From contig CANSPM010000015.1 of the NCBI GenBank assembly GCA_947648875.1, forward strand, positions 1-64,000: 64,000 nucleotides of DNA. Direction: 5' to 3'. Position 1 is the stretch's first letter, and every line of letters begins with the position of its first letter. The stretch comes from an uncultured Lachnospiraceae bacterium (GTDB taxonomy: Bacteria; Bacillota; Clostridia; Lachnospirales; Lachnospiraceae). Below the pieces are notes generated by a model. It saw only the letters and a program-made list of their open reading frames with translations, was not told where the DNA came from and did no database searches. The translations under genes were made by a program, and so were the position numbers. Of this stretch, positions 1 through 64,000 are shown piece after piece.

Positions 1-125
1 AAACACTGGGGTTGTGGGTGTTTTTTACCCACCATTACCCTTGAAGAGCCAGAAATCTATGTCATTTTGGGGAACGAAGTGTTATAATAAAGCCATCGGC
101 AAATCGGAATATGGAGAATGAAAAT

Positions 126-303
126 ATGCAGACTATAGATTTTGTAACAATTACTGCCTGCGGAGAATGCTGTTGTAGGATGTAAGAAAAAAGAAGATAG
201 CATTTGTCAAGGCTGCATAGAGTCAGATGGACATTGTATGGAATGGACGCAATCCAATGGCTGTCCAATCAGAGCGGAAAAGCGGGAGTTGGAGGTGTAT
301 TGA
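126..303 (+). pseudogene. DUF3795-like Cys-rich protein, frameshifted
   Basis: The ATG at 126 opens a frame that stops at 183-185 after the residues TITACGECC. Shifting by one base at about 174 (one extra t in gctgttgtagg) restores a continuous Cys-rich frame to the stop at 301-303, with CKKKEDSICQGC, then IESDGHC, then NGCPI. This order of paired cysteines is what I know from DUF3795-type putative zinc-binding proteins, whose function is unknown. The restored product is only about 58 residues and its end after NGCPI does not look like the usual C-terminus, so it may also be truncated. A one-base sequencing error is possible. The next gene starts one base after this stop. Confidence 0.6.
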
Positions 304-304
304 A

Positions 305-589
305 ATGAGTTTTTCTGATATGGTTGTAGGAGAAAGTGGATTATTGGTAGAATTACGCTGTCGTAATTCATTCAACGAGAAAATCTATACAGATATTACA
401 AACTATCTTAATAAGCATTTATCCGAATGGAAATCGACCGGTTTTATACCCGTTGCTGATGCAGTATCTGTATTCAACTTAATTGACGAGTTGTCTGGTG
501 GAAGTCAATTTTGGAGCGAAGAAGTAGAACTGCGGGTGGAAGATGCTGTATTGGAAATACAGGAAATAATCAGTTCATTAGAAGAATAA
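305..589 (+). CDS. hypothetical protein, 94 aa
   Basis: I do not recognise this family. The start at 305 is chosen over an upstream in-frame ATG at 227 because GGAGGTG lies at 291-297 at normal spacing and because the residues before it overlap the DUF3795-like frame. The product is soluble and acidic, predicted largely helical, with a Glu-rich C-terminus (EIQEIISSLEE) and no signal peptide or membrane segment. It sits 24 nt ahead of the NADAR-family gene on the same strand and probably shares its transcript. It is too short and lacks motifs for a DarT-type toxin. Confidence 0.6.
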   Translation: MSFSDMVVGESGLLVELRCRNSFNEKIYTDITNYLNKHLSEWKSTGFIPVADAVSVFNLIDELSGGSQFWSEEVELRVEDAVLEIQEIISSLEE

Positions 590-613
590 ACCATATTTTA
601 TTCAGGAGGGACA

Positions 614-1252
614 ATGGCGAGACGACCTGCATTCTTTGTTAATCAAAGAAAGGTTATCAGTGAAATGTATTTGTTTGAATGGTATTCTGGTTTTGCAGTT
701 TCTCAAAAACAAAAATCCATAAAAAGTCTGCACGATGCCATTATAAAAACAGACGCAAGTGCCAGGCCATTGGAAATCAGCAGCAGGAGCACGGAAGCCA
801 TTGGAATTAGATTAAGTGCGTTCAATCTCAAGATAAATAGCTATACTCTTGAGAATATTTTTCAGAGTGCTAAAGTTTTTGAGAATGGAGGGCCTTATCT
901 TGATTTGCTTGATGTGTCGCCGAAAGAAGCCAAACGCGATGAGAGGCTGCATAAATCAGGAAGCCTAAAAACGTTTCGTTACCAAAATGAAGATTTTCCT
1001 TTAATTCCTCAAACGGTATTCTATGATTTTATCTACATTGCCGCTATAAAACAATCGTTTACAACAGATGATATCAACACTGTTTTGTGTTACAATTATT
1101 TTACAGATATTGAATTTAATCCCGCAAAAAGTATCAATACCCAGGCAAGAGCTGCTGCGATCCTTAAGTTAATTGTAGACGAATATGGGTACTTACCATC
1201 TTTTAATAAAGAGGATTTTATTCAATTTCACAAAGAACATATTTTTGGTTGA
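614..1252 (+). CDS. DarT1-associated NADAR-family antitoxin-like protein (formerly DUF6977)
   Basis: The 212-residue protein begins MARRPAFF and carries blocks I associate with DarT1-associated NADAR proteins: EWYSGFAVSQKQKSI near residue 22, LEISSRS near 56, FENGGPYLDLL near 93, then SPKEAKRDERL, FPLIPQTVFYDFIYIAA, and FTDIEFNPAKSINTQARAAA near the end. In characterised systems NADAR removes ADP-ribose from guanine in DNA and neutralises the DarT1 toxin. Length is typical and GGAGGG at 604-609 gives a good start. No DarT-like gene lies on either side inside the window (upstream is a 94-aa unknown, downstream a membrane protein), so it appears to be an orphan. Family call is from recognition of motifs, not a search. 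Confidence 0.72.
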   Translation: MARRPAFFVNQRKVISEMYLFEWYSGFAVSQKQKSIKSLHDAIIKTDASARPLEISSRSTEAIGIRLSAFNLKINSYTLENIFQSAKVFENGGPYLDLLDVSPKEAKRDERLHKSGSLKTFRYQNEDFPLIPQTVFYDFIYIAAIKQSFTTDDINTVLCYNYFTDIEFNPAKSINTQARAAAILKLIVDEYGYLPSFNKEDFIQFHKEHIFG

Positions 1253-1308
1253 CGAATTTCGGTTTATCGGAAAATTAAACAGTACAAAAATGAGAGGTTG
1301 TGGAACTT

Positions 1309-1587
1309 ATGGATCCTACGAGGGAAACAAAAAGCGAATTATCTCTTCGCTTGGCATCTAGTGCAGTTATATTAGCTGGAATTATTATTTTGTTTACAGG
1401 TATATATTATTGCGTAATTAAGGCAGGCATCCCTTATCAAGACCCGCCATTGGAGTTACAAATACAATATGCCATCAACACAGGGATTGGCAACACGCTG
1501 ATAAAAGAGGGCTTTCTGATTTCGATATGTGGTGGAATTGCCCGATGGCTTTTAAAATTGATATTGAAGAAAAGGCGAAAGAAGTAA
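1309..1587 (+). CDS. small membrane protein, two TM segments
   Basis: The 92-residue product has two hydrophobic stretches (about residues 15-37 and 62-83) and ends in a basic tail KLILKKRRKK, suggesting an inner-membrane protein with a cytoplasmic C-terminus. An in-frame GTG at 1300 is possible but lies only two bases from the GAGAGG at 1292-1297, so the ATG at 1309 is preferred. No family is recognised. It follows the NADAR gene by about 55 nt and shares its low GC, so it probably belongs to the same accessory segment. GC rises sharply in the next gene. Confidence 0.55.
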   Translation: MDPTRETKSELSLRLASSAVILAGIIILFTGIYYCVIKAGIPYQDPPLELQIQYAINTGIGNTLIKEGFLISICGGIARWLLKLILKKRRKK

Positions 1588-1779
1588 ACTTCCAGTTTGT
1601 AGAATTGTAGCCAGCAAAAATTGAATAGCAGCCGTACATACAGAGCGCCCTCGGATGTAAGTACATCAGCTTTGAGGAAAAGTCTGCGGGTAATGAAGGT
1701 TAATTCGTCATATCAAAGGGAAAAATGAAACAGTAACTACGAATTCAGGATTGCGCCGAAGAGCAGACAGGGATAAGAT

Positions 1780-2172
1780 ATGCATGACAATATAAAAGCA
1801 GCGGAAGTTTTTGAAAAGTATCTCTCCAGGATTGAAAACGAGACTCATCGCGTTCAAATGCGGGAAGTTTTGGAATGGACAAAAACCAGCTTTCCCGGTT
1901 TGGAGCCTAAAATTGCGTGGAACCAGCCCGTTTTTACGGATCATGGCACGTTTATAATCGGTTTCAGCGCCGCGAAGCAGCATTTTTCCGTGGCGCCGGA
2001 GCCTGCGGCAATTCAGAAATTTTCCCGGGAAATCGAGGCTTCCGGATACAGCCAGGGCACCAATCTGTTCCGCATCCGCTGGGAGGAGCCGGTGGATTAT
2101 GCCCTGCTGGAACGGATCATTGAATATAACCGACAGGACAAGGCGGACTGTTCTGCTTTTTGGAGAAAATAG
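1780..2172 (+). CDS. YdhG/DUF1801-like protein (frataxin-like fold)
   Basis: This 130-residue cytoplasmic protein has the pattern of the DUF1801/YdhG family: a helical N-terminus, then FPGLEPKIAWNQPVFTDHG, IGFSAAKQHFSVAPE, and a final IRWEEPVDYALLERIIEYN. Members are described as frataxin-like proteins, some as iron chaperones, but the function here is inferred only. The GGATAA before the ATG is a weak ribosome binding site. The gene stands alone, about 190 nt after the AT-rich accessory genes and 55 nt before the TetR promoter, and its higher GC marks the return to ordinary chromosome. Confidence 0.7.
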   Translation: MHDNIKAAEVFEKYLSRIENETHRVQMREVLEWTKTSFPGLEPKIAWNQPVFTDHGTFIIGFSAAKQHFSVAPEPAAIQKFSREIEASGYSQGTNLFRIRWEEPVDYALLERIIEYNRQDKADCSAFWRK

Positions 2173-2227
2173 CCTCATGCAGGTTCATCGAATGGGCTTA
2201 TCCGAAAAAAGAAGGATAGAAAAGGGC

Positions 2228-2255
2228 TTGACAAACATACCAGAGGTATGATAAT
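2228..2255 (+). promoter_or_regulatory. tetR promoter
   Basis: TTGACA at 2228-2233 is followed by GATAAT at 2250-2255 with a 16-base spacer. The first operator palindrome fills most of the spacer, which fits repression by occlusion. Confidence 0.65.
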
Positions 2256-2275
2256 GTGAACATACCGGCGGTATG
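2236..2275. promoter_or_regulatory. paired TetR operator palindromes
   Basis: Two inverted repeats with identical arms, CATACC-N3-GGTATG, lie at 2236-2250 and 2261-2275, 25 bp apart. They differ only in the three central bases (AGA and GGC). They cover the promoter spacer and the start of the transcript of the TetR gene, so autorepression is likely. Confidence 0.75.
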
Positions 2276-2291
2276 TAAAGGGGGACACACA

Positions 2292-2945
2292 ATGGCAAGG
2301 AACAAACACCCGGAGGAGACGGTCAGTCTGATCTTGGACGTGGCCGGCCGTCTGTTCCTGGAAAAGGGCTATGAATATACTTCTATTCAGGATATTATAG
2401 ACAATCTGGGAGGACTCAGCAAGGGGGCCATCTATCATCACTTCAGGTCCAAGGAGGATATTTTGATCGCCGTTACGGACAGAATGACGGAGGAGTCCAA
2501 TCGGATGCTGGCGGTGATACGCGACACCCCGGACTTAAACGGAAAGGAAAAGTTAAGGGCCATATTTCGGGAATCCATTTTCAGACCGGTTCAGGAGGAT
2601 ATGTTTTCCACCGCACCCAATCTGGGCAACAATCCCAGACTGCTCTACAGTATTTTCAGTGAGACCATGATGGTGGCGGCCCCCGACTATATTCAGCCCA
2701 TTATCGAACAGGGGATCGCGGACGGCTCCATTCAGACAGAGTATCCGAAAGAGTTGGCGGAACTGATCATTATGGCGGCCAACATCTGGATGAATCCCAT
2801 GATTTTTGGGGATTCCGCCGAGGGGGCCTTTCGGAAGTTCATGTTGTTCCGCCAGATGATGAAAGGTTTTGGTCTTGACATTGTGGACGATGAGATGGCA
2901 CAGAGACTACAGGAATTGGCGTCCATTTATCTGCAAAAACGGTGA
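2292..2945 (+). CDS. TetR/AcrR family transcriptional regulator
   Basis: The 217-residue protein has a TetR N-terminal helix-turn-helix: ILDVAGRLFLEKGYEYTSI, then DIIDNLGGLSKGAIYHHF and the usual SKEDIL, within residues 8-55. The C-terminal helical ligand domain is unassigned. The start at 2292 is taken because AGGGGG lies just upstream, while an earlier in-frame ATG at 2256 would place the second operator inside the coding region. It precedes an MFS efflux gene on the same strand, and a third palindrome with the same half-sites lies before that gene. The natural reading is a local drug-sensing repressor of itself and the pump. The ligand cannot be inferred. Confidence 0.9.
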   Translation: MARNKHPEETVSLILDVAGRLFLEKGYEYTSIQDIIDNLGGLSKGAIYHHFRSKEDILIAVTDRMTEESNRMLAVIRDTPDLNGKEKLRAIFRESIFRPVQEDMFSTAPNLGNNPRLLYSIFSETMMVAAPDYIQPIIEQGIADGSIQTEYPKELAELIIMAANIWMNPMIFGDSAEGAFRKFMLFRQMMKGFGLDIVDDEMAQRLQELASIYLQKR

Positions 2946-3006
2946 ACCAAATCTCAAGGAATCCCGGACGGAGCCGGCGAAGGGGAAAACAACACAGAGG
3001 TTACAA

Positions 3007-3037
3007 AATCTGCCCTCAAGACGGGCGGATTCTTTTT
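3007..3037 (+). terminator. terminator after tetR
   Basis: Arms AATCTGCCC (3007-3015) and GGGCGGATT (3023-3031) pair over nine positions with one G-U pair and a 7-base loop, followed by CTTTTT. It ends the TetR transcript and so suggests that the MFS gene has its own promoter. Confidence 0.75.
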
Positions 3038-3047
3038 AAACATTATA

Positions 3048-3066
3048 CATACCGTCATGCGGTATG
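3048..3066. promoter_or_regulatory. operator before the MFS gene
   Basis: CATACCGTCATGCGGTATG is a perfect inverted repeat with 7-bp arms and a 5-base centre. The half-sites CATACC/GGTATG match those upstream of the TetR gene but are spaced 7 rather than 3 bases apart. It lies directly after the tetR terminator and about 80 nt before the MFS start, next to CATTATAC, a possible -10 element. Confidence 0.65.
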
Positions 3067-3145
3067 GTAGAAGACATTATGCAGACTGTTGGGGCTGGCC
3101 CACCGCATAATGAAAAATGGAATCGAGGATATGGAGGTTTGAGAA

Positions 3146-4378
3146 ATGGAACGGAAATTGTTTTCAAAGGATTTTTTGCTGGTGGTCACAGGGCAGATTA
3201 TCTCCCTGTTTGGTAATGCTACAGTGCGGTTTGCGCTGCCTCTTTACCTGTTGAATCAGACAGGTTCCTCCGCACTGTACGGGGCGGTGACGGCCTGTGC
3301 GTTCATTCCTGCCATCCTGTTGTCCCCGGTGGGCGGTATTGTGGCGGACAGGGTAAATAAGCGGAATATCATGGTGGCGCTGGACTTTTTTACGGCGGCG
3401 GTGATCACGGCCTTTTCTCTTCTGATGGGCGGGGTGAACCTGATTCTTTTAATGACGGTTACCATGATGCTTCTGTACGGCATCGCAGGTGCGTATCAGC
3501 CTTCCGTACAGGCCAGCATTCCCGCGCTGGTAAGCCAGGACCGTTTTATGGAAGCCAATTCCATTATAGGTTCCATCAGTTCCATTGCTTCCCTGCTGGG
3601 TCCTGCTTTGGGGGGCGTTTTGTACAGTGCCTGGGGACTTAAGCCCGTGCTGTGGATCTGTGTGGCCTGCTTCTTTTCCTCAGCGGTGATGGAACTTTTC
3701 ATCAGGATTCCCTCTCCGAAACAGGACTTTGGCGGAGGCATATGGAGGATGGTGAAGGAGGATTTCACCGGAAGCATTCGCTTTATCCGAAGAGAGAAAC
3801 CCATGGTTTGGAAGTTGGTACTGGTACTCTGCGGAATCAACCTGTTTCTGTCCTCCATGATTATTGTAGGCCTGCCCTATATGATTACGGAGGTACTGGG
3901 GCTGGATGAAGCCCTGTATGGATTTGCCCAGGGGGCGCTGGCAGCGGGAGGGCTGGCGGGAGGCGTGTTCGCAGGTATTTTTGCCAGGAAGCTGGCCATC
4001 GGAAAAGCCGGAAAACTTCTGATCGCCGGGGCCGGGTGCATGTTCCCTGTGGGGATCGGGGGATACTTTTTTTCATCCGCTATGGCGGTTTACGCGGTCA
4101 TAACGGTGTGCTGCTTTCTGGCCATGGTATTTGCCACGGTGTTTTCGGTGCAGGTCATGTCCTTCATCCAGGCACAGACGCCCTTGGGGTTGGTGGGAAA
4201 GGTGATCGCCCTGGTGCTCACCGTGTCCATGTGCGCCCAGCCTCTGGGCAATGCCCTGTATGGAGTTTGGTTTGAAATCTGTCAGGGGCAGGAGTTCATG
4301 GTGATTCTGCTTGGGGGGGCGGTGTCTCTGGGGATCGCCCTGGGGGCAGGGAATCTGTTTCGGGAACTTTCGGAGTAA
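3146..4378 (+). CDS. MFS efflux transporter (MefA/EntS-like)
   Basis: The 410-residue protein has about 12 hydrophobic segments. It begins FLLVVTGQIISLFGNATVRF, a pattern of the MFS_3 group (macrolide efflux MefA, enterobactin exporter EntS), and has the conserved loop GGIVADRVNKRNIMV after TM2. It should be a proton-driven exporter in the cytoplasmic membrane. GGAGG at 3132 supports the start. The TetR-type regulator upstream and the operator at 3048-3066 point to inducible export of a toxic small molecule. Substrate is unknown and macrolides should not be assumed. Confidence 0.85.
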   Translation: MERKLFSKDFLLVVTGQIISLFGNATVRFALPLYLLNQTGSSALYGAVTACAFIPAILLSPVGGIVADRVNKRNIMVALDFFTAAVITAFSLLMGGVNLILLMTVTMMLLYGIAGAYQPSVQASIPALVSQDRFMEANSIIGSISSIASLLGPALGGVLYSAWGLKPVLWICVACFFSSAVMELFIRIPSPKQDFGGGIWRMVKEDFTGSIRFIRREKPMVWKLVLVLCGINLFLSSMIIVGLPYMITEVLGLDEALYGFAQGALAAGGLAGGVFAGIFARKLAIGKAGKLLIAGAGCMFPVGIGGYFFSSAMAVYAVITVCCFLAMVFATVFSVQVMSFIQAQTPLGLVGKVIALVLTVSMCAQPLGNALYGVWFEICQGQEFMVILLGGAVSLGIALGAGNLFRELSE

Positions 4379-4595
4379 AGGGACGCCATATTGATGAAAA
4401 AAGATGCAGACTATATTGAGAAGATACAATATGCCTGCACCGGGCCGTTGAGACCAGACCGAACGCAGGCACAAAAAGGGCATAAGAAGATGCCGCCCTA
4501 TGTGTGCAACGGCTACGGCCAGGAGAGGACCGCCGACTGAAAATAAGGTGCGGATGAGGCGTGGATTTCGGTTTGCAATTGACCAGATCAATAAA

Positions 4596-4624
4596 AGCGC
4601 CATGAGGAAAAGTCTCATGGCGCT
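4596..4624 (-). terminator. terminator of the OFA transporter gene
   Basis: Perfect 11-bp arms AGCGCCATGAG (4596-4606) and CTCATGGCGCT (4614-4624) with a 7-base loop. Read on the minus strand the hairpin is followed by TTTTATTG, so it mainly ends the minus-strand gene. The plus-strand side (CATTTCTATTTTC) may also stop the MFS transcript. Confidence 0.8.
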
Positions 4625-4661
4625 CATTTCTATTTTCTGTGACAGAATGTCGAAATATTTC

Positions 4662-5972
4662 TTATTTCTTTTCCTTCTTCTTGCCGCCCACCAGGAAAAA
4701 GCTGCACAGCAGGGCGATCACATACAGTACGATGGTCACATATAACACCGTCTGATACCCCACAGGGTTCACCTGTGTCAGCCCGCCATGTCCGTCGCTG
4801 ACATCCACCATTTGTCCCACATGCCCTACGATGAAGGTTGCCAGCTGATTGCCGGTGAGACCTGCGATGGCCCATGCGGAGAGGGTAATACCATGGATGG
4901 CGCTGATATTCTGCATACCGTAATGATCGGACAACAGTGTGGGCACATTGCTGAAACCGCCGCCATAACCGGCGTTTACCACGAACAGAAGCACCAGCAC
5001 CAGAATCAGCAGCAACGTGCTCTGTCCCATATCCGCAATGCCTCTGGTCAGGATTACCAGGCCGGTAGCAATGATGGAAAGGATGATCATAATCTTATAT
5101 ACAGTATTTCTGTCCTTCATGGTGTCGGCCCAGGCGGAGAAGCCCAGACGACCGCCCGCGTTAAATACTGCGGTGACGGAGGACAGCACGCCGGCCATGC
5201 CTGCCAGACCGATGCACTTGATAATCATTTTTTCCTGAGAGATCAGCGCCAGACCGCAGGTGATATTTATGTAGAACATCAGCCAGATGCCGATGAACAC
5301 CACGGGCTTGGTCTTGATCACATCCAGGGCCCTTGCCCCCTTCTCCTGAGACGCAGGCTCATGCCAGCCTTCGGGCTTGGCTAACAGCAGATGGCCCGCA
5401 AACATCATGACGAAATACACACAGGCCAGAATCAGGAACATCTTGTAGATGCCGCCTTCTCCCAAAGAGTTCAGCAACGCCTGCATAATGGGACTCGCGA
5501 TGGCCTTGGCGGCACCGAAGCCGGCCACAGCCAGACCGGTTGCCAGACCTTTGCGGTCCTGGAACCACAGCATCAGCGTTTTCACCGGGGACAGATAGCC
5601 TGTTCCCAGGCCGATTCCCATGATGAAACCGTAACAGACATAGATTCCGATCAGCGCCAGCGGGCTGTGCTGATGGGTGCCGCCGTACCAGATGAAGAAA
5701 CCTGTTCCAGCCATGCCGGCGGCGAAACAGATCGCGGCGATCAGCGAAGAACGATGGATATCTTTTTCCACTACATTGCCCAGAAAAGCGGCGGACATGC
5801 CCAGGAAAAAGATGGCGAAACTAAATGCCCACTCGGTGGCACTCTTGGAAAAGCCGATATGGTCGGCAATTTCCTGGCTGAAAATGGACCAGCAATACAC
5901 TGTACCGATACTACAGTGTAGCAGCAGAGCCGGGATGGCTGCCCGTATCCACTTGTTTTGAATGTTTTTCAT
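4662..5972 (-). CDS. OFA-family MFS transporter (oxalate/formate antiporter-like)
   Basis: The 436-residue product has 12 predicted membrane segments. It starts with the OFA-type pattern CSIGTVYCWSIFSQEI in TM1 and has GIGLGTGYLSPVKTLMLWF and DRKGLATGLAVAGFG in TM4-5, both typical of the oxalate:formate antiporter family. Members exchange small monocarboxylates or oxalate; the actual substrate cannot be told. AGGAGAGG precedes the ATG. It has its own promoter (6061 to 6033) and terminator (4596-4624), so it is monocistronic, divergent from the GH43 gene. The C-terminus is a lysine-rich tail. Confidence 0.85.
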   Translation of the reverse strand: MKNIQNKWIRAAIPALLLHCSIGTVYCWSIFSQEIADHIGFSKSATEWAFSFAIFFLGMSAAFLGNVVEKDIHRSSLIAAICFAAGMAGTGFFIWYGGTHQHSPLALIGIYVCYGFIMGIGLGTGYLSPVKTLMLWFQDRKGLATGLAVAGFGAAKAIASPIMQALLNSLGEGGIYKMFLILACVYFVMMFAGHLLLAKPEGWHEPASQEKGARALDVIKTKPVVFIGIWLMFYINITCGLALISQEKMIIKCIGLAGMAGVLSSVTAVFNAGGRLGFSAWADTMKDRNTVYKIMIILSIIATGLVILTRGIADMGQSTLLLILVLVLLFVVNAGYGGGFSNVPTLLSDHYGMQNISAIHGITLSAWAIAGLTGNQLATFIVGHVGQMVDVSDGHGGLTQVNPVGYQTVLYVTIVLYVIALLCSFFLVGGKKKEKK

Positions 5973-6032
5973 ACGTATCCTCTCCTATATAAAATATAAA
6001 GTAAGAATTAAATATTTATAAATTCCTTTGTT

Positions 6033-6061
6033 ATTCTACTCCTAAAGTACTTTTTTTTCAA
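6033..6061 (-). promoter_or_regulatory. promoter of the OFA transporter gene
   Basis: On the minus strand TTGAAA (6061-6056) and TAGAAT (6038-6033) are separated by 17 bases, in a strongly AT-rich divergent intergenic region. Confidence 0.6.
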
Positions 6062-6100
6062 TATGGAGAGCGAAAAGATTTATATTTTTTCAGCATTTTA

Positions 6101-6129
6101 TTGACATTTTGAGTAAAACATTTTAATCT
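6101..6129 (+). promoter_or_regulatory. possible GH43 promoter
   Basis: TTGACA at 6101-6106 is followed 17 bases later by TAATCT, a poor -10 match; TTTAAT at 15-base spacing is an alternative. The -35 is convincing, the -10 is not. Confidence 0.35.
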
Positions 6130-6188
6130 AGAGTAAAGAAGTCCCTTTGGGGACAGGTGCGGAGAATAAAATAGGAGGATGTGAGCTT

Positions 6189-7787
6189 ATGAAAAACAAA
6201 CTACTGGCAGCGACACTGTGTGTCTGTCTCACAGGGGCGCTTATGGGATGCGGCGGGCAGCCAGCGGCTTCTTCGGGGGAGCAGACGGAAAGTGAAAGCG
6301 AAACCGGCAGCGTGGCGGAGAGCGTGCAGCCCTCCCCGGAACCTGTGGTACAGCCTGTGCGCAGAGAGGCGGATTATACGGGCATAGAGACGGCGGCCAA
6401 CGGGGCAAAAGTGTCCGTGCATGATCCCTCCATCAAAGTGTTTGACGGCAAATACTACATTTACGGTTCCCATATGACCGGGGCTGTCTCGGAGGATATG
6501 CATACATGGGAGTATATCGGCAACGGGTATAGTTCGGACAATGCGCTTTTTGAGGACCTGTTCCATGAAGATCTGACTGTATTTGACTATTCCGGCGATC
6601 AGGGCAACGGGAATTACGCGGTGTGGGCGGAGGATGTGATGTACAATGAGGACATGGGCAAATATGTGATGTATTTCTGCACTTCCTCCACCTATATAAA
6701 GTCCAACCTCTGTTATGCCACGGCGGATAGGCCGGAGGGGCCCTATGAGTATCAGGGGGCGCTTCTGTACTCCGGATTTACGGAGGACGATATTGGGAAG
6801 ACGGATGTGTATGACTATGTGGACGAGGCATATGCCGCTGAGAATTATCTGACCGGGAACGGTCAGTACAATAATCAGGACTGGCCCAACTGCATAGATC
6901 CCGCGCCCTTTTATGACGCGGAAGGCCGGCTGTGGATGACCTATGGCTCCTGGTCAGGAGGAATCTTTTTGCTGGAACTTGATCCGCAGACGGGCCTGGT
7001 GATTCATCCCCAGGCGGACCCGGAGAATGAGGTAGATCCTTACTTTGGCAAACGTCTGCTGGGCGGCGGTCACCAGTCCATCGAGGGTCCCTATATACAA
7101 TACGATGCCAACACAGGGTATTATTACCTGTATCTGAGTTATGGCTCGCTGGAGCGGGTGGGCGGCTATCAGATCCGTGTGCTGCGCAGTGACAAACCGG
7201 ACGGAGAATATGTGGACATGGGGGGACAGCGACCTCTGAAAGGCTATAACAATGCTTATTACGGTCTCAAGCTGTCCGGCAATTACTATCTGCCCAGCTG
7301 TAAATATGCCTATATGGCCACCGGCGGTATGTCCACATTTTTTGACGCAGACGGCAAGCAGTATGTCTGCTATCACACCCGTTTCAACAACGGGAATGAG
7401 TATCATGAGCCTGCGGTAAAGCAGATCTTTATGAACGAGGAAGCCTGGCCGGTGCTGGCACCCTATACCACCACGGGGGAGACTCTCTCCCAGAGCGGTT
7501 ATGACAGGGCCGAACTTGCGGGGGAATACTACTTTATCAATCAGGGCATGAAAATTGACAGGGAAATTTCCCAGCCGGTGATGATTGACCTCCATGAGGA
7601 CGGCACGGTGACCGGCTCCATCGTGGGCACATGGACTGTGACGGAGGGCACACCCTATGTGCATATCACCTATGATGATCATGTGTACAGCGGTGTGTTC
7701 TGCGCCATGAAGGACCAGGCGGGCACAGATGTGATGACTTTCTCCGCCGTGGGCGTAAACGAGAGCATCTGGGGCGTCAAGTATTGA
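6189..7787 (+). CDS. GH43 family glycoside hydrolase, lipoprotein
   Basis: The 532-residue protein starts with a lipoprotein signal (MKNKLLAATLCVCLTGALMG then Cys) followed by a low-complexity Ser/Glu linker, so it should be tethered outside the membrane. The five-bladed GH43 fold is indicated by VHDPSIKVFDGKYYIYGSH near residue 77 (general base Asp), WAEDVMYNEDMGKYVMYF near 140, CIDPAPFYDAEGRLWMTYG near 236, and HQSIEGPYIQYD near 295 (acid Glu). GH43 enzymes are mainly arabinanases, arabinofuranosidases and xylosidases; an endo-arabinanase-like role is plausible. AGGAGG at 6173-6178 decides the ATG at 6189. It may feed the intracellular GH51 enzyme at 33 kb. Confidence 0.88.
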   Translation: MKNKLLAATLCVCLTGALMGCGGQPAASSGEQTESESETGSVAESVQPSPEPVVQPVRREADYTGIETAANGAKVSVHDPSIKVFDGKYYIYGSHMTGAVSEDMHTWEYIGNGYSSDNALFEDLFHEDLTVFDYSGDQGNGNYAVWAEDVMYNEDMGKYVMYFCTSSTYIKSNLCYATADRPEGPYEYQGALLYSGFTEDDIGKTDVYDYVDEAYAAENYLTGNGQYNNQDWPNCIDPAPFYDAEGRLWMTYGSWSGGIFLLELDPQTGLVIHPQADPENEVDPYFGKRLLGGGHQSIEGPYIQYDANTGYYYLYLSYGSLERVGGYQIRVLRSDKPDGEYVDMGGQRPLKGYNNAYYGLKLSGNYYLPSCKYAYMATGGMSTFFDADGKQYVCYHTRFNNGNEYHEPAVKQIFMNEEAWPVLAPYTTTGETLSQSGYDRAELAGEYYFINQGMKIDREISQPVMIDLHEDGTVTGSIVGTWTVTEGTPYVHITYDDHVYSGVFCAMKDQAGTDVMTFSAVGVNESIWGVKY

Positions 7788-7899
7788 TGAGGGCTGCGCA
7801 GTGGGGGCCTGGAGATTTTCCGGTCGCCGGAACGGATAGAAATCGCATTGCGGGAAAGACGCAGAGAACGTTGCTACGGATCTCAAATTAAGGAGAAAT

Positions 7900-8130
7900 A
7901 TGGATAAACGTTATACAAAACGGGATTTGTTAAAGGATATCCTCTTCACTTTGGCCACCGGTATACTGATGTACGTCTACTGGGCCTTTACGCTGATGGT
8001 GGCCTCCATTATACTGGTCAATACCTGGCATGTGACATGGCAGCGGCTTTCTTTGATCGCTCTGGGACTCACCCTGCTGTCTCTGGCCGGCTACGTGATA
8101 CATCGGTTCAGAAAGAGGAAGAAAACATAA
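7900..8130 (+). CDS. small membrane protein, two TM segments
   Basis: The 76-residue product has two hydrophobic helices (about 16-40 and 48-68) and basic ends, KRYTKRD at the front and HRFRKRKKT at the back. AAGGAGA sits at normal spacing before the ATG. It follows the GH43 gene by 112 nt and is ended by its own terminator. No family recognised. Confidence 0.65.
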   Translation: MDKRYTKRDLLKDILFTLATGILMYVYWAFTLMVASIILVNTWHVTWQRLSLIALGLTLLSLAGYVIHRFRKRKKT

Positions 8131-8138
8131 GAAAATAT

Positions 8139-8169
8139 GCCTCCCTGTATATGCGGGGAGGCTTTTTTT
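8139..8169 (+). terminator. terminator before the mrp operon
   Basis: Arms GCCTCCC (8139-8145) and GGGAGGC (8156-8162), 10-base loop, then seven T. It separates the small membrane protein gene from the antiporter operon. Confidence 0.85.
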
Positions 8170-8181
8170 GCGTTTCAGCCA

Positions 8182-8210
8182 TTGACTTTAGGAAATAATA
8201 GGTATACTAT
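8182..8210 (+). promoter_or_regulatory. mrp operon promoter
   Basis: TTGACT at 8182-8187 precedes overlapping -10 candidates TATACT (8203-8208, 15-base spacer) and TACTAT (8205-8210, 17-base spacer). It lies 43 nt before the first mrp start codon. Confidence 0.5.
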
Positions 8211-8252
8211 TAAGGCGTTTTTGATAAAGATATAGCTTTTGGAGAATGGGGT

Positions 8253-8720
8253 ATGCTGGTACTTTATTTTGTGTTATGGGTCATATTCAACGGACGGATC
8301 ACAGGGGAGATCTGTGTTTTCGGTGTGGTGATCGCGGTGCTGCTCTGCGCTTTTACATGTCGGTTCATGGACTACAGCATGCGGAAAGAATTGTGGCTGT
8401 ACCGGAAGCTGGGCAAATTGCTGCGATATGCGTTTGTGCTGGTTATAGAGGTGGTAAAGGCCAATCTGGGAACGGTGCACCTGATTCTCACACAGAAAGA
8501 AGAGATTGTGCCTGTGCTGGCGCGGTTTCACAGCGATTTGAAAAGTCCTCTGACCCAGACGCTCCTGGCCAATGCCATTACGCTGACGCCGGGCACCATC
8601 ACGGTGGCGCTGGAAAACGGGGACTACACGGTGCATTGCCTGGATGAAAGTCTGGCGGAGGGCATGGACAACAGCATTTTTACGGAACTGGCACAGGAGT
8701 TGGAACAGAGAGGGGCGTGA
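8253..8720 (+). CDS. mrpE: Mrp antiporter subunit E (MrpE/MnhE/MbhA)
   Basis: A 155-residue membrane protein with two N-terminal TM segments and the subunit E patterns VIEVVKANLGTVHLIL and the later LLANAITLTPGTITVALE, followed by a small cytoplasmic domain ending in a Glu-rich helix. In Mrp and Mbh complexes E is an accessory subunit needed for assembly. GGAGA at 8240 supports the ATG at 8253. First gene of a run of ten codirectional, tightly packed genes that reach 18652. Confidence 0.88.
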   Translation: MLVLYFVLWVIFNGRITGEICVFGVVIAVLLCAFTCRFMDYSMRKELWLYRKLGKLLRYAFVLVIEVVKANLGTVHLILTQKEEIVPVLARFHSDLKSPLTQTLLANAITLTPGTITVALENGDYTVHCLDESLAEGMDNSIFTELAQELEQRGA

Positions 8721-8730
8721 GGAGACAGGC

Positions 8731-9063
8731 ATGAGCGATTATTTACCGGGCCTGGAACGGGCATACGGTTTTCTGTTTGTAGGAGCGCTGGTATTTCTGG
8801 CGATTATGGTGATTCTATGTCTGATCCGCGCGATTATCGGTCCGCGGATCGCGGACCGGGTGGTGGCAGTGAATATGATGGGAACCATGGTTATGGTGAT
8901 TATCGCCATACTGGCGCTGTTTCTGAAAGAGGGATACCTGGTGGATATCTGTCTGATCTATGCCATGATCAGCTTTCTGGCGGTGATCATATTGACCAAG
9001 GTCTATATGGGTGTCTACACGGAATGGAAGCGGCGCGGAAAAGGGCACAGGGAGGAGAGGTGA
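8731..9063 (+). CDS. mrpF: Mrp antiporter subunit F (MrpF/MnhF/MbhB)
   Basis: A 110-residue protein with three TM segments and the F-subunit core RAIIGPRIADRVVAVNMMGT followed by GYLVDICLIYAMISFL. The start at 8731 follows GGAGA at 8721, ten bases after the mrpE stop; an in-frame upstream start would lie inside mrpE. The C-terminus is basic. MrpF is a small membrane subunit of the MrpEFG module that sits beside the ion-pumping subunits. Confidence 0.88.
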   Translation: MSDYLPGLERAYGFLFVGALVFLAIMVILCLIRAIIGPRIADRVVAVNMMGTMVMVIIAILALFLKEGYLVDICLIYAMISFLAVIILTKVYMGVYTEWKRRGKGHREER

Positions 9064-9066
9064 ATC

Positions 9067-9453
9067 ATGGCGGTACTGGAATGGCTTCGCTTTCTGGCCG
9101 GGGCAGCGCTGCTGCTGATGGGCCTGGGGATATTTGTCATAGAGATGATCGGAGTGTTTCGTTTCCGCTATGTGCTGAACCGTATGCATGCGGCGGCCAT
9201 GGGGGACACGCTGGGGATCGGCTGCTGTATGCTGGGACTGATTGTGATCAGCGGGTGGAATTTCACTTCCCTTAAACTTTTTCTGGTGATTCTATTTCTA
9301 TGGTTGTCTTCTCCTACGTCCTCTCATCTGATCGCAAGGCTGGAGGTGACTACGGATGAGGAGCCTGAGAAGCATTACCGCAGGATCGTGATGGGGGAGG
9401 AATGTGGGACAGAACCGGAAGAAGAGGGGAATGCGGCTGCGACGGAGCGGTAA
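9067..9453 (+). CDS. mrpG: Mrp antiporter subunit G (MrpG/MnhG/MbhC)
   Basis: A 128-residue protein with three TM segments and the G-subunit block VFRFRYVLNRMHAAAMGDTL, followed by LFLWLSSPTSSHLIARLE. The last 30 residues are an acidic cytoplasmic tail longer than usual. It starts three bases after the mrpF stop. Acts with E and F as the accessory module of the complex. Confidence 0.88.
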   Translation: MAVLEWLRFLAGAALLLMGLGIFVIEMIGVFRFRYVLNRMHAAAMGDTLGIGCCMLGLIVISGWNFTSLKLFLVILFLWLSSPTSSHLIARLEVTTDEEPEKHYRRIVMGEECGTEPEEEGNAAATER

Positions 9454-9474
9454 AAGTAAGGAAGGAGGACGATT

Positions 9475-9774
9475 ATGACAGTTTTTACATGTATTTTATT
9501 TTTGTTCCTGATTGTGTGTGCAGTGGCGGCAAGCCTCTCTAAGAGCCTGCTGAACACGGTGCTCATCTTTATGTCCTACAGCCTTGTGATGTCCATTATC
9601 TGGGTGATTCTGGAGTCCCCGGACCTGGCTGTAACGGAGGCCGCAGTGGGCGCGGGAGTCACTACGGTGCTATTCGTGCTGACTTTGAAAAAAATACACG
9701 CCATTATGGGAGCGGACGCTGCGGAGAAAGACGCGGAGAATGAGCTGGAGTACAGAAGGAGGCGAAATTCGTGA
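9475..9774 (+). CDS. MbhD-like subunit (DUF4040, equivalent to part of MrpA C-terminus)
   Basis: A 99-residue, three-TM protein with the DUF4040/MbhD pattern SLLNTVLIFMSYSLVMSII and SPDLAVTEAAVGAGVTTVLF. In seven-subunit Mrp systems this segment is fused in the MrpA C-terminal half; here, as in archaeal Mbh hydrogenases and split Mrp systems, it is a separate gene. The tail is charged (AEKDAENELEYRRRR). Its stop overlaps the GTG start of the next gene (GTGA), indicating coupled translation. Confidence 0.85.
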   Translation: MTVFTCILFLFLIVCAVAASLSKSLLNTVLIFMSYSLVMSIIWVILESPDLAVTEAAVGAGVTTVLFVLTLKKIHAIMGADAAEKDAENELEYRRRRNS

Positions 9775-10736
9775 GCAGAAAGGTGTCCCGGGAGCAATAT
9801 GAGAAAACCATATCCTACAGACTGAAATCCTGGCTGGAGGGCAGCAGGGACCTCTATGTGGGCAATCTGGAGATGCGGCCTCAGAGTCCGCGCCAGGAAG
9901 ATGAGGACACCAGGCGACAGCACCGGGAGGACCAAAAGAAGGTGCGGGCCCGGGTTTATGACACGGAACATAACCGGGAGGTGCTGCTTTTTAAAAAAGT
10001 ATACCGGATTTTCAGTCTGCTTTTCTGCGTTCTACTGGTATCCATGCTGCTGATTGGCGTGGCGGATCTGCCTCCGTTCGGGGAGGCGGACAAGCCGGTA
10101 AACAATGAGGTGTCACAGAGATATATCGAGAAGGGATTGCAGGAGACGGGGGCGGTGAATATTGTCACAGGCATGATTCTGGATTACAGGGCCTTTGATA
10201 CGTTGGGGGAATCCCATGTATTGTTTATTGCCACCTGCACGGTACTGATTCTGCTTCGGACAGACGGGAAAGAGGGGGAGAGCGGCCGGGAGGAATCCAA
10301 CGACAGAGCCTACGAGCCTAAAAATGACGTGATTTTGCAGACGGCGGCAAGACTGCTGGTTCCCTTTATCATTATTTTTGGCATCTATGTCATTCTCTGC
10401 GGTCACCTGGGGCCGGGGGGCGGTTTCTCCGGCGGCGCGGTGATCGGAGCGGGGCTGATTTTATATGTCAGCGCTTTCGGTTTTGAGAAGGCGGAGCGGT
10501 TTTTTACCGGGGCGACCTATAAGTGGATGAGTTTTGGGGCGCTGGCCTGCTATTGCCTGTCCAAGACCTATTCTTTTTATACAGGAGCCAACCACATTGA
10601 GAGCGTGATCCCTCTGGGCACGCCGGGCGCTATCTTGAGCAGCGGGCTTATTCTGCTTCTCAATATCTGTGTGGGGGTGGTGGTGGCAGGCACCATGTAT
10701 ACTTTCTATGTAATGTTCCGCAAGGGTGGGTACTGA
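9771..10736 (+). CDS. mrpB: MbhE-MrpB fusion subunit
   Basis: The 321-residue protein joins two known subunits. After a roughly 85-residue charged N-terminal region and one TM comes an MbhE-like part, NNEVSQRYIEKGLQETGAVN and MILDYRAFDTLGES. After a charged linker, residues from about 185 are an MrpB/MbhF domain with ILCGHLGPGGGFSGGAVIGA and four TM segments. The GTG start at 9771 has AGGAGG upstream. The extended cytoplasmic N-terminus is not part of either known subunit and is unexplained. The fused order matches the gene order D-E-F in Mbh operons. Confidence 0.85.
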   Translation: MSRKVSREQYEKTISYRLKSWLEGSRDLYVGNLEMRPQSPRQEDEDTRRQHREDQKKVRARVYDTEHNREVLLFKKVYRIFSLLFCVLLVSMLLIGVADLPPFGEADKPVNNEVSQRYIEKGLQETGAVNIVTGMILDYRAFDTLGESHVLFIATCTVLILLRTDGKEGESGREESNDRAYEPKNDVILQTAARLLVPFIIIFGIYVILCGHLGPGGGFSGGAVIGAGLILYVSAFGFEKAERFFTGATYKWMSFGALACYCLSKTYSFYTGANHIESVIPLGTPGAILSSGLILLLNICVGVVVAGTMYTFYVMFRKGGY

Positions 10737-10783
10737 TGTGGGATCGGTGTTGACAGGATTTCCGCTGCGGCGGGGGAGGGGCT

Positions 10784-11185
10784 TTGTTGAATCTTGGAAA
10801 TTTAATTCGCAACTATGGGGAAGCGGTGGCTATGATTCTGTTTGGCATTGGCTTTTCCAATCTGCTCTTGCAGAAAAATCTGATTAAGAAGATCATAGGG
10901 CTGAACATCATGGACACGGCCACGTATCTGTTTCTGGCGATGAAAGGCTATATCGACGGACGCAAGGCTCCGGTGGTAGTGGACGGCGTTCAGAGTGTGG
11001 AGGCTTATGTGAATCCCATCCCCAGCGGTCTGGTGCTGACGGGCATCGTGGTGTCCGTGTCGGTGACGGCTTTGATGCTGTCTTTGACGATTCGGCTGTA
11101 CCGGCGGTATCATACGCTGGATTTGGATGAGATTACCACGCGTCGCGAGGAATTATACCCTTTTGAGCAAAAGCGTGTCAATTAG
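10784..11185 (+). CDS. mrpC: Mrp antiporter subunit C (NuoK-like)
   Basis: A 133-residue protein with three TM segments and the MrpC/NuoK pattern MILFGIGFSNLLLQKNLIKK, IGLNIMDTATYLFL and IPSGLVLTGIVVSVSVTALM. No ATG suits: TTG at 10784 (or the next TTG) follows the GGAGGGG at 10775-10781. The C-terminus is a short charged cytoplasmic tail. The subunit lies next to the ion-pumping subunits in Mrp and complex I structures. Confidence 0.85.
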   Translation: MLNLGNLIRNYGEAVAMILFGIGFSNLLLQKNLIKKIIGLNIMDTATYLFLAMKGYIDGRKAPVVVDGVQSVEAYVNPIPSGLVLTGIVVSVSVTALMLSLTIRLYRRYHTLDLDEITTRREELYPFEQKRVN

Positions 11186-11196
11186 GAGGCAAAGCA

Positions 11197-12762
11197 ATGG
11201 ATTTTATTCGCAACCTTCCTTTTTTCTCCATTGTCCTTTCTCTGTTTTCCGGTCCTCTTTCTTCCATTCTGGGAGGGAAATGGGCAAAAAGGGTAAACAG
11301 TGTGGTGATTGGGCTGTGCGGCGCTATGTCCGTCGCGGTTCTGTGGTATGTGTGTCGTACCGGGGAGGCATTTGTCTATACCATGGGGCATTTCCCCGCT
11401 CCCTGGGGCAATGAGATCCGGGCCGGTATACTGGAGGCGCTGATGGCGGTGATTTTCTGCGCCATTATGCTGCTGTGTATGCTGGGGGGCGCCCGGGAAC
11501 GGGAGGTGGAGATTGAGGCCTCCCGACAGAATCTGTATTACATTATGGTGGATCTGTTGCTCTGCTCTCTGCTGGCCCTGATCTATACCAACGACCTGTT
11601 CACTGCCTATGTGTTTGTGGAAATCAATACCATCTCCGCCTGCGGACTGATCATGATCAGGCGCAACGGCCGGACCATAGAGGCGGCGGCCCGGTATATG
11701 ATCATGAGTCTGTTGGGGTCAGGCCTGCTTCTGCTGGGTCTTTGCTTCCTGTATGATCTGACCGGACATCTGCTCATGAGCCATATAAGGGAAAGCGTAC
11801 ATGCCCTGGTGGCAGGGGGGATGTACCAGAGGCCTCTGCTGGTGGCCATCTGTCTCATGTGCGTGGGTCTGGCCATCAAAAGCGCCCTGTTTCCCTTTCA
11901 TAACTGGCTGCCGGACGCCTACGGATATTCCACAGTGTCCTCTGCGGCAATTCTGTCCTCCCTGGTGTCCAAGGGCTATATTTTCCTGCTGGTAAAAATA
12001 TTCTGCCGGGTCATAGGGTTTGACGTATTTCGCGGCAGCAAGGTGATTCATGTGCTGTTTGTTTTCGGCATCGCGGGGATGATCATGGGCTCTGTGGACG
12101 CCATTCGGGAAAAGGATATCCGGCGGATGATCGCCTACTCGTCGGTGGCCCAGATCGGTTATATCTATATGGGTTTCGGTCTTGGCACCATGGAGGGCGT
12201 GATCGCCAGCATTTACCATGTGATCTGTCACGCAGCCACCAAGTCCCTGCTGTTTGTGGCGGCTTCCGGCATCACCGACGCGTCCGGCGGCAGCAGGTAT
12301 TTTAAGGATTTAAACGGCGCCGGGCGCCGCAACACGCTGGCGGGGATAGCGTTTACCGTGGGGTCTCTGTCCATGGTGGGGGTGCCCATGTTTGCGGGTT
12401 TCATTTCCAAACTGTTTTTTTCTCAGGCGGCGGTGGGCCATGAGATTAAAATGCTGCCCACGCTGATCGCACTGGCCATCAGCACCGTTTTAAATGCGGT
12501 ATATTTTATGAAGACGGTAATCCGCATCTATTCTCCGGTGAAAATAACAGATTTAGAGGAAAAGCATACAGAGCGTGGGGAACCGGAAAAAGGAATGGGA
12601 AAAGTCATCCGTCCGCCGGAGGGCTATAAGGAAATAACGATCTGGCAGCAGCCGGCAAAAGCGGCGTCCATGATTCTGTTTATTCTGCTGAACATTCTGC
12701 TGGGACTGAACTCCGAGCCTTTGATCGGACTGATTGAGCGAGGCCTCCGGATGTTTTCATAA
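11197..12762 (+). CDS. MrpD-type antiporter subunit 1 (proton_antipo_M)
   Basis: A 521-residue protein with about 14 TM segments. The pumping-subunit signatures are present: TM5 Glu in YVFVEINTISACGL, the TM7 Lys in LAIKSALFPFHNWLPDAYG, and the TM8-12 core KDIRRMIAYSSVAQIGYIYM then a His in SIYHVICHAATKSLLF. Closest in style to MrpD/NuoN-like subunits. It starts 11 bases after mrpC with AGGAGG. First of four consecutive pumping subunits. Confidence 0.88.
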   Translation: MDFIRNLPFFSIVLSLFSGPLSSILGGKWAKRVNSVVIGLCGAMSVAVLWYVCRTGEAFVYTMGHFPAPWGNEIRAGILEALMAVIFCAIMLLCMLGGAREREVEIEASRQNLYYIMVDLLLCSLLALIYTNDLFTAYVFVEINTISACGLIMIRRNGRTIEAAARYMIMSLLGSGLLLLGLCFLYDLTGHLLMSHIRESVHALVAGGMYQRPLLVAICLMCVGLAIKSALFPFHNWLPDAYGYSTVSSAAILSSLVSKGYIFLLVKIFCRVIGFDVFRGSKVIHVLFVFGIAGMIMGSVDAIREKDIRRMIAYSSVAQIGYIYMGFGLGTMEGVIASIYHVICHAATKSLLFVAASGITDASGGSRYFKDLNGAGRRNTLAGIAFTVGSLSMVGVPMFAGFISKLFFSQAAVGHEIKMLPTLIALAISTVLNAVYFMKTVIRIYSPVKITDLEEKHTERGEPEKGMGKVIRPPEGYKEITIWQQPAKAASMILFILLNILLGLNSEPLIGLIERGLRMFS

Positions 12763-12836
12763 CCGTTACGTTGGTGGGCGGATGAGGCGGAAGGCACAAA
12801 CCGGGTCTGTATAGCAATATGGGAAAAGAGGGAGAC

Positions 12837-14417
12837 ATGAGCAATCTGTGGATAGTAAGCCCTGTTCTGGTGGCATGGCCCGGGGGAATTTTTCTGCTGA
12901 TATGGTCCTTTGCGGAGCATTTGGCGCCCCAAGGGGGGAAGGACAGTGGCAATACCCCGGGCGGAGAACAGAAATCGGGGAGAATAAGGCAAAAAGCAGT
13001 GGATATTTTTGCCACAGGCGTGCTGTTGGCGGCGGCCATATCCGCGCTGTGGGTGGCATGGAGCGGCGAGCGCAGTCTCACATTGTTTTATCTGATGGAA
13101 GATATTCCCATATATTTTCAGGTGGATGGAGTCGGAAGATGGTTTGTGAGCCTGATGACGGCAGTGTGGGTGCCCGTGGGTATTTACAGCGTTTTGTACA
13201 TGCGCCGGGAGGGGGAAGAAAAAAGGTTTTTCGGCTTTTATCTGCTGCTCTATGGCGTGTTGATCTGCTTGTATTTTGCGGGAAATCTGGTGACGATGTA
13301 TCTGTTTTACGAATTAATGACCCTTACGTCATTCCCTCTGGTGCTGCATAACGGCAGCAGGGAGGCGATCATGGCGGCGCTGAAATATCTTTTCTATTCC
13401 CTCTGCGGCGCGTACATGGGGCTGTTTGGTATTTTCGTTCTCCACCGGTTCTGTGGGAACCTGACTTTCACGCCGGGAGGCGTTCTGAGCCGTCAGATGA
13501 CACAGGGGCATGAGAGTTTTCTGTTGGCGGCAGTGATGCTGATGCTGATTGGGTTTGGAGCCAAGGCGGGGATGTTTCCCCTGCACGCCTGGCTGCCTAC
13601 GGCTCATCCCGTAGCGCCGTCTCCCGCCTCCGCAGTCCTGTCCGGCATCCTTGTAAAATCGGGTATACTGGCAGTCATCCGGGTGGTATATTATATCGTG
13701 GGATCGGCTTTCCTGCGGGGGACATGGGTGCAATACACCTGGATCGCGCTGGCGCTTACGACTATATGTATGGGGTCCCTGCTGGCTTTCCGGGAGCCGG
13801 TTCTGAAAAAACGACTGGCCTATTCCACGGTGAGCAATCTGTCCTATATCCTCTTTGGGCTGGCAGAACTTTCCCCCACGGGATTTACAGGCGCGCTGCT
13901 TCATGTGGCTTTCCACGGAGTGGTAAAATGCGGTCTGTTCCTGACGGCGGGAGTATTCCTGTTCCGTTATGGAAAAACCAAAGCGGGAGAGTTGGCGGGC
14001 ATAGGAAGGAAAATGCCCGTTGTCCTGTGGTGCTACACTTTATTTTCCCTGGCCCTTATCGGCATTCCGCCCACCTGCGGTTTTGTGAGCAAATGGTATC
14101 TGGCCCAGGGCGCCCTGGAGGCGGATCTGGGACCCTGGGGGTATGGGGGCGCGGCGGTGCTTCTTGTCAGCGCCCTGCTCACCGCAGGATACCTTCTGCC
14201 TGTCGTCACAAGGGGCTTTTTTCCCGGAGAATCCGGGGAAGAAGGCCTGGGCCGGCCGCTATGGGGGGAGGGGGCATCGGACGCCGCAAAGCAGCAGGGA
14301 ATCGCGGCCATGGTGATCCCGCTGCTGCTTCTGGCAGCTTTGGCGCTGGTCGCAGGTCTGTTTCCCAATGCCCTGACAGAATACGCAAACGAGATTAGAA
14401 TGCAGGTTTTTGGGTAA
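12837..14417 (+). CDS. MrpD/NuoM-type antiporter subunit 2
   Basis: A 526-residue, about 14-TM protein. Key residues are conserved: Glu in LFYELMTLTSFPLVLH, Lys in GFGAKAGMFPLHAWLPTAHP followed by VAPSPASAVLSGILVKSG, and KKRLAYSTVSNLSYILFG with the His in LLHVAFHGVVKCGLF. An in-frame ATG at 12819 exists, but GAGGGAG directly before 12837 favours the later start. Paralogous to the genes on either side. Its presence beside subunit 1 makes more than the usual MrpA plus MrpD pair. Confidence 0.87.
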   Translation: MSNLWIVSPVLVAWPGGIFLLIWSFAEHLAPQGGKDSGNTPGGEQKSGRIRQKAVDIFATGVLLAAAISALWVAWSGERSLTLFYLMEDIPIYFQVDGVGRWFVSLMTAVWVPVGIYSVLYMRREGEEKRFFGFYLLLYGVLICLYFAGNLVTMYLFYELMTLTSFPLVLHNGSREAIMAALKYLFYSLCGAYMGLFGIFVLHRFCGNLTFTPGGVLSRQMTQGHESFLLAAVMLMLIGFGAKAGMFPLHAWLPTAHPVAPSPASAVLSGILVKSGILAVIRVVYYIVGSAFLRGTWVQYTWIALALTTICMGSLLAFREPVLKKRLAYSTVSNLSYILFGLAELSPTGFTGALLHVAFHGVVKCGLFLTAGVFLFRYGKTKAGELAGIGRKMPVVLWCYTLFSLALIGIPPTCGFVSKWYLAQGALEADLGPWGYGGAAVLLVSALLTAGYLLPVVTRGFFPGESGEEGLGRPLWGEGASDAAKQQGIAAMVIPLLLLAALALVAGLFPNALTEYANEIRMQVFG

Positions 14418-14449
14418 GGGGCAGAAAAGTCGCGAAGGGGGGCGCGAGG

Positions 14450-14537
14450 AACTTTCATGAGTGAACTTTCGTATGAAAGTTTCTCTCCGGAGAGCGAGCC
14501 GAAGCAACTTTACGCTTCAGAGCCATCGCGCGGCGAT
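14450..14537. repeat. run of short inverted repeats inside the mrp operon
   Basis: The 139-base gap between two antiporter genes holds several palindromes in a row: AACTTTCAT/ATGAAAGTT (14450-14481), CTCTCCGGAGAG (14483-14494), GAAGC/GCTTC, and ATCGC/GCGAT (14525-14537) followed by TTTT. Other gaps of the operon are short and lack them. It may be an RNA processing or partial termination site. Confidence 0.5.
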
Positions 14538-14556
14538 TTTAATAGGAGAGATCAAC

Positions 14557-16038
14557 ATGCATATTGCGGTAATGATACTGGTAGTGCTGCTTCCGATTTT
14601 GGGGGGAATTTTGATTCCCCTGCTTCCCTTCCGCAGCAGAAGGGAAATGCTCTGGTATATAGAAGCCCTGGTGCTGACGAACTCCATTCTGGTGGTCACC
14701 ATGCTGCTTTTTCAGCCCCAGGAGGCTTTTGTGCTGTTCCGCTTTACCGGTAATCTGCGGGTCAGCTTTCATCTGGACGGAATGGGCAAAGTATTCGCGG
14801 CCATGGCAGCCGCGCTCTGGCCTCTGGCAATTCTCTATTCATTCGAGTATATGGAAAACGATCACAATGAAAAGAGTTTCTTCATGTTCTATGTGATCAC
14901 TTATGGGATAACGCTGGGAATTGCCATGGCGGACAACATTCTGACCATGTACTTTTTCTTTGAGATGATGAGTCTGGCAACGCTGCCTCTGATTATGCAT
15001 ACCCGGACCAGAGAGGCGGAACTGGCCAGCCGGAGCTATCTGCATTATATGATTGGCGGGGCGGCATTTGCCTTTATCGGGATGATTTTTATACTGTCCT
15101 ATGGAACGACTTCCGCCTTTGTGCCGGGAGGGGTGTTGCATCCGGACAAAACAGGGGACAAGACGAGCATGGTGCTTCTGATGTATGTGCTGTGCTTTCT
15201 GGGTTTTGGAGTGAAGACTGCCGTCTGGCCTTTTTCGGGCTGGCTGCCCAGGGCGGGGGTGGCTCCCACGCCGGTGACGGCGCTGCTCCATGCGGTGGCG
15301 GTGGTCAATACGGGCGCTTTCGCCACCATGCGCATCACCTATTACAGCTTTGGGACCCGGCTGCTACAGGGCACCTGGGCGCAGAACCTGGTGATGGTTT
15401 CGGTGATTTTTACCATTGTATACGGCTGTAGCCGGGCACTGAAAGAGACCCATATCAAACGTCGTCTGGCCTGGTCCACGGTAAGCAATCTGTCTTATAT
15501 ATTATTTGGCGTGGTGCTGATGAGTCCTCTGGGGCTGGCCGGGGCGCTGTGTCATATGCTGTTCCACTCCTTTATGAAAATCGGTTCCTTTTTCTGTGTC
15601 GGGGCGGTGATGCATGAGACAGGCCGTAGCTATGTGCATGAACTGGACGGTCTGGGGCGGAAGATGCCCGGGGTCTTTGTGATTTTTACTCTGTGTGGTA
15701 TGGCTTTGATGGGGGTGCCTGGTCTGGCGGGTTTTGTCAGCAAGTGGCAGCTGGCCCAGGCGGCGGCATACAGCGAGAGCCCTCTGGCCTGGGTGGGAGT
15801 GGCGGCGCTGCTGGTGTCAGCGCTGCTCACGGCCATCTATATGCTGACTATTTCGGTGAGAGCCTTTTTTCCGGGAAAAAATTTTGAGGATGCCGGGTTG
15901 CCCGACGTAGGCGATCCGGGCTGGAGGATGCTGATGCCGCTGGGGATATTTGCGGTTGTGCTTTTGTATTTCGGACTGCATTCCCAGCCTATTGTCGCGT
16001 TTTTGAACAAGGTGGTGTCGGTGATGCCCACAGAATAG
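14557..16038 (+). CDS. MrpD-type antiporter subunit 3
   Basis: A 493-residue, about 14-TM protein. The Glu is in MYFFFEMMSLATLPLIMH, the TM7 Lys in FGVKTAVWPFSGWLPRAGV followed by APTPVTALLHAVAVVNTG, and the later core is KRRLAWSTVSNLSYILFG with HMLFHSFMKIGSFF. The start at 14557 follows AGGAGAG; a longer frame from 14461 would run through the inverted repeats and encodes a non-hydrophobic Arg-rich leader, so it is rejected. Third pumping subunit. Confidence 0.87.
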   Translation: MHIAVMILVVLLPILGGILIPLLPFRSRREMLWYIEALVLTNSILVVTMLLFQPQEAFVLFRFTGNLRVSFHLDGMGKVFAAMAAALWPLAILYSFEYMENDHNEKSFFMFYVITYGITLGIAMADNILTMYFFFEMMSLATLPLIMHTRTREAELASRSYLHYMIGGAAFAFIGMIFILSYGTTSAFVPGGVLHPDKTGDKTSMVLLMYVLCFLGFGVKTAVWPFSGWLPRAGVAPTPVTALLHAVAVVNTGAFATMRITYYSFGTRLLQGTWAQNLVMVSVIFTIVYGCSRALKETHIKRRLAWSTVSNLSYILFGVVLMSPLGLAGALCHMLFHSFMKIGSFFCVGAVMHETGRSYVHELDGLGRKMPGVFVIFTLCGMALMGVPGLAGFVSKWQLAQAAAYSESPLAWVGVAALLVSALLTAIYMLTISVRAFFPGKNFEDAGLPDVGDPGWRMLMPLGIFAVVLLYFGLHSQPIVAFLNKVVSVMPTE

Positions 16039-16138
16039 GGGGATCTGACAGAATGACAGGCAGACCATTCTTGCCAAAAGAACAAGCAAAGCAAGGGGCT
16101 GACGGAGGTTTATCGGAAACGGATTCAGGGAGAGAAGA

Positions 16139-18652
16139 ATGGCTATGATGGAGCAGGGGATACAGTGGATGGGCATGATGCATATGACCGGTGAGGCCTG
16201 GAGACCTGCCGTTGCGACAGCGCCAACGCTGCCATCGGTAAGCGGAAACATTATTTTGACAATTTTGGTTTTTCTGCCGTTTCTGATGGGACTTGTGGTA
16301 TACACAGCAGGCAGAGCGGGCGGCAGAGAGCGGAAAGGACGGGATATATCCCGGACCGGGCGCATTTTGGCTGTCTGCGCCGTGGCGGCGCAGCTTTTGC
16401 TGGTTCTTCTGTCGGCAGGAATTTTTTACAGCAATTCCCGGGGCATGCCGCCGCATCTGTACGAGTCCGCAGAGACGGCGCTGGACTGCGTAATTCCCGG
16501 GATCTGCGGTTTCGGACTTCATTTTTACATGGATGGACTGCGGTTGATCTATGGAGTGGTGGCGGCTTTCATGTGGTTTATGACCACTCTGTTTTCGGGG
16601 GAATATTTTGCCCATCATCGGCATGTAAGCCGTTTTTACCTGTTTCTGCTATGGACGCTGGGGGCTGTCATGGGGGTGTTTCTGTCAGCGGATCTGATGA
16701 CCACATTTATCTTTTTTGAGATTATGTCCTTCACCTCCTATGTGTGGGTGGCACAGGAGGAAAACGCCCCTTCTCTTCGGGCGGCGGATACCTATCTGGC
16801 CGTGGCGGTTTTGGGGGGGCTGGTGATGCTGATGGGTATTTTCCTGCTTTACCGGCAACTGGGCACTCTGGAGATCGCAGGGCTTTCCGCCGCCGCAGAA
16901 GGCTGTGAAAATAAGGGGGTTTTATATGCCGCAGGAATCTGCATGTTGGTGGGGTTTGGCGCAAAGGCCGGTGCGTTTCCCCTGCATATCTGGCTGCCTA
17001 AGGCTCATCCCGTGGCGCCGGCGCCGGCTTCCGCCCTGCTGTCCGGCATACTGACCAAGACGGGGATATATGGAATATTATTGTTAAGCTGTCAACTGTT
17101 TGCCCGTGACGGCCGGTGGGGGATGACGATTTTGGCTGCGGGAGTTGTAACCATGGTGTTGGGCGCGGTACTGGCCGTGTTTTCTCTGGATTTGAAACGG
17201 ACGCTGGCCTGTTCTTCCATGTCCCAGATCGGCTTTATTCTGGTGGGGATCGGCATGCAGGGCCTGCCGGGGGACAGAAATCAACTGGCCGTTCACGGAA
17301 CGCTGCTGCATATGGTGAACCATTCCTTGATCAAACTGGTGCTGTTTATGGCGGCGGGAACTATTTTTTTCAATGTGCATGAACTGGATCTGAATGTACT
17401 TCGGGGGTATGGCAGAAAGAAGCCGCTGCTGAAAGGGGTTTTTTTGACGGGTGCGCTGGCTCTCGGGGGTGTGCCCCTGACCGCCGGATACGTGAGCAAG
17501 ACGCTGCTGCATGAGAGCATAGTGGAATATGGGGGCGGCGGTCTGTTTACTGTCATAGAGGGGCTGTTTCTGGTCTCCGGCGGGCTGACGGCGGCCTATA
17601 TGACCAAACTGTTTGTGGCGATTTTTGTAGAAAAAAATCAGGATGCCGAAAGGCAGGCGTCCTATGAGGTGAAAAAGCCCTACATGAATCCTGTCACGGG
17701 CTTTGCCCTGACCGCCAGCGCGGCGGTTCTGCTGTTCTGGGGACTGGTCCCTGGACTCACCATGGACCCGGCGGCGCGGCTGGGACAGGGCTTTATGGGG
17801 CTGTCACGGGCGGAAGAAGAAGTGGCTTACTATAGCCCGGACAATCTGACCGGGGCGCTGGTTTCCCTTGGCATCGGCGCGGCGGTGTACCTGGTGGTGG
17901 TGCGGGGAGGGCTGATGAGGCGCAGGGAGGCTTTTGGACAGGAAAGCCTGTGTACCGCCGGAGGTGATATTCGGGGACAGCTCCATGGCGCGCGGGCCGG
18001 GGGAAGAGGGACAACAGCCGGTTCCGTGGAGGCCGGGGAGAGAAGGACAACAGTCGGTTCCGTGGAGGCCGGGGGGAGAGGGACGACAGCCGGTTCCGTG
18101 GAGGCCGGGGGGAGAGGGACGACAGCCGGTTTCATGGGGGCCGGGGAGAGAGGGACGACAGCCGGTTCCGTGGGAGCCGGGAGAGGCGTGGCCGGTGCAG
18201 CCGGAAGATGGATCAAATGGAAGATACCGGCGGACTACACGAATCCCTGGCCCGCATGGCTGGACCTGGAGGAGCTGTTGTACCGCCCTTTGCTGCTGTC
18301 TCTGCTGCCGTTGTTGTCCGGCATTGTTTGCAGGCTTCTGGACAGCGCGGTGGATTTGCTGGTGGTGGCGCTGCGCAGGACTCTCTACCGGGACAGTCCG
18401 CTGCCTCGGGAACTCCCGGAGGGCAATGCCGTAACGGAGGTCCTGGGACATATGCTGAACGGCCTACAGTGGCTGGGCAATCATACCTGGAAGCGCAGAT
18501 TCCCCACCAGGAGGGAATACGTACATCTGCTGGCCATGAAGCATGCCCAGATTAAGGAGGACGGTTTTATCATCCGTCGCAGTCTGTCTTTCGGACTGTT
18601 GTTGGTATGTCTGGGGCTGGGGCTTACTCTGGTTTATATTCTGCTGTTATGA
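16139..18652 (+). CDS. MrpA/NuoL-type antiporter subunit 4 with repeat-bearing C-terminal extension
   Basis: An 837-residue protein. Residues about 30-590 form the pumping domain: Glu in FIFFEIMSFTSYVWVAQE, Lys in GFGAKAGAFPLHIWLPKAHP, and KRTLACSSMSQIGFILVG with LLHMVNHSLIKLVLF. The rest is an extension: one TM, a soluble segment with five 12-residue repeats (residues 620-679), then two further TM segments (LLLSLLPLLSGIVCRLLDSA and the C-terminal helix). NuoL and MrpA also carry C-terminal extensions with amphipathic and TM helices that brace neighbouring subunits, but the Gly/Thr repeat is unusual. Last gene of the operon; no catalytic NDH or hydrogenase subunit follows. Confidence 0.86.
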   Translation: MAMMEQGIQWMGMMHMTGEAWRPAVATAPTLPSVSGNIILTILVFLPFLMGLVVYTAGRAGGRERKGRDISRTGRILAVCAVAAQLLLVLLSAGIFYSNSRGMPPHLYESAETALDCVIPGICGFGLHFYMDGLRLIYGVVAAFMWFMTTLFSGEYFAHHRHVSRFYLFLLWTLGAVMGVFLSADLMTTFIFFEIMSFTSYVWVAQEENAPSLRAADTYLAVAVLGGLVMLMGIFLLYRQLGTLEIAGLSAAAEGCENKGVLYAAGICMLVGFGAKAGAFPLHIWLPKAHPVAPAPASALLSGILTKTGIYGILLLSCQLFARDGRWGMTILAAGVVTMVLGAVLAVFSLDLKRTLACSSMSQIGFILVGIGMQGLPGDRNQLAVHGTLLHMVNHSLIKLVLFMAAGTIFFNVHELDLNVLRGYGRKKPLLKGVFLTGALALGGVPLTAGYVSKTLLHESIVEYGGGGLFTVIEGLFLVSGGLTAAYMTKLFVAIFVEKNQDAERQASYEVKKPYMNPVTGFALTASAAVLLFWGLVPGLTMDPAARLGQGFMGLSRAEEEVAYYSPDNLTGALVSLGIGAAVYLVVVRGGLMRRREAFGQESLCTAGGDIRGQLHGARAGGRGTTAGSVEAGERRTTVGSVEAGGRGTTAGSVEAGGRGTTAGFMGAGERGTTAGSVGAGRGVAGAAGRWIKWKIPADYTNPWPAWLDLEELLYRPLLLSLLPLLSGIVCRLLDSAVDLLVVALRRTLYRDSPLPRELPEGNAVTEVLGHMLNGLQWLGNHTWKRRFPTRREYVHLLAMKHAQIKEDGFIIRRSLSFGLLLVCLGLGLTLVYILLL
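17996..18175 (+). repeat. 36-bp in-frame minisatellite, five copies
   Basis: Five consecutive 36-bp units begin at 17996, 18032, 18068, 18104 and 18140, followed by a partial unit. Each encodes a variant of AGGRGTTAGSVE. Units 1 and 2 have ACAACA where units 3 to 5 have ACGACA, and unit 4 encodes FMG instead of SVE. The unit length keeps the frame, so copy number can change without inactivating the antiporter subunit. Confidence 0.92.
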
Positions 18653-18791
18653 AAGGCGGCCCCGGAGCAGTCGCCGCGTCCATAAACCGGTAAAATCATT
18701 GCGTATCCGGGGATTATCCGATATACTGAAAGCAGCATGACAGGGCATGAAAAACAATTCCCCGGACAGGCCTGTCAGGAAGGGGGCGCGT

Positions 18792-19103
18792 ATGGCGAGG
18801 ACGGTAAGCATAGGCAATCGGGACTTTGAGAGCCTGCGGGAGAAAAACAATTTCTATGTGGATAAACCCCATTTGATAAAAGAATGGTGGGAAGCGGAGG
18901 ACTCGGTTACACTGATTGCCCGCCCGAGGCGTTTTGGAAAAACATTGACAATGAGTATGCTGGAGAAATTTTTTCGACCGCGTATGCGGACAGGAGTGAT
19001 CTGTTTGAAGGGCTGAGAATCTGGGAGGATGAAAAATACCGTGAACAAAACGTATGGCTTTGCCTTCTGCGGGAAGAAAGTGCCGATCGGGAGTGCGCCA
19101 TGA
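18792..19103 (+). pseudogene. AAA-ATPase-like/PD-(D/E)XK family protein, decayed
   Basis: The ATG at 18792 (with GGAAGGGGG upstream) opens the typical start of the AAA-ATPase-like (PF09820/DUF1703) family: SIGNRDFESLREKNNFYVDK and LIARPRRFGKTLTMSMLEKF with the Walker A-like GKT. At the T run 18969-18974 one base appears lost: frame moves from LEKFF to STAYADRSDLFEGLRIWEDE. After EKYRE the several-hundred-residue middle is missing, and a third frame gives YGFAFCGKKVPIGSAP, the family's usual nuclease-domain C-terminus, to the stop at 19101-19103. These genes are often multicopy in gut anaerobes. This copy is clearly dead. Confidence 0.8.
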
Positions 19104-19153
19104 AAGCAGGGAGAACGGACAGCTCCGGATACGAACGGCAACGTTTTTGCGCC

Positions 19154-19190
19154 CAGTAAACGACATCAATATATCGGATGTCGTTTACTG
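19154..19190. repeat. perfect 14-bp inverted repeat
   Basis: CAGTAAACGACATC (19154-19167) and its exact complement (19177-19190) flank a 9-base loop. It lies between the convergent AAA-ATPase pseudogene and the ABC-F gene. Neither side has a proper U tract, so a terminator is possible but not typical. Confidence 0.7.
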
Positions 19191-19238
19191 TAGAACGGAC
19201 TGTTCTTTCATGTGTGCAAAGAAACCTGTTCATACATA

Positions 19239-20777
19239 TTAAAATGAATCAACCGAAAACAATCCGTCCTTTCGCAGCTCCAACACCCGGCCGCAGACTT
19301 CACGGATATACTTCCGGTCATGAGAGACGCTGATTATGGCTCCCGGGAAGTCCCGCAACAATTTTCGGATCACCGGTCCCGACAGGGGGGAAAAGTTCCG
19401 GGTGGGTTCGTCCAGAATCATCACGTTCCGATGCTCCATGCTCATTTTTAACAACAGCAGCTTGGCCTTCTGACCGCCGGAGAGGTCGCGGATGGCATGA
19501 TCCATCTCCTGCGCAGTGTATTTCATGCTTCCCAGATAAGTCCGAATTTTGGTGATCTCCTCTTTATCCCATGTCTTACACAGGTACTCCACCGGTGTGC
19601 TGTCCAGGGTCAGAAGCTCCTCATAGTTCTGGGGCATATAGGCGGCCCGGATATCGTTTCTCTCTAAAAGCTGCTCTGCGACAGCCCGCAGAAGGGTGGT
19701 TTTACCCACGCCGTTTTTTCCAACAATGCATAGTTTCTCCGACCCCCTGACCTGTAGCCTTATATCGTGGGACAACTCCCTCTCTCCCGCCGTGAGCAGC
19801 GGCAGCTCCCAGTCAATGACCCATTTTCCCGCAGGGATACCTTCGCCCGGGGTAAAGCGGAAGAAGATGGCCTCCTCCGTCTCCGGTCTCTGAGTCATGT
19901 TCTCCGCCTGGCGCTCAAAGCGGCGCTGCATGGATTTGACGGAATGCATTTTCTTTTTCAGCAGAGCTGCTTTGCCGGGGTTCTGTCTTGAAATAATATC
20001 CTGCCTGTACTCCACTTTTTCATATATTTTCCGGAATTTTTCCTGCTGCTTTTCATAGGCGGCTTTTTCTTCCTGAGCCAGGCGTTCCTGCCGCTCATAG
20101 CTGTCCTGTCTGATTTCCACATACTCCCGGTAGCCTGTACGAAATACCGTACAATGACTCTCCGTCTTGCGCTTTAGCTGTTCCATATGCAGGATCATGT
20201 TGGCGGTGCGCTCCAACAGTGTCTCGTCATGAGAGATGTAGAGCACGGGAAAGGTACAGTTGTTGATGAAATGTTCCAGCCATTCCAGCGTGCCGATATC
20301 AATGTCGTTGGAGGGTTCATCCAGCAGGAACACATTGGGGCGTCTGCACAAAATGCGGACAATCTGCGTTTTTATCTTTTCCCCTCCGGAGAGTAGTTCC
20401 ATCCTGGAATCACTGTACAACATATCTATGTCAAGGCCCAGTTCCCCGGCCAGGGAGGACAGCTCCCGGTAGTCCGCCTCCAGAAAGGCGGGCTCCTCGC
20501 TCAGAAATTCAAAGACGCTTTTGGCTTTGTCGGCTCCGGCAAGCTCCTGGGGGAGATAGCCGCAGACCAGGTGATTTTTGATGATCTCCCCGTCGTACTC
20601 GGCGTAATCTGCTGTCAGGGCCGGGTCAAACAGCAGCTTCAGCAGTGTGGATTTGCCGTTTCCCTCCTCCCCGATGATGGCGGCCTTGTCCCCGTTGTTT
20701 AATGTAAAGGAAAGATTTGCCGTCAAAGGGCGCAGATCCTTTTTGTGATAAATATTTAAATTTTTAACCTGTAGCAT
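19239..20777 (-). CDS. ABC-F family ATPase, antibiotic-resistance (ribosome protection) type
   Basis: A 512-residue soluble protein with two ABC domains and no membrane segment. First domain: Walker A GEEGNGKST, signature LLSGGEK, Walker B VFLLDEPSND. Second: GKNGVGKTT, DLSGGQK, VMILDEPTRNFSPLSGP. Between them is a long charged interdomain helix (about residues 190-300), the part that reaches the ribosome in ABC-F proteins. The ATG at 20777 has AGGAGG five bases upstream; the in-frame GTG at 20783 overlaps that site. The two domains and the LDEPTRNFSPLS motif are those of Lsa/Vga/CplR-like proteins that dislodge lincosamides, streptogramins A and pleuromutilins. An attenuator leader upstream supports antibiotic-inducible expression. 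Confidence 0.85.
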   Translation of the reverse strand: MLQVKNLNIYHKKDLRPLTANLSFTLNNGDKAAIIGEEGNGKSTLLKLLFDPALTADYAEYDGEIIKNHLVCGYLPQELAGADKAKSVFEFLSEEPAFLEADYRELSSLAGELGLDIDMLYSDSRMELLSGGEKIKTQIVRILCRRPNVFLLDEPSNDIDIGTLEWLEHFINNCTFPVLYISHDETLLERTANMILHMEQLKRKTESHCTVFRTGYREYVEIRQDSYERQERLAQEEKAAYEKQQEKFRKIYEKVEYRQDIISRQNPGKAALLKKKMHSVKSMQRRFERQAENMTQRPETEEAIFFRFTPGEGIPAGKWVIDWELPLLTAGERELSHDIRLQVRGSEKLCIVGKNGVGKTTLLRAVAEQLLERNDIRAAYMPQNYEELLTLDSTPVEYLCKTWDKEEITKIRTYLGSMKYTAQEMDHAIRDLSGGQKAKLLLLKMSMEHRNVMILDEPTRNFSPLSGPVIRKLLRDFPGAIISVSHDRKYIREVCGRVLELRKDGLFSVDSF

Positions 20778-20818
20778 AGGCACCTCCTGTCTGGGTTTTG
20801 CCGTTATATGCCAGACCC

Positions 20819-20900
20819 ATAAAAAATGCTTCCGGCTGTATTATGTAACCGAAAGCAGATTCCACATGCGCATACTATGTTACAGGTAAAAAATACCTGT
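20819..20900 (-). terminator. attenuator of the ABC-F gene
   Basis: On the minus strand GCTTTCGG (20856-20849) pairs with CCGGAAGC (20835-20828) with one G-U, followed by A and six T (20826-20821): an intrinsic terminator in the leader, about 45 nt before the coding region. Just upstream a second hairpin, ACAGGTA/TACCTGT with a 5-base loop (20882-20900), could take part in an alternative fold. With the leader peptide upstream this forms a transcription attenuator. Confidence 0.75.
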
Positions 20901-20932
20901 CTTCACAGGATAAAGCAAATACCAGATCTCTA

Positions 20933-21007
20933 TCAACGGTTACACAAAGAACACAGCCTGCCAAAAGTCAGCCGTATCGCCGGAATCTCTGTGTAGTTAC
21001 TGTTCAT
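20933..21007 (-). CDS. leader peptide of the ABC-F gene (24 aa)
   Basis: Minus-strand ATG at 21007 with GGAGA six bases upstream encodes a 24-residue peptide beginning MNSNYTEIPAI and ending LCSLCNR, stop at 20935-20933. Inside it, TACACAGAG and CTTTGTGTA can form a 9-bp stem that a stalled ribosome would disrupt. A still shorter frame (MRR, 21022-21011) with a full AGGAGG lies immediately before. Ribosome-stalling leader peptides ahead of terminators are known for ABC-F resistance genes; that this one works so is inference. Confidence 0.55.
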   Translation of the reverse strand: MNSNYTEIPAIRLTFGRLCSLCNR

Positions 21008-21193
21008 AGATTATCTCCGCATTTGCCGGACCTCCTGTTATGATTTGCCACAATAGTATTCCACTGAATGCAGAAGTCATTTCCCATGATCATAAAATGC
21101 CTACAGAGTATGGACTCCGGTAATCATGGCAATCAGATTCCAACAATATATGGATTCTATTGCTTGTCAGGGTAAAGATGTTATCCTAGACCG

Positions 21194-21220
21194 TTTATAG
21201 TCTAACACATCCGGTGTAAA
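21194..21220 (-). promoter_or_regulatory. possible promoter of the ABC-F leader
   Basis: Minus strand TTTACA (21220-21215) and TATAAA (21199-21194) with a short 15-base spacer. It would give a leader of over 400 nt. The stretch 21008-21193 otherwise shows no gene. Confidence 0.3.
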
Positions 21221-21379
21221 TTTTCCAGTACAAATTTATGAAGTTTACTATTTTTATTGATTTTCCGCTTATCCTTTTATAGCACGCCATATCTCCGTAT
21301 AAGTTGTTTTTGTAAAGTCGGGCACCGTTTCGGCACCCAAGCATGAGCGTTGTCGGCCGATGGGCCTGACACGGTGGTG

Positions 21380-21799
21380 TTAAATCTGCTTAATCAAAAA
21401 CATCTCCATAGGCTGTTCAAGTTCAGGAATATTCAGTACCAGACAACCACAATCTTTATAACCTATTTTACGATAAAAATGCTGTGCGCTTTCATCTACC
21501 TGCGTAGAGGTCATAACAGCATTATGCCCTTTGGCTTTCATTTCGTTTTCCCAAAACAACATTACCTCTTTTCCTATTCCATTTGCACGTTGTTCTTCTT
21601 TAAGATAAATCAATGTAACAAAGGGTATGCTATCCCAAAACAAATTGTATCGAAATACACCTACTGGAACATTGTCTTGCCAAATAACATATCCGGTTTG
21701 ATTGTTTACCTTATGTTCAAACTCCTCTTCTGAAATATGTGAGTCTATGGCAAACCAGTTTTCTTTGTCCTTTAATTCAACCTTTTTAATCTCCAGCAT
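21380..21799 (-). CDS. GNAT family N-acetyltransferase
   Basis: A 139-residue cytoplasmic protein with the GNAT fold pattern: beta strand VIWQDNVPVGVFRYNLFW, then FVTLIYLKEEQRANGIGKEV with the acetyl-CoA pyrophosphate loop (Q/R-x-x-G-x-G/A variant RANGIG), and DESAQHFYRKIGYKDCGCL near the end, the usual alpha4-beta6-beta7 region. AAGGAGGT lies before the ATG. Substrate unknown. GC is lower than in the mrp genes, matching the accessory character of this stretch. Confidence 0.85.
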   Translation of the reverse strand: MLEIKKVELKDKENWFAIDSHISEEEFEHKVNNQTGYVIWQDNVPVGVFRYNLFWDSIPFVTLIYLKEEQRANGIGKEVMLFWENEMKAKGHNAVMTSTQVDESAQHFYRKIGYKDCGCLVLNIPELEQPMEMFLIKQI

Positions 21800-21888
21800 A
21801 AATACAACCTCCTTGCTTTTTGTTCAAGAACAATATAACATAAAAGTGAAGTATTTTTAACACTGAAAACACTTTGTAACGTTTTCAG

Positions 21889-21922
21889 CCAAAAGCCACA
21901 GTCTGAAAACGGTGGCTTTTGG
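21889..21922. repeat. perfect 11-bp inverted repeat
   Basis: CCAAAAGCCAC (21889-21899) and GTGGCTTTTGG (21912-21922) with a 12-base loop. GTAAC and GTTAC further flank it, and CTGAAAACG in the loop matches CGTTTTCAG just outside, so two folds are possible. It adjoins the 3' end of the decayed gene at 21923-22090 and may be its old terminator. Confidence 0.6.
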
Positions 21923-22090
21923 TTACGCATGTTCAACTTGTTTTAATATTCTGTAAATAGAACATTTAGATAAATATCTTTCTTCTGAAATTGTGTCAAC
22001 GCTTTTACCGGTACTGTATTCCTCTTAAATTTCCTAATTTCTATAAGCAGTTTCTTTAGGAAAGATATTATCTGCATTTTTATATGTCAC
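21923..22090 (-). pseudogene. remnant of a CD3324-family (Mor-like HTH) protein
   Basis: Minus strand from a GTG at 22090 reads TYKNADNIFPKE; one extra A shifts the frame to LLIEIRKF; after a deletion of the middle a third frame reads EYSTGKSVDTISEERYLSKC and SIYRILKQVEHA to the stop at 21925-21923. These three pieces are, in order, the start, helix and C-terminal helix-turn-helix of small CD3324-type proteins of Clostridia (normally about 90 residues; here 168 nt remain). Several lesions make decay certain. Confidence 0.65.
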
Positions 22091-22120
22091 TCTGAATTAT
22101 TTCCTGTTTCTAACTTTGAT

Positions 22121-22417
22121 TAGAATGCGGATTTTGTGGCGGCGGGCGGATTTGACGTGGAGGAACCGTTCTTTGTGTATTTTCTTCCGAACGGACAGAA
22201 ACGGCTGACGCTCTACTATGACAGCAAAACACAGCGGGGATGCGGAATACGGTATTATGAGCGGGACCCGGGCACTTTCGCCACTGCGGGCATGTACGGG
22301 TTTGCTTTTGAAGGCTCGCGGGAGAGCGGAGAGAAGGAAATCCGGGAAAATGATCTGAAACCATGGGAACAATGGGGCAGACGCGACAGAGGATTTCAGG
22401 GAAAATACGGAGTATGA
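22121..22417 (+). pseudogene. unidentified gene fragment
   Basis: An open frame of about 98 codons runs from just after a stop at 22121 to 22417 and has good coding character (VEEPFFVYFLPNGQKRLTLY, then YDSKTQRGCGIRYYERDPG) and higher GC than its AT-rich surroundings. It has no credible start or ribosome binding site, which suggests the 3' part of a lost gene. The family is not recognised. Confidence 0.35.
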
Positions 22418-22580
22418 CGATCAGGGGCGCTCCGTAAAAAGGCATCCCTTGATTGGGTGCAGATATAGCTTTTGTAAAAACGTGTGCGTGAGTTTCCCAA
22501 ATATACCTGCAATAATCAAATTTGGCAAAAAAAAGAGCTTGACAGATTTCCGGAAACAGCATACACTTATTTACAATAGC

Positions 22581-22634
22581 AAAGAGAAAACAGGAGATTC
22601 GCATCTGTAGATGCCGGATCTGTGTTTTCTCTTT
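22581..22634 (+). terminator. long hairpin before the HicB-like gene
   Basis: AAAGAGAAAACA (22581-22592) pairs perfectly with 22623-22634; inside, GATTCGCATC pairs largely with GATGCCGGATC around a TGTA loop. The distal arm runs into TTTGTTTTC. It ends 41 nt before the next start codon, so it is either the terminator of the old upstream gene or part of the leader. Confidence 0.55.
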
Positions 22635-22675
22635 TTGTTTTCAGCAGAAATATTTTTGGAAAATGGAGGCATATA

Positions 22676-23074
22676 ATGAAAAAATTATTTTATCCCGCAG
22701 TGTTCCACATCGCTAAAGAAGGCAATTATACAGTTTCCTTTCCTGACATTCCGGAATGTATCGCACAGGGCAATGATCTGACACAGGCCTATGAGATGGC
22801 TGCGGACGCCCTGGGTCTGGCGGTGTCCGCCTATGAAAAGGAGCAGAGGCCTCTTCCTGTCGGTTCGGACCCCAGGGCGGTGGCGCCCGGGCAGGACGCG
22901 TTTTTGGTGGTCATTGAGTTTGATCTGCTGGCCTATAAGAGACGTACTAACTCACGGGCCGTCAAGAAAACGCTTAGCATTCCGCAGTGGATGAACGAGG
23001 CTGCCACCGCCATGGGCCTGAACTTTTCTCAAGTATTACAGGAGGCTCTTCTCGCCAGAATACAGGCGAGATAG
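22676..23074 (+). CDS. HicB-like antitoxin-family protein, no HicA partner
   Basis: A 132-residue protein. Residues 1-65 are a HicB-type domain: YPAVFHIAKEGNYTVSFPDI, then PECIAQGNDLTQAYEMAADAL. Residues about 95-130 look like a ribbon-helix-helix DNA-binding end: KKTLSIPQWMNEAATAMGLN then FSQVLQEAL. GGAGG precedes the ATG at 22676. HicB proteins neutralise the HicA mRNA interferase and repress their operon, but no HicA-like (about 60 aa) gene lies next to it, so it is a solitary regulator or relic. Confidence 0.78.
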   Translation: MKKLFYPAVFHIAKEGNYTVSFPDIPECIAQGNDLTQAYEMAADALGLAVSAYEKEQRPLPVGSDPRAVAPGQDAFLVVIEFDLLAYKRRTNSRAVKKTLSIPQWMNEAATAMGLNFSQVLQEALLARIQAR

Positions 23075-23115
23075 CACCGGAAAGCAGGCATATGCGCTCC
23101 GGAATTTTACTGCGG

Positions 23116-23658
23116 TTACTCAAAGATCTGCTGTTCATTTTTCAGCTTTTTCCTCTTAATAGATACCTTTATGATTCCGAAAATCAGAAGTGCTATGGGA
23201 AAAACACATATCGCAGCGTTATATAGATAGAACCGATTTCTAAGTAACATAAAATTGCTAATACTTATGATCATATTGAAGACATTGGGACACATCACGG
23301 CGTAAAGCAATGCAAGGCTACAATTCATGTGTTTAATCAGAGACGCATTGTCGGAAAACAGATCCAGCGATCCGTCTGCGGTTTTTTTGCGGAAATATGC
23401 ATTTCGGGCGACAGTGCCCACATGCTGTATGCCGGTCTCCTCCAGAAAATGAACATAATTTAATGTCTCAGGGTGCCGGGAAGAATTTCCCATAATCTGC
23501 ACACACACATGATATTCACCTGGCAGCGTATTCTCAAATTCATAAGCCAGAAACCTGACGGAGACCAGGGTAAGTCCCTTTGCCGCCATTTCATTAAGCC
23601 ATGCTTCTTCTTTTTCGTAGTCCCAGATAAAAAATAATTTGTGTACTACCTGTCTCAT
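23116..23658 (-). CDS. DUF2812 domain membrane protein
   Basis: A 180-residue protein starting with the DUF2812 pattern FFIWDYEKEEAWLNEMAAKG and LVSVRFLAYEFE, followed by two hydrophobic segments (about 115-135 and 143-165) and a lysine-rich end. DUF2812 proteins are regularly encoded beside PadR-type regulators, as here (the PadR gene is 122 nt upstream on the same strand). Related proteins may be membrane targets or sensors of PadR-like control; the biochemical role is unknown. AAGGTGG precedes the ATG. Confidence 0.8.
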   Translation of the reverse strand: MRQVVHKLFFIWDYEKEEAWLNEMAAKGLTLVSVRFLAYEFENTLPGEYHVCVQIMGNSSRHPETLNYVHFLEETGIQHVGTVARNAYFRKKTADGSLDLFSDNASLIKHMNCSLALLYAVMCPNVFNMIISISNFMLLRNRFYLYNAAICVFPIALLIFGIIKVSIKRKKLKNEQQIFE

Positions 23659-23780
23659 ACATTACCACCTTTCTTTCTTGAAATTTTATCATACCTGTAT
23701 AGAGTGGAAAGCGCTATGCAGGTATTTCCTTTAATTGAGTTGCGCGTATTGGCTGTAGATTTCGGACTCTTTTATAGTAT

Positions 23781-24113
23781 TTACGGCTTCTGCTTGAGAT
23801 TTACAACGTTTCCCAATATCTGAATGCCGTTCTCAATGAGTTCCGTCAGGCGCACGAGTTCGGCACACAGCGCCTCTCTTCCCGCCTCCGTAATCTGATA
23901 CTCCTTTTTTCTGCTATCTTTCTCTCCGGGCAGGGCGGTAATCCAGCCTTTCATAAGTAGCGTGTTGATGGCGCCATAGAGTGTACCGGCGGCTAATTTT
24001 ACCCGCCCTCCGGACAGCTGCTCTACATTTTGCATTATGCCATATCCGTGCAGGGGCTGTGCTAAAGACAGCAAAATGTAATATACTGCCTCAGTCAATG
24101 CGGAACTGGTCAT
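23781..24113 (-). CDS. PadR family transcriptional regulator
   Basis: A 110-residue winged-helix protein: LTEAVYYILLSLAQPLHGYG, then VKLAAGTLYGAINTLLMKGW and KEYQITEAGREAL, the classic PadR N-terminal layout, with a short C-terminal dimerisation helix. The start at 24113 has AGGAGGTGAT upstream. It is transcribed from a consensus promoter whose -10 lies inside a 40-bp perfect palindrome, so strong autorepression is expected. Partner of the DUF2812 gene downstream. Confidence 0.9.
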   Translation of the reverse strand: MTSSALTEAVYYILLSLAQPLHGYGIMQNVEQLSGGRVKLAAGTLYGAINTLLMKGWITALPGEKDSRKKEYQITEAGREALCAELVRLTELIENGIQILGNVVNLKQKP

Positions 24114-24202
24114 TTTATCACCTCCTAGATTAGAAGCTTCCGGAAAAGAAGTTTGGCGGAATGCGGCGGCCTTAACTGCTCCGGTACAATTCCGGAAGCC
24201 GG

Positions 24203-24250
24203 TATATCGGTAGACGATATAATTATATCGTCTACCGATATATTTGTCAA
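24203..24250 (-). promoter_or_regulatory. padR promoter with 40-bp palindromic operator
   Basis: Positions 24203-24242 are an exact 40-bp palindrome (20-bp arms, no spacer, half TATATCGGTAGACGATATAA). On the minus strand TTGACA (24250-24245), 17 bases, TATAAT (24227-24222) form a full consensus promoter; the operator covers the spacer, the -10 and the start site. Confidence 0.88.
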
Positions 24251-24326
24251 CACCTTCTGTAGAATCTAAATTACAAAAATAGCACAATTAGGTACAGAAT
24301 TAACATGAGGGTGAAGGCTATGAATA

Positions 24327-24335
24327 TGATATAAT
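24327..24335 (+). promoter_or_regulatory. extended -10 promoter of the GGDEF gene
   Basis: TGATATAAT is an extended -10 element with no clear -35. It would give a leader of about 180 nt to the start at 24520. The leader contains small hairpins such as GGGA/TCCC near 24422-24437 but I could not match it to a known riboswitch. Confidence 0.45.
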
Positions 24336-24519
24336 AGCCTTATTCACGGCCACAAGTGACCGAGGGGTCATCTGCCAGGGTCGGATATTCAGCCGCATCA
24401 TGCGCGGTACAGAGAATGAGTGGGAAGCGGAAATCCCGGAGGGCTAAGACCTGGTGCGGCGGGGAGGGCATCAGCAGGCCGGGGATATATGCCCCGTAGA
24501 TGGACAGATCGGAGTATAT

Positions 24520-25974
24520 ATGAACAGAGAAGAGGCAAAAGGAAAGACAACAGTACAGCTAACAGGAGAGACGACAGTGCAGCCGGCAGGAAAGACAACA
24601 GTGCAACCAACAGGAGAGATGATCGTGCAGCCGGCAGAGAAGACAACAGTACAGCCAGTGGCAAGGCTCTGGGAAATTTACGAGGAAATGCGGGAAATTG
24701 TATTTGTGTTGGATTTGGAAACGCACGATATGGTATATATGAATCGCTACGCGCGGGAACTCTACGGATTCTCATCCAACAAAGAAGTAGAGGGGAAAAA
24801 GTGCTATGAGGCGCTGCGGGGCAATTCCATGCCCTGCGCACTCTGTGAGGACAAAAGGCTGCGCCCCGGTTATTTTCTGGAGGAAGTGCGTTACAATCCC
24901 TTTATCGGCAAGAAGTTGGCACTGAAAGAAACAATCATTGAGGATAACGGCAGAAGGTACCGCTTTGAGATGGCTGTGGACCTGAGTGCATGGGAACAGC
25001 AGAATCGGGGATATGAGGACAACGAGGCCATGGTGAATGAAGGACTGCGCGTTTCTCTGGCAGCTTCCACGCCAACGGCATCCCTCACTGCCCTTATGGA
25101 ATATCTGGGCCATGCTTTAAAGAGCCACAGGGTTTATATTTTTGAGGAGACCGAGCAGGGCGCCTTTGACAATACTTATGAATGGTGCGCCGAAGGCGTG
25201 GAGCCTCAGAGAGAGAACCTACAGGGGGTATCCTACGATGTGGTGAGTCTGTGGTATCAGGAATTTACCAAAGGCGATAATATTCTCATCAAAAGTGTGG
25301 AAAATATCAGAGAGACAGACCCTGTGGTCTATGCGTATCTGAAACCGCAGAATATTGAGTCTCTGGTAGTTGCCCCACTGGTGGGAGAGAAGAAAATTAT
25401 CGGATTTTTCGGTGTTGACAACCCGCCGGAGCGGTATCTGGAGCATATTACCACATTGCTCCAGATTCTGGGGCATTTTATAGTGGCTCTTCTGCACCGG
25501 AGAAATCATGTGCGCCGTCTGGAGGAGCTGTGCTATCAGGACCAACTCACCGGGCTTGGCAACAGGCATGCTATGAACGACTATATTAAAGGCATGATAT
25601 CCGGGCAGAGCGTGGGTGTGTTGTACTGCGATGTGATGGGGCTTAAGCGGACCAACGATGAAATGGGACATTTGGAGGGAGACAAGCTGCTTATCCGCGC
25701 CAGTGAATGTCTGCGAAAAACATTTGGGGACCAGGCTTTGTTCCGTGTGGGAGGAGACGAGTTTCTGGCCCTCTGTGCGGGAATAACCAGAGAGCAGCTG
25801 GAGGAGAGAGTGGAGAAACTGAAACAGGAAATGAAAAGCGGGAACGCGCCCATGGCTTTGGGATCTGTCTGGAGGAGCGATGGGAACGAGGATGTGGACC
25901 AGCTGATGAGAGAGGCCGACGGCCTCATGTATGAAGACAAGAGGGCATGGTATGCGGAGCAGGTCTTTATTTAA
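24520..25974 (+). CDS. PAS-GAF-GGDEF protein (putative diguanylate cyclase)
   Basis: A 484-residue soluble protein. After a repeat-bearing N-terminus (residues 10-47) comes a PAS-like domain, LWEIYEEMREIVFVLDLETH with YMNRYARELYGF and a Cys cluster CYEALRGNSMPCALC; then a GAF-like domain (about 175-330); then GGDEF: DQLTGLGNRHAMNDYI, YCDVMGLKRTNDEMGH and the intact signature VGGDEFLAL. Synthesis of c-di-GMP from GTP is expected. No RxxD inhibitory site is seen before GGDEF. The start at 24520 follows GGAG; an in-frame ATG at 24454 lacks support. The Cys-rich PAS may bind a metal or redox ligand, which is inference. Confidence 0.85.
   Translation: MNREEAKGKTTVQLTGETTVQPAGKTTVQPTGEMIVQPAEKTTVQPVARLWEIYEEMREIVFVLDLETHDMVYMNRYARELYGFSSNKEVEGKKCYEALRGNSMPCALCEDKRLRPGYFLEEVRYNPFIGKKLALKETIIEDNGRRYRFEMAVDLSAWEQQNRGYEDNEAMVNEGLRVSLAASTPTASLTALMEYLGHALKSHRVYIFEETEQGAFDNTYEWCAEGVEPQRENLQGVSYDVVSLWYQEFTKGDNILIKSVENIRETDPVVYAYLKPQNIESLVVAPLVGEKKIIGFFGVDNPPERYLEHITTLLQILGHFIVALLHRRNHVRRLEELCYQDQLTGLGNRHAMNDYIKGMISGQSVGVLYCDVMGLKRTNDEMGHLEGDKLLIRASECLRKTFGDQALFRVGGDEFLALCAGITREQLEERVEKLKQEMKSGNAPMALGSVWRSDGNEDVDQLMREADGLMYEDKRAWYAEQVFI
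24547..24660 (+). repeat. 24-bp in-frame tandem repeat
   Basis: Units begin at 24547, 24571, 24595, 24619 and 24643 (the last partial), each encoding variants of TTVQPAGK. The units have drifted at several positions. They lie at the start of the GGDEF protein, ahead of the PAS domain. Confidence 0.85.
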
Positions 25975-26183
25975 TTGGTAACTCATATATTCGAAGCCGC
26001 TGACGGATAAAGCTGGCAATGTGTCACATGATACGGAGAAAATAATAAAATACAGGGATTATTGTCTGGATCCTATAGCATCCTGTGTGATTTTTGACAA
26101 TTAAGAACGCCTGACGATGAAATGGCTGCAAGCGTGCCTGAACCGCTGTCTGCAAAAGTTTATAGGGGAGGCATCAACAGATT

Positions 26184-26221
26184 AGGCTGTCCGGAAATAT
26201 CCTGGGATTTCTGGACAGCCT
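26184..26221. terminator. hairpin in the gap after the GGDEF gene
   Basis: AGGCTGTCCGGAAAT (26184-26198) and ATTTCTGGACAGCCT (26207-26221) pair over 15 positions with one G-U and an 8-base loop. No U tract follows on either strand. The gap 25975-26343 shows nothing else. Confidence 0.45.
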
Positions 26222-26343
26222 GATCTGGGTTGTGATAACGGCTCCGGTTATTTCCGACGATTATCGGTCGGGAGCCGACGATATTTTGCGCCGTGCGAAA
26301 CATGGAAGAACGCGGCTGGGATTGTACCCGGGCGGAGCTTTAG

Positions 26344-26493
26344 ATGATATATTCCATCGACACACTGATAGATATATATATGGGACAGCTACAATGGTTC
26401 TTTGCCTTCGCGGGACTCTTGTCCGTTCTGGCCGCAGTGAGTCTGCCCCTGTTTCTGGCAGGACGCCTGTACGGCAGGCATACCGTCAGCTGA
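26344..26493 (+). pseudogene. C-terminal fragment of a membrane transporter
   Basis: A 49-codon frame from an ATG at 26344 encodes MGQLQWFFAFAGLLSVLAAV then SLPLFLAGRLYGRHTVS. The hydrophobic helix followed by a short basic tail resembles the C-terminus of an MFS carrier. There is no ribosome binding site, so this is taken as a relic. Confidence 0.35.
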
Positions 26494-26522
26494 ATGTCCG
26501 GCTGACAGGCATACGGGGGAGC

Positions 26523-27722
26523 TCAAAGGCAGCCATAGGCGACGGCCCGCATGCGGAGGTGATGATACTGTTCAAGATTCGGCTGTAGGTTGTGCATGTA
26601 GACGACGGACAATCCCTCCTCCGGGGAAGCCTCGGCCCAGGTTCCGGAACCTCCGGTCCATCCGAACTGTCCGGGAATGCCATTGTGTTGCCCGGCGTAT
26701 CTGTCCAGCAGCATCCGCACTCCGTATCCGTAACCGTATCCGGCCAGATAGTCGTTAGAGAAATCTTCTTTCAGCATCCGCAGAGTGAGGGTGTTGCTTC
26801 GCATCAGGTCTATGGTCTTTCGACCCAGAAGTTTCACGCCATTGTACGCGCCGCCGCAGGCAAGCATCTGCATCAGCTTTGTGTAGTCCCGGCAGTTGGT
26901 GATGACCCGGGAAAAACCCGGCACGGTTCCAGGAGGACCTACAAACAGAGCTTCCTGCTTCGGCTCCGGCACAAAGAAAGGATCATTGTCTCCCAGTTTC
27001 TTTCCCGGTTTCAGATAATAGTCCTTCACAAGTCGCTCCTCCAGGTCCCCAAACAGAAAATTGGCGGAACTGTCCATCCCGAGAGGTTCAAAGAGCATTT
27101 CCTGGATCACCTGCTCGGCGCGTTTCCCGCCGATGACTTCCAGCAATCCGGCTGTGAGTTCACTGGCAAAACCATACAGGAAGCGCGTCCCCGGCTCAAA
27201 AGCCAGAGGGACCCGGGAAGCGGCCCGAATTTGATCCCGCAGGGTAAAATATCCCTTATCACGCAGCTGTCGCATTTCCCTGGCCATCGCTACAGCAGTG
27301 GGATGCTGCTGCATGGAAATGCCGCCTATGATCATCTCATAGGGAAGTCCGCAGGTCATATTAAAAATATGCTTTACCAGGATGGGCTGCTCCACGGGGA
27401 CCACTTCCAGTGTTCCGTCCGGCAGGGTAATCAACTTGGTGGAATTTCTAAACTCGGGAAAATATTCATACAGAGGGTCCGACATCAGAAAATGTCCCTG
27501 TTCGTAAAGCATCATTGCCGTGGTATACATGGCAATCTTGGTCAGGGAAGCCTGACGGAATACATGATCGGCGCAAAGTCTTACCCCCTTTTCCCTGTCG
27601 GCCCAGCCAAAGTAGTTTTCGTAGAGTATTTCCTCTTTTCTGGCGATGACGCAGCTACAGTTTGGAAGTCCGTCATCCACATATTTTTGCAGCAGTCTGT
27701 CTAATTCTTTAAAGTCAGTCAT
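26523..27722 (-). CDS. serine hydrolase, beta-lactamase class C family (copy 2)
   Basis: A 399-residue protein without a signal peptide. The catalytic SxxK is in RQASLTKIAM (about residue 58-65); a Tyr lies in FLYGFASELTAGLLEVI, where the family Y-x-N/S motif is expected; WTGGSGTWAEASPEEGLSVV near the end corresponds to the third (KTG/HxG-like) motif. Such proteins are esterases, peptidases or transesterases rather than true beta-lactamases. A paralogue lies directly upstream (27824-28984). GAGAGGATC precedes the ATG. Confidence 0.85.
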   Translation of the reverse strand: MTDFKELDRLLQKYVDDGLPNCSCVIARKEEILYENYFGWADREKGVRLCADHVFRQASLTKIAMYTTAMMLYEQGHFLMSDPLYEYFPEFRNSTKLITLPDGTLEVVPVEQPILVKHIFNMTCGLPYEMIIGGISMQQHPTAVAMAREMRQLRDKGYFTLRDQIRAASRVPLAFEPGTRFLYGFASELTAGLLEVIGGKRAEQVIQEMLFEPLGMDSSANFLFGDLEERLVKDYYLKPGKKLGDNDPFFVPEPKQEALFVGPPGTVPGFSRVITNCRDYTKLMQMLACGGAYNGVKLLGRKTIDLMRSNTLTLRMLKEDFSNDYLAGYGYGYGVRMLLDRYAGQHNGIPGQFGWTGGSGTWAEASPEEGLSVVYMHNLQPNLEQYHHLRMRAVAYGCL

Positions 27723-27730
27723 CCGATCCT

Positions 27731-27823
27731 CTCATTTCTGCCGCAGAGCGCGGCTGTATCACAGAACTGGTCCACACGGTGCAGCGGGCACTGAAGCCTC
27801 ATTTCTGCCGCAGCTGTATCACA
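27731..27823. repeat. direct repeat between the two serine hydrolase genes
   Basis: CTCATTTCTGCCGCAG (27731-27746) then CTGTATCACA (27754-27763) recurs as CTCATTTCTGCCGCAGCTGT (27798-27817) through 27823, directly against the stop codon of the upstream gene. The first copy has a 7-base insertion and reaches to the ribosome binding site of the downstream gene. It looks like a scar of the tandem gene duplication. Confidence 0.75.
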
Positions 27824-28984
27824 TTACAGCAATCCGTAGGAAATCGTGCGGACACGGGGGTGGTAGTATTCCTCGCCGTTGGGAATCATGTTGTGCATAT
27901 AGACAATGGAAAGCCCTTCCCGGGGATCTGCCTCACACCAGGTCCCGAAACCGCCGGTCCATCCAAAGGCCCCTGGAGAGCCGTTGAGATCTCCCTGGGC
28001 TCCGTCAAGCAGCGTGCGAAAGCCGTAGCCATATCCGTAGCCTTTGTCCGGAAAGTCCCTGCGCTGGGTCTCGCTTAGACCGTTGGAGCGCATCAGGTCG
28101 ATGGTCCCGGCGCTCATGACGCGTCGGCCATTCCATACGCCGCCGCAGGCAAGCATCTGCATCAGGTGAGAGTAGTCTTCCACATTGGAGAAAAGCCTTG
28201 CCCAGCCTGCCTCGTTCTCCGGACCGGACATATGTTTTTTGTCGAAAAATGTCGGGCCGGGTACATACTTTCCCTTTTCGTCCAGAGCATAGAGGGCCAC
28301 CATGCGCTCTTTAGCGCCCTCAAAAAATATGGCGGCAGTATTCTCCATTTCCAGCGGATCAAAAAGCAATTCTTTCAAAGCGTCATTTACAGGTTTGTCA
28401 CATATTTTTTCGATGATGCCCGCGGCAAGCTCACTGGAAAAACCATAAATCCAGTGCGAGCCCGGTTCGCAGGCCAGAGGCGCCGCAGAGACGGCGGCAA
28501 GCTGCTCCTGCAATGTGTAATATCCCTTTTCCCACAGGGGCTTCATGCACTCCTGCATACCCCGCAGGGTGAGATCTTCCGTGGGAGCGTCGGAATTGCA
28601 ATAGGGAAGCCCGCATTTCATGGAAAGAGTGTCCCGTATGGTTATGGGGGCATCCGTGGGGACAATATCCACATAGCCGTTGGGATGGCGCAGGTATTTT
28701 CTGCTGGTCTTCCACTGGGGAAGATAGTCGCCCACCGGGTCGGTAAGCAGGAATTTGCCGCGCTCATAGAGCATCATCATGGCAGTGTAGAGGGGAATTT
28801 TGGACATGGACGCCTGACGGAAAAGGGAATCCTTTGTGACCGGAGTGCCGTCTGTCAGATCGGCATAGCCGAAATAGCCCTCATAAAGGGTTTTTCCTCT
28901 TTGGATAATCTTGAGGGAGCAGCCGGGCAGGCCTCTCTCCACAAAACTTTCCAGCAGTCGGTCGATATCTTGGATTGTAGCCAT
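27824..28984 (-). CDS. serine hydrolase, beta-lactamase class C family (copy 1)
   Basis: A 386-residue cytoplasmic-type protein closely similar to the next gene: both start with DRLL...GLP.CS and have YEGYFGYAD against YENYFGWAD. SxxK is in RQASMSKIPL, the Tyr region in WIYGFSSELAAGIIEKI, and the end has FGWTGGFGTWCEADPREGLS. It comes first in the minus-strand pair, with 101 nt between the genes. Substrate unknown. The nearby arabinoside genes allow an ester side-chain role, but the pair is on the opposite strand. Confidence 0.85.
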   Translation of the reverse strand: MATIQDIDRLLESFVERGLPGCSLKIIQRGKTLYEGYFGYADLTDGTPVTKDSLFRQASMSKIPLYTAMMMLYERGKFLLTDPVGDYLPQWKTSRKYLRHPNGYVDIVPTDAPITIRDTLSMKCGLPYCNSDAPTEDLTLRGMQECMKPLWEKGYYTLQEQLAAVSAAPLACEPGSHWIYGFSSELAAGIIEKICDKPVNDALKELLFDPLEMENTAAIFFEGAKERMVALYALDEKGKYVPGPTFFDKKHMSGPENEAGWARLFSNVEDYSHLMQMLACGGVWNGRRVMSAGTIDLMRSNGLSETQRRDFPDKGYGYGYGFRTLLDGAQGDLNGSPGAFGWTGGFGTWCEADPREGLSIVYMHNMIPNGEEYYHPRVRTISYGLL

Positions 28985-29106
28985 ATTTATACCTCTCTTG
29001 TATGTGTTATGCTTGATTTTTCTTAGAGTAACATGAGAAGGTTCCGTCTGTCAATTGTAAACTAAATCGAATTAGCATATGTATGAACTGAGATAAAACC
29101 AAATGT

Positions 29107-29285
29107 TTGCTCTGTGCGGAGCTTCTGGAAGAGTATGGCTTTCGAGCGATGGCAGAGGAGAAGGAAGGCAACAGGCCATGCACGGCAGGGGACATGCCAT
29201 TGCGCGGATGGATACGGAACTGGGATGGAAATATGTGCGGCTGTTTATGCGAAATCTTGACGGAAGTCTCGGGCTTGTGGATTGA
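29107..29285 (+). pseudogene. possible coding remnant with a frameshift
   Basis: Within the 28985-29482 gap, one frame reads LLEEYGFRAMAEEKEGNRPC and another continues MHGRGHAIARMDTELGWKY and VRLFMRNLDGSLGLVD to a stop at 29283-29285. The two pieces look like parts of one protein split by a frameshift, with no start signals. Family not recognised. Confidence 0.3.
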
Positions 29286-29317
29286 GAACCCGATATGTTC
29301 GTTTTGCGCATTTGCTA

Positions 29318-29347
29318 TTGACAGCTAAAACGTAATAGCGGTATTAT
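29318..29347 (+). promoter_or_regulatory. promoter candidate upstream of lacI-type gene
   Basis: TTGACA (29318-29323) and TATTAT (29342-29347) with an 18-base spacer. A five-codon frame (ATG at 29395, MAEFI) with a strong GGGAGGGAG follows. Confidence 0.45.
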
Positions 29348-29408
29348 GTTCTAAGAGGAATGATTAAAACACGCTCCACCTGGGAGGGAGTACAATGGCA
29401 GAATTTAT

Positions 29409-29436
29409 TTGACAGAATGATGGCAATAAGTATACA
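29409..29436 (+). promoter_or_regulatory. promoter of the LacI-family gene
   Basis: TTGACA (29409-29414) and TATACA (29431-29436) with a 16-base spacer, 47 nt before the start codon. Confidence 0.5.
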
Positions 29437-29482
29437 CTGGAAGAAATAAATGCAAATGTGATACAGGGATGGGCTGTTATTT

Positions 29483-30520
29483 ATGGAAGAAAAAAAGACT
29501 GCCGGAACGCAGATTAAAGAGATCGCAGAGAGACTGGGCGTATCCCAGAGCACCGTGTCTGTGGTGCTTGGCGGGAGAGGAGACAGTATCCGTATTTCCA
29601 AGGAGACCCAGAAGAGAGTGTTGGATATGGCGCGGGAGATGAATTACCGACCGAATATTTATGCCAGGCGGCTACGGCATGCCGAAGAGGACGTACCCTA
29701 TGTGATTGCCGTATTCTGGCGGACTGACGGACTCAATTCCCGTATGGCCAGATTTATCAGAGGGTTATATGAGGCTTCGGAGAGGAAAAACTGCCGGGTG
29801 GAGATGGTGATACAGCCTTATAAGCCCGGGGACCTGATGGCTCACGGGGACATGCTTTCCGGCAACCGCATCAGCGGTGCCATTATCAGCGGTTTGACGA
29901 CGGCGGATCAGCAGGAACTGGAGAAGGGAGACTACTCCATTCCCATTATTCTCTTTGAGCGGGAAAGCGCAAAATTCCATTGCCTTATGACGGATACTTT
30001 CCGAACAGGGGAACAATGTCTCAAATATATGGCGGCGCCGGAGGTAAAGACGGCGGCATTCATCGGATTTAACAATAACAACCGCTCGGAGAGAAAGATG
30101 GAAGCGGGATTTATCTTCGGGTGCAGGGACCGGGGAATCAAAGTCAGGGAAGATTGGAACGTGTATCTGGAATACAGCAGTTATGAATACGGGTATGAGG
30201 CGGCGGAGAAAGTACTGGCCCATGTGGAACTGCCCTCGGCCTGGCTGGTTGCGGACTGTAGGCTTGCGGGGGGAGTGGTGGATTGCTGTCATGACAGGAA
30301 TCTGAGGATTCCGGAGGATATCCGGCTGATTTTCTTTGAGGATTCGGGTATTTTAAAGTACAATAAGCCGCCTCTTTCTTCCGTTGATGTCCCGGCGTAT
30401 GAGATGGCGGAGACAGCGCTGGATATCATTGTACTTGCCGGCACGCAGCAGATGGATATCCCGATTCGGAGGGAACATTCGCCGCTTTACTTTATTCGGG
30501 AGAGCAGCGGGAAACAGTAG
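29483..30520 (+). CDS. LacI family transcriptional regulator
   Basis: A 345-residue protein with an N-terminal LacI helix-turn-helix, IKEIAERLGVSQSTVSVVLG, and hinge MNYRPNIYARRLR, followed by a periplasmic-binding-protein-like sensor domain (VIAVFWRTDG, SGAIISGL, TAAFIGFNNNN, EDIRLIFFEDSG). It lies directly upstream of the esterase/GH51/carboxylesterase genes in the same direction and most likely controls them in response to an arabinose-type sugar; the ligand is inferred from neighbours only. The ribosome binding site is weak. Confidence 0.88.
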   Translation: MEEKKTAGTQIKEIAERLGVSQSTVSVVLGGRGDSIRISKETQKRVLDMAREMNYRPNIYARRLRHAEEDVPYVIAVFWRTDGLNSRMARFIRGLYEASERKNCRVEMVIQPYKPGDLMAHGDMLSGNRISGAIISGLTTADQQELEKGDYSIPIILFERESAKFHCLMTDTFRTGEQCLKYMAAPEVKTAAFIGFNNNNRSERKMEAGFIFGCRDRGIKVREDWNVYLEYSSYEYGYEAAEKVLAHVELPSAWLVADCRLAGGVVDCCHDRNLRIPEDIRLIFFEDSGILKYNKPPLSSVDVPAYEMAETALDIIVLAGTQQMDIPIRREHSPLYFIRESSGKQ

Positions 30521-30553
30521 ATAGGAAGAGGGCGGTTTTCGTTATTTTTCGGG

Positions 30554-30592
30554 AACCGCTGTTTTTGCAGATGAGGCGCAAAAACAGCGGTT
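30554..30592 (+). terminator. hairpin between the regulator and the esterase
   Basis: Perfect 15-bp arms AACCGCTGTTTTTGC (30554-30568) and its complement (30578-30592), 9-base loop. The T run lies inside the arm rather than after it. Probably ends or attenuates the LacI transcript. Confidence 0.6.
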
Positions 30593-30690
30593 TGGAGGAT
30601 CTCCGCGATTCTCCCGTCATGAAACGCAGGGACCTGTTACCTGGAAGCAGGCGGGTTCTGTATTATAGAAACGAAAACAGGAGGAGAGAT

Positions 30691-33009
30691 ATGCAGACAA
30701 AGAGAAATCAGGCACTGACAATGCATCCGCTTTTTTTTGACTCGATTTACAGCAGGGTCTATGTGGAGGAGACAGACGGGAAGCGCAGACTCAAATACAG
30801 AGACGACCTGTGGGGGGTGCGTCTGGAGGATAACGGGGACGTGACCTTTTCCATGTACGCGCCCACAGCCGGTACCGTGGAGGTGGCCGGAGTGGGCGGC
30901 AGTATGGGCAGGGAGCGCATTGCTCTCGACAGGGATGAGCAGGGCTGTTTTTCCAGAACCGTGTCGGGAATTGCCCCCGGATTTCACTATCACTTCTGGT
31001 TTGTGGACGGGGTGCAGGTGACAAATCCGGCGGCTCCGGTGGCCTATGGCTGTTTTGGGGCCACCAACTTTTTTGAGGTGCCGGGAGAAGGGGAGGACTT
31101 CTGGTTTTGGAAGGATGTTCCTCATGGGGAAGTACAGATCCGCGACTATGTATCCTGCGTCAACGGTCACGCGAAGAAATGCTATGTGTACACACCGCCC
31201 TCTTACAGCCGGGAGCCGGAGAAAAAGTATCCTGTGCTCTATGTGCAGCACGGGGTGGGGGAGGATGAAACGGGATGGATCTGGAACGGCAAACTCAATT
31301 TTATTCTGGATAACCTGATTGCGGAGGGAAAGTGCCGGGAAATGCTGGTGGTGATGTGCTGTGGCTATGCGTTTTTGCAGGACGAAGATCCGGTGTTCTT
31401 TCCCGGCGATTTTGGCCGCGAGATGAAGGAGAGCGTCATTCCGTTTATCGAGAACAGTTTCAGGACGGCTAAAGGAAGATATAACAGGGCCATGGCAGGG
31501 CTGTCGCTGGGTTCGGCCCAGGCCACACAGATCGTTGCCAGATATCAGGAACTCTTTGCGCATCTGGGCGTTTTCTCAGGCCTGCGGGATCAGGAGATGG
31601 AACAAATCATCGCCCGACAGAAGACATATCCCATGGAGACCGTTCTTATGACAGCGGGTGAAGGCGAGAGGGGATTGGACGAAAGCCAGAGAGTTTACAC
31701 GGAGCAGCTCGCAAAACTCGGTGTGGCAGGGGGACAGAGAAACTATCCCGGCCATCATGAGTGGCATGTGTGGAGAGCCAGCTTAAGGGACTTTGCGGAA
31801 TTGATCTTCCAGGGGGATCTCCGGGAGGAACAGGAGGAGAAGTTTTCCTATCGGGAGCCGGAACTTACCAGGGAACAGCAGGACCGGCAGACATACGCGG
31901 AACATATACTTATGTTTGATCCGATCTATAAAGGTCTGATTCTGGCCGTGGACGAGAAGGGCAGACCCGCCGGAAGATACCGGGACGAGCACTGTGGTGC
32001 GGAGGTGCTTGACGCCGCAGAGGGCAGGGCCAGGTTCTGGATTCGGGCAGAGGGAGCCAGGACTGTGGAAGTCGATATCTGGGGGACGGGTAGCTACGCC
32101 ATGGCGCAGGGGAGCGATGGCTGGTGGAGCTGTGAGGTGGCAGGTATAGAAAAGGGATTTCACTATTACGGTATCCGGGTGAACGGCGTGGATGTGCTGG
32201 ACGGCAACGCTCCCGTGGGATACGGTGGATTCCGGGCCATCAATTACCTGGAGATGCCGGAGGAGGATTTTGCGGAGTACAGACGCAGTGCGGTTCCCCA
32301 TGGAGCCGTGCGCCTGTGCTATTATAAGTCGTCGCTGACGGGGCGCGTCAAGCTGTGCTATGTCTATACCCCTGCGTCTTATGACAGGGAGCCGGAGCGC
32401 AGATATCCGGTACTCTATTTGCAGCATGGCGGCGGTGAGAATGAGACGGGATGGATCTGGCAGGGTAAACTGGCCAATCTTGCGGATAATCTTACAGCCG
32501 CAGGGCAGATGCGGGAGATGATCATTGTCATGAATACGGGCTACTGTTTCCCTGAGAGCGGCGCTTATCATCCTGCCATGGGGGCATTTGCGGAGGAGAT
32601 GGCCGACTGCGGGATTTCCTGTATTGACAGAGTTTACAGGACTATACCTGACAGAGAGCACCGGGCCATGGCCGGGCTTTCCATGGGGGGAATGCAGACC
32701 CAGAGATGTGTTTTCGCGCATCCTGAACTCTTTGCCTGGGCCGGCATTTTCTCAGGCGGACTGACCATTCGTAACGAGGAAGTGGATTACAGTGAGATCC
32801 TTTTAAACCCGGAGAAATTTGCGGAGAGATTCCGTATGTTGTTCGTGGCCTGCGGCACCCGGGAGGGCGGTTATCAGGAGACAAAGGAGAATGAGGCGGC
32901 CGTGCTGGCAGCAGGTGTGCCCATTGTAACTTTTGAGCGCTACGGCTATCATGACTGGACCTTCTGGAGACACTGCGCAAAAGACTTCCTGCCCAGATTG
33001 TTTCAATGA
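30691..33009 (+). CDS. duplicated esterase (enterochelin esterase/feruloyl esterase-like, two modules)
   Basis: A 772-residue protein made of two similar halves. Each has an N-terminal E-set/CBM48-like beta domain and an esterase D-type alpha/beta hydrolase. Half 1 (about 1-395): YSREPEKKYPVLYVQHGVGE, nucleophile in AMAGLSLGSAQ near residue 270, His in HHEWHVWR. Half 2 (about 400-772): YDREPERRYPVLYLQHGGGE, AMAGLSMGGMQ near 660, GYHDWTFWR. No signal peptide, so it acts inside the cell, probably removing acyl groups (such as ferulate or acetate) from imported arabinoxylan fragments. GGAGGAGAG fixes the ATG at 30691; a longer frame would start inside the 30554-30592 hairpin. The family is usually single-module. 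Confidence 0.82.
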   Translation: MQTKRNQALTMHPLFFDSIYSRVYVEETDGKRRLKYRDDLWGVRLEDNGDVTFSMYAPTAGTVEVAGVGGSMGRERIALDRDEQGCFSRTVSGIAPGFHYHFWFVDGVQVTNPAAPVAYGCFGATNFFEVPGEGEDFWFWKDVPHGEVQIRDYVSCVNGHAKKCYVYTPPSYSREPEKKYPVLYVQHGVGEDETGWIWNGKLNFILDNLIAEGKCREMLVVMCCGYAFLQDEDPVFFPGDFGREMKESVIPFIENSFRTAKGRYNRAMAGLSLGSAQATQIVARYQELFAHLGVFSGLRDQEMEQIIARQKTYPMETVLMTAGEGERGLDESQRVYTEQLAKLGVAGGQRNYPGHHEWHVWRASLRDFAELIFQGDLREEQEEKFSYREPELTREQQDRQTYAEHILMFDPIYKGLILAVDEKGRPAGRYRDEHCGAEVLDAAEGRARFWIRAEGARTVEVDIWGTGSYAMAQGSDGWWSCEVAGIEKGFHYYGIRVNGVDVLDGNAPVGYGGFRAINYLEMPEEDFAEYRRSAVPHGAVRLCYYKSSLTGRVKLCYVYTPASYDREPERRYPVLYLQHGGGENETGWIWQGKLANLADNLTAAGQMREMIIVMNTGYCFPESGAYHPAMGAFAEEMADCGISCIDRVYRTIPDREHRAMAGLSMGGMQTQRCVFAHPELFAWAGIFSGGLTIRNEEVDYSEILLNPEKFAERFRMLFVACGTREGGYQETKENEAAVLAAGVPIVTFERYGYHDWTFWRHCAKDFLPRLFQ

Positions 33010-33055
33010 ACCGGGGCGGAACGAAGAGACAAAACCAAAATAAGAAAGGACAGAT

Positions 33056-34672
33056 ATGGCACAACAGGCAAAGATAACAATTCATCCATTATACAGAACG
33101 GGAGAGATCTCTCCCAGGCTGTTCAGCGCGTTTCTGGAGCCCATAGGTACCATGGTGAACGGTACGATGTATAACCCCAAGCATCCCACTGCGGATGAGC
33201 AGGGATTCCGCAGGGATTTCATAAAGGCCCTCCGGGCCACGGATCTGCCTGCGGTGCGTCTGCCGGGAGGAAACTTTGTGTCGGCGTGGAACTGGAAAGA
33301 TTCCATAGGCCCCAGAGACCAGCGCAAGGTCAGACTGGACCCCGCCTGGCATCAATATATCACCAATGAAGTAGGGCATGACGAGTATCTGCAATGGGCG
33401 GAGAAGGTGGGAACAGAGCCGCTGTATACCATTAATCTGGGCACCGGGGACATGCGGGACGCCATGGACTTAGTGGAGTACACAAACCATGAGGGCGGGA
33501 CTTGGTGGTCTGACCTGCGGCGGAAAAACGGTCATGAGAAGCCCTACGACATAAAGACCTGGTATCTGGGAAATGAGATGGACGGGCCGTGGCAGCTGGG
33601 TTCCTGGGACAAGGACCCCAGAGGGTACGGGGTGCGGGCCAACGAAGTGTCCAAGGCCATCAAATGGATTGACGGGAGAATTGAGACGGCGGTATGCGCT
33701 TCCTCAGCGCCTTTTATGGATCATTATCCTCAGTGGGAGGAGACGGTGCTACAGGAGTGCTTTGACTCCGTGGATTATCTCTCCATGCATCACTACCACA
33801 GCGCGCCTCCCGGGGATATCCGGGCGCTGCTGGGGGGAGCGGCGTACTACGAAGATTTTATCAACACAGAGGTGGCGCTTTGCGACTTGATTGCGGCGAA
33901 GTGTCGTTCTCCCAAACAGCTGATGCTTTCCATTGACGAGTACGGCGCCATGATCCGCCCCAACAGTCCGCTACATCCCGGATATGGCTATCACAATATG
34001 GTGGAGACGCACTACAAGTTTGATCCGGAAAAGAAGTATGTGCTGCACGATCCGGACAATATGACGGAACGTTTCAGACAGGGCGGAGATCTGCTCCAGA
34101 TGCTGTCCATGGTTTCTATTCAGCTGGCGTTTCTGCGGCACGCGGACAGAGTGAAAATCGGATGCATGACAGGAGGACTGGGCGCGCTGTGCTCCGCCAA
34201 CCGGGAACATGTCTGGAAGTCGGCTTCCCATTATGCCTTTACTTTGATGATGGAATATGCCCGGGGATACTCCATGCGGACAGCGGTGGAGTCCGAGACT
34301 TTTGATCTGCCGGGGTACGCCATTTCAGATACCTCCCAGTACACCGGCAAGGAGGGACTGTATTACCTAGACGCCGCGTCGGCCTGGGACGAGGGGCAGG
34401 AGCGGCTGGCGGTATTTGTGATCAACCGGAGTGAAGAGAATGAATATCCTCTGACGGTGGATGTGAGAGGCTTTGAGGGATACACTTTTGAGGAGCATCA
34501 GGAAATCCACAGCGGAGATTTGGAGCGCAGGAACAGCTATGAGGAGCCGGACCTCCTGCGTCCCGTTGGGCATCAGGGCGGGGTCTTTGAGAAAGGCCTA
34601 CTGAAAACCAGTGTGAAACCTCTTTCCTTTAATGTCATTGTCATGAAAAAGCAGCCGGAAACCGGCGCGTAA
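33056..34672 (+). CDS. abfA: GH51 alpha-L-arabinofuranosidase
   Basis: A 538-residue intracellular enzyme. GH51 signatures: SAFLEPIGTMVNGTMYNP near the start, VRLPGGNFVSAWNWKDSIGP, acid/base Glu in WYLGNEMDGPWQLG, and nucleophile Glu in LSIDEYGAM. The beta-sandwich C-terminal domain ends PLSFNVIVMKK. It releases terminal alpha-L-arabinofuranose from arabinan or arabinoxylan oligosaccharides. It starts 46 nt after the esterase gene and 13 nt before the carboxylesterase gene, so one operon is likely. Usual family length is about 500 residues. Confidence 0.92.
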   Translation: MAQQAKITIHPLYRTGEISPRLFSAFLEPIGTMVNGTMYNPKHPTADEQGFRRDFIKALRATDLPAVRLPGGNFVSAWNWKDSIGPRDQRKVRLDPAWHQYITNEVGHDEYLQWAEKVGTEPLYTINLGTGDMRDAMDLVEYTNHEGGTWWSDLRRKNGHEKPYDIKTWYLGNEMDGPWQLGSWDKDPRGYGVRANEVSKAIKWIDGRIETAVCASSAPFMDHYPQWEETVLQECFDSVDYLSMHHYHSAPPGDIRALLGGAAYYEDFINTEVALCDLIAAKCRSPKQLMLSIDEYGAMIRPNSPLHPGYGYHNMVETHYKFDPEKKYVLHDPDNMTERFRQGGDLLQMLSMVSIQLAFLRHADRVKIGCMTGGLGALCSANREHVWKSASHYAFTLMMEYARGYSMRTAVESETFDLPGYAISDTSQYTGKEGLYYLDAASAWDEGQERLAVFVINRSEENEYPLTVDVRGFEGYTFEEHQEIHSGDLERRNSYEEPDLLRPVGHQGGVFEKGLLKTSVKPLSFNVIVMKKQPETGA

Positions 34673-34685
34673 CGGAGGAAGCCAT

Positions 34686-36212
34686 ATGATCAGAATTGCG
34701 TATACAGAGAACGGAGCCCTTCGGGGCATAGAGGCGGCTGACCCCAGAATTACGGCGTTTAAAGGGATACCCTTCGCGGCGCCCCCGGTGGGAAAAAACA
34801 GATGGAGGGCGCCCCAGCCCGCCGTCGGCTGGGAGGGAGTCAGGGAGGCATACCGATTCGCGCCGATTTCCATGCAGAGCGTGCCGGGGCTGGGAACGGA
34901 TATCTACTGTCGGGAGTGGCATGTGGACCCGGAGATTGCCATGAGTGAGGACTGCCTGTACCTGAATGTGTGGACGGGTGCCGGGAACCCAAAGGAGAGA
35001 AGGCCGGTGCTGGTGTGGTTCTTTGGCGGAGCGCTGCAATGGGGATATCCCGGGGAGATGGAGTTCGATGGGGAGAGGCTGGCCCGAAGAGGGATTGTGG
35101 TGGTCTCCGTCAACTACCGGCTCAATGTCTTCGGTTTTCTGGCCCATCCCCAACTGACCAGGGAGCAGCCGCAGGCTCCATCCAATTTCGGCAGTCTGGA
35201 CCAGCAGGCGGGGCTTAAGTGGGTGGCCCGCAACATAGCCGCTTTTGGGGGAGACCCCGGGAACGTTACCATTGCCGGGCAGTCAGCGGGCGGAGGTAGC
35301 GTTCTGTCCCAGATGGCCTGCAAAGACAATGAGGGTCTCTTTCAGAAAGCCGTAATTATGAGTGCCATGATCAGAAGCCCCTACTGTGATGGAGGGATAG
35401 GAGTGCCAAAAGAGCTGGCGGACGCAGAGAAAAACGGGGAGGCATTCTTCGCTTTTCTGGGAGTAAAGACTCTGGAAGAGGCCAGAGAACTGGACGCGGC
35501 GTTTATCCGGGACCGTTACTATGAATATATCCGTTCCAATACGGCGATGTGCACGGTCCGGGACGGACGCTTTTGCGTGGGAGATCCCCTTGTGATGTAT
35601 GCGGCGGGAGAATGTGTGGATGTGGCCGTGATGGCGGGCAACACGGAGGATGAGTTTATCAGCGAGATATCCGCTTCCAACGAGGAGGAACTGACGCGGG
35701 AGGCGCGGGAGATCTTCGGAGCGGCCGCCGATAGATTCCTGGCCTGTCCGGAGGCTCATGTGAAAACGGAGACGGGTTACGCGCCGGTGAGCGGAATCGG
35801 CTGCACCGTGAAAAGCGAGTTTCTGGCTAATGCCGCAGGCAGCCGCCCCAGAGCGAACTACTGCTACAGTTTTCGCTCGGACATACCGGGCTGGGACAAC
35901 CCGGGAACATTTCACTCCGTGGATTTGTGGTTTTTCTTTGAAACGCTTGCAAAATGTTGGAGACCGTTCACGGGCAGGCATTATGATCTGGCCCGGCAGA
36001 TGTGCAATTATTGGGCAAACTTTATCGCCACAGGGAATCCCAACGGAAAGGATGCGGACGGGAGGGACATGCCGGTCTGGGATACATATACGCCGGAGCA
36101 TCGCTCGGAGATGATCTTTACGGGCGACGGACCGGTGGCGGTGACCAATGAGGAATGCGACTTCATTAGGCTGATGACGGAAAAGATGGGCGAGCGTCTG
36201 AGGAAGGATTGA
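34686..36212 (+). CDS. type-B carboxylesterase
   Basis: A 508-residue alpha/beta hydrolase. FKGIPFAAPPVGKNRWRAPQ and SEDCLYLNVWTG are classic type-B carboxylesterase motifs. The nucleophile motif reads AGQSAGGGSVL, with Gln in place of the common Glu in GESAGG. The acid lies in GNTEDEFISE and the His in GTFHSVDLWFFF. No signal peptide. Cuts short-chain carboxylic esters; in this operon it may remove acyl groups from plant oligosaccharides. CGGAGGA precedes the ATG. Confidence 0.88.
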   Translation: MIRIAYTENGALRGIEAADPRITAFKGIPFAAPPVGKNRWRAPQPAVGWEGVREAYRFAPISMQSVPGLGTDIYCREWHVDPEIAMSEDCLYLNVWTGAGNPKERRPVLVWFFGGALQWGYPGEMEFDGERLARRGIVVVSVNYRLNVFGFLAHPQLTREQPQAPSNFGSLDQQAGLKWVARNIAAFGGDPGNVTIAGQSAGGGSVLSQMACKDNEGLFQKAVIMSAMIRSPYCDGGIGVPKELADAEKNGEAFFAFLGVKTLEEARELDAAFIRDRYYEYIRSNTAMCTVRDGRFCVGDPLVMYAAGECVDVAVMAGNTEDEFISEISASNEEELTREAREIFGAAADRFLACPEAHVKTETGYAPVSGIGCTVKSEFLANAAGSRPRANYCYSFRSDIPGWDNPGTFHSVDLWFFFETLAKCWRPFTGRHYDLARQMCNYWANFIATGNPNGKDADGRDMPVWDTYTPEHRSEMIFTGDGPVAVTNEECDFIRLMTEKMGERLRKD

Positions 36213-36340
36213 GACGGGAAGCGAAGAGGCGTGTGCCGGACACAGTACTGATGGGAAGCGGAGGCGGCATGCGTCGGTCTCCGCCTGACGGGAACCGACA
36301 AATTCAGGCGCAGTGTCACAGGGCAGATAGGACGGATAAA

Positions 36341-37738
36341 GTGATAAGAAATTTTAAAAAGTTGTTTTCCGGAGACAGGGTGTTTTACATAAGGGTGCTT
36401 ACGTTGGCATTGCCCATCGCACTGCAGAGTCTGATTACCATCGGCGTCAATATGCTGGATACGATCATGGTGGGAAGGCTGTCGGAGGAAGCGCTGTCGG
36501 CTACCTCCCTGGCCAATCAGTTTATCAATATTTATCATATCTTCTGTATGGGACTGGGCATGGGGGCATCTGTATTGGTGTCCCGATACTGGGGGATGAG
36601 GGAGAGCGAGCCGCAGAAGGCGGCAGAGGCCCTGAAAAAGACCATATGCATCATGGTACGTCTGACGCTGGGACTGGCGCTCCTGTTCGCCGCGATCACA
36701 ATGGCCATACCCGGTAGGATCATGGGGATGTATACCCCCGAGGAATCCATTATATCCCTGGGTATTGTCTATTTCAGATACTCCATTGTGACTTATTTCT
36801 TTCTGGGGCTGTCTCTGGTCTGCACCATTGTGCTGCGCAGCGTAGGACGGGTGAGAATGCCCCTTTATGTTTCCGTAGGCGCTTTTTTTGTAAATCTGGT
36901 GGCAAACTATGGTCTTATTTTCGGCAGGCTGGGAATGCCCCGGATGGGAATAGCGGGCGCGGCGCTGGGGACACTGATCGCGAGAATTTTTGAGGCGGGT
37001 GTAATCTGCGGATATCTGTTTTTTGTGGACAGAGCCATAGGCTTTCGCATCCGGCATGTCTTTATGAGGACCGGGGATCTGATGGGAGAATATATCCGCA
37101 TCAGTATACCCGTGCTGGTCAGCGACGGCATACTGGCCATCGGCAACAACACAGTGGCGATAGTGGTGGGACATCTGAGCATGGCCTTTGTGGCGGCAAA
37201 CGCCATTACCAGCGTCACACAGCAGATGAGCAATGTGCTGGCGCAGGGAGTGGCCCAGGCGGGCGCTATCGTCACCGGTCAGACGCTGGGGGAAGGAGAC
37301 CGGGAAAAGGCCCTTGGGCAGGGCTACGCGTTTTTGGGACTGGGACTGTGTCTGGGGCTGTTTGCCGCCGGAGTGATCAAGCTGATCAGCGGTCCTGTGA
37401 TCAGTGCCTACAGCATGTCTCAGGAGACTACAAAGGTGGCCGGACAGTTGATGGACGCCATAGGCTTTATTATGATTTTTCAGTCCGCCAACAGCATTAT
37501 GACCAAGGGGGTATTGCGGGGCGGCGGAGATACTAAGATGTTGATGTTGGCGGACAATATCTTTCTGTGGCTGCTGTCCATTCCCCTGGGCCTGCTGGCG
37601 GGGTTTGAGCTGGGTCTTCCGGCGTTTTGGATTTACACTTGTCTGAAAGCGGATCAGATCGCAAAGACAGTGTGGTGTATATTTCGGCTTCGCAGTGGGA
37701 AATGGATCAAAAAGATCTCTACCGGCAAAGGCGCGTGA
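36341..37738 (+). CDS. MATE family efflux transporter
   Basis: A 465-residue, 12-TM protein: LTLALPIALQSLITIGVNML followed by DTIMVGRLSEEALSATSLAN, the usual MATE start, and RGGGDTKMLMLADNIFLWLL in the second half. The GTG at 36341 with AGGACGG upstream gives the normal family length; the frame extends back to 36209 but that part is hydrophilic and Arg-rich. MATE pumps export cationic drugs or metabolites using Na+ or H+. It follows the carboxylesterase by about 130 nt and need not be functionally tied to it. Confidence 0.88.
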   Translation: MIRNFKKLFSGDRVFYIRVLTLALPIALQSLITIGVNMLDTIMVGRLSEEALSATSLANQFINIYHIFCMGLGMGASVLVSRYWGMRESEPQKAAEALKKTICIMVRLTLGLALLFAAITMAIPGRIMGMYTPEESIISLGIVYFRYSIVTYFFLGLSLVCTIVLRSVGRVRMPLYVSVGAFFVNLVANYGLIFGRLGMPRMGIAGAALGTLIARIFEAGVICGYLFFVDRAIGFRIRHVFMRTGDLMGEYIRISIPVLVSDGILAIGNNTVAIVVGHLSMAFVAANAITSVTQQMSNVLAQGVAQAGAIVTGQTLGEGDREKALGQGYAFLGLGLCLGLFAAGVIKLISGPVISAYSMSQETTKVAGQLMDAIGFIMIFQSANSIMTKGVLRGGGDTKMLMLADNIFLWLLSIPLGLLAGFELGLPAFWIYTCLKADQIAKTVWCIFRLRSGKWIKKISTGKGA

Positions 37739-37747
37739 GAAAAAACA

Positions 37748-37778
37748 GCCCGCCGACGGGCATGTTCTGTCGGCGGGC
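37748..37778. terminator. bidirectional terminator between MATE and chemoreceptor genes
   Basis: Perfect 10-bp arms GCCCGCCGAC (37748-37757) and GTCGGCGGGC (37769-37778). Read on the minus strand it is followed by TGTTTTTTC, a strong terminator for the chemoreceptor; it also lies just after the MATE stop. Confidence 0.88.
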
Positions 37779-37784
37779 CTGCTG

Positions 37785-39809
37785 TCAAATGCGGAATTGG
37801 CTGATCAGCTGATTCAGTGTTCTGGCCTGAGTTGTAAGTTCGTTGGAGATTGTGGCACTCTTTTCTGCGGCTTCGGAGTTGGCCTGTATAACCTCGGAAA
37901 CCACCTTGACTCTGTTTTCCACAGAGACAATCATGTCTGACTGTTGGACGCTGGCAAGCGCAATCTCATCCATCAATGTCTTGATGGACTGTATACATTC
38001 GTTTATCACCTGCATTGCGGAAATGGCCTGGTCTGTGGACTGGGTACCTGTCTTTACATCCTGTATGGAACGGCTGATTAAATCGCTGGTGTTCTGCGCG
38101 GCTTCGGAAGATCTGCCGGCCAGATTTCTGACTTCCTCGGATACAACGGAAAATCCCTTGCCGGCGGCTCCTGCCCGGGCGGCTTCAACAGATGCGTTCA
38201 ATGCCAGTATATTCGTCTGAAAAGCGATATCCTCGATGGTTTTAATAATGCTGACAATCTGCGTGGAAGAACGGTCAACATTTCTTGTGGCGACTGTAAG
38301 CTGCTCCATCTTTGCGTCAGCTTCGGCGGCAAAGTTTGTAGCCCTGGCAACCAAATCGCTGGCGTTGCCGCAACGGGTCGCACTGTTTTGAATCTGTGCG
38401 GTGATATCTGTGATATTGGCTACAAGTCCGCTGATGGAATCCCTCTGCTGTGCCGTTCCCTGGGATAGTTCCCGGGCTCCCGCAGACACCTGATTGGCGC
38501 CGTGGTTTACCTGGCTGGCGATATGCGCGATATCGCGCATAACGTCTGTCAGATGGGTGCGGATACTTTTCAGGCTATCGAGAAGGATCTTAAAATCTCC
38601 GATATAATATGCCTCATTTATTGTCACATCCACGGCGATATTGCCGTCTGCCATCTCCCCGAGAATCCGCCCCACATCCTCTATGGTTTTTCGGAGGCAC
38701 TCGCAGACATGGTGGATCGTCTGCGCAATCATTCCGATTTCGTCTGTCCTTCCATAAAAAGAGGTCAGTTCCTTATCAGCGGACAGTTCCAGAGAGCCGA
38801 GCCGCCGGATTGCCCGCTCCATAATCATGAGATCGCGGCCTTCCCGGTATAGAATCAGCAGTGTAATCAGGAGGATCAACACGGTCACAGTGGCGCACAG
38901 AATCCCCACAGTGGAACGCGCGGTAGACACTTCACCATAGACTTCCGCAGCATCGTTCCGAACCATAAACACCCAGTTACGCTCCTCCAGGTATTTGTAT
39001 ACCACGAGTTGGTCGATTCCGTTTTCGTCCTGATAGGAATAGGTGCCGGCCGTCGTATCGCCATCTGCTTTGATGCGTCCGAGAATCTCCCGGTATCCGC
39101 TGTCAGTGGTTTCCGTGTTGAGCAGATTTTCATCCTTGTGGTATAGATAGGTGCCGGTTTCTACATTTAGAAACACATACTCACAATTTGGCAGTCCCTT
39201 GATATCCAGATGCAGCAGCGCGTCCATCAGGCGGCTGGCATAGACACCGGCCCCTACATAGCCGACGCATGCATCGCGGTCAAAAATCGGATAGTACATG
39301 GAAAGAATCATACTGCCTGTGCCCGGAGACTTCATAATACCCAGGTTGGTCAATTGCGGTTTTGCCAGAATGGTATTGTGAAACTCTTTCAGCGAATCAC
39401 CGGTTCTGGTGGTTATTCCGATGGCGTCATGGGAAGTATGGGTCAGAATATATGTGTCAGGGGTAGCTATGTATAATCCCTCAAATCCCCCCTTGACTGT
39501 GGCGAAATCTTCGGTGTATTGCTGCGCTTTTTGCAGCAGCTGCGTATTTTCCGGGTTAGCCAGAAGGTTCTGCACATCGCTGCTCAGAGCGAAGGCTGTC
39601 ATGTATTCCTCCGCAGAAGTCACATAATCGTTAATGATCGCGGCCCTGGATTCCACGGCGTCAACCATCTGGTTGGTAATATTGCTTTCCACTATCATGG
39701 CAATACGGTTGGATACGATAATCCACAATGCCAACATGCCGATGACAGTGATGACGGTGGTGATGATACCGATACGTGATGCAAGTTTACGATTTGCCAG
39801 AAATCTCAT
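37785..39809 (-). CDS. methyl-accepting chemotaxis protein
   Basis: A 674-residue receptor. TM1 is about residues 13-33; an extracellular dCache-like sensor domain ([40 protein letters not shown]) runs to a second TM at about 300-320; a HAMP-like region follows; the C-terminal signalling domain has the conserved tip [20 protein letters not shown] and [20 protein letters not shown]. It should signal through CheA/CheW, not encoded here. AGGGGGA precedes the ATG. Ligand unknown. A TATAAT at 39895-39890 (minus) is a possible -10. Confidence 0.9.
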
Positions 39810-40060
39810 AAATTATCCCCCTTGCGGTAAAAAAAGATTTCGAAGTGGGCAGTACTGACTTTATGTATTCTGATAGTGTGCCTCTAAATATTATACCGCA
39901 TGGAAAATTTTATCATGAGCAAATTTTTTTTTCAAGACGGTGCCCTAAATTTTTTTACTGCCATTATTTTACGAAGAAGGAAGGCGCTGGGGCTCGGATA
40001 AGCAGGACATGACCTTAGTGCGATATTTTAGCCGTTTTACGGGATTCTACCGGCAGTCGG

Positions 40061-40089
40061 TTGCATACTTCGGGGCAGAAAAGTATAAT
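40061..40089 (+). promoter_or_regulatory. promoter of the HTH membrane protein gene
   Basis: TTGCAT (40061-40066), 17 bases, TATAAT (40084-40089), 71 nt before the start codon. The rest of the 39810-40159 gap is AT-rich with no gene seen. Confidence 0.6.
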
Positions 40090-40159
40090 AAATCCTATCA
40101 GAGAGGCAGTCCGGCGTAAGAGACGGCAAGAGGCTGTTGATCTACAACAGGAGGCAGGC

Positions 40160-40924
40160 ATGTACGAGATTGACAAGGAAAAATTTGGGGAATTTGTGGC
40201 GGGGCTGCGCAGGGAACAGAGCATGACGCAGAAAGATCTGGCTTCAAAGGTCTATGTATCGGACAAGGCGGTGAGCAAGTGGGAGAGGGGGCTGAGTATG
40301 CCGGATATCACCCTGCTGATCCCCCTGTCCCAGGCGCTCGGAGTCTCGGTGACAGAGCTGTTGGAATGTCAGAGGATGGAGCAGGACACCATGGATTCGA
40401 ACCATGTGGAGGAACTGATGCACAAAGTAATCACCTATTCCGAGGAGACTCCCGAGGAGAGGCACAGAAGACGCAGGCGGGAGGCGATATTGTTCGGGGC
40501 GGGTCTGGCTGCAGTGACGTTGGAGCTGCTGGGGCTGCGGGCGCTGGGATATAGCTGGGGAGTGATCTGCCTGAATCTGCTGACTTACGAATTGCTGCTT
40601 ATGGGTTTTTGCGCGTATTTTTGCTTCTTTGCCAAGGACACACTGCCAGAGTATTATGATGAATACGAAATTAACGTGTACAGTGACGGAATTTTTCGTA
40701 TGGATATGCCGGGGATACATTTTAACAACCGGAACTGGCGGCCCATCAAGAGGGTGGCCATACGGGGAATGGTGCTCTTTGCGGTGGTGCTTCCAATGCT
40801 GTATTTCCTCTGCGGTTTGCTGCTTCCTGCCTTTGTGGAAAGCGTCTTTGTGTTTGTCTGTATGCCGCTGTTTTTTGTCGCTCTGTTTGGTCCCATGTAC
40901 GCGGAGGCCAAGCGGTATGAATAG
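40160..40924 (+). CDS. XRE-family HTH regulator with C-terminal membrane domain
   Basis: A 254-residue protein. Residues about 8-65 are a Cro/C1-type helix-turn-helix, REQSMTQKDLASKVYVSDKA and VSKWERGLSMPDI. After a charged linker there are two TM helices (about 115-160), a soluble segment, and two more (about 195-245). A membrane-bound DNA-binding protein of this build is common in Clostridia; the signal is unknown. AGGAGG sets the ATG at 40160. It precedes a CPBP-type protease gene by 61 nt and probably shares its transcript. Confidence 0.83.
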   Translation: MYEIDKEKFGEFVAGLRREQSMTQKDLASKVYVSDKAVSKWERGLSMPDITLLIPLSQALGVSVTELLECQRMEQDTMDSNHVEELMHKVITYSEETPEERHRRRRREAILFGAGLAAVTLELLGLRALGYSWGVICLNLLTYELLLMGFCAYFCFFAKDTLPEYYDEYEINVYSDGIFRMDMPGIHFNNRNWRPIKRVAIRGMVLFAVVLPMLYFLCGLLLPAFVESVFVFVCMPLFFVALFGPMYAEAKRYE

Positions 40925-40985
40925 CGTCAGGACTGCAAATAGTCTATATCGGGAAAAGATTTGACGGGAAAGGAAAGATTTTGAT

Positions 40986-41651
40986 ATGAATAAAAAGAAA
41001 GTACTTGTGGAAACAATTCTGGGAATTGGCTGGAGTGTGCTCGCGCTATGGGGGGTAGTGTGTTTTAATCGATATGTTCTTATGAATCTTCCTCTGCTCT
41101 CACGGATGATGTTCAGCATTGTGTTGTATCTGTGTATAGCCGTAGGCCCCCTTCTGGTTATGGTTCTCGCCGGAGATACTCTGACGGATTACCTGTTTTC
41201 CGGGGAAAAGATCGGGGCGCAGATTCTGATTGGCATGGGGATCGGAGCCGTTATGTCTCTGGTGCTCACGCTGCCGCTCTTTTTGACAGGGCATGGAGAG
41301 TGGAGTGACAATGGTAAGCATTATGAGTTTCTGTGGCAGTTCCTGTATGAGATCGTCTATTGTGTGGGAGCGGTGGCGCTTGTGGAAGAGTTTATTTTCC
41401 GGGGATTTCTGTACCGGAAGCTGCACGTTCTCAGCGGTTCCCGACCAGTGGCCATCCTGGTATCCTCTTTTGCTTTTGGGTGGTTTCATATTTTGGGAGG
41501 GACCATTGTACAGGTGGCGGTGACCAGTCTGCTCGGGCTTGTGTTCTGCCTGGCGAGACACAGGTTGAAAAACTGCACCACATTGTCACTGATAATCGGC
41601 CACGGTCTGTACGATTTTCTGATCACGGTGTGGGTGAATGTATTTTTGTAG
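40986..41651 (+). CDS. CPBP family intramembrane metalloprotease (1)
   Basis: A 221-residue, about six-TM protein with the three CPBP (CAAX protease/bacteriocin-processing) motifs: EEFIFRGFLYRKL, FAFGWFH and IIGHGLYDF. The Glu pair and His residues would form the metal site in the membrane. Members act in immunity to bacteriocins or in processing of lipidated peptides; the role here is unknown. Coded with the HTH membrane protein. It is ended by the hairpin at 41715-41761. Confidence 0.85.
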   Translation: MNKKKVLVETILGIGWSVLALWGVVCFNRYVLMNLPLLSRMMFSIVLYLCIAVGPLLVMVLAGDTLTDYLFSGEKIGAQILIGMGIGAVMSLVLTLPLFLTGHGEWSDNGKHYEFLWQFLYEIVYCVGAVALVEEFIFRGFLYRKLHVLSGSRPVAILVSSFAFGWFHILGGTIVQVAVTSLLGLVFCLARHRLKNCTTLSLIIGHGLYDFLITVWVNVFL

Positions 41652-41714
41652 GATGAATCATGGAACATAATTGTTCTGGAATTTGCGGGAACCCCGGAAA
41701 TCTGACATGAAATG

Positions 41715-41761
41715 AAAAAGAAACAGCATCTCTTTTTAGAAGGGGTGTTGTTTCTTTTTTT
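41715..41761 (+). terminator. terminator after CPBP gene 1
   Basis: AAAAAGAAACA (41715-41725) pairs with TGTTTCTTTTT (41749-41759), extended inside by GCA/TGT. The distal arm supplies the T tract. Confidence 0.7.
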
Positions 41762-41762
41762 A

Positions 41763-42018
41763 TGCGAAACGAGAGTCCGTCATCTTTCCATCGGCAGATT
41801 TCAAATATCCCCTGTTTTCCAAGGTTAACGGAGTCAAGTTTTTCGGATGGCGTATGGACGCAGAAGCAGACAGCCCTTTTGACCGGTACCTGCCCGAGAT
41901 AGACGATACTTTTGCGGAAGTACAAAAGACACAGCGCGCGGAGGTGGCGCATAGAGAGGACGATCCGGAGAGCGGCTTTACAGCCATGCTGCCGTTGGAT
42001 GCGCTGAGATCATGTGAC
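41763..42018 (+). pseudogene. unidentified coding-like fragment
   Basis: An open frame with good coding character but no start signal follows the terminator: SVIFPSADFKYPLFSKVNGV then KFFGWRMDAEADSPFDRYLP and VAHREDDPESGFTAMLPLD. Character fades after about 42018 where the sequence becomes AT-rich. It appears to be the 3' part of a lost gene; family not recognised. Confidence 0.3.
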
Positions 42019-42029
42019 TTACTTACCCT

Positions 42030-42058
42030 CCCGGGAATCCGCAGTGACAATTCCCGGG
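42030..42058. repeat. 9-bp inverted repeat
   Basis: CCCGGGAAT (42030-42038) and ATTCCCGGG (42050-42058) with an 11-base loop, no U tract. Confidence 0.5.
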
Positions 42059-42179
42059 ATAGTATCTGCCGGATCAGCCGCAGTAATAAAGGAACGCCCA
42101 TCAGGCAAGTGGTTTTGCTTAAAGATGCAAAAATAGCACATTTTGTGACAAAATTGACGCAAAGCGACAAGAAAAAGCA

Positions 42180-42215
42180 TGATATAATGAATAAAATCCT
42201 TGCAGAGCAAGGATT
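42180..42215 (+). promoter_or_regulatory. extended -10 promoter and 5'-terminal hairpin
   Basis: TGATATAAT (42180-42188) is an extended -10. A perfect hairpin AATCCTTGC-AGA-GCAAGGATT starts at 42195, about where the transcript should begin, so the mRNA of the next gene may carry a stem at its very 5' end. Confidence 0.5.
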
Positions 42216-42296
42216 CCAGTGTTCATGACAAAAGTATTTACGCAGAGTGAATTTTTTGTATGACGCAAGAACGAACATTTGAAGGGAGACTGTAAA

Positions 42297-42869
42297 ATGA
42301 AGCAGGCAAGCAGCATTGTTCTGGCGGGCGCCGGACTGATCGCTGTTCTGGGGCTGTCTGTGTTTTTGGCGATCATGGCGCTGTTGTCCACAGACGGCCA
42401 ATCCGGGGGAAGCGGTACCGAACCGCAAGAAGGCTCCTTTTTTCTTACAGATTTTCGATATGACGAATCCATCTCTGTCTCCTGGACCGGTATATCGACG
42501 GACATACCGGAGATAGAGGATAACCTGAGTGCGGTTGAAGTGGTGGTATCGCCGAGATTTCTTCTGATTTTGGAACCGGGAGAAGAGTATGAAGAATTTA
42601 ACGCGCCGCAGGACATTATTATACCTTTGAGCGGCAGACTGCATAAATCCTACGACATATTTTTTGAAGACAACCCCTATAAGGGGCGTGCCCTGCTGAC
42701 TCTGGAAATATATCCCCGCTTTGAGGATTATAACGGCGAACCGGTCACGCTCCTGTTTAACTCTCTGGGGGAATGCTTATCTGTAGTAAGGAAGCAGAAA
42801 GCGCAGACAAAGATAAAAGAGTATTATATGTCTTTCTGTCACAGGCATGTTCGCCGTCATTTTACATAA
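42297..42869 (+). CDS. membrane-anchored hypothetical protein
   Basis: A 190-residue protein with one N-terminal TM or uncleaved signal (about 6-30, LAGAGLIAVLGLSVFLAIMA), a Ser/Gly-rich spacer, and an acidic beta-rich extracellular part (SVSWTGISTDIPEIEDN, LEPGEEYEEF). The end is basic (FCHRHVRRHF). GGGAGA before the ATG at 42297 is a good ribosome binding site. Family not recognised. It precedes the HD-GYP gene by 126 nt. Confidence 0.6.
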   Translation: MKQASSIVLAGAGLIAVLGLSVFLAIMALLSTDGQSGGSGTEPQEGSFFLTDFRYDESISVSWTGISTDIPEIEDNLSAVEVVVSPRFLLILEPGEEYEEFNAPQDIIIPLSGRLHKSYDIFFEDNPYKGRALLTLEIYPRFEDYNGEPVTLLFNSLGECLSVVRKQKAQTKIKEYYMSFCHRHVRRHFT

Positions 42870-42995
42870 AAAAGAGTGGATTTTTATTCTAAAATGAACT
42901 ATAATGTATAAGAATACATATTGCGGGAGGCAAGACGGCTTCCTGTAATCGAATCCGGCGCCCCAGGCGCGCCTTATAGAGCAGCGGTGGTATCT

Positions 42996-44096
42996 GTGAT
43001 AAGAAGAAAATTTATAAGCACAAGGGCAATTAAGCAGGGCATGGTGATCGACCAGGCTATTATAGACAGAAGCGGGCGTATTCTGATTGCCCGCAAGACG
43101 GTTTTGGACGACTTTTTGATCGATGCTCTGCAAAAGATGAAGATAACCGGTATCTACATCCGGGAGGGGGAGGAAGATCCTGAGACGGACGGCGACATAG
43201 AGGTGGCACCGGAAATTCAGGTGGCCATTGATAAGCTGACCGTGGCCGACCGCTCCAAGGTAAACCTGTCTGAGAGTGTGAAGAAACGCGTATCGGAGGG
43301 CATTAAGTTTCTCTACCATGATACCTCCGCGCCTGACTTTATTGACACCGCTGCCAATGTCACCAACAGCCTGGTGGGTTCCATTATGGAAAACGAGGCG
43401 GTGGCGCTGAATATAGACACATTGAAATTCAGTGATGAGTACACTTTTCAGCACAGCGTGGATGTGGCCACAATCGCTATGCTGATTGCCAAGAACAGTT
43501 CTATGTCCGAGGCGGAAATACAGAAGATCGGTATGGCCGGTCTGCTTCATGATATGGGAAAATCCCAGATTCCCAATGAGATCCTGAACAAAGCGGGTAA
43601 GCTGACAGAGGAAGAATTTGCCGTTATGAAAAATCACTCCGTCTTTGGCTATCGGATTCTGAAGGATAAGGGCGGTATTCCTCAGGAGGTGCTGATGGGT
43701 GTACTCCAGCATCATGAGAAACTGAACGGGAAGGGTTATCCCATGAACGTGCCGGAGGATAAAATCCATCCCTATGCGAAAATTTTATCCATTGCGGATA
43801 TCTATGACGCGCTCGTGACGGAGCGTCCATATAAAAAGGCATTTTCCCAGCAGGACGCCATAGAGATGATCATGGCCATGACGGACGAACTGGATATCAC
43901 ATTTATGCGCAACTTTCTGGGTATCGTCATCCTTTATCCTGTGAACAGCGTAGTTACCCTGAGCAACGGGGAGAAGGCCAAGGTGCTGAAGAATAACCCG
44001 CAGTATCCTCTGCGCCCCAAGGTTATAGGGCTGCGCACAGGGAAAGTATATGACCTGTCGGAGGACATCAAATGTGCCAGCCTGATTATCGAGTGA
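42996..44096 (+). CDS. HD-GYP domain protein (putative c-di-GMP phosphodiesterase)
   Basis: About 366 residues. The N-terminal segment, ISTRAIKQGMVIDQAIIDRS and LIARKTVLDDFLIDAL, is the small domain often found before HD-GYP. The catalytic part has HSVDVATIAM, GLLHDMGKSQIP (HD), KNHSVFGYRIL, LQHHEKLNGKGYP (HD-GYP signature) and SIADIYDALVTERPYKKA. It should hydrolyse c-di-GMP, opposing the GGDEF protein at 24.5 kb. The frame is open back to 42921; GTG at 42996 gives the usual family start, but it is uncertain. A TATAAT at 42900-42905 is a possible -10. Confidence 0.87.
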   Translation: MIRRKFISTRAIKQGMVIDQAIIDRSGRILIARKTVLDDFLIDALQKMKITGIYIREGEEDPETDGDIEVAPEIQVAIDKLTVADRSKVNLSESVKKRVSEGIKFLYHDTSAPDFIDTAANVTNSLVGSIMENEAVALNIDTLKFSDEYTFQHSVDVATIAMLIAKNSSMSEAEIQKIGMAGLLHDMGKSQIPNEILNKAGKLTEEEFAVMKNHSVFGYRILKDKGGIPQEVLMGVLQHHEKLNGKGYPMNVPEDKIHPYAKILSIADIYDALVTERPYKKAFSQQDAIEMIMAMTDELDITFMRNFLGIVILYPVNSVVTLSNGEKAKVLKNNPQYPLRPKVIGLRTGKVYDLSEDIKCASLIIE

Positions 44097-44174
44097 GGAT
44101 TTAATTCGGTTGGAGTCCGTCACTTGCTGACAGAGAATTGTCATCACTCAGAAAAGCAAAAGTAGGATGGTGAT

Positions 44175-45140
44175 ATGATTAAATTGTTGGAATTGAAAAA
44201 GCCCCGGATGGTGGCGGAAGCTGCGGAGAAGAGCAGAGGGATGCACATTGCGTTGGAGATTCCGGTATTCATCGCTGTATTTCTGGTGTGCAGTATAGCG
44301 GAAATGATCGTGTTGGTGCCGGTACAGCTTATATTGATGTTTACTGATCCGAATTATATAAATGCGGCTTTAAGCGGAGACATGGCAGGGGTTGCGGAGG
44401 CGGCCAACGCTCTGGTGCAGTCCAATGCCATGACTGTGGCGATGCTTTTTTCCACTGCGGGGATTATTCTGGTGACCTTGTTGTTCTGCAAGCTGATTCA
44501 GAAGCGGAAAGTAACTACAGTGGGGTTTCAGAAGCAGGGTATGTGGAAGGAATACGCAGTGGGGCTGGGGGTCGGTTTTGGAATCTTTACAGTGGCAGTG
44601 CTGCTCTGTGTGGCAACGGGGGCTCTCAGACTAAAGGGCCTGTCCCCCAGCTTTTCCGCTGGTATTTTTGTATTGTTTCTTCTGGGTTACCTGGTGCAGG
44701 GGATGGCGGAGGAGGTGCTGTGCAGGGGATATTTTCTGGTGTCTGTGAGCAGACGGTATCCGTTGGCGGCAGGTATCGTTGCCAACGCGGTGCTATTTGC
44801 CGCCCTGCACCTGCTCAACGACGGCATAACCGTGCTGGCCTTTATAAATCTGGTGCTCTTTGGTGTGTTCGCCTCTATATATTTTGTAAAGCGGGGCAAT
44901 ATCTGGGGCGTTGGCGCTTTGCATTCCATCTGGAATCTGGCGCAGGGCAATGTCTATGGCATTCGTGTCAGCGGCATGCAGACCAGCTGCTCCGTATTTT
45001 CCTCGGAGACGGTGGCGGGACGGGAACTGATAAACGGCGGTGATTTCGGACTGGAAGGCGGGCTGGCGGTGACGATTGTGCTGGTGGCGGGAACCTTGTT
45101 TCTGCTGGCCACAAAGCAGCGGCGATATGTGGAGAATTAG
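44175..45140 (+). CDS. CPBP family intramembrane metalloprotease (2)
   Basis: A 321-residue protein with about eight TM helices and the CPBP motifs GMAEEVLCRGYFLVSVSRRY, LFAALHLLNDG and GALHSIWNLAQGNVYG. Longer than the copy at 40986 and not closely similar. It may cleave prenyl-like or lipidated peptides in the membrane; substrate unknown. It follows the HD-GYP gene by 78 nt. Confidence 0.86.
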   Translation: MIKLLELKKPRMVAEAAEKSRGMHIALEIPVFIAVFLVCSIAEMIVLVPVQLILMFTDPNYINAALSGDMAGVAEAANALVQSNAMTVAMLFSTAGIILVTLLFCKLIQKRKVTTVGFQKQGMWKEYAVGLGVGFGIFTVAVLLCVATGALRLKGLSPSFSAGIFVLFLLGYLVQGMAEEVLCRGYFLVSVSRRYPLAAGIVANAVLFAALHLLNDGITVLAFINLVLFGVFASIYFVKRGNIWGVGALHSIWNLAQGNVYGIRVSGMQTSCSVFSSETVAGRELINGGDFGLEGGLAVTIVLVAGTLFLLATKQRRYVEN

Positions 45141-45154
45141 CATTTTGCAGGCAT

Positions 45155-45544
45155 ATGACATTGCGTCCGGACCCGGTTTATCGGGTCCTTTTGTTTTATA
45201 ATGTTCTAGGAAGATATCCGTTTCTGCTGGCGGTACAGATCATTCTCGTGGCGCTGGGCACGGCAATGCCAGTGCTGCTGTCCACCCTGGGGACAGGCAT
45301 ATTTTCCGGAGGGGTAACTCTGGGAAAACTGGCACAGTCCTTTCTCCTGCTCTGGGGCTGTGCCGGGGCGGGAACAGCTCTGGGCAGCCTGTTATCTCCC
45401 CGGGTTATAAGAGACCGCAGGCTGTCAGTGTTTCTGACAGTAATAGCGGTTCTGCGCCCTGCCCTGAGAAAATATGCAGTGGCGGGATGGTTTTGCACTG
45501 AAAAAATTTTGACTCATTGCTTTTTCCAATCTTGTATAATATAA
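45155..45544 (+). pseudogene. membrane protein fragment, probably transporter relic
   Basis: A 129-codon frame from the ATG at 45155 with two or three hydrophobic helices (FLLAVQIILVALGTAMPVLL and FLLLWGCAGAGTALGSLL), resembling part of an MFS or ABC-type permease. No ribosome binding site is visible, and the last 25 codons are non-hydrophobic and run into the promoter of the next gene. I read it as a truncated gene; a real small membrane protein is less likely. Confidence 0.35.
45509..45540 (+). promoter_or_regulatory. promoter region of the hybrid kinase gene
   Basis: TTGACT (45509-45514) and TATAAT (45535-45540) are 20 bases apart, longer than ideal; a second TATAAT-like run follows at once. 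AT-rich context. Confidence 0.4.
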
Positions 45545-45581
45545 TAGAGGGCAAATTGAAACATATGAGGTGAAAGGTGTA

Positions 45582-48143
45582 ATGAAAAGCGATATGAGGA
45601 ACAGGACCAACCGATTCTTGATTATAAGTTTTATAATCATGTTTATTTTGTGCGGATGCATATTTGTGGTTTTGATGAGTCATATAATGAATTTCAGTAA
45701 AAATACGGTTACGGAAATCAACGATTTTTATCTGGACGGAATGAGCACACAGATTACCCAGCATTTTGATACCACGGTGGAAATAAAGCTGGCGCAGGTG
45801 GAGAGCATTGTAAAAACCGTTCCTCCCGAGGGGGAAGTGCAGGGCGAGGAACTGCTGGAGACCATGGCCATAAGCGGCGCCGCAAGAGACTTCCGCTTTT
45901 TGGGGCTGCTGTCGGAAACGGGTTATGTGCAGCTGATTTTGGGCAAGGAAGTTGATATTGCGGATGAAGAGCCTTTCCTGGGGTCGTTAAAAGCGGGTGA
46001 AAAGAAAATTGCGGTGGCAAATGTCTCCGGAACCGACACAGCGTTGGTGCTTTTGGGGGTTCCCTGCGCGTATGCCATGGAAAACGGCGAAAAGAGCATA
46101 GCCATGGTAGCGGGAATTGACGTGGATTATGTCAATAGCACGCTTATTCTGGACAATCCGGGGATGGAGAACTACTCTCATATCATAAGACGAAACGGAG
46201 ATTTTGTCATAAAGAGCGGATCGGCGGTGATGAACAACTATTATGACCGTCTGCGTAACCTTGTACTGGATACAGACGAGTATGGTGCCGATTACTATGC
46301 GAAAAAGATTCAGGAATCCATTGATAACAGAACCTTGTCCGCCTTTATCATTTCCACCAGTGAAGGGGTCAGATATGTGTATGTGGTGCCCCTTCCCTAC
46401 TCCGAGTGGTATCTGGTTACGGCCATGCCCTATGACACGATGGATGCTATCATACGGAAACTGGATTTCAGGAGTCTGAAGGCGTTTCTGGCTGCAATGG
46501 TTCTAATGTTCGCAATCTTTATTATTGTATTTGTGATGTATTACAGGGTCACCAAAGCGCAGATGGCGGAGATTGATAAGGCCAGAAGCGAGGCGATCCG
46601 TGCCAATAAGGCCAAGAGCGAATTTTTGTCCAACATGAGCCATGACATCCGAACGCCCATGAATGCCATTGTGGGTATGACGGCCATCGCCACAGCCAAC
46701 ATTGGCGACCGGACGCAGCTGATGAACTGTCTGAAAAAGATCACCCTGTCAAGCCGACATCTGCTGGGGCTGATCAACGATATTCTGGACATGTCTAAAA
46801 TAGAGAGCGGTAAAATGACGCTGAATCTGGACATGATTTCCCTTCGGGAGACGATGGACAGTATTGTGACGATTATACAGCCGCAGATAAAGACCAAAGA
46901 CCAGGTGTTTGATGTCTTTATATCCAATATCATAGCGGAAGACGTGTACTGTGACGGGGTGCGGCTCAATCAGGTGCTGATTAATTTTCTGTCCAATGCC
47001 TATAAGTTTACCCCGGAGGGAGGTAAGATCCATGTTTACCTCAACCAGGAGGAATCTCCCCGGGGAGATGATTATGTGCGGGTGCATTTCCGGGTGAAGG
47101 ACAGCGGTATGGGGATGACGCCGGAATTTCAGAAGAAACTCTTCGAGTCCTTTTCCCGGGAGGACAATACAAGAGTGCATAAAACCGAGGGGACCGGCCT
47201 GGGCATGGCCATCAGCAAATACATTGTCGATGCCATGGGAGGAACCATAGAGGTTGCCAGCGAGGCCGGCAAGGGGACCGAGTTCCATGTTACTCTGGAT
47301 CTGGAGAAAGCCGACGTGAAGGAGGAAGACATGATACTCCCCAGCTGGAATATGCTTCTGGTGGACGATGACGAGCAACTGTGCAGAGAGACGGCGCAGA
47401 AGCTGGAGGAACTGACCATTCACTGCGACTGGGTGGTTGACGGCAAGGCGGCCATTAAAAAGGTGACGGAGCATCACAACAGACCGGATGCCTATCAGAT
47501 CGTTCTGCTGGATTGGCGGATGGAGGGCATGAACGGCATAGAGACCGCCAGAGAACTTCGCCAAAGATTCGGGGACGAGATGCCGATTGTGTTGATCTCT
47601 GCGTATGACTGGAGCGACATAGAAGAGGAGGCGCGGGAGGCGGGGATCTGTGGATTTATCTCGAAACCCCTGTTCAAGTCCACGCTTTATCACGGACTGT
47701 CGCAGTACATGAATCCCGTGCAGAAAAAGGCGGAAAAGGGAAAAGCGCCCACAAAGGACTTTAGCGGTGTGAGGATTCTGCTGGCGGAGGACAATGATAT
47801 CAATTATGAAATCGCCAATGAACTGCTGTCCGCCATCGGCATAGAGATTGAATGGGCGGAGAACGGACAGATCTGTGTGGAGATGTTTGAGAAATCCGAA
47901 CCGGGATACTACGACGCGATTCTGATGGATATACGTATGCCTGTTATGTCAGGATATGAGGCGGCGCCGAAGATCCGGGCGTCAAAGCGCCGGGACGCGG
48001 ATCTGCCGATTATAGCCATGACGGCGGACGCGTTCTCCGAGGACGTTAAGAAATGTAAGGAGTGCGGTATGAATGACCACACATCCAAGCCCATAGATAT
48101 GGATGTGCTGACGCGCCTGCTGGCAAAGTATCTGCGCAGGTAG
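45582..48143 (+). CDS. hybrid sensor histidine kinase with two receiver domains
   Basis: An 853-residue protein. TM1 about 10-32, an extracellular sensor to about residue 300, TM2 about 305-325. HisKA: EFLSNMSHDIRTPMNAIVGM (His near 353). HATPase: NQVLINFLSNAYKFTPEGG, with GTGLGMAISKYIVDAMGG. First receiver: NMLLVDDDEQLCRETAQKL with Asp in VLLDWRMEGMNG (near 643). Second receiver: RILLAEDNDINYEIANELL with Asp in AILMDIRMPVMSGYEA (near 783). No Hpt domain or output regulator is next to it. ATG at 45582 chosen for AAAGGTG upstream. Signal unknown. Confidence 0.88.
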   Translation: MKSDMRNRTNRFLIISFIIMFILCGCIFVVLMSHIMNFSKNTVTEINDFYLDGMSTQITQHFDTTVEIKLAQVESIVKTVPPEGEVQGEELLETMAISGAARDFRFLGLLSETGYVQLILGKEVDIADEEPFLGSLKAGEKKIAVANVSGTDTALVLLGVPCAYAMENGEKSIAMVAGIDVDYVNSTLILDNPGMENYSHIIRRNGDFVIKSGSAVMNNYYDRLRNLVLDTDEYGADYYAKKIQESIDNRTLSAFIISTSEGVRYVYVVPLPYSEWYLVTAMPYDTMDAIIRKLDFRSLKAFLAAMVLMFAIFIIVFVMYYRVTKAQMAEIDKARSEAIRANKAKSEFLSNMSHDIRTPMNAIVGMTAIATANIGDRTQLMNCLKKITLSSRHLLGLINDILDMSKIESGKMTLNLDMISLRETMDSIVTIIQPQIKTKDQVFDVFISNIIAEDVYCDGVRLNQVLINFLSNAYKFTPEGGKIHVYLNQEESPRGDDYVRVHFRVKDSGMGMTPEFQKKLFESFSREDNTRVHKTEGTGLGMAISKYIVDAMGGTIEVASEAGKGTEFHVTLDLEKADVKEEDMILPSWNMLLVDDDEQLCRETAQKLEELTIHCDWVVDGKAAIKKVTEHHNRPDAYQIVLLDWRMEGMNGIETARELRQRFGDEMPIVLISAYDWSDIEEEAREAGICGFISKPLFKSTLYHGLSQYMNPVQKKAEKGKAPTKDFSGVRILLAEDNDINYEIANELLSAIGIEIEWAENGQICVEMFEKSEPGYYDAILMDIRMPVMSGYEAAPKIRASKRRDADLPIIAMTADAFSEDVKKCKECGMNDHTSKPIDMDVLTRLLAKYLRR

Positions 48144-48168
48144 CCAGGCAGCGAACAGGAGGTGTATT

Positions 48169-49314
48169 ATGCTATACAGAAGACTTGGCAAAACGGATTT
48201 AATGGTGAGCGAGATCGGCTTTGGCGGAGAATGGCTGGAACGGATGGAACCGGAGGAATGTCGGGCCGTCTTCAAAGCCTGCGAGGAACAGGGAATCAAT
48301 ATCCTGGACTGCTGGATGTCTGAGCCTAATGTGCGTTCAGCTATCGGAGAATGTATAAAGGACAGCCGGGAAAAATGGTATATTCAGGGGCATATCGGCT
48401 CTACCTGGCAGAACGGCCAGTATGTACGCACCCGTGATATCCCCTTAGTCAGGGCGGCTTTTGAGGATCTGCTGTCCAGACTGGGCACAGACTACATAGA
48501 CCTGGGCATGATCCATTATGTGGACTCTGAGAAGGAGTGGGATGAAATTGTAGCCGGGCCGTTTATGGAATATGTGCATGAATTGAAAAAAATGGGAATA
48601 ATAAAGCATATAGGCTTAAGTTCCCACAATCCCAAAGTGGCCCGAAAAGCGGCGCTGTCCGGGGAGATTGAGATGCTGCTGTTCTCTCTGAATCCCGCTT
48701 TTGACCTAATGCCTCCCACAGAGAATCTGGACGACTATTTCGCGGAGCAGTACGATCCGTCGCTGGCAGGTATGGACCCGGAGCGGGCGGAACTGTATAA
48801 GCTGTGTGAGCAGCTGGATGTGGGTATCACGGTGATGAAAGGATATGCGGGCGGGCGCCTTTTCAATGAGCAGGCATCCCCCTTTGGCGTGGCGTTTACT
48901 CCAGTCCAGTGTATCCACTACGCGCTGACAAGACCGGCGGTAGCCAGTATTATGGTGGGATACTCCGAACCCCGGCATGTGGCTGACGCGGCGGCGTATG
49001 AGACGGCCACGGAGAAGGAGAAAGACTATGCCAGCGTATTGGCGGCGGCGCCCCACCATGCCTACAGCCGGAATTGTATGTACTGCAATCACTGTAAGCC
49101 CTGCCCCATGGACATTGACATAGCCATGGTGAACAAACTCTATGATCTGGCTGTCATGCAGGAGGAGGTACCCGCCTCCGTGAAGGCCCACTATATGGCT
49201 CTGGAAAAAAACGCCTCCGACTGCATCGGTTGCGGCAGCTGTGAGACCAGATGCCCCTTCGGCGTGGGTATTGTGGAACGGATGGAGAAAGCCAGAGAAC
49301 TTTTTGCCCGGTGA
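48169..49314 (+). CDS. aldo/keto reductase with C-terminal 4Fe-4S domain
   Basis: A 381-residue protein. RRLGKTDLMVSEIGFGGEW and GTDYIDLGMIHYVD are AKR barrel signatures; LKKMGIIKHIGLSSHNP is the usual later block. The C-terminus has eight Cys in CMYCNHCKPCPMDIDI and CIGCGSCETRCPFGVGI, fit for two 4Fe-4S clusters. This group is frequent in anaerobes and its substrates are mostly unknown. AGGAGGTG precedes the ATG, 25 nt after the kinase stop, so it may be cotranscribed with the kinase. Confidence 0.88.
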   Translation: MLYRRLGKTDLMVSEIGFGGEWLERMEPEECRAVFKACEEQGINILDCWMSEPNVRSAIGECIKDSREKWYIQGHIGSTWQNGQYVRTRDIPLVRAAFEDLLSRLGTDYIDLGMIHYVDSEKEWDEIVAGPFMEYVHELKKMGIIKHIGLSSHNPKVARKAALSGEIEMLLFSLNPAFDLMPPTENLDDYFAEQYDPSLAGMDPERAELYKLCEQLDVGITVMKGYAGGRLFNEQASPFGVAFTPVQCIHYALTRPAVASIMVGYSEPRHVADAAAYETATEKEKDYASVLAAAPHHAYSRNCMYCNHCKPCPMDIDIAMVNKLYDLAVMQEEVPASVKAHYMALEKNASDCIGCGSCETRCPFGVGIVERMEKARELFAR

Positions 49315-49375
49315 CCGGCGGGAGAGGGTCTGGCATAACGGAACATGTGTCGAAATGCGTGAATTGAGAGGTACA

Positions 49376-50320
49376 ATGAAAGTTTTCTGTATTCTTCTGG
49401 CAGTCGCCGTCTTGCTGGCGATTGCCTTTTTCATCCTGAAATATCATATTCTAATGAATCTGGCGCTGAATGCCAGGTCAAAAAATCTGCTGTCGGCAGG
49501 GGACGCTGCGGAAATTCCGGTTGAAGAAGCCCGGGTGCGCAGACAAATCCGGGAGGACGGGGCGTGGATGGATACCCTGCCCCGGGAGGATGTGGAGATT
49601 TGGTCTCAGGACGGTCTTCGGCTGGTGGGACATTATATTCCCGCGCCGGAAGAACCCCAAAGGCTTGTGGTGCTTTTCCACGGCTGGCGTGGCAGCTGGA
49701 CAGGGGATTTTGGCAGCATGGGCAGATGGCTTCGGGAGATCGGCTGCGATCTGTTGCTGCCGGAACAGCGGGGCCAGGGAGCCAGCCAGGGGAGATACAT
49801 GGGCTTTGGCGTGCTGGAACGCAGGGATGTGGCGCAGTGGCTCCGATATTTGGATAAGGAGCGGCACAATACTCTGCCCGTGTATCTGGGCGGCGTATCC
49901 ATGGGCGCCGCCACAGTGCTGATGGCGGCCGGAGATCCCCTGCCGGACTTTGTGAGGGGCGTGCTGGCGGACTGTGGCTTTACCTGTCCCTATGAGATGC
50001 TCTATGAAGTGGGAAGGAAATCTTTGCGTATGCGGGAGCATCCGGCCATGGATTATGTGAATCTGATCATAAAGTACCGGGCGCGTTTTGGCATAAGAGA
50101 ATACTCCACGCTGGAGTCCATGAAAAAGACGAAACTGCCCATCTTCTTTGTCCATGGACTGGCAGACGACTTTGTGCCCTGGGACATGACCCGGCGGGCA
50201 TATGAAGCCTGTGCCTCCCGCAAGGAGTTGCTGCTGGTGGAGGGCGCGGGCCATGTGCGCAGCTTTTTCTGCGACTGTGATCGGTACCGGCGGAGGGTGG
50301 AAGCCTTTTTTGGGTGGTAA
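49376..50320 (+). CDS. membrane-anchored alpha/beta hydrolase
   Basis: A 314-residue protein with an N-terminal TM (VFCILLAVAVLLAIAFFILK) and an alpha/beta hydrolase domain: oxyanion region LVVLFHGWRGSWTGDF, nucleophile in YLGGVSMGAATVLMAAG, Asp in FFVHGLADDFVPWD, and His in EGAGHVRSFF. Probably an esterase or thioesterase facing outward. The ATG at 49376 follows GAGAGG; longer in-frame starts run back into the reductase gene. A short terminator follows at 50392. Confidence 0.83.
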   Translation: MKVFCILLAVAVLLAIAFFILKYHILMNLALNARSKNLLSAGDAAEIPVEEARVRRQIREDGAWMDTLPREDVEIWSQDGLRLVGHYIPAPEEPQRLVVLFHGWRGSWTGDFGSMGRWLREIGCDLLLPEQRGQGASQGRYMGFGVLERRDVAQWLRYLDKERHNTLPVYLGGVSMGAATVLMAAGDPLPDFVRGVLADCGFTCPYEMLYEVGRKSLRMREHPAMDYVNLIIKYRARFGIREYSTLESMKKTKLPIFFVHGLADDFVPWDMTRRAYEACASRKELLLVEGAGHVRSFFCDCDRYRRRVEAFFGW

Positions 50321-50339
50321 CGCACTGTGCGGCGGCGCA

Positions 50340-50368
50340 TTGCCTTCCGGCGTAAGATGTGTTACAAT
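50340..50368 (+). promoter_or_regulatory. promoter candidate
   Basis: TTGCCT (50340-50345), 17 bases, TACAAT (50363-50368). A transcript from here would run at once into the hairpin at 50392. Confidence 0.4.
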
Positions 50369-50391
50369 ATGTGCATGGGCCATGTGCCCTG

Positions 50392-50413
50392 CCGCTGCTT
50401 CACAGCGGTTTTT
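50392..50413 (+). terminator. terminator after the alpha/beta hydrolase gene
   Basis: CCGCTG (50392-50397), loop CTTCA, CAGCGG (50403-50408), then five T. Confidence 0.65.
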
Positions 50414-50489
50414 GCCGGAGAATGGCATTTCACGGCAAATAGATTTCTGACGCCCGAGGGGCAGGTTTCGGCACGGAGAGGAAACATAA

Positions 50490-50975
50490 ATGCGGCGGGA
50501 AGCGGGACGGAAAAGATGGATTGGCCTGGTGCTGATCATTATTTTGTGTCTGACAGGTGTATACGGGGCGGGCATTACGGAGAATATCCCGGTATACACC
50601 TTTTTTTCGTGTGCCGCCGAAACCGGTGAGACGGCTGCCCCCGCGAGTGGGCAGAGCGGGGAGCAGGGACTCCATGGGGTAAGCCTGCCCGTCCAGCGGC
50701 TCTGTCAGAACAGCTTTATCTGTCTGCCGGACGCGGCACGGCCCACGGAGCGGCTACAACAATCCCGACCGGATCTTCTTTCGCAGGGCAGACCGGGGAG
50801 ACGCGGTTTCCACAGATTCGCGGTGGAAACAGACGGCGCGGCTCTGGCGGAATTGCCGCAGCCTGCGGAGGGATACGGTTCCCGGGAGAACATGGGGAGA
50901 ACCGTTATCCTGTGCGGCAGCAGAATCATATCTTACATACATGACCAGGACGGTCAGAAAGATAACATTCTCTGA
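50490..50975 (+). CDS. secreted hypothetical protein, 161 aa
   Basis: ATG at 50490 with GGAGAGGAA upstream. The N-terminus is a signal-peptide-like basic and hydrophobic segment (RKRWIGLVLIIILCLTGVYG), followed by a Gln/Pro/Ala-rich region and the end ENMGRTVILCGSRIISYIHD. The family is not recognised. Oddly, a strong terminator-like hairpin (50555-50607) lies within the first third of the gene, so either the hairpin regulates it or the frame is not expressed. Confidence 0.45.
   Translation: MRREAGRKRWIGLVLIIILCLTGVYGAGITENIPVYTFFSCAAETGETAAPASGQSGEQGLHGVSLPVQRLCQNSFICLPDAARPTERLQQSRPDLLSQGRPGRRGFHRFAVETDGAALAELPQPAEGYGSRENMGRTVILCGSRIISYIHDQDGQKDNIL
50555..50607 (+). terminator. strong terminator-like hairpin inside a putative CDS
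   Basis: AGGTGTATACGGG (50555-50567) pairs with CCCGGTATACACCT (50588-50601) apart from one bulged G, followed by seven T (50601-50607). By structure it is among the best intrinsic terminators in the window. Confidence 0.7.
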
Positions 50976-51182
50976 TTCATCATACTGACAAAGGCGCGGA
51001 TTTTCCTTTCTGCCCAGCTTATGTCGCCTGGTAACGCGGCATGTACCGGACAGAAACCGGAAAATCAAATCGTTTGTCAGAATCACCCTGCCTGCGGCGG
51101 GGTATTTGGCGTTCCCGGACTTTCACTGCGGTGGAACAGGGATAAGGATGAAGTTTGTCGAAGAATGAGAGGATGGAAAAAT

Positions 51183-51332
51183 ATGTTGCAGGATCTATTT
51201 GTAGGCGTTATGTGTGTAATTGTAGCGGGAGTTGCCGTATGGGGCTGGTGGCTGGAAAACGGACCCGACCGTTCCGGGTCCGAAGAGCATGAAAAGAAGG
51301 ACCGGGAGAAAGAGGGCGACGAAAAAGGGTGA
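51183..51332 (+). CDS. small single-pass membrane protein, 49 aa
   Basis: ATG at 51183, with AGAGG ten bases upstream. One TM helix (LFVGVMCVIVAGVAVWGWWL) followed by a strongly charged tail (SEEHEKKDREKEGDEKG). A longer frame upstream has no start signals. No family known; just before the phosphonate operon promoter. Confidence 0.4.
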   Translation: MLQDLFVGVMCVIVAGVAVWGWWLENGPDRSGSEEHEKKDREKEGDEKG

Positions 51333-51398
51333 CGCGGCGATTGGCGGTTGCAGGCCGGAGACGGAGTATGTCCCCCGGATAATTTTGGAACTTCCCTG

Positions 51399-51427
51399 TT
51401 GATACTTTGCGGGAAAGTGCGTATAAT
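51399..51427 (+). promoter_or_regulatory. promoter of the phosphonate operon
   Basis: TTGATA (51399-51404), exactly 17 bases, TATAAT (51422-51427): near-perfect sigma-A promoter. Start of phnW-like gene is 66 nt downstream with GGGAGGT before it. Confidence 0.82.
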
Positions 51428-51492
51428 AAATTTGTCTTTCGAGACAGGGCACTATGATGAAGAAACCTGTAAGATGCTGACGGGAGGTCATT

Positions 51493-52638
51493 ATGAACGA
51501 ATCAATCAAGCGCAACATTCTGTTAAACCCGGGGCCGTCCACGACTACGGACACGGTAAAGATGGCACAGGTGGTGCCGGATATATGTCCCAGGGAGAAA
51601 GAGTTTGCCGCTCTGATGAAAGATCTCAGGCGAGATTTGGTGAAGATTGTCCATGGGGACCAGGAGAAATATACTTCCGTGCTTTTCTGTGGCAGCGGTA
51701 CAATCAATATCGACGTGTGTCTTAACTCTCTGCTGCCTGAAAATAAAAAGATTCTGATTGTGAATAACGGGGCCTACAGCCAGCGGGCGGTGGAAATCTG
51801 TTGTTATTACGGGTTGCCCCATATCGATTTGCAGTTTCCGGCAGATCAGCTCCCGGATCTGCAACTGGTGGAGAAGACTTTGGCGGAGAACAGGGATATC
51901 GCGCTGGTACATACCACCCACAACGAGACGGGCACAGGTATTCTGAATCCCATCAGGGAAATCGGAGAACTGGCGCACCGGTACCAGGCGGTCTTTACGG
52001 TGGACACCACTTCCACGTTGGCCATGCGTCCCATTGACATGGAGGCGGAGAACATTGATTTCTGTATGGCGTCCGCGCAGAAAGGGCTTATGGCTATGAC
52101 GGGGCTCTCCTTTATTATCGGGAACAGGGCGATTATAGAGCGGTCCAGGCTTTATCCCAGGCGTTCTTACTATTGTAATCTGTATTTACAGTATGACTGT
52201 TTTGAGAAAACGGGAGAGATGCATTTTACCCCGCCGGTTCAGACAATCTATGCCACATTGCAGGCGCTGAAAGAGTACTTCGCGGAGGGAGAGACGGAGA
52301 AATGGAACAGACACACTAGGGTTTTTAACGCCATCCATGAGGGCCTGGAGGAACTGGGTTTTCGAGACCTGATCAGGCGGGAGTGGCAGGCAGGACTGGT
52401 GGTGTCGGTGTTGTATCCGGAGGATGAGAACTGGGATTTTGAGAAAATACATGATTACTGTTATGAGAGAGGCTTTACCATCTATCCCGGGAAGGTGGCC
52501 AGGGCCAATACGTTCCGCCTGTGCGCGCTGGGGGCTATAGACGAACAGGATATCAGGGATTTCTTTGTGGTACTGCGGGAGGCGCTGCAAAAGTACCAGG
52601 TGGCGATTCCCATAAAGTATGCGGGGAGGGCGGAATAG
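51493..52638 (+). CDS. phnW: 2-aminoethylphosphonate aminotransferase-like enzyme (PhnW family)
   Basis: A 381-residue PLP-dependent class V aminotransferase. KRNILLNPGPSTTTDTVKMA and DICPREKEF at the start are PhnW-type; the cofactor Lys is in MASAQKGLMAMTGLSF, preceded by VFTVDTTSTLAMRPID. In biosynthesis it aminates phosphonoacetaldehyde to 2-aminoethylphosphonate; in catabolism it runs in reverse. The adjacent pepM and ppd genes and lack of a phosphonatase (PhnX) indicate the biosynthetic direction here. First gene of the operon, three bases before pepM. Confidence 0.88.
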   Translation: MNESIKRNILLNPGPSTTTDTVKMAQVVPDICPREKEFAALMKDLRRDLVKIVHGDQEKYTSVLFCGSGTINIDVCLNSLLPENKKILIVNNGAYSQRAVEICCYYGLPHIDLQFPADQLPDLQLVEKTLAENRDIALVHTTHNETGTGILNPIREIGELAHRYQAVFTVDTTSTLAMRPIDMEAENIDFCMASAQKGLMAMTGLSFIIGNRAIIERSRLYPRRSYYCNLYLQYDCFEKTGEMHFTPPVQTIYATLQALKEYFAEGETEKWNRHTRVFNAIHEGLEELGFRDLIRREWQAGLVVSVLYPEDENWDFEKIHDYCYERGFTIYPGKVARANTFRLCALGAIDEQDIRDFFVVLREALQKYQVAIPIKYAGRAE

Positions 52639-52641
52639 AGA

Positions 52642-53937
52642 ATGAAGACGGTATACACTTGTTTTTGCACGGATGTGATTCATGAAGGACATCGGAATAT
52701 TATCAGGAAAGCACAGGAGTACGGGGAAGTGATCGTGGGAGTCCTAAGCGACCGCGCCATGATTCGCTTTAACCGTTTTCCCACGATTTCCTTTGAGGAG
52801 AGAGTACAGATTGTCAGGGAGACAGAGGGCGTAAGCCGGGTGGTGGTGCAGGATGAGATCTCCTATGATGAAGTGATCCGACAGATTCATCCGGACTATG
52901 TGATTCATGGGGACAACTGGGTAAGCGGTCCCTTGAAGGCGGTGAGGGACCGGGTGGAGGCCGCCCTGAGAGAATATGGCGGGGAGATTATAGATGTGCC
53001 GTATACGTACAATGAGAATGTGAAGAGGATAGATGCCCGCATCCGGGAAAAAGTGGGTATGCCGGAGTATCGAAGGAAGCGTCTGCGGCGTCTGCTGTCC
53101 CTGTGTCCCATTGTCAAGACCCTGGAGGTGCACAGCGGGCTGACGGGGCTGATCGCAGAAAAGACGATTGTGGAGCGGGGCGGGGAACTGGATCAGTTTG
53201 ACGCCATGTGGGTGAGTTCCCTGTGCGACTCCACCGCCAAAGGCAAGCCGGATATTGAACTGGTGGATATGACGTCCCGTTTCAGAACCATAGATGATAT
53301 TATGGAAGTGACAACAAAACCCATAATCTTTGACGGCGATACGGGCGGACTGATCGAACACTTTGTGTATACGGTGCGGACGCTGGAGCGGATGGGTGTC
53401 TCGGCGATTATCATCGAGGATAAGACAGGCCTTAAAAGAAATTCGCTGTTTGGGACAGAGGTTTCCCAGACCCAGGACACCATAGAGCATTTCTGTGAGA
53501 AAATCGCGGCGGGCAAGAGGACGCAGCTCACGGATGCCTTTATGATTATCGCAAGAATCGAGAGTCTGATTTTGGAGCAGGGCATGGAGGATGCCCTGGC
53601 GCGCGCCAGGGCCTATGTGGGAGCCGGCGCGGACGGAATCATGATACACAGCCGCAGGAAGGACCCTGCGGAGATTCTCACATTCTGCGATTTATTCCGG
53701 CAGGAAGACCGGAAGACCCCTATTGTGGTGGTGCCCACCTCTTTCAACTCTGTCACGGAGGAGGAACTTATGGCGCATGGGGTCAATATTGTGATCTATG
53801 CCAATCAGCTGACCAGAAGCGCGTTTCCCGCCATGCAGCAGACGGCGGTGGACATTCTGAAAAATCATCGCGCCCGAGAGGTGGATGAGCGGCTGATGCC
53901 CATCAGCGAAATTCTCACGTTGATCGACGAGTTATAA
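52642..53937 (+). CDS. pepM: phosphoenolpyruvate mutase with N-terminal cytidylyltransferase-like domain
   Basis: A 431-residue fusion. Residues 1-135 are a nucleotidyltransferase-like domain (CFCTDVIHEGHRNIIRKAQE with HxGH-type HEGH; ISFEERV). Residues about 140-431 are the isocitrate lyase/PEP mutase barrel: FDAMWVSSLCDSTAKGKPD, FDGDTGG with the metal-binding Asp, and IIEDKTGLKRNSLFG, the mutase EDKxxxKxNS motif. It converts PEP to phosphonopyruvate, the committed step of phosphonate biosynthesis. This two-domain form is known from other bacteria. Next gene ppd draws the unfavourable equilibrium forward. Confidence 0.92.
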   Translation: MKTVYTCFCTDVIHEGHRNIIRKAQEYGEVIVGVLSDRAMIRFNRFPTISFEERVQIVRETEGVSRVVVQDEISYDEVIRQIHPDYVIHGDNWVSGPLKAVRDRVEAALREYGGEIIDVPYTYNENVKRIDARIREKVGMPEYRRKRLRRLLSLCPIVKTLEVHSGLTGLIAEKTIVERGGELDQFDAMWVSSLCDSTAKGKPDIELVDMTSRFRTIDDIMEVTTKPIIFDGDTGGLIEHFVYTVRTLERMGVSAIIIEDKTGLKRNSLFGTEVSQTQDTIEHFCEKIAAGKRTQLTDAFMIIARIESLILEQGMEDALARARAYVGAGADGIMIHSRRKDPAEILTFCDLFRQEDRKTPIVVVPTSFNSVTEEELMAHGVNIVIYANQLTRSAFPAMQQTAVDILKNHRAREVDERLMPISEILTLIDEL

Positions 53938-53985
53938 CGCGCTTTTGCAGGCGAAGCCTGCGCGTGTACAGGCGGGGAAATATAA

Positions 53986-54699
53986 ATGGAATATGCAATC
54001 ATTATGGCATCGGGAATGGGAACCAGAATGCGGCCACTGACGGAAAAGACGCCCAAGCCCCTGATACCGGTAAACGGCATCCCCATGATTGAAACGGTCA
54101 TTCAGGGACTGCAAAGAAGAAAAATAGAACGAATTTATATAGTGGTGGGCTATCTCAGGGAGCAATTTGGCTATCTGGAGGAAAAATACGGCAATGTGAG
54201 CCTGCTGGAAAATGAAGACTATCAATGGGTGAATAATATATCTTCCATATACAGGGCTTCCTCTGTATTGGGAATGGGGGATTGCTTTATCTGTGAGGCG
54301 GATCTGTACATCGCCGCTCCCCAAATATTTGACGCGGTCATGGAGACATCCTGCTATTTCGGGAAATATGTGGAAGGATATTCCGAAGACTGGCTGTTTC
54401 AGCGAGACGGGGAAGGATACATTGCCCGTGTGGGAAAAGGCGGGGAGAATTGCTATAATATGGTAGGCATCTCCTATTTCCGGCAGGCGGACTGTGTGAT
54501 TCTGAGGGATGCCATAGAGAGGGCTTACAAAACGGCGGGATATGAGAAGCTGTTCTGGGACGAAGTGGTGGACCGCAATCTGGACAAACTCAGGCTTTTC
54601 GTGCATCCCGTGGAAGAGGGGCAGATCTTTGAGATTGACACGGTGGAGGAACTTGACAGACTGAACAGGGGATGGCGCTCAAGAGGAGGAAAGAATTGA
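53986..54699 (+). CDS. sugar-phosphate/phosphonate nucleotidyltransferase (PntC/LicC-like)
   Basis: A 237-residue nucleotidyltransferase: IIMASGMGTRMRPLTEKTPK and PLIPVNGIPMIETVI at the start, the NTP-binding Rossmann pattern; NISSIYRASSVLGMGDCFIC and EADLY give the metal-binding Asp. The NNISSIY block resembles LicC-type choline-phosphate cytidylyltransferases and the PntC enzymes that make CMP-AEP. In this operon CMP-aminoethylphosphonate is the likely product. Its stop overlaps the TTG start of ppd (TTGA), showing coupled translation. Confidence 0.85.
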   Translation: MEYAIIMASGMGTRMRPLTEKTPKPLIPVNGIPMIETVIQGLQRRKIERIYIVVGYLREQFGYLEEKYGNVSLLENEDYQWVNNISSIYRASSVLGMGDCFICEADLYIAAPQIFDAVMETSCYFGKYVEGYSEDWLFQRDGEGYIARVGKGGENCYNMVGISYFRQADCVILRDAIERAYKTAGYEKLFWDEVVDRNLDKLRLFVHPVEEGQIFEIDTVEELDRLNRGWRSRGGKN

Positions 54700-55820
54700 A
54701 AGCGGAAAAGTTTGTGGAAATTATAGGGGCGGATTTCTATACGGGAGTGCCGGACTCGCAGTTGAAGGCGTTGTGCGATTATTTGATGAAACGCTATGGA
54801 ATAGACCCGGCACATCATTTGATTGCCGCCAATGAAGGAAACTGCGCCGCCATTGCGGCGGGCTATCATCTGGCCACCGGAAAGATCCCGGTGGTGTACA
54901 TGCAGAACAGCGGGGAAGGAAATATAATCAACCCGGTGGCTTCGCTGTTAAATGATAAAGTATACGCAATTCCGGTTATATTTGTCGTTGGATGGCGGGG
55001 GGAGCCGGGCGTACATGACGAGCCCCAGCATATCTACCAGGGGGAGGTCACGCTCAGGCTGCTGGAGGATATGGATATCCGCACTTTTGTCGTGGGAAAA
55101 GAGACTGCGGAGGAGGAACTGAAGCTGGCGCTGGAGGAATTGCAAAGGGATCTTTCCGCAGGGAAAAGTATAGCCCTGGTGGTGCGCAAGGGCGCTCTGT
55201 CCTTTGACGGGGAGATGCCATATGGCAATGACTGCGCCATGACGCGGGAGGAGATTATCCGGCATATCGCCGCAACGGCGGGGGAAAATCCCATTGTTTG
55301 CACCACCGGGAAGGCAAGCAGAGAGTTGTTTGAAATCAGAGCGGCCAATGGGCAGAGCCATAAATATGATTTCCTGACGGTGGGGTCCATGGGGCACAGC
55401 TCTTCTATCGCTCTTGGGATTGCGGCAAATAAGCCGGACACAAAAATCTGGTGTATCGACGGGGACGGCGCCGTATTGATGCATATGGGCGCCATGGCTG
55501 TGATCGGGGCCAATCGCCCGAAAAATCTGGTACATGTGGTGATAAACAATGGAGCCCATGAAACCGTGGGCGGAATGCCCACGGTGGCAGGCGGAATAGA
55601 TCTGCCCGCCATCGCCAGAGCCTGCGGTTATCCCTGGGCCGTTTCTGTGGACAGCTTCGAGGAACTGGACCGGGAACTTGCCGCTGCGGCGGGGCGGGAG
55701 GCCCTGACTCTCATAGAGGCCAGAAGCGCCATAGGGGCGCGGGCGAATCTGGGACGTCCCACCACCAGCGCCGCGCAGAACAAGGCCGCATTTATGGAGT
55801 ACCTGGCAGATCTGCCATAG
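54696..55820 (+). CDS. ppd: phosphonopyruvate decarboxylase
   Basis: A 374-residue thiamine-diphosphate enzyme. FYTGVPDSQLKALCDYLM, the catalytic Glu in AANEGNCAAIAAGYHLATG, YMQNSGEGNIINPVASLLND and VGWRGEPGVHDEPQH are hallmark Ppd motifs; the ThDP fold GDG...N appears as CIDGDGAVLMHMG and VVINNGAHETVGG. It decarboxylates phosphonopyruvate to phosphonoacetaldehyde. The TTG at 54696 with AGGAGG eight bases upstream gives the usual length; an in-frame ATG at 54672 would overlap the previous gene more. Confidence 0.92.
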   Translation: MKAEKFVEIIGADFYTGVPDSQLKALCDYLMKRYGIDPAHHLIAANEGNCAAIAAGYHLATGKIPVVYMQNSGEGNIINPVASLLNDKVYAIPVIFVVGWRGEPGVHDEPQHIYQGEVTLRLLEDMDIRTFVVGKETAEEELKLALEELQRDLSAGKSIALVVRKGALSFDGEMPYGNDCAMTREEIIRHIAATAGENPIVCTTGKASRELFEIRAANGQSHKYDFLTVGSMGHSSSIALGIAANKPDTKIWCIDGDGAVLMHMGAMAVIGANRPKNLVHVVINNGAHETVGGMPTVAGGIDLPAIARACGYPWAVSVDSFEELDRELAAAAGREALTLIEARSAIGARANLGRPTTSAAQNKAAFMEYLADLP

Positions 55821-55956
55821 ATCTGCCCACCGTCTATCTCAAAACCTGGATGTGAGGGCGGATTTGATTGTATGCTTATGCATTGGCGCAAAGCTACAGC
55901 CGCGCTTGCGTTACGCAGAAAGGGGTAAGTCTGGAAACAGCAGGAATCGGGTGAAT

Positions 55957-57654
55957 ATGAAGAAATTTGGATTGTCATTTCTAAATGTGTTTTTACTTAC
56001 GTTTATGTTGCTGATATTTGGTCCGGCAGAAATATTCTTTGCCAATGCCACAGAGTTTGAATTTGTCTACGGAGAATTTGCGGGATATCTGGCTGCGGCG
56101 GCACTGGGAGCGGCTGCGGTGGGGGGCGGTCTGCTGACAGTCTTGCCGGACAGGCTGTATCGGTTGACCATGTCCGTGACCTTTGGCGTTTCGGCGGCAG
56201 GATATCTCCAGGTGATGCTTTTAAACCGCAAGCTGGATCTGCTGGGGCTGAACCCGGAGGGCTATCAGGTGGACCCGGGCGTGGCTCTGGGCAATCTCTG
56301 CGTCTGGCTGTTGGTCATTTCCGGGATTATTGTACTGGCTTTTGTCAAAAAAGAGATCTGGAAGAGCCTGGTAAAGTACGGCGCGGCATTTTTGCTCTGT
56401 ATTCAGGCCGTAGCCCTTGTGTCTCTGCTGGTCACAGCCAGAGAGGACGCGTATCATCACAAGACACAGGAATGGCATCTCACAGGAGAAGAGCAATATG
56501 CGGTGTCCGCCAGGGAGAATGTGATTCTGATTATTCTGGACTATTTCAGCAATCAGGACCTGGTGGAGGTGCAGGCAGCGTATCCGGATGTGATGGATTG
56601 TCTGCATGATTTTACCTATTATAATAACACGGACTGCAATTACTATGGCACTTTTCCCTCCATTACACATATGCTCACGGGCAAGGAGGTGGACGCCTCC
56701 ATACCTGTCAACGAGTGGTTTTATAACGTGTGGACGGACCCGGATACCATTGCTTTCTACGAAGCGTTGCGGGAAAGGGACTATGTGGTTAATTTGTACA
56801 GTCCGGATACCCATCATCTGTGCGGAACCAATGATGTGGAGATTTTCAGAACCTGTTTCTCCAATGTGACCAATTCCTCCAGAAAAGTGGATGTATTTTA
56901 CAAGCTGCTGTTTAAAACCATAACCAAGATGTCCTGTTACCGGATGATGCCGGAGATGCTGAAAAACGTATTTTATACGGAAGGTTCGGAATACGCAGAT
57001 ATTATTGCCTATGAAGACGATATCATCAACCACAATAATGCGGATTTTTACAGGGGGCTGCTGGAGAACGGCCTGACTGTGGACAAGCATTCCAAGTATT
57101 TCATAATACAGCATCTGCTGGGGACGCACGAGTATACCACCACGGCGGATTGTATGCAGAGTCCCAAGTCCACTCTGGAAGATACGGCAAGGGGCTGCAT
57201 GGTCATGGTGGAAGAGTATCTCAATCAGCTGAAACAGATTGGCGCGTATGACAATTCGACGATTATAGTAACCTCGGATCACGGAGATATGGTGGATTCC
57301 CAGGTGATCTTTTACATTAAGGAACCGGGCATCACAAGGGAGAGTGCAGCGGTAACAAATGCCCCCATTTCGCTGTGTGAACTGCGCCCTACGATAGCGC
57401 AGGCGGCCGGGCTGGACGGCGCCCGGTTTGGGCGGACAATTTATGAATTTGCCGAGAACGAGCAGAGAGAGCGGCAGGTCTGGGTCCGGGATTCGGATGT
57501 TCGTTACACCATCGTTCAAAACTATGTCGAGGACAGGATTGGCTATGCCAATATCTATAAGGTTTATAAGTATATAGGAGATTATGACGATCTGCTTTCA
57601 CAGATTGAGCAGGAGCAATACGAAGTGGTGCAGATGGTGGATTCCTTCTTTTAG
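55957..57654 (+). CDS. membrane sulfatase/alkaline-phosphatase superfamily protein (LtaS-like transferase candidate)
   Basis: A 565-residue protein with about five N-terminal TM helices (to about residue 160) and a large extracellular catalytic domain. NVILIILDYFSNQDL carries the first metal-binding Asp, YYGTFPSITHMLTG the Thr/Ser nucleophile region, and IIVTSDHGDM the Asp-His pair. The layout resembles LtaS-type phosphoglycerol and phosphoethanolamine transferases. In this operon it could transfer or trim an aminoethylphosphonate-bearing group at the cell surface; this is inference. ATG at 55957 chosen over a longer frame because it begins directly before TM1. Confidence 0.75.
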   Translation: MKKFGLSFLNVFLLTFMLLIFGPAEIFFANATEFEFVYGEFAGYLAAAALGAAAVGGGLLTVLPDRLYRLTMSVTFGVSAAGYLQVMLLNRKLDLLGLNPEGYQVDPGVALGNLCVWLLVISGIIVLAFVKKEIWKSLVKYGAAFLLCIQAVALVSLLVTAREDAYHHKTQEWHLTGEEQYAVSARENVILIILDYFSNQDLVEVQAAYPDVMDCLHDFTYYNNTDCNYYGTFPSITHMLTGKEVDASIPVNEWFYNVWTDPDTIAFYEALRERDYVVNLYSPDTHHLCGTNDVEIFRTCFSNVTNSSRKVDVFYKLLFKTITKMSCYRMMPEMLKNVFYTEGSEYADIIAYEDDIINHNNADFYRGLLENGLTVDKHSKYFIIQHLLGTHEYTTTADCMQSPKSTLEDTARGCMVMVEEYLNQLKQIGAYDNSTIIVTSDHGDMVDSQVIFYIKEPGITRESAAVTNAPISLCELRPTIAQAAGLDGARFGRTIYEFAENEQRERQVWVRDSDVRYTIVQNYVEDRIGYANIYKVYKYIGDYDDLLSQIEQEQYEVVQMVDSFF

Positions 57655-57740
57655 ATTCCCCGGGGCTTTTTGGGGCAATGAAATATAGGGACGGCTGCCA
57701 CTGTGTGGTGGAGCAGGCGCGGCGCTGGCCAGAAAAATAT

Positions 57741-57769
57741 TTGCAATCATATCGCACATGATATATAAT
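57741..57769 (+). promoter_or_regulatory. internal promoter of the phosphonate locus
   Basis: TTGCAA (57741-57746), 17 bases, TATAAT (57764-57769), in the 181-nt gap before the small membrane protein gene. It allows the last two genes to be expressed apart from the AEP-making enzymes. Confidence 0.62.
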
Positions 57770-57835
57770 AACAAATATTTCAAAGTCATTTAGATTTGTA
57801 CATGCCGAAAGGCGGGAAAGGCGAGGTTATTCAAT

Positions 57836-58090
57836 ATGAGGAAATCAGTTGGCAGGGCGTTTTCTTTTGTGTATTTTTTCAGTTGCTTTTATACATTGTT
57901 CACTCTTCCGGTGCACGCGTATATTGACCCTTCTGCGGTGACGTATATTATCCAGGCGGTGGCGGGTGTGCTGATCGCGTTGGGCGCGGCCCTTACCATT
58001 TTCCGCCACAAGATCTTTAAGTTTTTCCGGGGCAAGAAGAAAGACAAAGAGGAAGAGAGCAAGATAGAGTTTAAGGATGTGCAGGAATAA
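57836..58090 (+). CDS. small membrane protein of the phosphonate locus
   Basis: An 84-residue protein: a signal-like helix (FSFVYFFSCFYTLFTLPVHA), then AYIDPSAVTYIIQAVAGVLI and a second helix, then a cationic and acidic tail (FRGKKKDKEEESKIEF). Small proteins with a YIDP motif and two helices occur beside surface-polymer genes in Firmicutes, a loose association from memory. No enzymatic motif. It precedes the YidC-fusion gene by 84 nt. Confidence 0.7.
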   Translation: MRKSVGRAFSFVYFFSCFYTLFTLPVHAYIDPSAVTYIIQAVAGVLIALGAALTIFRHKIFKFFRGKKKDKEEESKIEFKDVQE

Positions 58091-58174
58091 GAGCGGAAGA
58101 AAGAGCGCCAGGCCCTGGAGGAAGAATGGGAAAAGCGCGTGGGGATACACAGAGGAAAGGCAGGAAGAAGACAA

Positions 58175-60046
58175 TTGAGTGAGATAACAGTCAAAATAGT
58201 GGATGCTTTGGCGGCCCTGATCGGCGGGTGCTATGCGCTGTGTCATAATTATTGGATTGCCATTTTTCTTTTTACGGTTTTGACGAAAGTGATTTTGCTG
58301 CCCCTGTCTGTGTGGATACAGAAAAATTCCATAAAGACCGTAAAGATGGAGCCCGAACTCAACCACATCAAAGCTGTGTACGCAGGCAATCAGGAACTGA
58401 TATCCGAGGAACAATACAAACTGTTTAAGCGGGAAAAATACAGTCCCTTCGGTGATCTGATCCCTCTGTTTGTACAGCTGGCGCTGCTCATGGGCGTGGT
58501 GGAGGCGGTGAAGAAGGGGACACCCCTTACCGTCATTCCCGTTGAGGCGCTGGGAGTGACACTGCTGATTCCGGCGGTGGCGGCGGCGTCCGCGTTTGTG
58601 ATGTGCTTTGTGCAGAATAAGATCAATGTATTACAGTCCGAACAGGGGGCGCTGAACCAGTACGGAACCATGATCTTTTCCGTGGGACTGTCTCTGTACC
58701 TGGGGTTCTTCGTGTCCGTCGGAGTGGGATTTTACTGGATTTGTAGTAATCTTTTGTCCACTTTACAGCTGGCGCTGCTGAATGTCTGGATCAATCCTAA
58801 AGACTATATTGATTATGAGGCTCTTGAGAAAAGCAAGGAGGAACTCAGAGAGGCCAGGGCCTTTATGACGGACCGAAAGAAGCAGGGGCGTACCAATCCT
58901 TACCGCAAAAAGGAGAAAGCAGATTATAAGCGCTTTTTGTCCGGACAGAGAAAAAAACTGGTTTTTTACTCGGAGAAAAACGGGTTCTATAAATACTATA
59001 AGAATATCATAGAAGAGATAATCCGCCGGACCAATGTCGTGGTGCATTATATCACCAGCGATCCGGAGGATGAGGTATTTTCCCTGGAAAGCGAGCAGTT
59101 CGTACCCTACTATATCGGGGAAAACAGACTGATTGTGCTGCTGATGAAACTGGAGGCCGATGTGATGGTGATGACCACGCCGGATCTGGAGAATTTCCAG
59201 TTGAAGCGCTCCTATGTGAAGAAAGATGTGGAGTATATCTATGTGCCCCATGATGTGAACAGTTCCAATCTGACGTTCCATAAGGATGCGCTGGATCACT
59301 TTGACACGATCTTTGTGTCCGGTGCGCAGAACAGAGCGGAGATACGGGAGCGGGAGGAAAAGAACGGGCTGCCCTCCAAGAATCTGGTGGAATGGGGCTC
59401 CAGCGTCATCGACAATATGGCGGCGGCCTATGAGGAGACGGAGAGGGAAAAGGCCCGGGAGAGTGGGGACAGAAAGACTGTTCTGATCGCTCCCTCCTGG
59501 CAGAAAGATAATATTATGGACTCCTGCATAGAGAGATTACTGGACGCGTTAAAGGGCGGAGGCTACCGGGTGGTGGTGCGCCCTCATCCTCAGTATGTGC
59601 GCCATTTTGAGGAGAAAATTGACCGTCTGGCCCGGAAATATGCCGGGGAGGGTGTGGAGGTACAGAAAGATTTTTCCTCCAACAGGACAGTGTATGAGGC
59701 GGACGTGCTGGTGACGGACTGGTCCAGCATCGCTTTCGAATATGCCTTTTCCACCCTGAAACCGGTGTTGTTTATCAATACGCCCATGAAGGTAGTGAAC
59801 CCGGACTATCAGGAATTGCAGACCAGGCCCATAGACCTGGTATTGCGGGATAAGGTGGGGATCTCTCTGAACCTGGAGCATCTGGAGCAGGTAGGCCTGT
59901 CTGTCCGCTCCCTGCTCTGCGATAACCAGTTTTCCGGAGAGTCCCTTGCGGCGCTGCGGGATGCGTATATCTACAATGTGGGCCACAGCGGTGAGGTTGG
60001 GGCAAAGTATATCATACAGCGGCTGGTGGAAATACAGCAGAGCTGA
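58175..60046 (+). CDS. YidC/Oxa1-like domain fused to CDP-glycerol glycerophosphotransferase-like domain
   Basis: A 623-residue fusion. Residues about 1-200 match YidC/Oxa1: FLFTVLTKVILLPLSVWIQK (Lys where YidC has the conserved Arg), MEPELNHIKAVYAGN, YKLFKREKYSPFGDLIPLFV, and later TM helices ending FYWICSNLLSTLQLALLN. From about 260 a TagF-like glycosyl/phosphopolyol transferase domain follows: KKLVFYSEKNGFYKYYKNII, YIYVPHDVNSSNL, VLIAPSWQKDN, YRVVVRPHPQYVRHF and VLVTDWSSIAFEYAFS, KPVLFINTP. I infer that the second domain uses a CDP/CMP-activated donor, possibly CMP-AEP, at the inner face of the membrane. TTG at 58175 with AGGAAGAAG upstream is preferred; the frame is open to 58139. Confidence 0.82.
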   Translation: MSEITVKIVDALAALIGGCYALCHNYWIAIFLFTVLTKVILLPLSVWIQKNSIKTVKMEPELNHIKAVYAGNQELISEEQYKLFKREKYSPFGDLIPLFVQLALLMGVVEAVKKGTPLTVIPVEALGVTLLIPAVAAASAFVMCFVQNKINVLQSEQGALNQYGTMIFSVGLSLYLGFFVSVGVGFYWICSNLLSTLQLALLNVWINPKDYIDYEALEKSKEELREARAFMTDRKKQGRTNPYRKKEKADYKRFLSGQRKKLVFYSEKNGFYKYYKNIIEEIIRRTNVVVHYITSDPEDEVFSLESEQFVPYYIGENRLIVLLMKLEADVMVMTTPDLENFQLKRSYVKKDVEYIYVPHDVNSSNLTFHKDALDHFDTIFVSGAQNRAEIREREEKNGLPSKNLVEWGSSVIDNMAAAYEETEREKARESGDRKTVLIAPSWQKDNIMDSCIERLLDALKGGGYRVVVRPHPQYVRHFEEKIDRLARKYAGEGVEVQKDFSSNRTVYEADVLVTDWSSIAFEYAFSTLKPVLFINTPMKVVNPDYQELQTRPIDLVLRDKVGISLNLEHLEQVGLSVRSLLCDNQFSGESLAALRDAYIYNVGHSGEVGAKYIIQRLVEIQQS

Positions 60047-60112
60047 AAGTTGTTCTATAAAAATACCATAAATTCTATGAAATTTTTATGATTTCTATAG
60101 ACGAACAGGGAA

Positions 60113-60157
60113 GCCGGGGGTAAAATGATTTCCAGATATTTTACCTCCGCCTTTTTT
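60113..60157 (+). terminator. terminator of the phosphonate operon
   Basis: GCCGGGGGTAAAAT (60113-60126) pairs with ATTTTACCTCCGCC (60138-60151), 14 positions with one mismatch and one G-U, 11-base loop, then six T. Confidence 0.88.
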
Positions 60158-60268
60158 GTGTCGCAGGGGCGATGGGGGATGAAACAGGGCGCAATAACTA
60201 TATGCGCATATTTTCGGGACGGAAAATTGATACATAGAAACAGCGGCACGGAAATGAGGAGCTTTGCT

Positions 60269-62044
60269 ATGAAGTCTGTTGGAAAGTGGATTAAGAAGCA
60301 TAAGAAGCTGTGCGTCTTTCTGGTGATTGTCCTTATTTTGGGGATTCTCATCGGAAAGTTCGTAAGCAGTGTGCAGAAAGCGGCACAGACCATGATGACC
60401 ATGCTGACCCAGCAGGAGACGGCGGCTATAGAGCGGCGTTCTCTGGTGGAGAGCGTCTCGGCCACGGGTTTTGTCACCAGCGCGGGCAGCAGGAACGTGT
60501 CGGCGGAGGTGACGGGGGTGAAGTCTCTGAGCGTGCCGGTGCAGGTGGGCGATCTGGTGGAGGCGGGAGATTTGCTGTGCCTGTTTGATACATCGGATCT
60601 GGAGGAGAATCTGGCCGACGCGGAACTTACTCTGAGCGTGGCCCAGAGGAGAACGCAGCTTGATCTGGATTCTGCGGAACGGAGTCTGGCGGAGGCGGGG
60701 ATATCCGTCCAGGTGGATATGTCCCGGATGGAGGAGCAGGTGGCCAGCGCATTGAGAAGTTATGAGGAAGCCAGGGAGACCATGAACAGGGCGGGGTCCA
60801 GCTATGGCAATGCCAACCACAACAGCGCGGAGATACGGAAAGCCCTGGAAGGATATCAGGCGCAGCTGGCCGGGGTACATGAGCAGTTAAGCGGACAGCC
60901 TGATTCCGCCGGTTCCAATGCCGCTGCGTCCGTGTCCGGCGGAGATGTGGGCACTACCGACAGGGAGGCGCTGGAAGCGGAGGCCCGGCGGCTGGAACAG
61001 TTGATCACGGAATACCAGATGAAATACAGCACGGCCCAGGAGACGGAGCGGGGACTGAAATCCGCCTACGACCAGGCGGTGACGGCGGTGAACAACGCCT
61101 ACGATGCCTACAACCGACAGCTCCAGAGCCAGGAGGATACCATTCGAAACGGCGGCAGCACTTTACAGAGCAGGCAGGATGGCGTGACCTCCAGCCGGTT
61201 AAACGCCTCCACTTCGGGAATGAGCGATCAGCAGCAGATTGACCGGTATCAGGAACAGATTGCCGCCTGTAGGGTGACGTCGCCCACTTCCGGGGTGGTG
61301 ACGGCAGTGAACCTGGAGACGGGAGACAGCTATAACGGCGGCGCTATAGTGACCATCGAGGATATCAGCAGCTATGAAGTGACTGTGGAGATCGACGAGT
61401 ATGATATCAGCAAGATCAGGGAGGGGCAGAGGGTGGCGATCAAGACCAACGGCACCGGGGATCTGGAACTGGAGGGGAAAGTGCTCTCCATCGCGCCCCG
61501 GGCCACCGGAGGGACCAGCGTGACATACACGGTGAAAGTCAGCATCGACACGCCCTGTGAGGATCTGCGCATGGACATGACCGCCAAGCTGAGTATTATC
61601 ATCAGCAGCAAGGAAAATGTACTGACAGTGCCCTACGCCGCCGTGCAGACCGCAGAGGACGGCAGCTTCTATGTGGAAGTGGTGGAGGAAAACGCCGGGG
61701 AAGCCGGCGGAGATCATCAGTCCGCAGATCAGGGGCAGCCGGACGGAAACGGTCAGCCTGCGGATCAGGGGCAGCCGGACGGAAACGGTCAGCCTATGGG
61801 CCAGGGGCGGCCGGGCGGAAACGGGCAGCCGGGTCTGCCCGCCGCGTCCGGCGGCAATGCCGCTATGCCGGGCACCTTACCCACCAGGTGCGTTCCGGTG
61901 ACCAAGGGCATTGAGAGCGATTACTATGTGGAGATTTCCGGAGAAGGGATTGTGGAGGGCCTGGAGGTTATCGTGCCTGCGGATAACAGTCTGGATAACC
62001 TGAATGATCTGATGTTACAGATGGGCCCCATGGGAGGATTTTGA
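60269..62044 (+). CDS. HlyD/MacA-like periplasmic adaptor (membrane fusion) protein
   Basis: A 591-residue protein: N-terminal TM (LCVFLVIVLILGILIGKFVS), first lipoyl half ESVSATGFVTSAGSRNVSAE with VQVGDLVEAGDLLCLFDTSD, a long coiled-coil region (about 105-320) with a Ser/Gly insert, second lipoyl half VTSPTSGVVTAVNLETGDSY, then beta-barrel KIREGQRVAIKTNG. Near the end there is a Gln/Gly/Pro repeat (36-bp units). It should link to the MacB-like ABC transporter directly downstream. GAGGAG sets the ATG at 60269; earlier in-frame starts overlap the terminator at 60113-60157. Confidence 0.87.
   Translation: MKSVGKWIKKHKKLCVFLVIVLILGILIGKFVSSVQKAAQTMMTMLTQQETAAIERRSLVESVSATGFVTSAGSRNVSAEVTGVKSLSVPVQVGDLVEAGDLLCLFDTSDLEENLADAELTLSVAQRRTQLDLDSAERSLAEAGISVQVDMSRMEEQVASALRSYEEARETMNRAGSSYGNANHNSAEIRKALEGYQAQLAGVHEQLSGQPDSAGSNAAASVSGGDVGTTDREALEAEARRLEQLITEYQMKYSTAQETERGLKSAYDQAVTAVNNAYDAYNRQLQSQEDTIRNGGSTLQSRQDGVTSSRLNASTSGMSDQQQIDRYQEQIAACRVTSPTSGVVTAVNLETGDSYNGGAIVTIEDISSYEVTVEIDEYDISKIREGQRVAIKTNGTGDLELEGKVLSIAPRATGGTSVTYTVKVSIDTPCEDLRMDMTAKLSIIISSKENVLTVPYAAVQTAEDGSFYVEVVEENAGEAGGDHQSADQGQPDGNGQPADQGQPDGNGQPMGQGRPGGNGQPGLPAASGGNAAMPGTLPTRCVPVTKGIESDYYVEISGEGIVEGLEVIVPADNSLDNLNDLMLQMGPMGGF
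61724..61831 (+). repeat. 36-bp in-frame tandem repeat, three copies
   Basis: Units begin at 61724, 61760 and 61796 and encode variants of ADQGQPDGNGQP. The first two differ by one base or so; the third has drifted (MGQGRPGGNGQP). It lies in the loop between the adaptor's barrel and its last strands. Confidence 0.88.
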
Positions 62045-62748
62045 TGAGCAGACGGGCGGTGATCGAGCTGGAAGAAATCTATAAGCGTTTTTATATTGGG
62101 ACGCCCAATGAGCTTACGGTGTTAAACGGCATCAATCTGACCATTTACGAAGGAGAATTTGTGGCCGTGGTGGGGGCTTCCGGCAGCGGCAAGTCCACGC
62201 TTATGAACATCATCGGCGCGTTGGACCGGCCCACCCAGGGCCGGTATCATCTGGACGGTGTGGATATGGTAGCGGCCAAAGACCGGGAATTGTCCGGCAT
62301 CCGAAACCGCAAGATCGGCTTTGTGTTCCAGACTTATAATCTGATTGCCAAAACCAATGCCCTGAAAAATGTGGAGATGCCCATGCTCTACGGGGGTGTC
62401 ACGGGCAAAAAACGGGTGGACCGGGCCAAGGAATTGCTGACCATGGTGGGCATGGAAGACCGCATGAAGCATCTGCCGGAGGAACTCTCCGGCGGGCAGA
62501 AGCAGCGTGTGGCCATCGCAAGGGCCATGGGAAACGACCCTGCTATCATTCTGGCAGATGAGCCCACCGGAGCGCTGGACTCAGGCACCGGGCGTATGGT
62601 GATGGATCTGTTCCACAAACTGCATAAAGAGCAGGGAAAGACCATTGTGCTGATCACCCATTCTCCGGAACTGGCGGAGGAGACGGAGCGGGTAGTCACC
62701 ATCAAGGACGGCTGTATCATCGGGGAAAGGCAGGGAACTTGCGTATGA
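62044..62748 (+). CDS. MacB-like ABC transporter ATP-binding protein
   Basis: A 234-residue ATPase: Walker A GASGSGKSTLMN, Q-loop FVFQTYNLIAKTN, signature LSGGQKQRVAIARAM, Walker B IILADEPTGALD, H-loop LITHSPELA. This is the LolD/MacB type, in which the ATPase works with an extracytoplasmic-domain permease. ATG at 62044 overlaps the stop of the adaptor gene (TGATG), and its own stop overlaps the permease start. Confidence 0.92.
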   Translation: MSRRAVIELEEIYKRFYIGTPNELTVLNGINLTIYEGEFVAVVGASGSGKSTLMNIIGALDRPTQGRYHLDGVDMVAAKDRELSGIRNRKIGFVFQTYNLIAKTNALKNVEMPMLYGGVTGKKRVDRAKELLTMVGMEDRMKHLPEELSGGQKQRVAIARAMGNDPAIILADEPTGALDSGTGRMVMDLFHKLHKEQGKTIVLITHSPELAEETERVVTIKDGCIIGERQGTCV

Positions 62749-64000
62749 TGATGTTTTATGAAAACGTGCGGCTGGCGCTGTTTAGCCTGAAAGCCAACAA
62801 AATGCGCGCCCTGCTGACCATGCTGGGTATCATTATCGGCATATCCTCCGTCATCGCCATCATGACGGTGGGACAGTCTCTGACTTATACCATGACCGAA
62901 TCCATGAGTTCCCTGGGCGTCAACAACATTACGGTGGGTTTGCAGCAAAAGCCCCAGGAGGAGGAGACCACGGAGGAAGGGATGTCCTTCGGCGGCGGTA
63001 TGAGCAGGCAGATGGCGGACGAGGAGGACTATTTTACCCGGGAGATGTTAGAGAATTACTGCGAGACCTATGAGGGCTCGGTGGTGGGGATTTCCGTCAC
63101 GGAGGGGCTGGGGCAGAGCAAATTGCAGGATAAGGGCCGGTACGCCAATGTGTATGTGACGGGTACCAGCCTGGGGTATTTTCTGGCGAATGATATGGAA
63201 CTACAGGCAGGCAGATATTTCAGCGGTACGGAGATGGACGAGGGACGCAAGGTGGCCATGGTCTCCAGTATTGTAGTGGAAAACATGTTCGGCGGAGATA
63301 GAGAAGAGGCTCTGGGCAGCGTTCTTCAGGTGAATCTGGGGGACAAATATTTTGACTTCGTGGTGGTGGGCGTGTACAAATATGAGCAGTCGGCCATGGG
63401 CATGTCGCTGGTCTCGGAGAAAGATACGCAGACGGACTTTTATGTGCCCCTTAAAACGGCCCAGGGGATCAGCCATTCCGAGGGTTTTTCCCAGTTTACC
63501 GTGATCACGGCGGACGGGCTGGACAGCGACGCCTTCGCGGACACAACGGCCAGCTTTTTTGCACCCTATTATCGGAACAACCGGGATTTCCAGCCCATGG
63601 CGTTCAGCATGGCTTCCATGGTGGAGATCATGTCGGATATGATGTCCACCATCACTACGGCCATCGCCGTGATTGCGGGCATTGCGCTGCTGGTGGGGGG
63701 CATTGGGGTTATGAACATTATGCTGGTGTCCATCACCGAGCGAACCCGGGAGATCGGTACCCGCAAGGCCCTGGGCGCGCCTAACAGCGCCATACGGCTG
63801 CAATTTATCATTGAGTCCATTGTGATCTGTCTCATCGGCGGTATGATCGGCATTGTGCTGGGAGTGGTGCTGGGTATGAGCGCCGCCAATCTGCTGGGGG
63901 CGTCCGCGACTCCCTCCATGGGAAGTATTCTTCTGTCCCTGGGCTTTTCCATGGCAATCGGCATTTTTTTCGGATATTATCCGGCCAACAAAGCAGCCAG
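62745..64000 (+). CDS. MacB-like ABC transporter permease (3' end outside window)
   Basis: Starts at one of three consecutive ATG codons (62745 overlaps the ATPase stop as ATGA). The frame is open for 418 codons to the window edge. NVRLALFSLKANKMRALLTM and LGIIIGISSVIAIM form TM1; a large extracytoplasmic domain follows; three more TM helices begin near ITTAIAVIAGIALLVGGIGV and MNIMLVSITERTREIGTRKA, the FtsX/MacB signature. The last visible residues FGYYPANKA show that only about a dozen residues are missing. With the adaptor it forms an export complex for peptides, lipids or drugs. Confidence 0.92.
   Translation, partial: MMMFYENVRLALFSLKANKMRALLTMLGIIIGISSVIAIMTVGQSLTYTMTESMSSLGVNNITVGLQQKPQEEETTEEGMSFGGGMSRQMADEEDYFTREMLENYCETYEGSVVGISVTEGLGQSKLQDKGRYANVYVTGTSLGYFLANDMELQAGRYFSGTEMDEGRKVAMVSSIVVENMFGGDREEALGSVLQVNLGDKYFDFVVVGVYKYEQSAMGMSLVSEKDTQTDFYVPLKTAQGISHSEGFSQFTVITADGLDSDAFADTTASFFAPYYRNNRDFQPMAFSMASMVEIMSDMMSTITTAIAVIAGIALLVGGIGVMNIMLVSITERTREIGTRKALGAPNSAIRLQFIIESIVICLIGGMIGIVLGVVLGMSAANLLGASATPSMGSILLSLGFSMAIGIFFGYYPANKAA

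Follow-up and report, generated by a model that had tools for sequence, protein, structure and literature searches.

Bacterial pathways that lead to 2-aminoethylphosphonate (AEP) have been surveyed by Rice et al. 2019 (PMC6697681), who described the combination of Ppm, Ppd and AEPT with a PF12804 cytidylyltransferase, and the fusion of Ppm with a PF01467 domain, as widespread, and who proposed a surface destination for the product. They named LicD-like phosphotransferases or glycosyltransferases as neighbours of these Pnt genes and termed the tailoring steps after AEP unknown. AEP is found on the GlcNAc of a clostridial surface glycan, the type A flagellin glycan of C. difficile (cd0240-cd0244; PMC8861647). 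There the acceptor is a protein-bound sugar, the organism is reported by that paper as negative for PepM, and no YidC or sulfatase part is seen in the text available. As AEP there comes in addition to the phospho-N-methylthreonine that the GlcNAc keeps, we dropped this case as a precedent for headgroup exchange (PMC8861647). The available text of PMC12413058 has one mention of AEP, for a Bacteroides capsule. On the membrane side, E. coli YidC has lipid-scrambling activity in vitro (PMC10491306, preprint) and is thought to be a scramblase in PMC7618853, in whose available text the words 'fusion' and 'fused' do not occur. In the open-access literature searched, we recognised no paper on these YidC fusions and none that joins Lachnospiraceae, phosphonate and pepM.

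We analysed a 64-kb stretch of DNA from an uncultured Lachnospiraceae bacterium, hereafter the window. Its open reading frames and profile searches delineate seven genes, all on the plus strand, with intergenic gaps of 3, 48, -28, 136, 181 and 48 bp. The features are as follows.

51399..51427, plus strand: sigma-70-like promoter TTGATA-17-TATAAT, 11/12 matches, the top site in 49500-62500
51493..52638, plus strand: phnW/AepZ-type 2-aminoethylphosphonate aminotransferase, 381 aa (TIGR03301 459.7 bits, cut-off 360.8; SAQK lysine context)
52642..53937, plus strand: CTP_transf_like-PepM fusion (PEP mutase), 431 aa (TIGR02320 412.7 bits, cut-off 319.55; PF01467 50.3, cut-off 21)
53986..54699, plus strand: PntC/LicC-like cytidylyltransferase (MobA/LicC-like NTP transferase), 237 aa (PF12804 48.2, cut-off 27)
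54672..55820, plus strand: phosphonopyruvate decarboxylase Ppd, 382 aa (TIGR03297 446, cut-off 312.5; TPP motif)
55957..57654, plus strand: membrane sulfatase-superfamily protein, a presumed headgroup transferase (predicted alkaline phosphatase fold; Pfam Sulfatase 21.1, cut-off 25)
57741..57769, plus strand: possible internal promoter TTGCAA-17-TATAAT, 10/12 matches, within the 181-bp gap
57836..58090, plus strand: 'YIDP' membrane protein, 84 aa (AxA-like site, then YIDPSxxTY..Q, one transmembrane helix)
58139..60046, plus strand: YidC-Glyphos fusion, 635 aa (PF02096 91.2, cut-off 35; PF04464 47.7, cut-off 22.1)
60110..60157, plus strand: intrinsic terminator, hairpin and T-run, from the sequence and folding (z -4.33 for 60047-60160)

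All seven genes named in the original prediction, a sequence-only reading of this DNA, were confirmed, and the order of its AEP genes was corrected to phnW, pepM, NTP transferase, ppd; the genes for the sulfatase-superfamily protein, the YIDP protein and the fusion follow. The longest frame of the sulfatase-superfamily gene begins at 55852; alignment with relatives suggests the start at 55957 used here. The prediction of one promoter and one terminator holds for the terminator, where a simple scan gave no plus-strand terminator at the 3' end and folding did reveal a strong hairpin. A single promoter is uncertain, because of the promoter-like site in the 181-bp gap, and the promoter scan is weak on its own, with 24 matches against 10.7 expected.

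The first four genes encode chemistry that is already known. The claimed complete AEP pathway is borne out by the family scores of PepM, Ppd and the AEP aminotransferase, which co-occur in the operon, and by intact motifs, PepM carrying EDKTGLKRNS (the EDKxxxxxNS motif) and HEGH. The N-terminal CTP_transf_like domain of PepM, absent from the earlier account, means that a nucleotidyltransferase is both fused to PepM (PF01467) and encoded by the next gene (PF12804). The best solved relative of the latter is LicC (1jyk, E 1.5e-36), followed by PntC (6pd1, E 1.7e-9), in agreement with the CMP-activating role predicted for it. We also concur that the locus is not catabolic: a search of the genome gave no PhnJ match for a C-P lyase, and its five phosphonatase matches were all under the model cut-off (best 55 of 220 bits), as were matches in all 14 control genomes. 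So far the operon resembles the Pnt pathways, with Ppm/Ppd/AEPT, PF12804 and the Ppm-PF01467 fusion. The new part is the transfer machine, which PMC6697681 does not describe; the words 'YidC', 'sulfatase' and 'glycerophosphotransferase' are absent from its main text.

The last gene codes for a protein with a YidC domain (residues ~1-230) and a TagF/TagB-type Glyphos transferase domain (~265-635). The latter exceeds the PF04464 gathering score and has a predicted GT-B fold as in TagF/TarL. Unlike the poly(glycerophosphate/ribitol) transferases TagF, TagB and TarL (PF04464), it is fused to YidC and has Asp rather than Gly after the presumed catalytic His: the window protein reads HD at 371-372, and the genome's own TagF-like protein reads HG. 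We take His 371 to be catalytic as in TagF. The donor would be CMP-AEP, which could not support polymerization; as AEP has no hydroxyl, a single addition is expected. The YidC domain shares its Pfam family (60KD_IMP, over cut-off) and a predicted complete core fold with YidC/Oxa1 proteins; it differs from them in partnering two headgroup enzymes and in scoring below the NCBIfam yidC_oxa1_cterm cut-off (78.8 versus 84.3). Its complete fold and PF02096 score are what one would expect if the domain were still an insertase or chaperone, folding or assembling the multi-helix sulfatase or the YIDP protein with no lipid handling. We consider this very unlikely, given that another yidC exists in the genome and that one type of fusion has YidC joined to the cytosolic enzyme, the other to the extracellular one.

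The sulfatase-superfamily protein combines N-terminal membrane helices with an alkaline-phosphatase-superfamily fold. Its Pfam Sulfatase score is below the cut-off, and some relatives exceed it (e.g. 52.4 in L253). The predicted fold resembles sulfatases, YejM, LtaP and LtaS, and the fold scores cannot tell sulfatases from LtaS. Thr267, Asp230, His421, His426, Asp476 and His477 (numbered on the long frame) are invariant in 29/29 sequences; by analogy with LtaS, we assume that Thr267 is the nucleophile and that the Asp and His residues bind metal. As the fold is as near to hydrolases, this protein might instead edit or remove headgroups outside the cell, with Glyphos making AEP-diacylglycerol or an AEP-glycolipid as a phosphonolipid end product. 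Single-addition chemistry and an operon without glycan genes would fit such a product. Nevertheless, genomes carry several copies of the machine's sulfatase family, some within surface-polysaccharide clusters, which suits acceptor-specific transferases more than a remover, and we regard the phosphonolipid as improbable.

Between these two genes lies that of the small YIDP protein, which neither Pfam nor NCBIfam families matched up to E 0.01. The Y, D, P, S, T, Y and Q of its core are invariant in all 68 relatives adjoining the fusion. A similar N-terminus precedes Glyphos in some relatives, and hhalign gives 50% over 17 columns between the two; they thus have a motif and its placement in common, and kinship is unproven.

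In relatives, the domains are re-partitioned among chains, as YidC-Glyphos, YidC-sulfatase, YIDP-Glyphos, YIDP-sulfatase and one YidC-Glyphos-sulfatase triple. A single origin of both YidC fusion kinds was rejected (AU p 0.0015, with long branches and only 11 ordinary YidCs, including the odd L026, possibly of another lineage). The tree thus indicates that their YidC domains do not form one clade, as in convergent recruitment rather than a single inherited machine. A groove residue is Lys in 9/9 YidC-Glyphos fusions and Asn in 9/9 of the YidC-sulfatase type. We dropped it as a mark of lost insertase function, since ten ordinary YidCs, in stretches read by eye, have Asn, Lys, Arg or Tyr there and the position is therefore uninformative.

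Among 250 genomes searched, the machine's sulfatase family is present in 9/10 fusion genomes and in 0/229 genomes without the machine; as the profile (A3) was built from sulfatases adjoining the fusion, only the absence from the 229 is a free test. The two genome surveys scored at most three and at most five first-look candidates per genome, at cut-offs of 1e-30 and 1e-15. Within ~10 kb, 17/49 fusion loci with full flanks have no machine-family sulfatase; 16 of the 17 corresponding genomes carry one elsewhere, the exception being that of a choline-kinase locus (G658). The fusion lies at contig ends in G051 and G216, and in G004 the YidC-sulfatase and YIDP-Glyphos genes sit, unpaired, on separate contigs. 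One further genome (G622) has pepM, ppd, phnW, the NTP transferase, Glyphos and two PF00884 proteins but lacks a YidC part; YidC is thus dispensable in at least some systems of this kind.

The G622 case bears on a simpler scheme, in which Glyphos, acting on the cytosolic face, would add AEP to a lipid-linked glycan or to a precursor of the teichoic type, and an ordinary flippase would export the product. YidC would be only an anchor, and the sulfatase-fold protein would serve a related function, for instance the addition of a further group. LicD and TagB add groups on the cytosolic face. The TagF/TarL fold, and the LicD genes found in two other pepM loci (L078 and L080), follow the same logic; G622 has Glyphos without YidC, and YidC could be a plain membrane anchor. 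This scheme does not account for the restriction of the sulfatase family, among the 250 genomes searched, to machine genomes, nor for the two fusion types, one joining YidC to Glyphos and the other joining it to the sulfatase. Moreover, no glycosyltransferase family was found among the profile matches of the operon proteins. None of the eight window proteins scanned matched LicD (PF04991) up to E 0.01. We therefore view one-step decoration as rather unlikely, yet as the most serious competitor.

The genes next to the fusion vary. Among the best 80 of at least 508 relatives, pepM is found at 45 loci, a share biased towards the window since these are its best matches; 14 loci have an NTP-transferase/threonine-phosphate-decarboxylase-like fusion (NTP-Aminotran_1_2) and three an NTP-choline-kinase fusion. 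These labels are BLAST calls, with Pfam confirmation for examples. In an even sample of the family, with matches listed down to E 2.3e-6, pepM lies beside the YidC-Glyphos fusion in 3/10 fusion genomes. Twenty-one pepM regions, of which L085 and L086 overlap, served as controls. On a quick tree of the fusion proteins (ORFs of 591-659 aa) with SH-aLRT support only, supply genes switched at least eight times among these best 80 of at least 508 relatives. The tree comprises 79 rows, the window and 78 of the 80 loci, with L147 (the triple) and L174 (split into two ORFs) left out; 17 rows have no headgroup label. Gene content thus indicates that the last three genes are a portable machine of their own, not specific to AEP. 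The surface-transfer role proposed for them is supported, and the specificity for AEP is not borne out, as supply genes change; the neighbourhood comparison that the original prediction had set as its refuting test gave a mixed result, the three genes being conserved together, but not exclusively with pepM.

Residue 372, which adjoins the presumed catalytic His and is Asp in the window, tracks the supply genes in the YidC-Glyphos type. Among the same best 80 of at least 508 relatives, it is other than Gly in 44/45 pepM loci, and Gly in 17/17 loci of the Aminotran and choline-kinase types; the column was chosen by a scan, and the five contrasts alone give p 0.0625. The exception (L178) is labelled pepM, with the gene ~5.7 kb off the fusion. 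Unlabelled rows of that set are split, with 12/17 non-Gly and 5/17 Gly, and the YIDP-Glyphos type gave no pattern. From this alignment, we predict that position 372 belongs to the active site and reads the headgroup.

Taken together, these features are consistent with an anabolic surface-tailoring relay. PepM, Ppd and PhnW would convert PEP to AEP, and the PntC/LicC-like enzyme, perhaps aided by the CTP_transf_like domain of PepM, would form CMP-AEP. Cytosolic Glyphos would then move AEP to an acceptor in the membrane that is most likely a lipid carrier; this charging step is well supported. The sequences themselves show the enzymes, their motifs and folds, the re-partitioned domains, the co-occurrence across genomes and the residue that follows the headgroup, and from these we infer the membrane crossing, the outer transfer, the lipid nature of the acceptor and the glycan target. 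The fused YidC domain would anchor the transferase at the membrane and let the charged lipid pass to the outer leaflet. Outside, the sulfatase-fold enzyme would load AEP on its invariant Thr and hand it to a surface glycan, much as LtaS and phosphoethanolamine transferases take a headgroup from lipid donors onto Thr. It differs from these in being paired with a cytosolic headgroup transferase of its own, in a family sometimes fused to YidC, and the lipid donor would therefore be made to order. The parts may be connected by the YIDP protein, whose motif probably lies at the outer face, and other CMP-activated headgroups would be handled by the same machine in related loci. We give this relay, as a whole, an even chance. 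Points against it are the 17 fusion loci that lack a nearby sulfatase of the family, the YidC-free system of G622, the separate recruitment of the two YidC domains, the unpaired genes of G004, the uninformative groove residue, fold scores that leave sulfatases and LtaS unseparated, and the limits of the residue-372 pattern. Slightly less probable in our view is its extension to a general trans-membrane headgroup relay, in which a CMP-headgroup transferase, YidC as a dedicated scramblase and an outer sulfatase-fold transferase are tied by YIDP, with several outer transferases per donor and YidC recruited at least twice. Its exchangeable supply cassettes would provide AEP and perhaps an amine derived from phosphoserine or phosphothreonine, choline or ethanolamine.

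Thus, a gut bacterium probably loads a rare carbon-phosphorus compound on a membrane carrier and passes it outside to coat its surface sugars. The operon supplies a concrete transferase, a predicted headgroup-reading position and a candidate crossing route. If the relay is correct, it would supply the transfer step that AEP surface tailoring has lacked, and YidC-type lipid scrambling, seen in vitro, would gain a natural physiological setting with a defined job. AEP would then be a charged surface group on common gut commensals, and gut Lachnospiraceae could, by swapping cassettes, modify their surface with groups of the phosphonate, ethanolamine or choline type.

The predicted seven-gene operon was borne out, with small corrections, by gene calls, Pfam/NCBIfam searches and a motif check. 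Its products are PhnW/AepZ, PepM, a nucleotidyltransferase (NTP) and Ppd, then a membrane protein of the sulfatase superfamily, a small membrane protein of 84 aa, and a fusion (635 aa) of YidC with a TagF/TagB-type transferase domain (PF04464, hereafter Glyphos); the intergenic gaps are 3, 48, -28, 136, 181 and 48 bp. PepM, Ppd and PhnW exceed the curated equivalog cut-offs, PepM carries an N-terminal CTP_transf_like domain, and the nearest solved relative of the NTP transferase is LicC, followed by PntC. Every catalytic motif checked is present: EDKxxxxxNS of PepM, HxGH, GxGxRxxP of the NTP transferase, the TPP motif and the PLP lysine context. Folding revealed a strong hairpin at the claimed terminator. 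As to a single promoter, the site at 51399 was the best of the region in a weak scan, but another promoter-like site precedes the 84-aa gene. Past the terminator, window positions 60125-62748 harbour an HlyD-type gene (Pfam) and an ORF that by eye resembles an ABC ATPase; the two look like an export set unrelated to the operon.

The first four genes represent already known chemistry, the synthesis and activation of 2-aminoethylphosphonate (AEP). The parts of Rice et al. (2019, PMC6697681) that we consulted report cytidylyltransferases preferring AEP and, for Ppm, a fusion to PF12804 in 33.0% of cases and to PF01467 in 23.6%. As the genome has no match for PhnJ and no phosphonatase above the cut-off, the locus looks anabolic, in line with the original prediction that it is not catabolic.

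The remaining three genes form a transfer machine of variable architecture. Of 250 Lachnospiraceae genomes, 10 contain the YidC-Glyphos fusion, which in G051 and G216 lies at a contig end, and 12 contain a fusion of YidC with a sulfatase (YidC-sulfatase). The partner of the latter is a single Glyphos protein starting with the YIDP motif, named after the YIDPSxxTY..Q core of the small membrane protein, and a transmembrane helix; the motif was read in the loci of 11/11 genomes. This YIDP-Glyphos protein is present in 11 of the 12 YidC-sulfatase genomes and, among the matches listed, in none of the others of the 250 (p 2.5e-18). In 10 of the 11, <1 kb lies between the aligned ends of both genes, whereas G004 has them at separate places. 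The pair occurs twice in a further Lachnospiraceae genome, G493, and outside the family in G565, with pepM, ppd, phnW and NTP genes between its members. YIDP-sulfatase is a single chain next to YidC-Glyphos at locus L253, and one 1241-aa ORF at L147 combines YidC, Glyphos and sulfatase (Pfam E 5e-28, 6.4e-11 and 1.4e-6). With these layouts, all but one of the six pairings of domains are seen in a single chain, where the YIDP part is recognised solely from its motif and position (hhalign 50% over 17 columns). A single clade for the YidC domains of the two fusions is disfavoured (AU p 0.0015), pointing to separate recruitment of YidC to either enzyme. At L174 (10010-11950), next to pepM and other AEP genes, the fusion is split in the record, giving ORFs of 140 and 518 aa.

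A profile of fusion-linked sulfatases (cut-off E 1e-15) matched 16 of the 250 genomes: 9 of the 10 YidC-Glyphos genomes (the exception, G051, has its fusion close to a contig end), 7 of 11 additional YidC-sulfatase genomes, and 0 of 229 with neither fusion (Fisher p 1.7e-15). Among the best 80 of at least 508 fusion relatives, 49 loci have full flanks; 32 of these contain a sulfatase of this family in the flanks and 42 a YIDP gene within 500 bp of the fusion, and 16 of the 17 genomes without a flanking sulfatase have a copy elsewhere. Of 21 control pepM regions devoid of YidC-Glyphos, one has such a sulfatase, a YidC-sulfatase, and none matches the YIDP profile. In 15 of the best 80 loci, the neighbourhood of the machine includes a gene labelled signal peptidase I-like (S26) by BLAST, e.g. 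L065 11942-12427, identified as S26 by Pfam, and L066 8996-9481; such a peptidase might cleave the YIDP protein ahead of its motif.

Several sulfatase copies can be present per genome (five in G135, at least five in G190, ten in G652), including a second one in the genome of the window:

L269 7242-9827 (G000:C17), 861-aa sulfatase with a DUF7024-like stretch

It sits within a surface-polysaccharide cluster, next to genes for a mannose-1-phosphate-guanylyltransferase-like protein, a GDP-mannose dehydratase, an acyltransferase, a polysaccharide flippase and a glycosyltransferase. One natural reading is that one donor feeds several outer transferases directed at surface glycans; other sulfatase copies, in G135, lie among housekeeping genes and are uninformative in this respect.

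The transfer genes had been tied to AEP, which holds for part of their relatives. In the best 80 of at least 508, a selection biased toward the window and including short contigs, 45 loci encode PepM, but 14 have an NTP-transferase/Aminotran_1_2 fusion and three an NTP-choline-kinase fusion; four have an NTP gene alone and 14 none of these. PepM and the Aminotran_1_2 fusion co-occur in 0 of the 80. Loci with an NTP transferase fused to Aminotran_1_2 include L063, L064, L065 and L094. The closest solved structure to the Aminotran half in L063 is the threonine-phosphate-decarboxylase-like 6oux (E 3.9e-37), with the CobD-type decarboxylase 1lc5 third; given this proximity, that half may yield the phosphate of an amino alcohol, an ester counterpart of AEP, and the fusion could provide a CDP-activated amino alcohol from one chain. 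NTP-choline-kinase proteins at L252 (14892-16784), L166 (11858-13633) and L099 (7512-9284) have an N-terminal winged-helix or MarR-type domain, odd for an enzyme and possibly serving self-regulation. At L080 (8282-9064), at the end of a contig, a partial second pepM directly adjoins a complete pepM operon.

The supply label switches eight times or more on the fusion tree, and well-supported branches force six changes for the AEP label. In G493, one machine is in an operon with AEP genes, and NTP and NTP-choline-kinase genes lie 4 to 6 kb from the other. From these changes and the two machines of G493, the machine is a platform, with AEP one of several loads.

One residue of the Glyphos domain follows this supply. 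His371 of the window fusion corresponds to the His of TWHG in an ordinary Glyphos protein of the same genome, according to an alignment of low overall probability (14%) in which the three motifs nevertheless line up. Among the best 80 of at least 508 relatives, the next residue is Gly in 14/14 Aminotran and 3/3 choline-kinase loci, and non-Gly in 44 of 45 pepM loci (D 35, A 5, E 2, S 1, Y 1). In path-disjoint contrasts it tracks the label five times and never opposes it, one contrast showing no difference; no other of the 512 varying columns has five contrasts for and none against, although p is 0.0625 in the sign test by itself and the column emerged from a scan. This pattern, a strong lead rather than proof, connects Glyphos with the activated headgroup.

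The enzymes, folds, motifs and linkage are thus documented, and Glyphos is very probably a CMP-AEP transferase. It would move AEP from CMP-AEP to an acceptor, for which a lipid is somewhat favoured, as no glycosyltransferase family was found among the matches of the operon proteins, and as the outer partner of this cytosolic transferase has a fold that includes users of lipid donors. More tentatively, the AEP carrier might cross the membrane through the YidC domain, a proposal backed by the separate recruitments of YidC and by in vitro lipid scrambling by Escherichia coli YidC, described in the portion of PMC10491306 consulted. Against it counts the AEP operon of genome G622:

L248 4694-13724, PepM-NTP fusion, Glyphos without YidC, then two PF00884 proteins

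YidC is therefore a refinement rather than a must, and this layout is possibly an earlier stage of the machine.

Tailoring with AEP via CMP-AEP is already known. In the excerpts consulted, AEP is described as an additional group on GlcNAc in the Clostridioides difficile flagellin glycan (PMC8861647), and a Bacteroides fragilis capsule is described as bearing AEP as well (PMC12413058). Our search of the open-access literature found nothing on YidC-Glyphos or YidC-sulfatase fusions. The operon of the window belongs with phosphonyl tailoring as a variant set apart by its transfer machine, which may eventually count as a separate kind.
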